A stretch of 34,884 nt of DNA from NCBI RefSeq assembly GCF_002162835.1, contig NZ_MAAX01000118.1, forward strand, positions 1 to 34,884, written 5' to 3'. Both the position numbers and the translations under genes were made by a program. Below are positions 1-34,884 of this stretch, in pieces; the stretch's first letter is position 1, and the number at the start of each line of letters is the position of its first letter. The stretch is from Nonlabens dokdonensis. Lineage in GTDB: Bacteria > Bacteroidota > Bacteroidia > Flavobacteriales > Flavobacteriaceae. Under the pieces are notes generated by a model. The model was given only the letters and a program-made list of their open reading frames with translations. It was not told the DNA's origin and did no database searches.

Positions 1-923
1 ATAGGAACGATCACAGCAGCAGTTCCACTACCAAAAATTTCTTTCAGAGTACCATTTTCTGCAGCTTCTCTTATTTCTTTTACAGATATGCGACGTTCCT
101 CCACGTTTATTCCATGATCCTTTGCCATTTGAATAACACTTCTACGAGTAACACCATTTAGAATACGGTCATTATGAGGCGCTGTAAATAGACTGTCTCC
201 TATACGTACAAAAATATTCATCGTTCCCGCTTCTTCTAAGTATTCATGAGAAGCAGCGTCAGTCCATATAATTTGTTGGTAACCTTCTTGTAATGCTAGG
301 TTATTAGGATAAAAACTAGCAGCATAGTTACCGGCAGCTTTTGCATATCCTACACCACCATCTGCAGCACGTGAGAATTCTGAAGCTATAATTACTCTTA
401 CATCTCCTTTATAATAAGCAAATGCAGGAGACATAATAATCATGAATTTATATTCAGTAGATGGGGCCGCAGCAACTCCGTTTTCGCTTGATATCATAAA
501 AGGTCTCAAATACAAGGATAAACCTTCTCCATATCGTACCCAATCTTTATCTAAGGCAACTAGCTTTTTTAAGCCTTCCATGAAAACCTCCTCAGGAACT
601 TCAGGCATTGCAAGTCTCTTTGCACTAGCGTTAAACCTTTTCCAGTTATCTTCAGGTCTAAATAAAAACACATCACCAGTAGCGTCCTTAAAGGCCTTCA
701 TACCTTCAAAAATCGCCTGACCATAATGAAAAACTTTACAACTAGGCTCTACCTGTATAGGACCATAAGGCTTTATCTCTATCGCTTGCCACTCTCCATC
801 GCGCCATGTACATTCCAGCATGTGGTCTGTAAAGGTTTTACCAAAGGTCAAATTATCAAAATCTATTTGCTTAATTTTTGATTCTTTTACCTTATCTATA
901 ACGATTTCGTGCGTGTTTGTCAT
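1..923 (-). CDS. ilvE: Branched-chain-amino-acid aminotransferase, 3' end cut by window edge
   Basis: Transfers the amino group between 2-oxoglutarate/glutamate and the branched-chain 2-oxo acids, the last step of Val/Leu/Ile synthesis and the first of their breakdown. About 307 residues are visible, with no stop before the left edge; the family usually has about 340-360, so only the C-terminus is missing. Visible class IV (type II BCAT) motifs are HYGQAIFEGMKAF near residue 66, LYLRPFM near 137, the PLP-lysine region GVGYAKAAGNYAAS (K195), EAGTMNIF near 231, LNGVTRRSVI near 255 and FGSGTAAVI near 297. The start ATG (complement of 921-923) lies about 20 nt downstream of a TAnnTTTG box. It is divergent from the DUF4920 gene. 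Family assignment is firm; substrate range within class IV is inferred. Confidence 0.95.
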   Translation of the reverse strand, partial: MTNTHEIVIDKVKESKIKQIDFDNLTFGKTFTDHMLECTWRDGEWQAIEIKPYGPIQVEPSCKVFHYGQAIFEGMKAFKDATGDVFLFRPEDNWKRFNASAKRLAMPEVPEEVFMEGLKKLVALDKDWVRYGEGLSLYLRPFMISSENGVAAAPSTEYKFMIIMSPAFAYYKGDVRVIIASEFSRAADGGVGYAKAAGNYAASFYPNNLALQEGYQQIIWTDAASHEYLEEAGTMNIFVRIGDSLFTAPHNDRILNGVTRRSVIQMAKDHGINVEERRISVKEIREAAENGTLKEIFGSGTAAVIVP

Positions 924-941
924 AACGTTTTTATGTTTTTG

Positions 942-949
942 CAAATATA
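942..949 (-). promoter_or_regulatory. Candidate Bacteroidota -7 box for ilvE
   Basis: On the minus strand the sequence reads TATATTTG, a full match to the TAnnTTTG -7 element of the Bacteroidota primary sigma factor. It is 19 nt upstream of the ilvE ATG. No clear -33 TTG/TTTG element was found at the usual spacing, so this rests on the -7 box and its position. Confidence 0.5.
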
Positions 950-985
950 CCTCATTATGATTTAGCATTAATGTAAACGAATTCT

Positions 986-993
986 TAAATTTG
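986..993 (+). promoter_or_regulatory. Candidate -7 box for the DUF4920 lipoprotein gene
   Basis: TAAATTTG matches TAnnTTTG and lies 17 nt before the ATG at 1010. With the box at 942-949 it makes a compact divergent promoter region of only 86 nt. A TTTA about 21 nt upstream could be a weak -33 element. Confidence 0.5.
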
Positions 994-1009
994 TCTAAAA
1001 TACAAACAC

Positions 1010-1564
1010 ATGAAACAGTATATTATAGGATTATTTGCAGTTACTTTATTGATAGGATGCAAAGAACAAAAACAGGAAGAAGAAGAAATGCCAGCTGTAA
1101 ATGAGGAGCAGGTAGAAGAAATGGCATACATGGATTATGGTGCCACATTTACTAATACCGACGTTATCAACGCTACCGAGTTAGGAGAAATGTATAAAAA
1201 CATGAAAGTAAGTGATACTACCGCTGTAAAGGTAAAAGGAACTATTGCAGATGTTTGTGTAAAAAAAGGATGCTGGATTAAAATGCCAGTTGGTGACGAG
1301 TCTGCTACCGTAAAATTTAAAGACTACGGTTTTTTCCTTCCTAAAAACGGAAAAGGCAAAGAAGTTATCTTGAGTGGTAAAGCTTTTAAAAACATCACTC
1401 CAGTAGATGAATTAAAACATTATGCTGAAGATGCTGGGAAAACTAAAGAAGAAATTGCTGCTATTACCGAAGATGAGGTAACTCTTAGCTTTGTGGCAGA
1501 TGGCGCAATGGTAGAAGAATTTGAGAATCCAGATGTAGAAGGTGTAGAGAAAACAGAAGAATAA
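1010..1564 (+). CDS. DUF4920 domain lipoprotein
   Basis: A 184-residue exported protein of unknown biochemical role. The N-terminus MKQYIIGLFAVTLLIGC is a short SPII signal with lipobox cysteine C17, followed by a Glu/Gln-rich linker (about residues 18-40). The core from about 55 to 150 contains VKVKGTIADVCVKKGCWIKM and a GYGFFLPKN-like stretch, which I recognise as DUF4920 (an OB-like domain with two close cysteines, here C82 and C87). It ends in an acidic tail. Its stop is directly followed by the mnmD start with no gap, so the two are probably co-transcribed, although no functional link is known. The paired cysteines could bind metal or form a disulfide; that is inference. Confidence 0.85.
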   Translation: MKQYIIGLFAVTLLIGCKEQKQEEEEMPAVNEEQVEEMAYMDYGATFTNTDVINATELGEMYKNMKVSDTTAVKVKGTIADVCVKKGCWIKMPVGDESATVKFKDYGFFLPKNGKGKEVILSGKAFKNITPVDELKHYAEDAGKTKEEIAAITEDEVTLSFVADGAMVEEFENPDVEGVEKTEE

Positions 1565-2248
1565 ATGAAACGCGAGATCATGATTACTGGTGATGGCTCA
1601 AAAACCATACACATGCCAGATCTCAACGAGCAATATCATTCTAAACATGGCGCCTTACAAGAGGCGCTTCATGTTTTTATAGAAACAGGATTACAACATT
1701 TTGTAGAGGTCTCGCTTTCGCGAAAGCGGGATTTTAAAAAAGAACCTCTTCATATTTTAGAATATGGTTTTGGGACTGGACTTAATGCCATGCTTACCGC
1801 ACAGCATAATGCTGACATTTCAATTGAATATACCGCTGTAGAAGCTTATCCTATTGCTCCAGAAGAGGTTGAGGTTATAGATTATGGAAACCTGCTTGAG
1901 GACCAAGAATTATTTGCCCAACTTCACGATACCTCTTGGGATAAAAAAACACAAATATCCGATTCTTTTGAGATTGAAAAGATTCAAACAACTTTTGAAA
2001 AACTAGATTACGATCAAAAGTTTGATTTGATCTATTTTGATGCATTTGGTCCTAGAACACAACCAGAATTATGGACCCAACCTATATTTGACGCCGCTTT
2101 CAAATCGTTGAAAAATGGTGGTGTTCTTACCACATACTGTGCTGCAGGCCAAGTAAGGCGCAATATGCAAAGCGCTGGTTTTACAGTTGAGCGGCTGCCA
2201 GGACCACCTGGAAAAAGAGAAATGCTTAGAGCAAGCAAAGCATTCTAA
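1565..2248 (+). CDS. mnmD: tRNA U34 methyltransferase, MnmD type (MnmC N-terminal half)
   Basis: SAM-dependent methyltransferase predicted to methylate 5-aminomethyl-2-thiouridine at wobble position 34 of tRNA, giving mnm5s2U. The 227 residues match a stand-alone MnmD; there is no FAD oxidoreductase domain as in fused MnmC. Motifs: NEQYHSKHGALQEA near residue 21, SAM motif LEYGFGTGLNA (65-75), YFDAFGPRTQPELW (157-170), and the C-terminal GFTVERLPGPPGKREMLRA. Start ATG is contiguous with the upstream stop. The dispersed palindrome (1713-1728) lies inside the gene and encodes S50-R55 in the linker just before the SAM fold, read in codon phase 2. Confidence 0.93.
   Translation: MKREIMITGDGSKTIHMPDLNEQYHSKHGALQEALHVFIETGLQHFVEVSLSRKRDFKKEPLHILEYGFGTGLNAMLTAQHNADISIEYTAVEAYPIAPEEVEVIDYGNLLEDQELFAQLHDTSWDKKTQISDSFEIEKIQTTFEKLDYDQKFDLIYFDAFGPRTQPELWTQPIFDAAFKSLKNGGVLTTYCAAGQVRRNMQSAGFTVERLPGPPGKREMLRASKAF
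1713..1728. repeat. Dispersed palindrome, copy 1 (inside mnmD)
   Basis: Exact copy of CGCTTTCGCGAAAGCG, a perfect 16-nt palindrome. It lies in frame within mnmD and encodes SLSRKR. See the finding on the dispersed palindrome for all eleven copies. Confidence 0.97.
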
Positions 2249-2302
2249 TTACCTTATACAATCATTTAATATTAACTTAAGTATCCTAGCTAGGAGTAAC
2301 TT

Positions 2303-2310
2303 TATATTTG
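2303..2310 (+). promoter_or_regulatory. Candidate -7 box for pepD
   Basis: TATATTTG matches TAnnTTTG and is 18 nt upstream of the pepD ATG, in the 80-nt gap after mnmD. It suggests that pepD has its own promoter rather than depending on the mnmD transcript. Confidence 0.5.
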
Positions 2311-2328
2311 TAAAAATCAAAATTATAT

Positions 2329-3786
2329 ATGTCACAACAAGTAAGAAATCAAGAGCCTAAATCTTTATGGAATCATTTTGCAGATCTTAACGCTGTTCCT
2401 AGACCTTCTAAAAAAGAAGAACGAGTGAGAGCTTTTATGAGAGACTTTGGTAAAAGTCTCGATCTAGAAGTTGTGGAGGACCAGATAGGTAATGTGATCA
2501 TTAAGAAACCTGCTACCTTGGGAATGGAAGATCGCAAAAGCATAATTTTGCAGTCGCACCTAGACATGGTTCATCAAAAGAATAATGATACTGACTTTGA
2601 TTTTCTTACCCAAGGAATAGAAATGACAGTAGATGGTGACATTATTAAAGCAAATGGAACCACACTTGGTGCAGATAATGGGATAGGTGTTGCCGCAATA
2701 ATGGCAGTACTTTCTTCTACAGATATTGCTCACCCAGCAATTGAAGCTTTGTTTACCATTGACGAGGAAACTGGTATGACAGGAGCTAAAGAGCTAGATA
2801 AAGATATTCTCAAATCTACCATTTTACTAAATCTTGATACAGAAGAAGATGATGAGATAGACATAGGTTGTGCTGGTGGAGTAGATGTTACTGCTACTAA
2901 GAAGTATGAGTTGTCACCTGCTAAAAATAGTTTTGTTTCTAAAAAGATAACTGTAAAAGGTTTGAATGGTGGTCATAGTGGTATGGACATCATTAAAGGC
3001 CTTGGTAATGCAAATAAAATGATCAATCGTCTTGCTGATGCTATACAGCGCAAAGCATCACTTCATTTTCAATCCATTCAAGGTGGTAGTTTAAGAAATG
3101 CGATTCCTAGAGAAGCCGTGGCCATTTTTAGTATAGAAGAAAGTGAACTCGATCACGCAATGAAAGCTTTTCAAAGTTGCAAAGCAGCAATTGAAGATGA
3201 ATATAAATCACTTGAAAAGAATTTAAATATTAGTATAGAAGATGCTCCCAATGATACAACCATAAGCGCAGCAGATAGCAAGCAACTTACTTATGCCTTA
3301 CTAGGTATTCATAATGGAGTTTATCGCATGAGTCCAGATATAGACGGACTAGTAGAAACTTCAAATAACCTTGCCAGAGTTACGTTGAAAGATGGTGATT
3401 TACAAATCGCCTGTTTGACGAGATCTTCAGTAGATAGTTCTAAAGTAGATCTTGCCATGAGCATTACAGCAGTAATGAAACTGGCTGGAATGGAAACTAA
3501 ATTATCCGGAGATTATCCAGGATGGCAGCCTAATCCTAATAGTGCGATGCTAGAAATAGCAAAATCAAAATATACAGAGCTTTTCAACCATGAACCTAGA
3601 GTAGTGGCATGTCATGCAGGATTAGAATGTGGTTTACTAGGAGAACGTTATCCAGGTTTAGACATGATTTCATTCGGTCCTAATATAAGAGGAGCACACA
3701 GTCCAGATGAGCATGTAGAGATCAAATCTGTGCAGAAATTTTGGAGTTTACTTCAAGAATTATTGAAGGATATTCCTAAGAAATAG
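2329..3786 (+). CDS. pepD: Aminoacyl-histidine dipeptidase (M20C, PepD)
   Basis: Cytosolic zinc dipeptidase that cleaves Xaa-His and other dipeptides. Its 485 residues are the normal length for the PepD family. Di-zinc ligands are in place: H77 with D79 (QSHLDMVHQKN), bridging D116 (TLGADNGIG), the catalytic E146-E147 pair (DEETGMTGA), D170 (LNLDTEE), and H457 (RGAHSPDEH). The central lid/dimerisation segment GLNGGHSGMDI is present near residue 210. No signal peptide. It is followed by a strong intrinsic terminator, so it closes the first + strand block. The family assignment is secure; the exact peptide preference is not visible in sequence. Confidence 0.95.
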   Translation: MSQQVRNQEPKSLWNHFADLNAVPRPSKKEERVRAFMRDFGKSLDLEVVEDQIGNVIIKKPATLGMEDRKSIILQSHLDMVHQKNNDTDFDFLTQGIEMTVDGDIIKANGTTLGADNGIGVAAIMAVLSSTDIAHPAIEALFTIDEETGMTGAKELDKDILKSTILLNLDTEEDDEIDIGCAGGVDVTATKKYELSPAKNSFVSKKITVKGLNGGHSGMDIIKGLGNANKMINRLADAIQRKASLHFQSIQGGSLRNAIPREAVAIFSIEESELDHAMKAFQSCKAAIEDEYKSLEKNLNISIEDAPNDTTISAADSKQLTYALLGIHNGVYRMSPDIDGLVETSNNLARVTLKDGDLQIACLTRSSVDSSKVDLAMSITAVMKLAGMETKLSGDYPGWQPNPNSAMLEIAKSKYTELFNHEPRVVACHAGLECGLLGERYPGLDMISFGPNIRGAHSPDEHVEIKSVQKFWSLLQELLKDIPKK

Positions 3787-3804
3787 AATAAATTTTAAGT
3801 AAAT

Positions 3805-3846
3805 AAAAAGCTCAAAAAGTAGGTAACTATTTTTTGAGCTTTTTTA
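3805..3846 (+). terminator. Intrinsic terminator after pepD
   Basis: The 14-nt arms AAAAAGCTCAAAAA (3805-3818) and TTTTTGAGCTTTTT (3831-3844) are perfectly complementary, and the right arm runs into a T tract. The same arm sequence is used again after rtcB (9879-9919). Confidence 0.9.
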
Positions 3847-3851
3847 TTTTT

Positions 3852-3867
3852 CGCTTTTGCGAAAGTG
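3852..3867. repeat. Dispersed palindrome, copy 2 (degenerate)
   Basis: CGCTTTTGCGAAAGTG differs from the 16-nt consensus at two positions. It sits 5 nt beyond the T tract of the pepD terminator. Confidence 0.7.
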
Positions 3868-4167
3868 GAGTTATAGAAACTATTTTGTAAAAAGATCAAT
3901 CGTGTAACAACTGCTGTACGTTATCATTTGAACATGGTAATTGGTAACTAACAAAACATCAAGTTTCTAAAATATCTATTAACGTGGACTTATCGTAGAT
4001 GTTTGCGATCATAAAATAACAACAACCATCGTAGTTGTAAATGGTTCATTTTTAATTGCTAAAAGTTCCTTCCTCCAAATCGATACAGATTGTTTAAGAT
4101 GACACAAAGGTGAGTATAATGACGCAACCATTCCTTCACTCATGCATCTAATGAATAAATGCAAACC

Positions 4168-7062
4168 ATGAAAAAACTACTCTTTTTAATCTTAATAATT
4201 TTTTACTCAAAAAACACCTGTGCTCAAACTGTTAATTTAAATAATCCAGATTTAGAATTATTTTTATTAAATAATGAAACAATTGATACCAATGGAGATG
4301 ATATCCCAGATACATTTATTGACTCAAATCGAAATAATGTCATAGAACAATCTGAAATAAGTTCTATTTCTAATTTATATTTAATTGAAGTTTTTTCTAG
4401 TTCTACCATTTATTCACTGAACGGTTTGGAATTTTTTACTCAATTGAATCATCTTGAAATTAGAAGAATGAAGTTGAATAATCCAGATTTTTCTTTATTT
4501 CAAAACTTAGAGTACCTTTTGTTAGATAGAGTAAGTGATCCTACCATTATAAATATTAATTCTAATACATTAGAAAAATTAGAGCTGATAAATATGAATC
4601 AACTAGATGTTCTTACTTTTCAGAATACACCATTGTTGGAAGATTTAAATCTGCACTCAAATTCTTCATTATTCACAAGATTAGATGTTTCGACGTTAAC
4701 ACAGTTAAAGTCTTTGCAATTAAATGCTACTTTTTTATCAAATCTTGATATAAATAGTAATATTAATTTGAAGTCACTTATAATAAATAAATTAGGATCT
4801 GTATTAGATTTAAGTAATAATAATCAAATTGAAACTCTTCATATTACTGCTGATCAATTTTATTCAAATATTCTCAATCATGTTCCCTTTCTAAAGGATT
4901 TTATCCTTTACGGTAATAATATCAACACACCGATAGCTAGCATAGATTTTTCTGCTAATTCTCTTTTACAAAAAATCTCAATTTTTTCAACATCGACAAT
5001 TACAAGTTTGAACTTATCAAATAATTTTTCACTTAATGATTTAGAGCTAAGTAACTTGATCAATCTAGTTAATCTAGACATTTCTGCACAAAATCAACTA
5101 AACAGATTAAAATTACGTACATTAGGTATTTTCTCATTAGACTTAACTAATAATACCGCAATTACAAATTTAGGTTTAAGCGATTTAAGTCTTAATTCTT
5201 CAGTAGATTTAAGTTCTTTGAATTACCTTGAGAATCTCTTTGTGGAAAATGTTTCAATTAGTGATTACAGTTTATTGACTAAACCATTTTTAAAAACTCT
5301 ATTTCTTAGAGAATTACATGTACCAACTTTAAGCTTCGATCTTAATTTTCAATTAGAGAAGGTAACTCTTTATCAAGTCACGTTACTTTCGACAAATTTA
5401 AGTATCAACAAACCTAATTTAGACTTCATCTCTATTTTTCATACTAATTTAACTGAGATTTCGTTGATGTCAAATGTTCCTGATTGGTCTTTTTTGATAT
5501 CTAATAATGATAATCTTACGAGTGTGTTTGTTAAAAATAATAGTATGGATCAAATACATGAACAATCTTGTTCATTACTTTGGAATGACAATTTATCTTA
5601 TGTTTGTACAGATGAAGCGGACATTGATTTACAAAATAACTTTCTTTCGTTATTTGGTTTTAACAATGTAAATGTAAACTCCTACTGCTCCTTCACACCA
5701 GGAGGAAATTTTAGCGAAATTCAAGGAGCTATTTCTATAGATACCGACAATAATGGTTGCGATCCAGCAGATCCTGTTTTTTCGAATTTCAATTTTACCG
5801 CAACAGATGGAACCCTATCAGGAAGTATTTCTAGTGATCAATCAGGGAATTATTATGTACCGGTAAGCGATGGTCAACATATCATTACTCCAAATCCTGA
5901 AAACCCAACCTACTGGAATTTCACTCCAGCAAACGTAGTGGTAGATTTCCCTACTCAAGCAAGTCCTTTCACGCAAGACTTTTGTGTAACTGCAAATGGC
6001 AGTATAGAAGATCTAGAAGTAATAGTAGTTCCACTAGAACAAGCAAGACCAGGATTTGATACAGATTATAAAGTAGTTGTTAAGAATAAAGGTAATGTAA
6101 CAACAAGTGGAACAGTAAATTTAGACTTCGAAGAAGACTTTATGAGTTTACTTTCCTCAGCGCCTACAGCTGCAATGCCAGCTTCAAATCAGTTGAGTTG
6201 GTCAGTAAGTAATTTACAGCCTTTCCAAATGAAAGAATATGAATTTACCATGACTTTAAATACGCCAACTCAAACTACCAATCCTTTAAATGGTGGTGAT
6301 CTTCTAACCTTTACAGGAACGGTAATAGGAACTGCAACAGACGCTATGCCTGCAGACAATACGATGGTATTTGATCAAACAGTTGTCAATTCTTATGACC
6401 CTAATGATAAAACTTGTCTAGAAGGAGAAACCATTACACCAGCAATGGTAGGTGAGTACGTTCATTACATGATCCGTTTTGAGAATACAGGATCTGCAAG
6501 TGCGGTAAATATTGTTGTAAAGGATGAAATCGATTTATCTCAGTTTGATATCACAACTTTGATTCCGTTAGGTGGTAGTCACGACTATTATACTCGTGTA
6601 AGAGATGGAAACGTGGTAGAATTTATTCATGAGAACATCAATCTCGATTTTAATGACGCAACTAACGATGGCTATGTGTTGTTTAAAATTAAAACACTTT
6701 CAACGCTATTAGAAGGTGATACTTTTGACAATTTGGCTGAAATTTATTTTGACTTTAACGCTCCAATCATCACAAACACCGAGACAGTTACAGTTATGAA
6801 TACAGCAAGTATAGCCGAAACTACAGATGCTTCTATTACCGTTTATCCTAATCCTGCCAGAGATTATATCCAGATCTCATCTAGCAATGGTCTTAAAAGT
6901 GCCTCAATTATAGATGTTAATGGTAGAATGCTTTCACAAACTAACTTTATAGGAAGCTTGATAGAGCAACGTATTTCTACTCAAAACTTAAATTCAGGAG
7001 TTTACTTTATTAGTATTCAAAGTGAAGTAGGGCAGAAGGTTGAGAAAGTGGTTGTAGAATAA
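4168..7062 (+). CDS. Secreted leucine-rich-like protein with T9SS sorting domain
   Basis: About 964 residues. I chose the ATG at 4168 (MKKLLFLILIIF signal peptide, cleavage near TCAQ) over an in-frame ATG nine bases upstream. Residues from about 50 to 500 are degenerate leucine-rich-like repeats of roughly 20-24 residues built on L-x-x-L-x-L-x-x-N (for example LKSLIINKLGSVLDLSNNN). Next come an SDR-like Asp-rich segment (IDTDNNGCDP) and a DUF11/DUF7619-like surface domain with SYDPNDKTCLEGETITP near residue 745. The last 75 residues form a type A T9SS C-terminal domain (SITVYPNPARDYIQI ... GVYFISI). Family knowledge implies export by the type IX system and display on or release from the cell surface. 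The role could be adhesion or polymer binding, but no catalytic domain was seen. It is AT-richer than its neighbours in the repeat part. Confidence 0.88.
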   Translation: MKKLLFLILIIFYSKNTCAQTVNLNNPDLELFLLNNETIDTNGDDIPDTFIDSNRNNVIEQSEISSISNLYLIEVFSSSTIYSLNGLEFFTQLNHLEIRRMKLNNPDFSLFQNLEYLLLDRVSDPTIININSNTLEKLELINMNQLDVLTFQNTPLLEDLNLHSNSSLFTRLDVSTLTQLKSLQLNATFLSNLDINSNINLKSLIINKLGSVLDLSNNNQIETLHITADQFYSNILNHVPFLKDFILYGNNINTPIASIDFSANSLLQKISIFSTSTITSLNLSNNFSLNDLELSNLINLVNLDISAQNQLNRLKLRTLGIFSLDLTNNTAITNLGLSDLSLNSSVDLSSLNYLENLFVENVSISDYSLLTKPFLKTLFLRELHVPTLSFDLNFQLEKVTLYQVTLLSTNLSINKPNLDFISIFHTNLTEISLMSNVPDWSFLISNNDNLTSVFVKNNSMDQIHEQSCSLLWNDNLSYVCTDEADIDLQNNFLSLFGFNNVNVNSYCSFTPGGNFSEIQGAISIDTDNNGCDPADPVFSNFNFTATDGTLSGSISSDQSGNYYVPVSDGQHIITPNPENPTYWNFTPANVVVDFPTQASPFTQDFCVTANGSIEDLEVIVVPLEQARPGFDTDYKVVVKNKGNVTTSGTVNLDFEEDFMSLLSSAPTAAMPASNQLSWSVSNLQPFQMKEYEFTMTLNTPTQTTNPLNGGDLLTFTGTVIGTATDAMPADNTMVFDQTVVNSYDPNDKTCLEGETITPAMVGEYVHYMIRFENTGSASAVNIVVKDEIDLSQFDITTLIPLGGSHDYYTRVRDGNVVEFIHENINLDFNDATNDGYVLFKIKTLSTLLEGDTFDNLAEIYFDFNAPIITNTETVTVMNTASIAETTDASITVYPNPARDYIQISSSNGLKSASIIDVNGRMLSQTNFIGSLIEQRISTQNLNSGVYFISIQSEVGQKVEKVVVE

Positions 7063-7085
7063 ATTACAAATAAAATTTTATTTAG

Positions 7086-7116
7086 AAAAAGCCTTTTCTC
7101 TTGAAGAGGCTTTTTT
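7086..7116. terminator. Terminator between convergent genes
   Basis: Arms AAAAAGCCT (7086-7094) and AGGCTTTTT (7107-7115) with a T tract on the + strand and an A tract before the left arm, so it can serve both the T9SS gene (+) and the WYL gene (-) that converge here. Confidence 0.8.
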
Positions 7117-7122
7117 ATGTTC

Positions 7123-7138
7123 CCCTTTCGCGAAAGCA
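7123..7138. repeat. Dispersed palindrome, copy 3 (degenerate ends)
   Basis: CCCTTTCGCGAAAGCA keeps the central CTTTCGCGAAAG and varies at the outer bases. It lies 7 nt past the terminator at 7086-7116. Confidence 0.8.
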
Positions 7139-7193
7139 TATGAAATCAAAAACTGGTTGCAACGTTTCTTATTAGTAATATAAAATGTAAGTA

Positions 7194-8216
7194 TTAGCTT
7201 TTAGCTTTACGATATACTTGTGCCGCAAGTTGGGTTTTTCTTTTAATGCGATGTCGTAAATTTCTAGGCTTTAAGATTTCAATAGATTCTCCAAAACCAA
7301 GAATCAATCGATCTAATTCAAAGTTTAAGCTTACAAAAATCTGGAAGGTAATACTACCGTCATCATTCTTAGAAAGGATTTTTTGAGAATGATGAAAAGG
7401 TTTTGTCATTACATAAGGCGCGTTCTTCTTGTCTAATTTGAAAACGACATAAGCAGTATTGTGATGGTCTAGAACAGTTACACCTATAGTGTTTTTGTAA
7501 TACTCTTCTGGATGAAACTCAGCATCCTGATAATCGATACTCAAATCGTAATCGATAGATATAATACGATCCAGAGCTAGCGTTTTAATTACAGGAGTAT
7601 TTTCATTAAGTCCTACAAGAAACCATCTATTATTATACTCTCTTAAAAATTGTGGATGAAACGTAAACTCTTGTGCGTCCCTAGCTTGAAAAGATTTGTA
7701 GGTGATGACTAGAACCACTTCCTTAAGAATAGCCTGATACAACTCATCTAAAAATTCTAAGCCTTTGAGTTTTTCATTTTTCTCTAGATATATAATGGGC
7801 GGTTTATTTTTTTTCTCGGTGTAAATTTTATCTTCCAGCTTATTGATAATTACATTAAGCTCGTCAAAGAATGAAAAATCTTTAAACTGTCGCAACATTT
7901 CCATAGTCTCAGTAAGTACAGTCATATCAGTTCCAGTTAGTGGAATATCGGTAATACTATAATCTGGATCACTATAACGGTAATATTTACGATCGTAAAC
8001 TTCAATCGGTGCGTTGTAACCCAATTTATCACTGCGCAAGTTTTGTATATCTAGCTGTACAGTACGTTTGCTAACATTTATATCTCGACCTTCTAAATCA
8101 TACAATGCCTGAGAACAATACTCTACTAAGTCGTCTAGAGTCCAGGTTCTATAGGTATTCTGTAAACAGCGATCTATAGTTTTATATCTTATGAGTGCAT
8201 TTTTATTAATAGCCAT
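7194..8216 (-). CDS. WYL-domain transcriptional regulator
   Basis: A 340-residue predicted DNA-binding regulator. The N-terminal ~80 residues form a helix-turn-helix region with the pattern seen in Bacteroidota WYL proteins (RYKTIDRCLQN, then VSKRTVQLDIQNLR). The WYL domain follows at about 155-250 with NRWFLVGLNENTPVIKTLALDRI. The C-terminal extension (about 255-335) includes FELDRLILGFGESIEIL, the usual WCX-like segment. WYL domains are ligand-sensing modules, in some studied members binding nucleic acids. The gene is divergent from rtcB across a 235-nt gap holding a perfect inverted repeat, so I infer that it regulates rtcB and itself. The ligand is unknown. Confidence 0.9.
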   Translation of the reverse strand: MAINKNALIRYKTIDRCLQNTYRTWTLDDLVEYCSQALYDLEGRDINVSKRTVQLDIQNLRSDKLGYNAPIEVYDRKYYRYSDPDYSITDIPLTGTDMTVLTETMEMLRQFKDFSFFDELNVIINKLEDKIYTEKKNKPPIIYLEKNEKLKGLEFLDELYQAILKEVVLVITYKSFQARDAQEFTFHPQFLREYNNRWFLVGLNENTPVIKTLALDRIISIDYDLSIDYQDAEFHPEEYYKNTIGVTVLDHHNTAYVVFKLDKKNAPYVMTKPFHHSQKILSKNDDGSITFQIFVSLNFELDRLILGFGESIEILKPRNLRHRIKRKTQLAAQVYRKAKS

Positions 8217-8252
8217 AGGTCTATTTTGGTGGTAGTTAAGTGGGTTGTAATG

Positions 8253-8270
8253 CCGCTTTCGCGAAAGCGG
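8253..8270. repeat. Dispersed palindrome, copy 4
   Basis: The exact 16-mer extended by one pair (CCGCTTTCGCGAAAGCGG), in the WYL/rtcB intergenic region 37 nt upstream of the WYL gene start. Confidence 0.97.
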
Positions 8271-8309
8271 AACAGCAATAATTATTTACAATGATAAACA
8301 TCTTTTTTA

Positions 8310-8332
8310 ACTACGCAAAAAGATTGCGTAGT
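8310..8332. promoter_or_regulatory. Perfect inverted repeat, candidate operator for WYL/rtcB
   Basis: ACTACGCAA (8310-8318), 5-nt spacer AAAGA, TTGCGTAGT (8324-8332): a perfect 9-bp inverted repeat in the divergent intergenic region. It lies just upstream of a near-consensus -7 box (CATATTTG at 8341-8348). A dimeric HTH protein bound here would overlap the -33 region of rtcB. The neighbouring WYL protein is the obvious candidate, by inference from position only. Confidence 0.6.
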
Positions 8333-8340
8333 ACTAAGTG

Positions 8341-8348
8341 CATATTTG
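8341..8348 (+). promoter_or_regulatory. Possible -7 box for rtcB
   Basis: CATATTTG matches TAnnTTTG at five of the six fixed positions (C for the first T). It would place the transcription start about 95 nt upstream of the rtcB ATG, so the leader would include the hairpin at 8396-8423. Confidence 0.35.
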
Positions 8349-8395
8349 TCATGTAGTTAAACAGAAAGCTTTTAGTAAGTTTTCAAAAATGTAGT

Positions 8396-8423
8396 GCTGC
8401 GTCATACGAGGAGATGGCGCAGC
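8396..8423 (+). promoter_or_regulatory. Strong hairpin in the rtcB leader
   Basis: GCTGCGTCAT (8396-8405) pairs with ATGGCGCAGC (8414-8423) over 10 bp with one G-U pair, closing the 8-nt loop ACGAGGAG. It ends 28 nt before the rtcB ATG and has no T tract, so it is not a terminator. It could be an RNA element controlling RtcB translation or a substrate-like sensor; this is inference. Confidence 0.55.
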
Positions 8424-8430
8424 TTATTAA

Positions 8431-9876
<1,446 letters not shown>

Positions 9877-9878
9877 AC

Positions 9879-9919
9879 AAAAAGCTCAAAAAACGTATGA
9901 TAGTTTTTTGAGCTTTTTT
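9879..9919. terminator. Bidirectional terminator between rtcB and the S1/P1 nuclease gene
   Basis: Arms AAAAAGCTCAAAAAA (9879-9893) and TTTTTTGAGCTTTTT (9904-9918) are perfectly complementary and flanked by A and T tracts. The arm sequence is the same as in the pepD terminator. The genes on either side converge. Confidence 0.9.
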
Positions 9920-9927
9920 ATTTATTC

Positions 9928-9943
9928 CGCTTTCGCGGAAGCG
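9928..9943. repeat. Dispersed palindrome, copy 5 (one change)
   Basis: CGCTTTCGCGGAAGCG, one base from the exact palindrome; the same variant occurs at 21384-21399. It starts 9 nt after the rtcB terminator. Confidence 0.9.
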
Positions 9944-9957
9944 ATAATAGAACAATT

Positions 9958-10728
9958 TTATCCTAAAACTTCATTTAATAAGGCAGCAAGTCTTACACCA
10001 CCTTTTTGAAGTTGAACACGTAGTTTGTAGAAATATTGATACATGTATCTATAGCTTAATTTTTCTCCTTTTTTAGTGTTGGCATAAATATCTTTCACTA
10101 GAACACGGCTGTCTTTTAACCAGTCTCTATGCGTACCACTGCCCATAGCCTTGCGCTGTTTTCTAGTTAAAACAGGCATATTGCTAGCCAGTTCTGTGTA
10201 GGACATACCGTAGCTATCAATCATTTGAGAATCCCATACACGATGAAGGTTTGTCCCATTTCTAAACCATTGTACTTGAAAATCGTTACCACCTTTATCT
10301 TCACTTAATCCTGTGTGCAGAGGCTGGTGAAGATCGCCTATAAAATGAACTAATAAACGTAATTGAAAAGCTTTTTCCTCTTTTGTGGCAGTCTTTGATT
10401 TTAAGGTAGCAATACAAGTATCAATTGCTTCTATAATATCACCACGCTCGCTCTTAGGATGTTCTTCATAGGTAGAGTCAAATGGGATATTTACGTAATG
10501 TTTAGGCCCGTACTTTCTATAAAGTGTATCGCTCTTGATTTCGTCTGCAAATGTAGAAACCAATGCTAATGATTCTCCGTCAAGTAATTTTGCAATGGCT
10601 TTTCTAGCTTTTTTATTAAGGTATTGCTCTGCAACAGCTCCTGTGGTTCTATGACCGGTTTTACCCCAATCGTTTGCAAAAGCAGAAATTGAAAAACTCA
10701 GAAAAAGAAATAAGAAAAATTTGCGCAT
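9958..10728 (-). CDS. Secreted S1/P1-type zinc nuclease
   Basis: Predicted extracytoplasmic single-strand nuclease/3'-nucleotidase. The signal peptide MRKFFLFLFLSFSISAFAND ends so that W21 becomes near the mature N-terminus, as required for the trinuclear zinc site. All nine P1-type ligands can be placed: W21, H26 (WGKTGHR), D62, H77 (HYVNIPF), H128 and D132 (LVHFIGDLHQPLH), H138, H162 and D166 (LHRVWDSQMI). The 256 residues match the family. It probably serves nucleic-acid or phosphate scavenging, by analogy. It is co-directional with the downstream-numbered peptidase gene (69-nt gap) but has its own promoter-like box. Confidence 0.93.
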   Translation of the reverse strand: MRKFFLFLFLSFSISAFANDWGKTGHRTTGAVAEQYLNKKARKAIAKLLDGESLALVSTFADEIKSDTLYRKYGPKHYVNIPFDSTYEEHPKSERGDIIEAIDTCIATLKSKTATKEEKAFQLRLLVHFIGDLHQPLHTGLSEDKGGNDFQVQWFRNGTNLHRVWDSQMIDSYGMSYTELASNMPVLTRKQRKAMGSGTHRDWLKDSRVLVKDIYANTKKGEKLSYRYMYQYFYKLRVQLQKGGVRLAALLNEVLG

Positions 10729-10741
10729 GATATTTTTTTTG

Positions 10742-10749
10742 CAAAAGTA
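10742..10749 (-). promoter_or_regulatory. Candidate -7 box for the S1/P1 nuclease gene
   Basis: On the minus strand TACTTTTG matches TAnnTTTG, 13 nt upstream of the ATG, so the leader would be very short. Confidence 0.45.
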
Positions 10750-10797
10750 AGTTGCATCACACTTGTCTAGGTAAATTAGGTGTTAAAAAGATATTAT

Positions 10798-11586
10798 TTA
10801 TTTCTGGAAGTTTCCTTTTTTCATTTGTGGATTAAAACAGAGTTCAAGCATTTGATAGATTTCTGGATGTTTTCTTTTCATTAAATCTGGTCTGCTGAAA
10901 AAGTATTCTGATGCTACGGCAAAAAACTCTGCTTGATTTGTAGCTCCATAAGATCGTATATCTGACTCATCTTTGTCAATGGCTTCCATTTCTTTGTACA
11001 TAAGATTCATCCATGGAATAATGTAAGACTGTTCAAGAAAAGCTTCTGGCAATCCATTTACTTGTCCATCTACTTTATCTAGTAGATGTACAAATTCATG
11101 AATGCCTGTATTGTGCTTATCAGTATCGTTCTTAAAGCCGTGATGTAGCGCTGTTCTAGAAAGAATCATTTGTTTTTCAAACCTTCCGGTTCCTACCAGT
11201 CCGCCTATCATACGAGCTTCATCATGATCTTTAAAACCTAGATCTTCATTAAAATTATCTGGATAGATAATGATCCCACTTAAATTGTTGTAGCTCCATT
11301 CTGTAAATCTAAATACTGGTATGACAGCACTTGCAGCAACAAAAATCTTATCTATTTCTTCTAATTCAAAATCTACGGCATCTATATAAACTTCTTGAAG
11401 GAAGGCATTCATACGTTTTCTAAAAGTAGTTTTCTCTTCTACATTTAGTTTTTTGTAAAAAGAAATATGCTTTTCTAGAGTTTCATGCCATTCAGGATTT
11501 TCTTTGATGGATTTTGTTGATTTGGGTCTAAAGATCAAAAAATACAAGAGTAATCCAGCAATCAACGGTATAATAAAATAAAGCAT
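10798..11586 (-). CDS. MtfA/M90-family zinc metallopeptidase
   Basis: A 262-residue protein with one N-terminal membrane segment (residues 1-20, MLYFIIPLIAGLLLYFLIF) and a cytosolic-type M90 domain. The zinc site is HEFVH (H163, E164, H167), with a likely third ligand E220 in AEFFAVASEYFF; the C-terminal HPEIYQML is also typical. E. coli MtfA cleaves peptide substrates and binds the Mlc repressor; the Bacteroidota role is unknown. A longer reading with a TTG start at 11604 is possible, but that codon would lie inside a TAnnTTTG promoter box (11602-11609), so I prefer the ATG at 11586. Confidence 0.9.
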   Translation of the reverse strand: MLYFIIPLIAGLLLYFLIFRPKSTKSIKENPEWHETLEKHISFYKKLNVEEKTTFRKRMNAFLQEVYIDAVDFELEEIDKIFVAASAVIPVFRFTEWSYNNLSGIIIYPDNFNEDLGFKDHDEARMIGGLVGTGRFEKQMILSRTALHHGFKNDTDKHNTGIHEFVHLLDKVDGQVNGLPEAFLEQSYIIPWMNLMYKEMEAIDKDESDIRSYGATNQAEFFAVASEYFFSRPDLMKRKHPEIYQMLELCFNPQMKKGNFQK

Positions 11587-11601
11587 AGTAAAATTTGATT
11601 T

Positions 11602-11609
11602 CAAATGTA
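11602..11609 (-). promoter_or_regulatory. Candidate -7 box for the MtfA-like gene
   Basis: TACATTTG on the minus strand matches TAnnTTTG, 15 nt upstream of the ATG at 11586. It argues against the upstream TTG start. Confidence 0.5.
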
Positions 11610-11832
11610 CTTCGTATTTAAATAATTAAATCCGTTAAATGCTCTTGTTTTACCCATTTAAGCTTAAAATATAAAGAGGAATGGTGACCGTCATTCAGAT
11701 TTTACAAAGCAATAACAGTTCAGAAAGGAAATACGACAGTTGAGTAGGAATATTTTAGTTAAGACTATTTCTTGAAGCATTTTTGAGGTGTTCTAAAGTA
11801 TTCAACTATTTTTAGATTCATAATTAAACCAA

Positions 11833-13167
11833 ATGAAATTAAAACGATTTTATAAATTTCTTCTAGCCTGCGTTACCATCTCGGTTTCTATCAATTTAAT
11901 TAACGCCTATTTCCGTGGACGCTTGTTAGGGTGGGAAACTGAGGCAGAAGCCTTTTTAATAAATCTTTTGTTCACGGTTGTACTGACAGTAGGTAACGAA
12001 TGGTGGTTTGATTATTTGAGTAAAAGGATCTCATGGCGCAACCAATCGGTTAAAAGGTTAATTTATGGAGCTGTAGGGTCTGTAATTGTAACAATGATTT
12101 TACTTGCGATTCTCAATTTTGTGGTTTCTGTTGTGATATATGATTCTTCCATTCAAGAGTTTCTAAGTGATCAAGAAACAGAATGGTATGTCTTCGGCCT
12201 TATAATTACTCTTATTGTTTCATCTATATATCATGCTATATATTTTTATAAAGCAAGTCAAGCTCAAAAGGTAAACGAACAAAAAACCATTGCAAGATCT
12301 GCAACAGCACAATTTGATGCGCTTAAGAATCAATTAGATCCGCATTTTTTATTTAATAGTCTAAATGTGCTGGTGTCCTTAATCGAAGAAAATCCTAAAG
12401 CAGCTACAAAATTTACAACCTCGCTTTCTAAAGTATATCGTTATGTATTAGAACAAAGAAATAAGGAACTAGTTTCTGTAGACGAAGAACTGAAGTTTGC
12501 AAGAACCTACGTAGGACTACTCAAAACAAGATTTGAAGATAGCATTGAGATAGAAATACCAGACCAAGGCTCGATAGAAAACGCAAAGGTGGTCCCGCTT
12601 AGTTTACAATTACTCATAGAAAATGCGGTAAAACATAATATTGTAAGTAGTAATAAGCCTTTGAAGCTCAGGATTTATGAGCAAAATCAGTTTCTTGTCA
12701 TAGAAAATAACCTACAAAAGAAGCAAGTGATAAAAGAGAGTAGTGGAGTAGGCTTACAAAATATTGAGAGTAGATACAGATTGCTTACTAATAGGCAAAT
12801 GACTATAAATGAAACTACCGACACTTTTAAAGTAAGTGTTCCCATACTAACTAATCAATCAGAAACAGTAAACTTAAATACCATCGACATGGATAATACA
12901 GAAGACATAAGACTTACTAAAGCAAAACTACGAGTAGATAGTATTAAAGATTTTTATGATAATGCAGTAAAGACGATTGTAATTCTGGCATTCTTAGCAG
13001 CTATAAACGCATTTACTGGTGGTTTTCCTTGGGTGATTTTTCCTGCTATAGGAATGGGAATTAGTTTGCTATTTAAATACATGAGAACATTTAACAAGAA
13101 CTTCTTTTTAGGAGAATCATGGAAAGAGCGCAAGATCAACGAACTGATGAATAATGAAAGATTTTAA
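11833..13167 (+). CDS. LytS-type sensor histidine kinase with C-terminal 2TM domain
   Basis: A 444-residue membrane kinase of the His_kinase (PF06580) type. The N-terminal ~140 residues hold about four hydrophobic segments (near 10-25, 40-57, 78-104, 118-140). The phosphoacceptor box is LKNQLDPHFLFNSLNVL (H171). The ATPase domain has the N box LLIENAVKHN (N264) and G box SGVGLQNIESRY (305-315). After residue 355 comes an added 2TM domain (DIRLTKAKLRVDSIKDFYDNAV, two hydrophobic stretches, then SWKERKINELM). The same 2TM unit is encoded alone by the next two genes. The LytTR regulator at the operon end is the expected partner. The stimulus is not evident. Confidence 0.93.
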   Translation: MKLKRFYKFLLACVTISVSINLINAYFRGRLLGWETEAEAFLINLLFTVVLTVGNEWWFDYLSKRISWRNQSVKRLIYGAVGSVIVTMILLAILNFVVSVVIYDSSIQEFLSDQETEWYVFGLIITLIVSSIYHAIYFYKASQAQKVNEQKTIARSATAQFDALKNQLDPHFLFNSLNVLVSLIEENPKAATKFTTSLSKVYRYVLEQRNKELVSVDEELKFARTYVGLLKTRFEDSIEIEIPDQGSIENAKVVPLSLQLLIENAVKHNIVSSNKPLKLRIYEQNQFLVIENNLQKKQVIKESSGVGLQNIESRYRLLTNRQMTINETTDTFKVSVPILTNQSETVNLNTIDMDNTEDIRLTKAKLRVDSIKDFYDNAVKTIVILAFLAAINAFTGGFPWVIFPAIGMGISLLFKYMRTFNKNFFLGESWKERKINELMNNERF

Positions 13168-13169
13168 TT

Positions 13170-13466
13170 ATGAATTCTAATGAAAGCTATCAAGATAGAT
13201 ACAATCGGGCAGTAGAAAAGGTAGAAGAAATAAGAGCCTTTTACAATCACGCGATTATTTATGTAGTAATAAATATCCTATTAATTGCAGTGAATTATTA
13301 CCATAATGAATGGAGTTTTATTTGGTTTATTTTTCCGCTTTTAGGTTGGGGCATAGGTCTAGCAGCCCATGGCTTTGGTACATTTGGTGGTAATCCATTG
13401 ACAAATGAAAAATGGAAAGAACGTAAGATTAAAGAAATTCTAGAAAAGGAAGAACAATACAAATAG
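13170..13466 (+). CDS. 2TM domain protein (first copy)
   Basis: A 98-residue membrane protein matching the 2TM family: a basic/acidic N-terminal helix (YNRAVEKVEEIRAFYNHAIIY), two hydrophobic helices with GWGIGLAAHG in the second, and the C-terminal NEKWKERKIKEIL signature. It begins 2 nt after the kinase stop. The same arrangement is fused to the kinase C-terminus and repeated in the next gene, so it arose by duplication. It may help assemble or tune the sensor complex; this is inference, as no 2TM function is established. Confidence 0.9.
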   Translation: MNSNESYQDRYNRAVEKVEEIRAFYNHAIIYVVINILLIAVNYYHNEWSFIWFIFPLLGWGIGLAAHGFGTFGGNPLTNEKWKERKIKEILEKEEQYK

Positions 13467-13469
13467 ATT

Positions 13470-13763
13470 ATGGAGCACATTGATAAAACATCAGAGCGAT
13501 ATAAAAAAGCAGCAAGAAGAGTAGAGGAGATCAAAGCCTTTTATCATCATCTTATTGTGTTTATTATAATTAACTTATGCATTCTTGCATTTGTTATTTT
13601 CTTTGAAGGAGACTTGATGTTTTTCTTTATTGTGAGTGTCTTAGGTTGGGGCATCGGGCTCGTATCACATGCAGTAAAAGTTTTTGAAATCAATCCATTT
13701 ACTAATAAGGAATGGGAGAAACGTAAAATTCAAGAGATTCTTGACAAGGACCGATTCATTTAA
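13470..13763 (+). CDS. 2TM domain protein (second copy)
   Basis: 97 residues, clearly paralogous to the preceding protein: YKKAARRVEEIKAFYHHLIVF, two hydrophobic helices with LGWGIGLVSHAV, and NKEWEKRKIQEIL at the end. It starts 3 nt after the first 2TM gene. It shows the conserved WGIGL and K/EW-x-x-RKI motifs but otherwise diverges, so the duplication is not recent. Confidence 0.9.
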   Translation: MEHIDKTSERYKKAARRVEEIKAFYHHLIVFIIINLCILAFVIFFEGDLMFFFIVSVLGWGIGLVSHAVKVFEINPFTNKEWEKRKIQEILDKDRFI

Positions 13764-13799
13764 AAGAAATAACCCTACTTATTTAAAAACCTATTAAGT

Positions 13800-14585
13800 A
13801 TGTCAGATTTTAAAGCAATAATCATTGAAGATGAAAAACCAGCAGCAAGAAGATTGAACCGCATGCTAGGAGAACTTGATATCATTCCAGAAGCCATGCT
13901 TCATTCAGTTCAAGATTCTGTAGAGTACTTATTAAATAATGAAGCTCCAGATCTCATATTTTTAGATATACAATTAAGTGATGGATTATCCTTTGAAATA
14001 TTTGATCAAGTAGAGGTTAAAAGTGCTATTATTTTTACAACCGCTTATGATGAATATGCGCTGCAAGCATTTAAACTTAACAGTATAGATTATTTACTCA
14101 AACCTATCGATGAGGATGAATTGCGAGTTGCGGTAGATCAATTTAAATCTCGCTTTCGCGAAAGCGAGAACAACAACAATCATAAAGCGGCAACCATAAA
14201 CTTTGATGACATTGCAAAACTCCTAGGCAATCCTGTCGATCGTAAATTCAAAAAAAGATACACAGCAAAAGTAGGTGAGCATTTAAAGCTGTTCCATACA
14301 GAAGACATACAGCTATTTTATTCTGAGAATAAGGGAACTTATCTCCATATAGATAACGGTAGGAATTACTTAATAGATACAAAACTAGAAGCTCTGGAAA
14401 AAGAATTAGATCCTGAACAGTTTTTCCGTATTTCAAGACAAGCAATTATACATGTAAATGCAATAGCTGATATGATCTCTTATACCAACTCACGTTTACA
14501 AATTAAAATTAATTCTTTTAAAGAACTCGATTTAATTGTGAGTAGGGAACGCGTTAAAGACTTCAAAATGTGGCTAGAGCGGTGA
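13800..14585 (+). CDS. LytTR-family response regulator
   Basis: A 261-residue DNA-binding regulator. The receiver domain spans residues 1-115 with the acidic pair E10/D11, phosphoacceptor D56 (LIFLDIQLSDG), T80 and K101 (LLKPID). The LytTR DNA-binding domain spans about 155-261 (KLFHTEDIQLFYSENKGTYLH ... FFRISRQAIIHVNAI). The linker between them contains palindrome copy 6, encoding RFRES, then an Asn-rich stretch. It is the last gene of the kinase-2TM-2TM operon, 36 nt after the previous stop, and the expected phosphorylation target of that kinase. Confidence 0.95.
   Translation: MSDFKAIIIEDEKPAARRLNRMLGELDIIPEAMLHSVQDSVEYLLNNEAPDLIFLDIQLSDGLSFEIFDQVEVKSAIIFTTAYDEYALQAFKLNSIDYLLKPIDEDELRVAVDQFKSRFRESENNNNHKAATINFDDIAKLLGNPVDRKFKKRYTAKVGEHLKLFHTEDIQLFYSENKGTYLHIDNGRNYLIDTKLEALEKELDPEQFFRISRQAIIHVNAIADMISYTNSRLQIKINSFKELDLIVSRERVKDFKMWLER
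14148..14169. repeat. Dispersed palindrome, copy 6 (inside LytTR regulator)
   Basis: The exact 16-mer at 14151-14166, extended to a 22-nt perfect palindrome by flanking TCT/AGA. It encodes part of the linker between the receiver and LytTR domains, read in codon phase 1. Confidence 0.97.
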
Positions 14586-14704
14586 TAAATTAAAAACTTA
14601 TCTTAATTTAATAGAGCATTAGGAACGCTTTAACACAATATTTAAAACCGCGCTGTACTTTCTCTCGTAAGTTGGGATATAAAATTAATTAAAACCATTT
14701 TACG

Positions 14705-15391
14705 ATGAAAAAAATTGCCCTTTGGTCCACGCTTGCGATAGTAGCTATCGCTAGTTTTATAATCGCGGCCGATCACCTAGATGCTCCTAATGTAGCATCA
14801 CAACCATCTGATATTGCAGATTTCTATGCATTTGAAGGTGAAAACCCTAATTCTACTGTTTTTATTGTAACCTTACCGGCGTCAAGTGCTTCATCAAATT
14901 TTGATGAGAACGTTATGATAGAAATTAATATTGATAACACTGGTGTAGAAGGAACGTCTCCTGGTGTAGTTGAGGATCTAGTTATTCAAGCCTTGAGACA
15001 AGGAGATAGAATGTATTTCTTCGGTCCTTATGCGCCTAATTCTACTACTATTAATAGTACTATCGATGTAAATGAAGCGATAGGTAGTGTAGCAATAGGT
15101 TCTGAAGGAGAAACATTAACTGGAGGAGTTAGAGCTTTTGCAGGACAACGTCAGGATGCATTTTTCTTTGACTTCCAGCAATTTAATACAGTTATAGGAT
15201 CTGCTCCAGCAGAAGGTTTCGGTACAACAGGAACAAACACTTTTGAGCCTTTAAATACTAATGCTATAGTTTTAGAAGTACCTAATGCTTTATTAGGAAC
15301 TGCACCTACTCACATAGTAGACCAGTTATTAATGACTTCTAACTTACCTTCAGCTTATAACGTTTGGGTTGAAACTAAAAGAAGAAACTAA
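14705..15391 (+). CDS. DUF4331 protein, N-terminal-half type
   Basis: A 228-residue exported protein with signal peptide MKKIALWSTLAIVAIASFIIAA. The mature start DHLDAPNVASQPSDIADFYAFEG is the degenerate form of the DUF4331 opening (aspartates and a YAF motif). It then has beta-rich sequence including MIEINIDNTG and FAGQRQDAFFFDFQQF. Full-length DUF4331 proteins are longer; the counterpart of their C-terminal part is encoded by the next gene. The function of DUF4331 is unknown. Its own promoter probably lies in the 119-nt gap after the LytTR gene, but no clear box was seen. Confidence 0.8.
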   Translation: MKKIALWSTLAIVAIASFIIAADHLDAPNVASQPSDIADFYAFEGENPNSTVFIVTLPASSASSNFDENVMIEINIDNTGVEGTSPGVVEDLVIQALRQGDRMYFFGPYAPNSTTINSTIDVNEAIGSVAIGSEGETLTGGVRAFAGQRQDAFFFDFQQFNTVIGSAPAEGFGTTGTNTFEPLNTNAIVLEVPNALLGTAPTHIVDQLLMTSNLPSAYNVWVETKRRN

Positions 15392-15428
15392 ACAGCCTCA
15401 AATAAATTTAATTTTTAAAATAAACACA

Positions 15429-16016
15429 ATGAAAATATTCAAATATATATTAACGGTTGCCATTGCAGCTGCTCTTACTGTAAGCTGTGACAATGATGAT
15501 GACTTCACAGGTGAGCCAGTGACTACAGATTTCACAGGTACTTTTACTACTCAAGATCAAATGGGTAGACCAGGTATTAATACAGTTTTTGGTGGTACTG
15601 ATATGAACAAGAATAACTTTAACGTTACTACGCCTTCAAGTCAGTTATCTTTTCAGCCTTCTTTTCAAAATCAGATAGAAGATTATTATGCAGCTTATAG
15701 TAATACTGCAGGTACAACTCTAACTTATGAGAACAATATCTTAGGTCTTGATTTACCTACGTTAACGACGGCTTTATCTATTGATGTATTACAAGTAACA
15801 CCTGATGCACCTACTTCTTATTTTACAAGTACTAGTAATTTTTTAACTGGACGTGCTATAGAAGACGATGTGATTGATGTTTCATTAATCTTACTTTTTG
15901 GTGGGGCAAATGGAGATCGTTTTACAAGTCCTACTAATCTAGTATCAGATAACGTTGCTATTGAGCCAGGCGTGAGTACTTCTACATTCCCATACTTGAC
16001 TCCTGCATCATTCTAA
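15429..16016 (+). CDS. DUF4331-related lipoprotein, C-terminal-half type
   Basis: 195 residues from the ATG at 15429. A longer reading from 15369 would overlap the previous gene and bury the signal, so I reject it. MKIFKYILTVAIAAALTVSC is an SPII lipoprotein signal (C20), followed by DNDDD. The motif DQMGRPGINTVFGG corresponds to the part of DUF4331 that follows the middle of the domain. It is linked to the preceding DUF4331 protein (37-nt gap) and closed by a terminator. The two probably act together at the outer membrane; that is inference. Confidence 0.75.
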   Translation: MKIFKYILTVAIAAALTVSCDNDDDFTGEPVTTDFTGTFTTQDQMGRPGINTVFGGTDMNKNNFNVTTPSSQLSFQPSFQNQIEDYYAAYSNTAGTTLTYENNILGLDLPTLTTALSIDVLQVTPDAPTSYFTSTSNFLTGRAIEDDVIDVSLILLFGGANGDRFTSPTNLVSDNVAIEPGVSTSTFPYLTPASF

Positions 16017-16033
16017 TAATTTGATTTGTTATT

Positions 16034-16070
16034 AATGCCGATTTTTTAATTAAAATCGGCATTTTATTTT
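16034..16070 (+). terminator. Intrinsic terminator after the DUF4331 pair
   Basis: Perfect 12-bp arms AATGCCGATTTT (16034-16045) and AAAATCGGCATT (16052-16063) with a 6-nt loop and a T-rich tail. It lies 24 nt before the TPR gene, so read-through or a very short separate promoter must supply that gene. Confidence 0.9.
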
Positions 16071-16093
16071 ACCTATTTTCTAAACTACCTACT

Positions 16094-17419
16094 ATGAAAC
16101 ATTCCTATTTCTTAATTTTATTTGCCTTATTATTTATAACCTCTTGTAACGAATCTAAAGACAAAGCTGTTAAAGAGACAAAGAAAATAGTCACTAATAA
16201 AACGGATTACAATACTTACCTAGAGTCAGATAATTCTCAATTCATCACAGATTTAAAATCTGATATTGATAGCCTTGAAAAGCTAGTTGCTATTAATAAT
16301 ACTGGAGTTGTAGATTTAGGTAGGTTATCTTCAAAACTCAATTTACTTTACGACTTAAAAGGAGATGTAAATCATCTCAATCGTTCTGTAGAAATGCAAG
16401 AAGCGGTAGTTGAAAATATGTACATTGAACCAGAGAAATCTAAATATGCTCTAGCTCAAGCTTACATAAAACAACATAAATTTAAAAAAGCAGATAGTTT
16501 ACTACGTTCCTTTGCGCAAGAAGCCGCTACAACAGAGAGCCAACTGCTTTTCTTTGATGTAGCTATGGAATTAGGCGATTATGCCAAAGCAGAAAAAATG
16601 CTCAATGCTATTCAAAATCAAAAAAATTACAACTATTTAATTAGAGCTGCTAAGTGGAATGATTATAAAGGTGATCTAGATGCCACTATAAGATTAATGG
16701 AAGAAGCAAAAACCCTTGCAGATCAAAGTGGAAACCCTTCTATTCAAATATGGAGCAATTCTAATATTGCAGATTATTATGGTCATGATGGTCAAATTCA
16801 AAATTCTTACGATCATTATTTGAAAACGCTTGAATTAGATCCAGATAATACTTACGCACTCAAAGGTATAGCTTGGATAGCCTATTCTCATGAAAATAAT
16901 CCAGAAGAAGCATTACGTATTTTACACCAACTCAAGAAACGCCATCCTTTACCAGACTATAACCTAGATATAGCTGAGATAAAAGAATATCAAAATAAAA
17001 GCGAGGAAGCAGAGACCTTAAGAAAAGAATTTCTAGAAGAAGTAAATAATAGTTCTTATGGTGCGATGTACAATACTTACAAAATAGAAGAACTACTTGC
17101 CGGTAATGAAGATGATAAAGCAAAAGCTCTTCAAATCGCTCAACTAGAAGTTGAAAATAGATCAACTCCTGAAACACAAAGTTTACTGAGTTATGCATTA
17201 CTTAAAAATAATCAGGCTCAGAAAGCATTAGAAAATCAAAAGAAATATGTCATTGATAAAACGTATGAACCAGTAGCACAGCTTCATACTCTTGAAATAT
17301 TAATGGCAAACAATAAGAAAAACGATGCGTTAACCTATACAGAAGAATTATCTGGAGCGTCATATGAACTTGGTCCAGTTACGATGAAAGAATATTATAG
17401 CATTCTTGAAGGAGTTTAA
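16094..17419 (+). CDS. TPR-repeat lipoprotein
   Basis: 441 residues with SPII signal MKHSYFLILFALLFITSC (C18). Helical TPR-like repeats run from about residue 75 to the end; the clearest is near 225-265 (YYGHDGQIQNSYDHYLKTLELDPDNTYALKGIAWIAY). It follows the DUF4331 pair on the same strand. I recall this DUF4331-DUF4331-TPR order in other Bacteroidota, which suggests a shared envelope process. TPRs mediate protein contacts; no enzyme domain is visible. Confidence 0.8.
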   Translation: MKHSYFLILFALLFITSCNESKDKAVKETKKIVTNKTDYNTYLESDNSQFITDLKSDIDSLEKLVAINNTGVVDLGRLSSKLNLLYDLKGDVNHLNRSVEMQEAVVENMYIEPEKSKYALAQAYIKQHKFKKADSLLRSFAQEAATTESQLLFFDVAMELGDYAKAEKMLNAIQNQKNYNYLIRAAKWNDYKGDLDATIRLMEEAKTLADQSGNPSIQIWSNSNIADYYGHDGQIQNSYDHYLKTLELDPDNTYALKGIAWIAYSHENNPEEALRILHQLKKRHPLPDYNLDIAEIKEYQNKSEEAETLRKEFLEEVNNSSYGAMYNTYKIEELLAGNEDDKAKALQIAQLEVENRSTPETQSLLSYALLKNNQAQKALENQKKYVIDKTYEPVAQLHTLEILMANNKKNDALTYTEELSGASYELGPVTMKEYYSILEGV

Positions 17420-17518
17420 AACCGTTATTATCGTTTTTACGTAAGTATAGATATAGGATGATAATCCTTAAAATGAAACCTAAGGGGAATGTTAGGTTAG
17501 TTTTGGTTGGTTAGTTTG

Positions 17519-17552
17519 AATGCCTCACTATTTACTAGTGAGGCATTTTTTT
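17519..17552 (+). terminator. Intrinsic terminator after the TPR gene
   Basis: 12-bp arms AATGCCTCACTA (17519-17530) and TAGTGAGGCATT (17536-17547), 5-nt loop, then a run of seven T. It is 100 nt after the stop codon. Confidence 0.9.
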
Positions 17553-17837
17553 GTGTGTAAATAACTTGTGAAATCTGTATCAAACAGCTCTTATTGTAGA
17601 TATATTGATTTATCATGTAATCGCCGCTTAGTAAAGGATCTTTAAAGCTCCGTTATACATGCTCCAAAGGTGCTGGAATTTAAGAATGATTACTGCGGTA
17701 TGACGGCTTTGCATTGCTGATAGTGGTTTAGCAATTTTTGGGCTGCATAAGATGTACTCTTTCTGACTATGTAATCTTCTATAGCCATACATATCTTAAG
17801 CAAAAATTCAAAGAAGTATACTCATAGTGGTTTGTAA

Positions 17838-17861
17838 ATTCCGCTTTCGCGAAAGCGGAAT
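17838..17861. repeat. Dispersed palindrome, copy 7 (longest)
   Basis: The exact 16-mer at 17842-17857, extended on both sides to a 24-nt perfect palindrome by ATTC/GAAT-type flanks. Intergenic, close to the anti-sigma terminator. Confidence 0.97.
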
Positions 17862-17874
17862 ACTTAAACAGCGT

Positions 17875-17912
17875 CCATAAAAAAATGACCTTTAAAAATT
17901 AAAGGCCATTTT
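17875..17912 (-). terminator. Intrinsic terminator of the sigma/anti-sigma operon
   Basis: Arms at 17882-17894 and 17900-17912. On the minus-strand RNA all 13 positions pair (one as G-U), followed by seven U. On the plus strand one A-C mismatch appears, which supports function in the minus direction. Confidence 0.85.
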
Positions 17913-17937
17913 AAAAATAATTATTAATAATTGGTAC

Positions 17938-18729
17938 TTATTGCTCTATTACTCCTAACGTATACAATTGTTCTAAATTAGGTCCAGCAGCGCCACCATA
18001 TTCTTCTAAAGTAATACCAAATGCTTGTGATGCATTATCATTCTCTATCCTTAATAAATTGTTGCTATTTTCAACAACTCCTAGACTTGTAGGTGTTAGC
18101 GGATTCAAAGTAAGTGACCACAATTGATATGACTTATCGCTAGGTGCTTGTGGTAAACCAGACACATCTACATAAGTAACATCTTCCTGGTCGTTATAAA
18201 AGGCTGTTGCATAAGAGTTTTCAAACCCTTTCTGACCAGCTAGATTTACTTTAACTGTATTCTTATCTTTTATAAAAGAAAGAGCTTCTTCATAATCGTT
18301 ATTAACCGATTTTACGTTCTCTATTTCAGAATTCAGAATCTCATTATCTTGCTGTACATTAACTATCTGATTCTCTAGATTAGAATTAGACTCAGTAAGG
18401 TCATTATTTGATATGTATAGATATCCAGAGCTTATCAATAATGCTGCCGCTGCCGCCCAGGCCAGATAATTAGGTCTAGTTTTAACGATCTCTACAGTAG
18501 AGTCTTTTCCTATTATAGTTTGTAGTCTATCAAATAGTTCTAGTTCGTTCTTAGAAGGTGCTAATCCAGTAGCAAGCTTCATATACGTCTCTTCTATTTG
18601 TTGTACTTCTATTTGAAGAGGAATATTGTTTTTAAGTTCCTTAGTAATTTCTATGGAACGCTCTAGATCCAGTACTCCACAAACGTAGAGCTCTAAATCA
18701 CCGCTGTTTATTAATTCTTGAGTATCCAT
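17938..18729 (-). CDS. RskA-like anti-sigma factor
   Basis: 263 residues. A cytosolic N-terminal region (1-86) starts with DTQELINSGDLELYVCGVLD, as in anti-sigma-K proteins. One membrane helix follows (about 88-106), then a periplasmic coiled coil (about 110-152) and the RskA-type domain (about 160-263; YVDVSGLPQAPSDKSYQLWSL and FGITLEEYGGAAGPN). It would hold the partner sigma factor inactive at the membrane and release it on proteolysis. Its ATG overlaps the sigma stop by 1 nt, showing translational coupling. No ZAS zinc-binding HxxxCxxC motif is present. Confidence 0.9.
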   Translation of the reverse strand: MDTQELINSGDLELYVCGVLDLERSIEITKELKNNIPLQIEVQQIEETYMKLATGLAPSKNELELFDRLQTIIGKDSTVEIVKTRPNYLAWAAAAALLISSGYLYISNNDLTESNSNLENQIVNVQQDNEILNSEIENVKSVNNDYEEALSFIKDKNTVKVNLAGQKGFENSYATAFYNDQEDVTYVDVSGLPQAPSDKSYQLWSLTLNPLTPTSLGVVENSNNLLRIENDNASQAFGITLEEYGGAAGPNLEQLYTLGVIEQ

Positions 18730-19265
18730 TAGTTCATTATCATATTACGCAATGCCATCATACATTTTCTATGCCTAGTTTTTAGAGTGCCAGAAGGCAT
18801 ATCTAATTCTTTTGCACCATCATTAAATGTAAATCCTTTAAAGAAAATCACATCTATAATTTTAATGCACATAGGCTCTAATTTATTTATCCATTTTTTA
18901 AGATAGATAGCATTTGTTGATTCATCCAGGTCGTCACTGGTTTCTAGTATATCTACGAAATTATCTGTACTAAGGTTTTTTAAACCGTCTTTATGTCGCT
19001 TAGACCTTAAATAATCAATAGAAGCATTGCGTGAAATGTTCAAAGCCCAAGTAAAAAATCGCCCTTGAGCAGAATCATAGGAATCAGAATTATTCCATAT
19101 TTTGATAAAAACGTCTTGTAAAATTTCTTCTGACACGTCTTTATTTTTTACAATATTATAAATTACACCATGTAAAGCTTCTTGATAGCGGTCATATACT
19201 CGAGTGAAAGCAGTTTGATCACCACTCTTCATTCTTTCAATTAATAAATCCGGTTGTGTACTCAT
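18729..19265 (-). CDS. ECF-type RNA polymerase sigma factor
   Basis: 178 residues with region 2 (VYDRYQEALHGVIYNIVKNKDVSEEILQDVFIKIWNN ... GRFFTWALNISRNASIDYLRSKR) and region 4 (LEPMCIKIIDVIFFKGFTFNDGAKELDMPSGTLKTRHRKCMMALR). The pairing with an overlapping RskA-type anti-sigma gene places it in the SigK-like ECF class. The regulon is unknown; the nearest candidates are the SodC-containing block and the DUF4331/TPR block on either side. A sodC terminator lies just upstream, so the operon has its own promoter. Confidence 0.94.
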   Translation of the reverse strand: MSTQPDLLIERMKSGDQTAFTRVYDRYQEALHGVIYNIVKNKDVSEEILQDVFIKIWNNSDSYDSAQGRFFTWALNISRNASIDYLRSKRHKDGLKNLSTDNFVDILETSDDLDESTNAIYLKKWINKLEPMCIKIIDVIFFKGFTFNDGAKELDMPSGTLKTRHRKCMMALRNMIMN

Positions 19266-19293
19266 TCTTAATAGTTAAAGGATAAAGATGCAT

Positions 19294-19331
19294 AAAAAAT
19301 GCTTGACCTTAAAAAAGTCAAGCATTTTTAT
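19294..19331 (-). terminator. Intrinsic terminator after sodC
   Basis: 13-bp perfect arms AAAAATGCTTGAC (19295-19307) and GTCAAGCATTTTT (19317-19329) between the sodC stop and the sigma factor start. On the minus strand the second arm runs into T residues. Confidence 0.85.
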
Positions 19332-19345
19332 GATTAATATATTTG

Positions 19346-19987
19346 TTATTTAATTACTCCACAAGCTTCTCTAGCTCCTGCAGCACCACTAGGTTGAGAT
19401 TCAAAGTCGTCTGCACTTGCATGTACAATTACTCCTTTACCTACGATGTTGCGAGTTTCATCTTCACATCCTATACACCATTTATCAGTGCTGAAATCTA
19501 AAGTCGCCATTCCATCTTCTCCTACTTCTAGATTACCTATGTCACCAGAATGATGCATTTCATCACCCCATTTACCATGAGCTTCACTTGTAGGATCCCA
19601 GTGACCACCTGCACTTTTTCCATCGTCAGAGCTACAATCGCCATTTTGATGAATGTGAATCGCGTGCATTCCAGGTGTTAACCCTTTTAAATCTACATTC
19701 ATAGCTACCTCATTTTCATTCTGAGAGAAGGTAATAGTACCACTCACATTACTACCACTTTTTGCAGACATAGGAACTACAATTTCTTTTCCTACCATAA
19801 GAGCAGTTTTAGAATCTTCCATTTTATCACTATGGTGGTCATCACCGTCATGTTCATGACTATGAGTTTCTCCATCATGTGTGTGCTCATGCTCATGTCC
19901 TTCTTGACCAGTTTCTTTTCCTTCTTTGCAAGATGATACACTTATCGATAAGGTAAGAGCCATTATTCCTATTACTAGTTTTTTCAT
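19346..19987 (-). CDS. sodC: Cu/Zn superoxide dismutase lipoprotein with His-rich N-terminus
   Basis: Converts superoxide to oxygen and peroxide outside the cytoplasm. 213 residues: SPII signal with lipobox C20, a His/Asp/Glu-rich segment at about 31-52 carrying nine histidines, and a SodC domain at about 75-213. By alignment with known SodC, the Cu/Zn ligands are H111, H113 (HAIHIHQNGDC), H129, H137, H146, D149 (HHSGDIGN) and H189 (VIVHASADDF). Disulfide cysteines would be C118 and C209. An extra CIGC pair (171-174) is unusual. The His-rich arm probably captures copper or zinc. It is last of a minus-strand group after the YdeI-like gene (60-nt gap). Confidence 0.95.
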   Translation of the reverse strand: MKKLVIGIMALTLSISVSSCKEGKETGQEGHEHEHTHDGETHSHEHDGDDHHSDKMEDSKTALMVGKEIVVPMSAKSGSNVSGTITFSQNENEVAMNVDLKGLTPGMHAIHIHQNGDCSSDDGKSAGGHWDPTSEAHGKWGDEMHHSGDIGNLEVGEDGMATLDFSTDKWCIGCEDETRNIVGKGVIVHASADDFESQPSGAAGAREACGVIK

Positions 19988-20047
19988 TGTTGATTTATTT
20001 AAGTTTGATTATTAGCGTTAAAAATACTAAGTATAATGCGCAATACC

Positions 20048-20536
20048 TCATAAGAGTTTCTCAAATTTCATAGGATTGTGATTACCTACTTTTAAATTTT
20101 CCATCGCGTTAAGAGCTAAATCTACTCTCTTTTGAGAACCTTTTGCGTTGTAAATCATAAAAATAATATTGCGCTGTTTACCAGGTAGTAAATTTTCAAA
20201 TATTTCATAAGCTTCATAATCACTCAACAATACAGCTTCTAGCTCCTCTGTCATAGGTGCTTGATACTTACTCGTATCTTCTTGCATTCTCACATGAATG
20301 GTATCTCCTTGCTCTACGTTAAGCTTTTTTTGATTTGCTTTAGAAAACAACATGGAGTAGGAGCCATGTCTTTTAGAAACTGCAGCGTACAAAACAATTT
20401 CTTTCTCTTTATGAGACACGTTTGCAACTACTCTCTTTATACGATCTTGAACAGCTTGCGCAGCAATATCATCAGGGATTGCAATTAAACCCATGAAACC
20501 ATTATGTCCTATTTTAGTTTTGAATTCAAAAACCAT
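20048..20536 (-). CDS. DUF1905 / YdeI-OmdA-like protein
   Basis: 162 residues. The first ~85 fit DUF1905 (FEFKTKIGHNGFMGLIAIPDDIA ... YSMLFSKANQKKLNVEQGDTIHVRM), a small beta barrel. The rest fits the YdeI/OmpD-associated domain (MTEELEAVLLSDYEAYEIFENLLPGKQRNIIFMIYNAKGSQKRVDLALNAMENL). Members have been tied to bacteriocin or peptide tolerance, but the mechanism is not known. It starts 1 nt after the stop of the hydrolase-OsmC gene, so the two form an operon. Confidence 0.82.
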   Translation of the reverse strand: MVFEFKTKIGHNGFMGLIAIPDDIAAQAVQDRIKRVVANVSHKEKEIVLYAAVSKRHGSYSMLFSKANQKKLNVEQGDTIHVRMQEDTSKYQAPMTEELEAVLLSDYEAYEIFENLLPGKQRNIIFMIYNAKGSQKRVDLALNAMENLKVGNHNPMKFEKLL

Positions 20537-20537
20537 T

Positions 20538-21749
20538 TTAAATTAATTTTGTGATCACTTGTGTTTCAGAATGTAGGGTTTTGTGTACTGGGCACTTGTC
20601 TGCTATTTGTAAAATACGTTGTAACTGCTTTTCACCTAAGTCACTCGTAATTTTTATACTTCTTATAAATGTATCGATTTTAGCGGCATCTTCTTCGCAG
20701 TTTTTACAATCTAGCGCATGTTGTTTGTCATAAGTAATATGACATTCTACATTTTGAATGATCCATTTTTTTCTTTTGGCGTACATCTGTATGGTCATAA
20801 CAGTACAAGCCGCAAGACCACTAGAAAGTAAATCATATGGTGTAGGCCCAAAATCATTACCGCCTACGCTTTCAGGTTCATCTGCGGTTATGTAATGCTT
20901 ACCAGCAACTATTTGCGTAGTGAACGCCTCTTCATTTCCTAAACTCGCTGCAACTTGATCTTCTGTTTTTATATCTTTTGTGTTTCCTTCAGGAACATAG
21001 CGTTTTGCCCAGCTCGCTATTACTTCACCTATATATTTTGAGTCTTCTTTATCGAGTAAAAGGTGATCTGCTCCATCGAGACTTACAAAGCTTTTAGGAT
21101 GTATAGCGGCATGATACAGTTTTTCGGCGTGCTGGATTCCTACTGTTGTATCTTGAGGTGAATGTGCGATTAAAATAGGTTTTCTTAATTCTTTAAGTGT
21201 TTTAGTTACTTCTTGCTCATTGATATTTCTAAGAAATTGTTCTTTTATTTTAAACGGCCGGCCGCTTAATTGAACCGTTGCTTCACCATTTTCAATAATT
21301 GCATCTACTTGATCGCCAAACAAATGACGCACATGTTTTGTATCACTAGGAGCGCCTATGGTTGCTACAGCTTTTATGGAACTCGCTTTCGCGGAAGCGA
21401 ATATAACAGCAGCACCGCCTAGACTATGCCCCATGAGTAGAGAAGGAGCTTTATAATTATCTTTTAAGTAGTCTATCGCAGCTAGTAAATCCTCTACGTT
21501 TCCTGAAAAGTTAGTATCAGCAAAATCACCGTCAGAATCACCTAATCCAGTAAAGTCAAATCTTAAAACACCATAGCCAGAAGTAGTTAATGCTCTGGTA
21601 ATGTTTTTTGTAGCGCTAAAGTTTTTACTGCAGGTAAAACAATGCGCAAAAATCGCATAGTTATGAGGTTGTCTATCGGCAGGTAATTCCATTCTACCAC
21701 TTAAGTCATATCCATTAGCGTTTTTAAAGCTTACTTTTTCAAAATTCAT
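20538..21749 (-). CDS. Bifunctional alpha/beta hydrolase - OsmC fusion
   Basis: 403 residues from the ATG at 21749; a GTG six bases upstream is possible but less likely. The N-terminal hydrolase (1-250) has nucleophile S109 (GHSLGGAA), acid D200 (HSPQDTTV) and H229 (DGADHLL). The C-terminal OsmC domain (275-403) has the peroxidatic C315 (LAACTVMTIQMYA) and resolving C386 (ADKCPVHKTL), typical of thiol-dependent organic hydroperoxide reductases. This fusion is known from Bacteroidota and proteobacteria; its substrate is not. A palindrome copy in the hydrolase part encodes ASAKAS (118-123) right after the nucleophile helix. Nearby sodC fits an oxidative-stress group. Confidence 0.92.
   Translation of the reverse strand: MNFEKVSFKNANGYDLSGRMELPADRQPHNYAIFAHCFTCSKNFSATKNITRALTTSGYGVLRFDFTGLGDSDGDFADTNFSGNVEDLLAAIDYLKDNYKAPSLLMGHSLGGAAVIFASAKASSIKAVATIGAPSDTKHVRHLFGDQVDAIIENGEATVQLSGRPFKIKEQFLRNINEQEVTKTLKELRKPILIAHSPQDTTVGIQHAEKLYHAAIHPKSFVSLDGADHLLLDKEDSKYIGEVIASWAKRYVPEGNTKDIKTEDQVAASLGNEEAFTTQIVAGKHYITADEPESVGGNDFGPTPYDLLSSGLAACTVMTIQMYAKRKKWIIQNVECHITYDKQHALDCKNCEEDAAKIDTFIRSIKITSDLGEKQLQRILQIADKCPVHKTLHSETQVITKLI
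21384..21399. repeat. Dispersed palindrome, copy 8 (inside hydrolase-OsmC gene)
   Basis: CGCTTTCGCGGAAGCG on the plus strand, one base from the consensus and identical to copy 5. Translated on the minus strand in codon phase 3, giving ASAKAS. Confidence 0.92.
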
Positions 21750-21871
21750 AAACACTTATTTTCTTTAAAAGTAAAATGTTTTTATCACAGTAGTATCAAT
21801 ATGAGTAATAATTCAGCTTTCTTACTTAATTCATTATAGATTCTATATTTTTACCGTAATAAATCATACCT

Positions 21872-22402
21872 ATGAATAAAATATTTTTTTTACTAGCTTT
21901 TAGTTTGGTTTCTTGCTTTAGTTCTAATGATAATAAAACTCCAGAAGAGCTGCAAAAAGAACAACTCACTACATTTTATTTTATACGTCATGCAGAGAAG
22001 ATGACAGATCAAGGTAGCGATCCAGAACTTACTGAAAAAGGAAAAGCTAGAGCAAATGATTGGGTAAATTACTTCTTTTTAAAAGATGTAGATCATGTAA
22101 TATCTTCTGATTTTAAAAGAACAAAAGCTACAGCTGCACCACTTGCAAAGTCTAAGAAGTTAGAAATAGAACTTTACGATGTGAGAAAAGCTACAGGTAA
22201 ATCATTATTAGAAAAGTATAGAGGTAAGACCGTTGCTTTATTTGGCCACAGTAATACGATTAATAAATATGCAAACGCATTGCAAAAGGATAGCATCTAT
22301 AACGACTTAGAAGATTCTGATTATGATCATTTCTTTGTTGTACGTATAGATAAAGATGGTAATTCTAGTGCAGTTAAGGAGGCAATGGGCTTTCAGGAAT
22401 AA
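21872..22402 (+). CDS. SixA-like histidine phosphatase lipoprotein
   Basis: 176 residues: SPII signal MNKIFFLLAFSLVSC (C15), then a histidine phosphatase fold. Catalytic parts are FIRHAEK (R39, H40), the second arginine in SSDFKRTKATAAP (R83) and the second histidine in FGHSNTINKY (H126). Small size and motif spacing fit the SixA/short PGM branch. Anchored outside the cytoplasm, it would dephosphorylate an extracytoplasmic substrate, unknown here. It is followed 18 nt later by the EEP-VF530 gene on the same strand. Confidence 0.9.
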   Translation: MNKIFFLLAFSLVSCFSSNDNKTPEELQKEQLTTFYFIRHAEKMTDQGSDPELTEKGKARANDWVNYFFLKDVDHVISSDFKRTKATAAPLAKSKKLEIELYDVRKATGKSLLEKYRGKTVALFGHSNTINKYANALQKDSIYNDLEDSDYDHFFVVRIDKDGNSSAVKEAMGFQE

Positions 22403-22420
22403 AGTAACACATAGCAATAA

Positions 22421-23305
22421 ATGAAATTACTAAGCTGGAATATGAATCGCCATGATGGTGATCAAGAAAACTTATCTCATAGTACGTTCAAAGAACTTAT
22501 CCTAGAGCACGATGCTGATGTAGTTATTCTAACACATACTAATTTGAACTTTCAGTTAGACGGGATCTATAAAAGAATCACTACTCAAGAAATGCCATTG
22601 CGTCACGATGGTATCGATTATAAAGAAGGTGAAAACAGAGTCAGTATATATACCAAATATCCCTTAAAGAATAAGGTCAAAACTTATGATGACCATAATA
22701 GCATATGCCAGATGCTGGATACGCCTTTAGGCAACCTGAATATCTATGGAACTGTAATAGGTGCAAATAAAGAGCTTTTTGAGTCAGATTTACTGGAGCA
22801 AAAAGATGATTTAGAACGTATTCAAGGTGCTATTTGCTATGTAGGTGATTACCAGATGTCTTTTGTAAAACCTTATTTGCCTAATGAAGAAAAAGTAATG
22901 GATATGCAAGCCTTTGCAGATTCTCAAAAAATGGCCATCCTCACTGCCGACTTTGAAAATCTCATGAGCCATGTGATGATTAGCAAATCGTTCTTGAAAG
23001 GGAATACCACAAAACTTGATCTATTTGAAGTTCCATCTCACATTTCTAATAAAGAAATCATAGTTGTAGAGATCAAAGAAAAGGAAATTAAAAAACAAGT
23101 AAATAATCCGCTACATGGTGTGAAGCTAGCCTATATGCTAGAAAAGTTAGTAGATCATTACGGCTGGAATGAACTGGGCGATCTCATCAGGATCAATTCC
23201 TTCAATTCAAACCCAGGATTCAAATCAAGTTTAAAGTTTTTACGCAAAACTGATTGGGCTAGGAAGAAGGTGGAGGATTTATATGTAGAGACTTTTATAG
23301 ACTAA
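22421..23305 (+). CDS. EEP-like protein fused to C-terminal VF530 (DUF2132) domain
   Basis: 294 residues, no signal peptide. The last 67 residues (228-294) match VF530/DUF2132, normally a stand-alone ~75-residue DNA-binding protein: [51 protein letters not shown]. The first ~220 resemble an endonuclease/exonuclease/phosphatase fold by its opening [10 protein letters not shown], the [12 protein letters not shown] strand and GDYQM (near residue 142). The usual metal-binding Glu (QE after the second strand) reads THTN here and the final DH motif reads SH, so catalysis may be lost. Nucleic-acid binding is likely; the activity is open. It follows the SixA-like gene closely. Confidence 0.72.
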
Positions 23306-23541
23306 CAATAAACTTAGCACTTACAAAATCGAAGGCAGTTTTTCATACCTAATTTAAAACCTCACAAATCCTAATCATACTTCTGGCTTTTAAGTTGATC
23401 ATTTTCTCTGATTTGCGAGGTTATTTTCAATTTAATAAACGCAATTTACATGCTAGTTACTATTCTTTATATGATAAATGAGTGAATGGTGTATCTCATT
23501 GAGTGAAGAACCCAGTGTGGTAGAGTTGAGGTTGAAAATTC

Positions 23542-23557
23542 CGCTTTCGCGAAAGCG
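23542..23557. repeat. Dispersed palindrome, copy 9
   Basis: Exact CGCTTTCGCGAAAGCG, intergenic, 58 nt upstream of the candidate rpsA -7 box. Confidence 0.97.
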
Positions 23558-23614
23558 AGACTAGCATCCATAATTTTAAGAGAAATAGCACTAGGAAAAG
23601 AGGGAAAAAGAATG

Positions 23615-23622
23615 TATTTTTG
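23615..23622 (+). promoter_or_regulatory. Candidate -7 box for rpsA
   Basis: TATTTTTG matches TAnnTTTG. It would give a leader of about 115 nt before the rpsA ATG at 23744, long enough for the hairpins described separately. Confidence 0.5.
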
Positions 23623-23626
23623 CAAA

Positions 23627-23718
23627 CCCAAATTGAGAATAAGGAAACCAATTGGGAATCAAATATTTATCTATAACTCTTCTAAAGGAGTTCTGTAAGT
23701 TTCCACGCCTCTTTAGAA
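23627..23718 (+). promoter_or_regulatory. Two hairpins in the rpsA leader
   Basis: First hairpin: CCCAAATTG (23627-23635) with CAATTGGG (23649-23656), one bulged A. Second: TTCTAAAG (23680-23687) with CTTTAGAA (23711-23718), a perfect 8-bp stem with a 23-nt loop holding AGGAG. S1 represses its own translation in E. coli through a structured leader, so a similar role here is plausible but unproven. Confidence 0.4.
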
Positions 23719-23743
23719 TACAAATTTTAATCAGCAACAAATC

Positions 23744-25597
23744 ATGGCTGAAGAAACAACAAAACAAGAACTTGAAGCTGCACAAGATGGTGCAACTGAA
23801 ACTCAAGTTCAAGAACAAGTAGAGAAAGCAACCGCTGCTCCTACATCTCCACAACAAGAAGATCCTACTGCTTTTCTAGACTCATTTGACTGGGAACGTT
23901 ATAGTGAAGGAATTGAAAAAGTTGATGAAGAACAATTAAAAGCTTTTGAAAAGTTAGTATCTGACAATTTTGTAGATACTATCGATAGCGATGTTATCGA
24001 AGGTGTAGTTATCAAGATCACTGATCGTGATGCTATTATCGACATCAATGCAAAATCTGAAGGTGTTATCTCTCTTAACGAGTTCCGTTACAACCAGAAC
24101 CTTAAAGAAGGTGACAAAGTTGAGGTACTTGTAGATGTACGTGAAGATGCGACAGGACAATTAGTTCTTTCTCACCGTAAAGCACGTCTTATCAAGGCAT
24201 GGGAGCGCGTTAACAATGCTCACGACACTGGCGAGATCGTAAACGGTTACGTTAAATGTCGTACTAAAGGTGGTATGATCGTAGATGTTTTCGGTATCGA
24301 GGCATTCTTACCAGGTTCACAAATTGATGTGAAGCCTATACGTGATTATGATCAGTATGTAGATAAAACAATGGAATTCAAGGTGGTGAAAATTAACCAC
24401 GAGTTTAAAAACGTTGTAGTATCTCACAAAGCGCTTATCGAAGCAGATATCGAAGAGCAGAAGAAAGAAATTATCTCTCGTCTAGAGAAAGGACAAGTAC
24501 TAGAAGGTGTTGTGAAAAACATCACTTCTTACGGTGTGTTTGTTGATCTAGGTGGTGTAGATGGATTAGTTCACATTACAGATCTTTCTTGGTCTCGTAT
24601 CAATCACCCTAACGAGATTGTAGAACTAGATCAAACACTTAACGTAGTAATCCTAGACTTTGATGAAGATAAGTCTCGTATCCAGTTAGGTCTTAAGCAA
24701 TTAGAGGCTCACCCATGGGAAGCACTTTCTGATAAGATCAAGCCAGGAGATAAGGTGAAAGGTAAAGTAGTTGTAATCGCTGATTATGGTGCATTTGTAG
24801 AAGTAGAAGAAGGAGTTGAAGGACTTGTTCACGTATCTGAAATGTCATGGTCTACGCACTTAAGAAGTGCTGGTGACTTTGTGAAAGTAGGAGACATGAT
24901 CGATGCTGAGGTTCTTACTATTGATAGAGAAGATCGCAAGATGTCTCTAGGTATGAAGCAACTTCACCCAGATCCATGGACTGACATTACTACTAAGTAT
25001 CCTGTAGGTTCCCGTCATAAAGGAACGGTAAGAAACTTTACTAACTTTGGTGTATTTGTAGAACTTGAAGAAGGAGTAGATGGATTAATTTACATCTCTG
25101 ACTTATCATGGACTAAGAAAGTGAAGCACCCATCTGAATTCTGTGCAGTAGGAGACACACTAGAAGTAGTGGTTCTTGAACTAGACGTAGAAGGACGTAA
25201 ATTATCTCTAGGGCACAAGCAAACTATGCCTAACCCATGGGATAAGTACGAAGGTGAATTTGGTGTAGGAACAACTCACGACATTGAAATTGATGAAACT
25301 GTAGACAAAGGTGCTGTAGTTAACTTTAACGAAGATATCTCTGTATTTATTCCAACACGTCACTTAGAAAAAGAAGATGGTTCTAAATTGAAAAAAGGTG
25401 ATAAGGCGCAAATCCAGATCATTGAATTCAACAAAGAATTTAAGCGTGTAGTAGGTTCTCACATGGTTCTTCACAAAGAAGAAGAAGCTAAGAATGTGAA
25501 ACAAGCAGCTGCTAAAGCTTCTGAAGAGTCTAAGCCTACTTTAGGTGATGCTAACTCTAAGTTACAAGCTCTTAAAGATAGAATGGAAGGTAAATAA
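23744..25597 (+). CDS. rpsA: 30S ribosomal protein S1
   Basis: 617 residues with an acidic Gln/Glu-rich N-terminal extension (about 1-80), common in Bacteroidota S1, followed by six S1/OB repeats at roughly 83-150, 166-234, 253-323, 338-408, 425-495 and 510-580. Repeats 3-5 show the clearest motif (VLEGVVKNITSYGVFVDLGG, DGLVHITDLSW). S1 binds mRNA and unfolds it on the 30S subunit. Codons are noticeably more regular and GC-rich than in neighbouring genes, as expected for high expression. It has its own promoter-like box and terminator, so it is monocistronic. Confidence 0.97.
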   Translation: MAEETTKQELEAAQDGATETQVQEQVEKATAAPTSPQQEDPTAFLDSFDWERYSEGIEKVDEEQLKAFEKLVSDNFVDTIDSDVIEGVVIKITDRDAIIDINAKSEGVISLNEFRYNQNLKEGDKVEVLVDVREDATGQLVLSHRKARLIKAWERVNNAHDTGEIVNGYVKCRTKGGMIVDVFGIEAFLPGSQIDVKPIRDYDQYVDKTMEFKVVKINHEFKNVVVSHKALIEADIEEQKKEIISRLEKGQVLEGVVKNITSYGVFVDLGGVDGLVHITDLSWSRINHPNEIVELDQTLNVVILDFDEDKSRIQLGLKQLEAHPWEALSDKIKPGDKVKGKVVVIADYGAFVEVEEGVEGLVHVSEMSWSTHLRSAGDFVKVGDMIDAEVLTIDREDRKMSLGMKQLHPDPWTDITTKYPVGSRHKGTVRNFTNFGVFVELEEGVDGLIYISDLSWTKKVKHPSEFCAVGDTLEVVVLELDVEGRKLSLGHKQTMPNPWDKYEGEFGVGTTHDIEIDETVDKGAVVNFNEDISVFIPTRHLEKEDGSKLKKGDKAQIQIIEFNKEFKRVVGSHMVLHKEEEAKNVKQAAAKASEESKPTLGDANSKLQALKDRMEGK

Positions 25598-25622
25598 TCC
25601 TGAACATTTTAAAATAGAAAGT

Positions 25623-25658
25623 ATCCCTTATCATTTATTTGATAAGGGATTTTTATTT
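25623..25658 (+). terminator. Intrinsic terminator after rpsA
   Basis: Perfect 11-bp arms ATCCCTTATCA (25623-25633) and TGATAAGGGAT (25640-25650), 6-nt loop, T-rich tail, 26 nt after the stop. Confidence 0.92.
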
Positions 25659-25735
25659 AAACAGTAATTTACTCTTTAGCTACATTTCTACTATAACTTT
25701 GAGTAGAAGTAAAATTCTTAACGCTACTAGATTGA

Positions 25736-26560
25736 TTAGAATCTAGTGTAGTTTATATAGCAAAAAATTACAACTAATATTAAAAACAGGCTTTTAAGCA
25801 GTTGCTGGATTCTGGTATTTTGGATTTGAGTATCAAAACATGATATAAGTGTAAGTATAGAAAAGAACCCAAATTCACTTCGGAATAAAGCTGTTCCTAT
25901 GACAAAGAACAATAAGGCATAATATTTCTTTTTTCTGGGCAGTACGATCATTGCAACTGATAATATTATTTCACTAATTAAAACAAACCAAGTGAAAATT
26001 TTAGAAAAAGCTACAGTTTTATCACTAATATTTAAAGCAATTGATTGATGAGTATATTTAATATCATGAAAGCGATCATTAAATAATTGAGCATTAGTAC
26101 TAAAGTCAGAATCTAACAAATGACCGATTTGTGGGAAGCTAGTTCCGCTTAAAAATAGTTCACCTATCAAATTACCATTCATAAAATAGGTGCTCAATCC
26201 TTTTTGTAATGTAGCAACTATAATTACTAAGGATAATATATAAAAAGGGAAGTTCCATGATTTATCCTTGAACCAAAGTCTATATACCATGTAAAAACTA
26301 AATATCCCTAAAAGGCTCTTGTGATTTGCCATCTGGTAATAGCTCATATACCAGCTGCCTATAAAATTTATGGCATAAAATAATACACTTAGTTTTTCAA
26401 ACTTTTTATTATAATACAACAAGTTGATCAGGGCTATTATTACTATAGGTCCTTTTATCAATGGCGCTTTAATTGCTGTCGCTAGAAAGAATAAACAAAT
26501 GAAGAAATGATACATTCTCATTATATCAATTCTATTGAGGTAAGATAATGCTTTATTCAT
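25736..26560 (-). CDS. Polytopic membrane protein, HTTM/DoxX-like appearance
   Basis: 274 residues with about seven or eight hydrophobic helices (for example MYHFFICLFFLATAIK, IVIIALINLLYY, FPFYILSLVIIVATL, WFVLISEIILSVAMIVL). The LQKGLSTYFMNGNLIGE segment and general layout recall HTTM/vitamin K carboxylase-like membrane proteins, but I cannot confirm that family. Its start overlaps the stop region of the preceding gene by 8 nt, so the two are translationally coupled. Function unknown. Confidence 0.75.
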   Translation of the reverse strand: MNKALSYLNRIDIMRMYHFFICLFFLATAIKAPLIKGPIVIIALINLLYYNKKFEKLSVLFYAINFIGSWYMSYYQMANHKSLLGIFSFYMVYRLWFKDKSWNFPFYILSLVIIVATLQKGLSTYFMNGNLIGELFLSGTSFPQIGHLLDSDFSTNAQLFNDRFHDIKYTHQSIALNISDKTVAFSKIFTWFVLISEIILSVAMIVLPRKKKYYALLFFVIGTALFRSEFGFFSILTLISCFDTQIQNTRIQQLLKSLFLILVVIFCYINYTRF

Positions 26561-26987
26561 AGCTATAGACTTTAACAGATCTTGCTATCTTATTATCTAT
26601 GTCTAAATCAGTTCTGTGAATCTCTAAATTACCTTCCTGATTTGTAAACCTTGCTACCCAAGGGTTTTCTTTTAGATCTTTTTCATACCATTCAGGATAG
26701 AAACTTGCTACTCTTAGCGCCTTTCCAGCTTTAAAATAAATGGATTGAGAACTTTCATCTAATCTATGATAATCGTCCTTTCTTATAGGGTACACTTGAA
26801 TAAGAGAATCTGTATTCTTTAAACGGTAAACAATTGCACGATACTCGCCATGGCTATCAGTATACATCCCATAACCACATCCTTTCCATTTAGTTAAATT
26901 TTGAAGATTGCTAGCATAAAGCTGCCAGGAGATCATTATCAATGGCATGAGAATAAGAGAAATCTTAAATAGTCTTTTTAATTTCAT
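26553..26987 (-). CDS. Small exported or membrane-anchored protein of unknown family
   Basis: 144 residues. One N-terminal hydrophobic helix (about 8-25, FKISLILMPLIMISWQLYA) precedes a soluble domain with WKGCGYGMYTDSHGEYRAIVYRLK and WVARFTNQEGN. It could be an uncleaved anchor or a signal peptide ending near YAS. No known motif. It overlaps the membrane protein gene by 8 nt, implying a two-component membrane complex; the GCGYGMY segment so close to the membrane may be functionally important. It is divergent from pyrR. Confidence 0.7.
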   Translation of the reverse strand: MKLKRLFKISLILMPLIMISWQLYASNLQNLTKWKGCGYGMYTDSHGEYRAIVYRLKNTDSLIQVYPIRKDDYHRLDESSQSIYFKAGKALRVASFYPEWYEKDLKENPWVARFTNQEGNLEIHRTDLDIDNKIARSVKVYSYE

Positions 26988-27025
26988 AAAATCATTGATA
27001 TGTGATTAACGCAAAGCAAAATACT

Positions 27026-27033
27026 TATCTTTG
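27026..27033 (+). promoter_or_regulatory. Candidate -7 box for the pyrR operon
   Basis: TATCTTTG matches TAnnTTTG, 52 nt before the pyrR ATG. The short leader leaves no room for a classical PyrR attenuator with antiterminator and terminator. Confidence 0.5.
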
Positions 27034-27085
27034 CTTACAATATAGAATTAAAATTAATGCCTTTTTTCAAAATTAAATAGGATTA

Positions 27086-27634
27086 ATGAGTCAGAAATTA
27101 CTTCTCGATGCTGCTGCGCTTGATATCATTCTTCATAGATTAGCTTGTCAATTAATTGAAAATCATGATTTGTTTGAAAATACTGCGTTGATAGGTCTTC
27201 AACCTAGAGGTAGTTTTTTATTACAACGGTTAACTGACATTTTAAGAAAAACCTATAAAATTAAAAATCTAGAGACAGGATTACTAGATATAACTTTTTA
27301 TAGAGACGACTTCAGAAGAAATGAGGAGCCGCTAAAAGCAAATTCAACTGAAATTAACTTTCTCGTAGAGAATAAACGCGTGGTAATCGTAGACGATGTT
27401 TTGTATACGGGAAGAAGTATACGTGCCGCTTTAACCGCATTACAATCTTTTGGTAGACCTAAAACTATTGAATTGCTAACTCTCATAGATAGAAGATTTT
27501 CTAGACATTTACCTATCCAGCCAGATTACAATGGTAGACAAGTAGATGCGATTAATAATCAAAAAGTAAAGGTATTGTGGAAAGAAAATGATGGTGAAGA
27601 TGCAGTTTATCTTTTAAAAAATACAGACTCATGA
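27086..27634 (+). CDS. pyrR: PyrR, uracil phosphoribosyltransferase / pyr regulator
   Basis: 182 residues, the usual PyrR size. The PRPP loop VVIVDDVLYTGRSIRAAL spans about 99-116; GLQPRGSFLLQRL (37-49) and TFYRDDFRR (70-78) are also typical. In Bacillus, PyrR senses UMP and attenuates pyr mRNA, and also has uracil phosphoribosyltransferase activity. Here no attenuator-like RNA precedes pyrR or pyrB, so RNA regulation is doubtful and the enzymatic role may dominate. Its stop overlaps the pyrB start by 4 nt (ATGA). Confidence 0.95.
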   Translation: MSQKLLLDAAALDIILHRLACQLIENHDLFENTALIGLQPRGSFLLQRLTDILRKTYKIKNLETGLLDITFYRDDFRRNEEPLKANSTEINFLVENKRVVIVDDVLYTGRSIRAALTALQSFGRPKTIELLTLIDRRFSRHLPIQPDYNGRQVDAINNQKVKVLWKENDGEDAVYLLKNTDS

Positions 27635-28566
27635 GTGAATTGAGCGTTGATAACCTTTTAGGAATTAAGTACCTCACTGTAGATGACATTAATTTAATTC
27701 ATAAAACAGCCGATCAATTTAAGGAGGTCATCAATAGACCTATAAAAAAAGTACCATCACTTAGAGATATTACCATTGCAAATCTCTTTTTTGAGAACTC
27801 CACCAGAACAAAACTGTCTTTTGAACTTGCTGAGAAACGTCTCAGTGCAGATGTTATTAATTTCAGCGCTGCGCAAAGCTCTGTTAAAAAGGGAGAAACT
27901 TTAGTCGACACAGTAAATAATATTCTCGCTATGAAAGTGGATCTAGTGGTTATGCGTCATCCGCATCCTGGAGCTGGAGTGTTTCTTTCTAAACACGTGG
28001 ATGCAAGAATAGTTAATGCCGGCGATGGTGCACATGAGCATCCTACCCAAGCTCTATTAGACAGCTACTCTATTAAAGAGAAATTAGGTGATTTAAAAGG
28101 CAAGAAAATTGTCATCGTAGGTGATATTTTACACAGCCGTGTTGCTTTGTCAAATATTTACTGCCTTAAAAAATTAGGAGCAGAAGTCATGGTATGTGGT
28201 CCTGCGACTCTTATTCCAAAACATATTGAATCCTTAGGTGTAAAAGTAGAGCACAATTTAAAAAAAGCTCTAGAATGGTGTGATGTAGCAAATATGTTAC
28301 GTGTACAAAACGAGCGCATGGATATCTCCTATTTTCCAAGTGTACGTGAGTATGTCCAGCAGTACGGTGTAAATATGGACTTGTTAAATAGTTTAAATAA
28401 AAAAATTGTAATCATGCATCCTGGACCTATTAATAGAGGTGTAGAGATTACAAGTGACGTAGCAGACTCTGATCAAGCAATCATCCTTAATCAGGTAGAA
28501 AATGGAGTGGCTATAAGAATGGCGGTTCTATATTTAATTGCTGCAAAAATTAGAAGAAATGAATAG
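27631..28566 (+). CDS. pyrB: Aspartate carbamoyltransferase catalytic subunit
   Basis: Joins carbamoyl phosphate and aspartate to carbamoyl aspartate, the second step of pyrimidine synthesis. 311 residues. Carbamoyl-phosphate loop FFENSTRTKLSFE (54-65), then VVMRHPHPGAG (106-116), HEHPTQALLD (135-144), ANMLRVQNER and the C-terminal HPGPINRGVEI are all present. No pyrI regulatory subunit follows. Coupled to pyrR by a 4-nt overlap and to the next small gene by an 8-nt overlap. Confidence 0.97.
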   Translation: MSELSVDNLLGIKYLTVDDINLIHKTADQFKEVINRPIKKVPSLRDITIANLFFENSTRTKLSFELAEKRLSADVINFSAAQSSVKKGETLVDTVNNILAMKVDLVVMRHPHPGAGVFLSKHVDARIVNAGDGAHEHPTQALLDSYSIKEKLGDLKGKKIVIVGDILHSRVALSNIYCLKKLGAEVMVCGPATLIPKHIESLGVKVEHNLKKALEWCDVANMLRVQNERMDISYFPSVREYVQQYGVNMDLLNSLNKKIVIMHPGPINRGVEITSDVADSDQAIILNQVENGVAIRMAVLYLIAAKIRRNE

Positions 28567-28891
28567 TGAACAACACGATAATTATATCATCTTACAAGAT
28601 GAAAGAGGTGATATCCAGCAATTTGCAACCTTCTTAACAAGCATCTACGATCAATTTGTAGATAAAAATTTAATCGTAGACTTACTTAAGTATGAAGCAG
28701 CTACATTAATGGACTTGTTATCATTTTTAGAATTGAGTAATAAGCATAGAGCAGCAAAGCACTCATTTGTTTTAGTAAATACAGCTTTATCTAGAGATGA
28801 AATTCCAGATGAGCTCTTAGTTGTTCCCACGGTTCATGAAGCAAAAGATGTTATCTCTATGGAAGAAATGGAGCGAGAATTAGGCTTCTAA
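28559..28891 (+). CDS. Small STAS-like protein between pyrB and rnz
   Basis: 110 residues from the ATG at 28559, which overlaps the pyrB end; an upstream TTG at 28538 is a less likely start. I do not recall a named Pfam family. It looks like a small alpha/beta (STAS-like) fold: YIILQDERGD, then NLIVDLLKYEAATLMDLLSFLELSNKHRAAKHSFVLVN, ending in VVPTVHEAKDVISMEEMERELGF. I recall similar short proteins directly before RNase Z in other flavobacteria. The conserved linkage hints at a role with RNase Z; that is inference. Confidence 0.75.
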   Translation: MNSEQHDNYIILQDERGDIQQFATFLTSIYDQFVDKNLIVDLLKYEAATLMDLLSFLELSNKHRAAKHSFVLVNTALSRDEIPDELLVVPTVHEAKDVISMEEMERELGF

Positions 28892-28958
28892 TAAATGCTT
28901 TAAATGTAGATGTAGCCTTAAGAGCTATCCTCTTTTTTATGAATCAAAATTTCATTCT

Positions 28959-29864
28959 TTGAAGCTCACCATTTTAGGTTGCCATAGTGCGACGCCGCGA
29001 GATAATGCTCGACCTACAGCCCAAATTCTAGAGATGAAAGGACACTTATTTCTCATAGATTGCGGCGAGGGAACACAAATGGCATTGCGTAGGAATAAAG
29101 TGAAATTTGCGCGTATTAAACATGTTTTTATATCACACCTGCATGGCGATCACGTCTATGGACTTATAGGTTTAATTTCTACATTTTGTCTGTTAAGTCG
29201 TGAGTCAGATTTGACTGTTTACGGTCCTAAAGGAATTAAAGAGCTTATTCTTGTTCAATTAAAATTAGCTGGTGTTTACACTTCTTTTAGTTTACGCTTT
29301 CGCGAAAGCGAGATAAATACACCACAATTATTACTAGAAGATGATTCCTTAACCGTGACCACCATACCTCTGGAACACCGCATATTTACACACGGATTTC
29401 TATTTAAAGAAAAGCCAGGTGATAGACACCTAGATGTAGTTGCATGTCAAGAACATAATATAGACAAGGCTTACTACCGTAAAATAAAACAAGGTCACGA
29501 TCATATTCAGGAAGACGGAGAGGTTATTGAAAATGAGCTATTAACCACAGATGGCGAGAAGCCTAAAAGTTATGCTTTTTGCAGTGATACCATTTACAAA
29601 GAAGATATAGTGCCACAAATTACAGGTGTTACCGCTTTATACCATGAGAGTACCTTTCTCAAATCTCATGAGCATCTTTGTGAGAAAACAAAACACAGTA
29701 CTGCAGAGCAAGCTGCAAAAATTGCTTTAAAAGCAAAAGTAGGAACACTAATCTTAGGCCATTATTCTTCTCGTTATGGCGATTATGAATTGTTTAGAAA
29801 AGAAGCTCAGGAAGTTTTTCAAAATTCAGAATTAGCTATGGATGGAAAGGTATTTAAATTTTAG
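28959..29864 (+). CDS. rnz: Ribonuclease Z, probable TTG start
   Basis: Zinc endonuclease that trims tRNA 3' trailers. 301 residues. The beta-lactamase core motif is SHLHGDH (H60, H62, D64, H65); other ligands are H140 (PLEHRIFTHGF), D210 (FCSDTIY) and H268 (LGHYSSRYGD), with KHSTAEQAA near 245. The conserved family opening MKLTILGC begins at a TTG here; no in-frame ATG occurs upstream close by, and the ATG at 28939 is out of frame. A palindrome copy encodes RFRES (113-117), in the segment between the exosite-arm region and H140. Confidence 0.94.
   Translation: MKLTILGCHSATPRDNARPTAQILEMKGHLFLIDCGEGTQMALRRNKVKFARIKHVFISHLHGDHVYGLIGLISTFCLLSRESDLTVYGPKGIKELILVQLKLAGVYTSFSLRFRESEINTPQLLLEDDSLTVTTIPLEHRIFTHGFLFKEKPGDRHLDVVACQEHNIDKAYYRKIKQGHDHIQEDGEVIENELLTTDGEKPKSYAFCSDTIYKEDIVPQITGVTALYHESTFLKSHEHLCEKTKHSTAEQAAKIALKAKVGTLILGHYSSRYGDYELFRKEAQEVFQNSELAMDGKVFKF
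29295..29310. repeat. Dispersed palindrome, copy 10 (inside rnz)
   Basis: Exact CGCTTTCGCGAAAGCG read in codon phase 1, encoding RFRES followed by E, the same peptide as in the LytTR regulator. Confidence 0.97.
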
Positions 29865-30009
29865 ACTTATAAATTTTTTTACTCTTTTCACATTTTAGTA
29901 AAAGAAGATTGACTTCGTCATATTTTCTTTTAATCCTACTTAATCTAAAACTGCTTTCAAGTGGTGATTTTTCTAATATTTAAGGAAAACTCACTCTATG
30001 TGTTAAAAG

Positions 30010-30075
30010 AGCTATAATCTCACGTTAAAAATTTATACATTTTATTTATGTTCTCATTTATTTAACGTGATAGCT
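30010..30075 (+). promoter_or_regulatory. Long inverted repeat upstream of the aldehyde dehydrogenase gene
   Basis: Perfect 10-bp arms TCACGTTAAA (30020-30029) and TTTAACGTGA (30061-30070), extended outward by AGCTA (30010-30014) and TAGCT (30071-30075) across a 5-nt bulge; 31-nt spacer. It ends 35 nt before the ATG and lacks a T tract. It could be an operator pair or a leader hairpin. No TAnnTTTG box was seen here. Confidence 0.45.
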
Positions 30076-30110
30076 TAAGTAGTAACTCTATCTTTAAAAG
30101 AAAAACTATT

Positions 30111-31490
30111 ATGAGCAACCAAGTAACAACAATAAACCCAGCAACAGGTAAAGATTTAAAGTCCTATGATGTAATGTCCGAAGAGCAGACTATGACCGCA
30201 GTTCAAGACTGCCATGAAGCATTTAAGGCATGGAAGGCAACACCTATCGAAGAACGAGGTGAGATCATTAAAAAAATAGGAGAGCAGTTTAAAGAACATG
30301 AAGAAGATTTTGCTGAGCTGATGACTCAAGAAATGGGTAAGCTTTTCAAACATGGTAAACAAGAACTTCAACTCTGTGCAGGTATTTGTGAGTATACGGC
30401 CGCAACTGGGGCAAAAGAGTTAGCAAATGAAGAAGTAGATCTTCAAAATGGTGGTAAAGGTATTGTGACCTATTCTCCTTTAGGAGTTATTTACGGTATA
30501 CAACCATGGAACTTTCCAGCTTACCAAGTGGTACGCTATTCCATTGTTAATTTAATGGCAGGAAATGGTATACTATTAAAGCATGCCGAAAATGTAACTG
30601 GTTCTGCATTAAAACTTAAAGAAATTTATGAAGCAGCTGGATTGCCTAAGGATTTATTTAATGTATTGATAATAGATCACGATATAAGTGAAAAAGTTAT
30701 AGAACATGATCTAGTACGTGGAGTTACCTTTACTGGTAGTGCTGGAGTCGGTAGAAAAATAGGTGAGCAAGCTGGTAAAAATATTAAAAAGTCTGTTCTA
30801 GAATTAGGTAGTAATGATGCTTACATTGTTCTAGAAGATGCCGATGTGGAGTTGGCCATTAAAACCTGTACACGTGGACGTATTTATAATAATGGAGAAA
30901 CTTGCGTCGCTGCAAAACGTTTTATCGTGGTAGATGCAGTCTATGAAGAATTCAAGAAAGGATTTGTAGAGCGTATGAGTAATATTAAACATGGAGATCC
31001 TATGGATGAAAATTCACAATTAGGACCTATGGCTCGTAAAGATTTACGTGAAAAGTTACACAACCAAGTAGAAGAAAGCGTAGAAAATGGTGCTGAAGTT
31101 TTATGCGGTGGCAAGTTACCAGATGGTGATGGTTTCTATTATCCATCAACCGTATTAGGTAACGTAAATCCAGGACAACCGGCTTATGATGATGAACTTT
31201 TTGGACCAGTAGCATCTTTGATTAAAGCAAAAGATCAAGAAGATGCGATGAGAATAGCAAACGATAGCCGTTTTGGACTAGGAGGCGGAATCTTCTCTAA
31301 AGATGAGGATAAAGCTATAGAATTGGCTCAAAATCATTTTGATACAGGAATGGTGTTTATCAATTCTTTCGGTCTAGCTCAAGTAGATATGCCATTTGGT
31401 GGAGTGAAAGATTCAGGTTTCGGTAGAGAACATGGTGGCTTTGGAATCAAAGAATTTGTAAACGTAAAAGCTATTAATATTTTGAAATAG
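30111..31490 (+). CDS. NAD(P)-dependent succinate-semialdehyde dehydrogenase-like enzyme
   Basis: 459-residue aldehyde dehydrogenase. Oxyanion N134 (IQPWNFP), cofactor K157 (LLKHAENV), general base E231 (LELGSNDAYIV) and nucleophile C265 (NNGETCVAAKRF) are all present, with VTFTGSAGVGRKIG (205-218) of the Rossmann part. Length and motifs fit the short GabD/SSADH branch common in Bacteroidota, where ELGSND replaces ELGGxD. Succinate semialdehyde as substrate is inferred; a broader aldehyde range is possible. Monocistronic, with an inverted repeat upstream and a strong terminator downstream. Confidence 0.92.
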   Translation: MSNQVTTINPATGKDLKSYDVMSEEQTMTAVQDCHEAFKAWKATPIEERGEIIKKIGEQFKEHEEDFAELMTQEMGKLFKHGKQELQLCAGICEYTAATGAKELANEEVDLQNGGKGIVTYSPLGVIYGIQPWNFPAYQVVRYSIVNLMAGNGILLKHAENVTGSALKLKEIYEAAGLPKDLFNVLIIDHDISEKVIEHDLVRGVTFTGSAGVGRKIGEQAGKNIKKSVLELGSNDAYIVLEDADVELAIKTCTRGRIYNNGETCVAAKRFIVVDAVYEEFKKGFVERMSNIKHGDPMDENSQLGPMARKDLREKLHNQVEESVENGAEVLCGGKLPDGDGFYYPSTVLGNVNPGQPAYDDELFGPVASLIKAKDQEDAMRIANDSRFGLGGGIFSKDEDKAIELAQNHFDTGMVFINSFGLAQVDMPFGGVKDSGFGREHGGFGIKEFVNVKAINILK

Positions 31491-31511
31491 ATCACATATA
31501 GAATTTACCAT

Positions 31512-31541
31512 AAAAACCACTGCCTTAGCAGTGGTTTTTTT
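31512..31541. terminator. Terminator after the aldehyde dehydrogenase gene
   Basis: Perfect 12-bp arms AAAAACCACTGC (31512-31523) and GCAGTGGTTTTT (31528-31539) with loop CTTA and seven T in total. The A tract on the other side allows it to stop the convergent minus-strand gene too. Confidence 0.92.
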
Positions 31542-31554
31542 ATTTGCATTATCT

Positions 31555-31570
31555 CGCTTTCGCGAAAGCG
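31555..31570. repeat. Dispersed palindrome, copy 11
   Basis: Exact CGCTTTCGCGAAAGCG, 14 nt past the aldehyde dehydrogenase terminator. No further copy was seen from here to the end of the window. Confidence 0.97.
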
Positions 31571-31713
31571 TAACCCTATCATTTAAAACGATTAATGAAA
31601 TCTTCCTTGCTCTTAAGAAACTAGTTCATTACCTGAACATTCCTTGAAATAATTGTATTAAAAATTAAAGACTAAAAATTAAAAGTCAAAAGCTTTTAGT
31701 TAGTAACTAAAAT

Positions 31714-32394
31714 TTAATTTGGGCGTTCAGGAATATAAGTAACATCCACATCAATTTCATTTCCATAAGTTATTACTATGGAACATAATACAGAAACACT
31801 TTTACCATTTTGGGTTGCATGTTCCATCACAGGAATTTTTCTAAGCACTCTTAAGATTTCTGCCTGAACATTAACTTCAGAGTCTCTTACTTTCATGCCA
31901 GTTACATCTCCATTTTCATCGATGATGAAGAAAGCTTCTACCTTTTTAGGCGTAGTGAGATTTAAATCTTTAGAGATACTCAAATTGAATTCTCGCTTTA
32001 CAAAAGCCGCTATTTTATGATCAAAACATGCTCTCGTCTCTTCTATAGAGAGATCTTCACAACCATCATAAACTGGCGCCATTTCTACATCTTTTAATAT
32101 GATACTATCGTCAGAAGTATAGACGGACATACCATCATCTTTAGATACAATACTACATAGACTTAATAAAGCCTGTTCTTCATCTTCTGATATGTTGCCT
32201 TGTACCATTATTTGTTCTTGAACTGCATTTATTTTTGTGATTAAATCACTTGCTGTGTTTTTTTCACTGTCAGTGGTTTGGACCGGTTGAGATGCTTCCT
32301 TGCATGAAATAGTGACTACCATCATTAAAATAGTTGCGAGAACTATTAAATGTTGGAATTTCGATTCTGTGTATTCCTTAATTCTGTCAATCAT
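31714..32394 (-). CDS. Lipoprotein with TonB-like C-terminal domain
   Basis: 226 residues. A hydrophobic helix (about 16-30) ends in TISC, so C31 may be lipidated, although the 15-residue N-region before it is long for a lipoprotein. From about residue 103 the sequence VEMAPVYDGCEDLSIEETRACFDHKIAAFVKREF is the pattern that opens many Bacteroidota TonB-C-like domains. It continues with AFFIIDENGDVTGMKVRDS and ends in VSVLCSIVITY. These proteins usually lack the proline-rich TonB arm, as here, and their role is unclear. Converges with the aldehyde dehydrogenase gene. Confidence 0.78.
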   Translation of the reverse strand: MIDRIKEYTESKFQHLIVLATILMMVVTISCKEASQPVQTTDSEKNTASDLITKINAVQEQIMVQGNISEDEEQALLSLCSIVSKDDGMSVYTSDDSIILKDVEMAPVYDGCEDLSIEETRACFDHKIAAFVKREFNLSISKDLNLTTPKKVEAFFIIDENGDVTGMKVRDSEVNVQAEILRVLRKIPVMEHATQNGKSVSVLCSIVITYGNEIDVDVTYIPERPN

Positions 32395-32557
32395 AAATAT
32401 TAGTTTTAGTCTGCCTGCTGTGATGAGTTCTGTAATTTAATGAATAAAAACTAGAAATAATTAAAGCGAGCATTCATCTATTGCTATAGCTTTGTTAACT
32501 AATACATATACAGAAATATAGGTTTCTATTTTACTTCAATCCTTCACTAACATGACA

Positions 32558-32599
32558 TAAAAAAAGGCTCTTGAATCAATGAATCGATTCTTTGAGCCT
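32558..32599 (-). terminator. Intrinsic terminator for the 198-residue orphan gene
   Basis: Arms AGGCTC (32565-32570) and GAGCCT (32594-32599) with an inner GAATC/GATTC pair across a small internal loop. On the minus strand the hairpin is followed by seven T. Confidence 0.75.
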
Positions 32600-32672
32600 A
32601 GGACAATAGTGTATCAAATTTGCGAAGTGGTAGTAATGGTTTTACCTCAGTTTTTTGAAGGGTCTATAGTTT

Positions 32673-33269
32673 TCATATAATCGTCAATTTTTTTTCTTTG
32701 ACTATTTCGTAAGCGATCGTCATAGAATCTATTCCTTCATTCCATGTTGGAAATTGATTGTTAAAATGTTTTACCATATTAATAAACCTTCTTCCTTGAT
32801 GTAATTTATTTGTTTCGTCTTTATTTAAGTTTTTGAATTTAGTCAATTTATTAATCACTTCATTTAAGTTTTCTCTCGGTTCAATCAGGTTATGATTGTT
32901 AGCGTGCATTCTTAGGCTTACTTCAAACAATGCGGCAATTCCGTATATCGAATCCGGAATATCAGTATCAGTTATTTTTCCGTACTCTTTGTAGCAATCT
33001 ATATAAAATTTTTGGAGAGATGGATTAGCATTAAATAATCCCAAAAAATCAAAGTCATCATTTCTTGCGATGTTGTCGGATGTAATTTTCCCTTTATTAT
33101 AAACTACTGAATGAGGTATTTCTCCTTTTACAGAATTGATGAATTCAAAATAATTTCCGTGTCTAATCATTTTAAATTCAGGGTTAAACTTGTCAATTTT
33201 CACGTTAGATTTTAAGACTTTCAGCATATAACCAACTGCAGTGGTAAAGGGTATAATTAATTCTTTCAT
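32673..33269 (-). CDS. Hypothetical protein, no family recognised
   Basis: 198 residues, no signal peptide or membrane segment. The N-terminal part looks beta/alpha mixed (MIRHGNYFEFINSV, GEIPHSVVYNKGK). The C-terminal half is helical and rich in Asn/Lys, with KLHQGRRFINMVKHFNNQFPTW, superficially like a HEPN-type R-x6-KH region, too weak to call. It lies between a strong terminator and the repeat at 33349-33487, among accessory-looking genes, so it may be a cassette gene. An 18-codon ORF (33289-33345, minus) precedes it. Confidence 0.65.
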   Translation of the reverse strand: MKELIIPFTTAVGYMLKVLKSNVKIDKFNPEFKMIRHGNYFEFINSVKGEIPHSVVYNKGKITSDNIARNDDFDFLGLFNANPSLQKFYIDCYKEYGKITDTDIPDSIYGIAALFEVSLRMHANNHNLIEPRENLNEVINKLTKFKNLNKDETNKLHQGRRFINMVKHFNNQFPTWNEGIDSMTIAYEIVKEKKLTII

Positions 33270-33348
33270 TCTGATTGGATTCGAAAATTACAAGTCGTTA
33301 ACTAATAATAAGGCTTCTATACTTGTTCTTTGTTGTTCATTCATAAAT

Positions 33349-33487
33349 GTTAGCTAACGGTCTTGTATATGAAAAGTAGGCGATTTCGAAGCACAGAACT
33401 TTCGGTTAAGCAAAAAGTTCGATACGAGCCAAGACCCATAATTTTATTACTATATCGCCTATTTTTTATATACATTGTTATCTGCAG
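33349..33487. repeat. Long imperfect inverted repeat, attC-like or MITE-like
   Basis: Outer arms at 33355-33384 and 33454-33480 share TAAC/GTTA ends, GTATAT/ATATAC and a paired TAGGCGAT/ATCGCCTA-like block. An inner hairpin has GAACTTT (33396-33402) and AAAGTTC (33414-33420). The left end carries the palindrome GTTAGCTAAC (33349-33358) and the right end GTTATCTGCAG (33477-33487). AAC...GTT termini and long-range pairing recall integron attC sites, but the cores do not match RYYYAAC/GTTRRRY exactly. The right arm encodes the last nine residues of the globin. Confidence 0.6.
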
Positions 33488-33884
33488 GCTTTTTATTTTC
33501 AGGTCTATTATTCCATATAGTTAAAAATTGTCCCGTGGACATTTTACGAGCTGATTGTTTTGCTTTTAAAGCTAGTTCTCCTTCAAAAAGTTGGTCGATT
33601 GTTTCGAACCAAAGTTGTAGCCAAGTCCCAAAATGGGTTTGAGTTATAGAATGGTTCAAATTTTTGTCAACGTTTATGTGTTTCATTGAAGGGCTCCCTT
33701 TAAACTTTGCTATTCCAAATAAATTTGTTTCCCAAAAATCAGTCAATTTTTCAAGGTGTTCTGGCCATTGTTCTTCCGAAATATGGCTATTGAAAATTGG
33801 ACCCAATAATTCATTCTTTCGAATTTTTGCGTAAAAAGTATGTACTAATTTTCTAATGTCTTCACGACTATTTATTGTATCCAT
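33459..33884 (-). CDS. Group III truncated hemoglobin
   Basis: 141 residues. The pattern fits trHb group III: LVHTFYAKIRKNELLGPIF (13-31), W40 with HLEKLTDFWETNLFG (43-57), FKGSPSMKHINV (61-72), then THFGTWLQLWFETIDQLFEGE (83-103), where H84 is a candidate proximal heme ligand. Members bind oxygen or NO with high affinity and are linked to nitrosative stress. The C-terminal PADNNVYKK is encoded by the repeat arm at 33459-33487 and looks like an addition. It starts 4 nt after the cupin stop, so the two are an operon. Confidence 0.9.
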   Translation of the reverse strand: MDTINSREDIRKLVHTFYAKIRKNELLGPIFNSHISEEQWPEHLEKLTDFWETNLFGIAKFKGSPSMKHINVDKNLNHSITQTHFGTWLQLWFETIDQLFEGELALKAKQSARKMSTGQFLTIWNNRPENKKPADNNVYKK

Positions 33885-33888
33885 TACA

Positions 33889-34233
33889 TTAAGAATTATC
33901 AGCGATTTTCTTTACTCTAGAGACATCATCAAATTTGGATAATGTCAAACGAACAATGCTGTCTTTTTTAGCTGTCAAGTCGTGATAAACATTACTTTCC
34001 AACGTGATAACATCTCCCATTTGAAGCGATTTTATTTCATCTCCTATTCCAAAGTATATTTCACCTTCTAAAATATGAACTATAATGGGATACGGAGCTT
34101 TATGCTCTTTCATTGTTTGTCCATTTTTCAAAAGAATTCTAATTTCCTTTGAAAATGAAGTTTCCAAAATGACTTTAGTGACAATCCGATTATCACTATA
34201 TTCTATATTTTCATTAAATGACTTGATATTCAT
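33889..34233 (-). CDS. Small cupin protein
   Basis: 114 residues, single cupin barrel: GQTMKEHKAPYPIIVHILEGEIYFGIGDE (38-66) and LQMGDVITLESNVYHDLTA (70-88). Likely metal-contacting histidines are H44 and H84; the second His and Glu of the full cupin motif are not evident, so metal binding is uncertain. It precedes the globin gene by 4 nt. Cupin-globin pairs are, as far as I recall, seen in flavobacteria with NO-responsive genes, which suggests a stress role; this is inference. Confidence 0.87.
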   Translation of the reverse strand: MNIKSFNENIEYSDNRIVTKVILETSFSKEIRILLKNGQTMKEHKAPYPIIVHILEGEIYFGIGDEIKSLQMGDVITLESNVYHDLTAKKDSIVRLTLSKFDDVSRVKKIADNS

Positions 34234-34249
34234 TCCATTCTTTTTTTAT

Positions 34250-34262
34250 GCTTGCAGATAAC
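34250..34262. repeat. Inverted-repeat partner bracketing the cupin-globin pair
   Basis: GCTTGCAGATAAC here is the reverse complement of GTTATCTGCAGGC at 33477-33489 at 12 of 13 positions. The two copies enclose the cupin and globin genes almost exactly, 17 nt upstream of the cupin ATG and at the end of the globin gene. Confidence 0.65.
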
Positions 34263-34302
34263 TTGTTATATCAAATTAAATATACTCTTTATCCAAAAGG
34301 AT

Positions 34303-34341
34303 AAACGGATAAGCCCTTATTTGAAAGCGACTTATCCGTTT
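34303..34341 (-). terminator. Hairpin after purL
   Basis: Perfect 11-bp arms AAACGGATAAG (34303-34313) and CTTATCCGTTT (34331-34341), 17-nt loop, located 18 nt past the purL stop. The T tract on the minus strand is short, so termination strength is uncertain. A smaller hairpin, TTTATCC/GGATAAA, overlaps at 34288-34305. Confidence 0.6.
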
Positions 34342-34359
34342 CTCAAAAAGCTTAAAAGA

Positions 34360-34884
34360 CTACTTGCGTTCTAACCAAACTCTAGCATTCACAAATGCTT
34401 CTAGCCATGGCGTTACTTCGTCATTCTTGCGGTCTGTAGGGTAGTGTGCCCAGTTCCATGAGAATGTAGATCGCTCTAGGTGTGGCATCATCACTAGGTG
34501 ACGTCCATCTTCACTGTTTAACATGGCAGCGTTATAGTCAGATCCATTAGGGTTTGCAGGATAACTGTCGTAACCATAAGTCGCTGGGATTTGATAAGCG
34601 CTGCGGTCTTTAGGTAATTGGAATTTTCCTTCTCCGTGTGCTGCCCATATTCCAAGTTTACTACCTTCTAGAGATTGTAGCATGATAGAATTGTTTTTGG
34701 CAATTTCTACACTGGTAAAATTACACTCAAACTTTCCAGAGTCATTGTGAAGCATTTTAGGCTTTTCGTCATGGTCTGGATTAATTAATCCTAGCTCTAC
34801 AAAGAGTTGGCAACCATTACAAACACCTATACTCATCGTGTCTGGTCTCGCAAAGAAGTTTTTCAATGCGGTATTAGCTTTCTC
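34360..34884 (-). CDS. purL: Phosphoribosylformylglycinamidine synthase, C-terminal end only
   Basis: Last 174 residues of the large PurL (FGAR amidotransferase, purine synthesis step 4); the reading frame stays open to the right window edge, so most of the ~1200-residue protein lies outside. The visible part is the glutamine amidotransferase domain: nucleophile cysteine in GVCNGCQLFVELG, AAHGEGKF, and the catalytic His/Glu region MPHLERSTFSWNWAHYP. HLER instead of HPER is usual in Bacteroidota. It is the last gene of its unit, with a hairpin downstream. Confidence 0.96.
   Translation of the reverse strand, partial: EKANTALKNFFARPDTMSIGVCNGCQLFVELGLINPDHDEKPKMLHNDSGKFECNFTSVEIAKNNSIMLQSLEGSKLGIWAAHGEGKFQLPKDRSAYQIPATYGYDSYPANPNGSDYNAAMLNSEDGRHLVMMPHLERSTFSWNWAHYPTDRKNDEVTPWLEAFVNARVWLERK

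Follow-up and report, generated by a model that had tools for sequence, protein, structure and literature searches.

The closest described counterparts of the gene analysed here belong to two families. The endonuclease/exonuclease/phosphatase (EEP) superfamily includes the catalytic enzymes ExoIII, NExo, TDP2, APE1 and LINE-1 endonuclease, and, nearest to our protein, four stand-alone proteins of 223-227 aa from Chryseobacterium and Flavobacterium (L053-L056), which are unfused and carry an intact Glu39, GDFN and SDH, with Ile in place of Asp183. We take the catalytic roles of the EEP motif residues to be those assigned in ExoIII and APE1. The second family, VF530 (PF09905, DUF2132; PDB 2jvw), usually takes the form of small stand-alone proteins, a form that is not strictly defining, and we presume its putative nucleic-acid binding from the family name only. 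In the paper library covered by our literature search, nothing was found on VF530 or 2JVW and DUF2132 occurred in passing mentions only; the same library yielded nothing on EEP pseudoenzymes, and for inactive EEP proteins a Plasmodium match only.

In Nonlabens dokdonensis, both domains reside in one gene. The stretch of DNA in question (the window; 34,884 nucleotides of contig NZ_MAAX01000118.1) contains at 22421..23305, on the + strand, a single ORF with an ATG start coding for 294 aa. Its EEP-fold domain (residues 1-218, extending to about 222; 22421..23074, +) is connected by the linker KEKEIKKQV (residues 219-227; 23075..23101, +), nearly invariant in the alignment of six fusions, to a C-terminal VF530 domain (residues 228-289; 23102..23287, +). 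The sequence-only reading had proposed such a combination, and separate profile matches for both halves bear it out: PF09905 is matched over its full length (positions 2-63 of 63) with E 5.4e-31 and 107 bits against a cut-off of 27, and Exo_endo_phos (PF03372) on residues 4-112 with E 1.4e-6 and 28.7 bits, above its cut-off of 24.5, the fusion L052 falling just below the latter at 22.5 bits. Among solved structures, the VF530 protein 2jvw is the only clear sequence match of the window protein (E 1.9e-22). The AlphaFold2 model of the EEP part has ten-residue blocks at pLDDT 87-97, with one exception at 60, and that of the VF530 part, which is covered by three alignment rows, has pLDDT 43-69. 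Compared with LINE-1 endonuclease, TDP2, ExoIII, NExo and APE1, the EEP model gave, among the matches listed, Z of 19.4-21.2 and rmsd of 2.5-3.2 over 193-209 residues, so that an EEP fold is present in the model of residues 1-220 and membership in the superfamily follows from profile score and predicted fold together. Unlike those enzymes, to which identity is 10-16% among the matches listed, the fusions lack the catalytic Glu, Asp and His. GC content is 35% in the EEP part, 38% in the VF530 part and 34% in the whole window. The window protein has no NCBIfam match and thus does not represent an already catalogued two-domain family; two further fusions were scanned as well, of which L005 gave no match and L052 a single weak one, far below its cut-off. 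The fusion is not an assembly error, since it recurs at full length and without internal stops in five further genomes of Nonlabens, of which G002, G005 and G010 are single-contig assemblies.

We determined how fused and stand-alone VF530 are distributed. Six of the 23 Nonlabens genomes contain the fusion and 16 a stand-alone VF530, so that 22 have exactly one VF530 match each, in one form or the other and never both; the sole genome without a match is 77% complete. Identity to the window protein is 94, 77, 76, 70 and 69% for the five other fusions. Their EEP domain is full length in every case, as it is in the window, and an intact EEP protein used as query across the genus found the same six places and no others. 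In a draw of 395 genomes from the phylum, VF530 occurs in 127 genomes at 129 places, one of which, that of the window, is fused; unlike this C-terminus of a 294-aa protein, the other 128 are located in open frames of at most 154 aa. An EEP search of 397 genomes from the family returned three Nonlabens fusions, including that of the window, and two weak matches not fused to VF530 (G002, G005 and G010 are evidently outside this draw), and a profile search of 395 phylum genomes at E 1e-20 returned four genomes, with open frames of 226, 294 (the window), 272 and 270 aa. A genome-contig scan with two short peptide patterns yielded 68 EEP loci; it was non-exhaustive, and since four of the six fusions escaped it (L051 and L052, the two recovered, lie on contigs equal in length to those of L004 and L003), its silence elsewhere is weak. 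No EEP-VF530 fusion outside Nonlabens was found in the 397 family genomes, the 395 phylum genomes or the 68 scan loci. In these searches the fusion, a new arrangement of known domains, is thus not widespread and was seen in a single genus only.

The EEP part has lost key catalytic residues. For comparison we used 57 relatives, obtained from 70 EEP rows (the 68 loci plus P0002 and P0003) by leaving out 13: L051 and L052, which are fusions already present, the weak and distant L115 and L118, and nine shorter than 200 aa. The 57 include one identical pair (L059, P0002) and several rows with catalytic-site departures or apparent damage near the C-terminus (L073, L074, L085, L106, L117). Four motifs in the profile of intact relatives, (L)QE, GDFN, IDH and SDH, could be aligned with solved NExo, where GDFN, IDH and SDH individually gave only weak matches; with Bacillus ExoA, (L)QE and GDFN could be aligned. 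The metal-binding Glu39 is present in 57/57 relatives and 0/6 fusions, which have Asn (four) or His (two), the window protein reading THT (codon 39, 22535..22537, +); the (Q/T)E motif is accordingly absent from all six. Asp183 is found in 51/57 relatives and in no fusion, being replaced by Ser, Asn or His in two each (Ser in the SHV of the window; 22967..22969, +). At codons 210-211 (23048..23053, +), where the catalytic Asp-His has become Asn-Lys in the window, Asp210 is retained in 53/57 relatives and 2/6 fusions and His211 in 54/57 and 0/6, the fusions having Asp, Glu or Asn followed by Gln, Glu or Lys, two each. As a result, the C-terminal SDH motif reads SNK in the window protein and L002, and SEE and SDQ in the other fusions. 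At codons 143-145 (D-Y-Q; 22847..22855, +), Asp143 is kept in 55/57 relatives and 6/6 fusions, and Asn145 in 55/57 and 4/6; Gln replaces it in the window protein and L002 (GDYQ), leaving GD(F/L/Y/W)N in the other four. Asn7 is retained in all relatives and fusions aligned. The degraded motifs perceived by the sequence-only reading (THTN for the Glu, SH for DH) are therefore genuine, and the degradation extends to Asn145 and to Asp210-His211.

Judging from these alignments, EEP catalysis is very probably gone in the fusions: with Glu39 and His211 present in 0/6 and universal or nearly so in relatives, the catalytically dead protein that the sequence-only reading had offered as one option is well supported. 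Its other option was a DNA-targeted nuclease with altered chemistry. An enzyme of this kind, a nuclease or phosphodiesterase directed by VF530 in which His39 or Asn39 would serve as a metal ligand, would be in line with the EEP fold remaining intact in the model and with Asn7, Arg73, Tyr109, Asp143 and His184 of the old pocket being invariant across the six fusions. However, none of the six retains Glu39, Asp183 or His211, some lack Asp210 or Asn145 as well, and the replacements are lineage-specific (N/H, S/N/H, Q/E/K, D/E/N and N/Q, respectively, for positions 39, 183, 211, 210 and 145). A new conserved active site is not indicated, because each lost site differs between lineages, and we regard altered chemistry as very unlikely; the invariant pocket residues do leave room for residual ligand binding or weak activity. 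The decay looks stepwise, since the sister clade L053-L056 has Ile183 yet keeps Glu39, GDFN and SDH: Asp183 would have gone first, Glu39 and His211 next, and Asp210 and Asn145 last.

Despite the probable loss of catalysis, the domain is under purifying selection. In three close pairs of fusions, EEP dN/dS was 0.078 (bootstrap range 0.037-0.141), 0.116 (0.047-0.215) and 0.081 (0.044-0.136), more distant pairs being near or past silent-site saturation, and four pairs of intact relatives gave 0.135, 0.103, 0.295 and 0.246. The values in fusions are no higher than those in intact relatives, and the domain is therefore constrained no less. The relatives share 57 positions at a conservation of 85% or more; all six fusions keep 33 of these and all six have lost 14, the other 10 being partly kept. 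Another 60 EEP positions do not vary among the fusions but occur in fewer than 25% of relatives; much of this invariance may reflect shared ancestry and not new constraint. The fusion sample comprises six sequences of a single genus, which form three closely related pairs. Variable positions number 103 of 222, and the stretches conserved among fusions include MP-RHDGI, ADFEN and a further one of 10 residues. The L003-L004 pair has diverged at silent sites by 0.23 in its EEP part and by 1.16 in its VF530 part (67 codons), which suggests within-gene recombination or a small-sample effect.

These data bear on whether the EEP part could be a folded but inert appendage, i.e. a fusion fixed by chance in which catalysis decayed and selection merely prevents misfolding harmful to VF530. 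As this explanation would have it, the five catalytic positions that are lost or drifting all differ between fusions (chance 0.02, the positions having been chosen after the fact), and the branch leading to the fusions in the EEP tree is long (0.89). It is at odds with an EEP dN/dS not above that of intact EEP proteins, with conserved stretches such as MP-RHDGI and ADFEN, and with the full length of the domain in 6/6 fusions, and we consider it unlikely, although purifying selection on the EEP part could be preserving mere solubility.

We sought to trace the origin of the fusion from trees and gene order. In the VF530 tree, the fused VF530s group together (100/98) and are nested within the clade of Nonlabens VF530s (96/93); the tree was built on 66 columns, and 4 of its 28 inner branches are strong. 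In the EEP tree, the fusions form one clade (100/100) that is grouped with L053-L056 (100/99), which are 31-36% identical to the window protein. Because the fused VF530s nest among those of Nonlabens, the fusion most likely formed once within this genus. The EEP source family is scattered over Bacteroidota, Bacillota, Acidobacteriota and Methanobacteriota and consists mostly of stand-alone proteins of about 220 residues (68 loci, two of them fusions). Two unfused relatives are plasmid-borne and others occur in scattered phyla, which, together with the shortness of the VF530 alignment, would be compatible with a ready-made fused gene having arrived by horizontal transfer and displaced the local VF530; the nesting of fused VF530 in the Nonlabens clade and the above searches, none of which found the fusion outside the genus, make such an arrival highly improbable. 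We also considered a phage or defence origin and rejected it: no relative was confirmed among viral contigs, and no PADLOC model matched the window protein (P0001), P0002, P0003 or L053 at E 0.01 or better.

Several EEP relatives have surroundings or architectures worth noting. In the Chryseobacterium loci L053, L055 and L056 (about 5374-7670), the intact EEP gene lies between genes for a glutamine amidotransferase and a Glycos_transf_3 protein and overlaps the latter by 4 bases; the flanks read as trpG and trpD, followed by further trp genes (by Pfam for L053, by eye for the others). A 455-aa EEP-family protein at L031:928-2295 combines an HNH endonuclease domain with an EEP domain having intact motifs, and it matches the PADLOC PtuB and PDC-M01B models mostly through its HNH part. 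The Selenomonas plasmid pSRC2 (L034:8001-9350) codes for an intact EEP protein of 449 aa, L066 and L068 being equally long, in which the C-terminal part of about 215 residues has no Pfam match (P0003 was scanned).

Gene order at the locus is shared across the genus. Upstream of the fusion, at 21872..22402 (+), is a gene for a histidine-phosphatase-family putative lipoprotein (His_Phos_1, E 6.4e-13; lipobox LVSC by eye), and 21 of the 22 VF530 loci of Nonlabens (15/16 stand-alone, 6/6 fusion) have this gene on their 5′ side. The exception is L016, an assembly 78% complete, with no trace of it in the sequence examined. In 14 of the 15 stand-alone loci having it, the phosphatase-family gene directly adjoins VF530, from a 1-base overlap to a distance of 9 bases (L017 has an intervening gene), and in the fusion loci it is 18, 18, 55, 54, 225 and 224 bases away from the fusion. 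A phosphatase tree of 20 rows, which leaves out L015 and L016, groups the fusion genomes weakly (84/89). Of the likely operon with a SixA-like phosphatase, suggested earlier, the pairing is genus-wide and the His_Phos_1 domain is present; “SixA-like” is a loose label, because the SixA model (TIGR00249) scores 19 bits against an NCBIfam cut-off of 74.5 and the start of the protein is lipoprotein-like. To judge from that start, the neighbour probably leaves the cytoplasm; as it looks exported, a common biochemical pathway with VF530 is doubtful, and the link between the two may be one of position only. Beyond it, on the − strand at 20538-21755, is a 405-aa frame with a GTG start that, to the eye, looks like an alpha/beta hydrolase fused with an OsmC-like domain. 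Synteny and trees together suggest that a stand-alone EEP gene, kin to those of Chryseobacterium and Flavobacterium, was inserted between the phosphatase-family and VF530 genes in one event inside Nonlabens, its reading frame becoming continuous with that of VF530 at the latter's 5′ end. The alignment shows that the key catalytic residues had disappeared by the time the six lineages diverged and that these sites have kept changing since.

As to what the fused protein does, VF530 is probably made solely within the fusion, since there is no Met at the domain border: none occurs in residues 214-238 of any of the six fusions. A separate VF530 from an internal start is therefore unlikely, although Met213 in L005 and L006 and a GTG at codon 234 in the window fusion are possible starts. 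The EEP part is acidic: its net charge ranges from -10 to -16 across the six fusions, whereas the 57 relatives have a median of -5 and four of them are at -10 or lower. This speaks against an additional surface for gripping DNA; the candidate roles that remain are to bind a protein, to retain some binding of nucleotide or phosphate, or to shield VF530. One version of the last would be a dead acidic EEP domain acting as a built-in nucleic-acid mimic, or lid, which competes for VF530 and gates it, i.e. a self-inhibitor made from a pseudo-nuclease, whose catalytic decay would be visible step by step in a single genus; we rate this specific scenario as improbable.

The best explanation, and in our judgement a likely one, is that the EEP domain is a conserved pseudoenzyme serving as a non-catalytic accessory module of VF530. 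It is kept by purifying selection and is therefore most likely working in that capacity; its retention, the missing border Met and the lack of a second VF530 in fusion genomes all favour this reading. Such a pseudoenzyme domain would add to VF530 a further surface, able to bind a protein partner or a ligand, and would thereby tune where or when VF530 acts. The fusion also gives a point of entry to the study of VF530, a small, widespread family with scant literature in the search made. Together, the intact stand-alone relatives, the unfused ancestral locus in sister species, and the six fusions, which have lost catalytic residues to differing degrees while purifying selection acts on them, constitute a natural series of pseudoenzyme birth via gene fusion, within one genus and its relatives.
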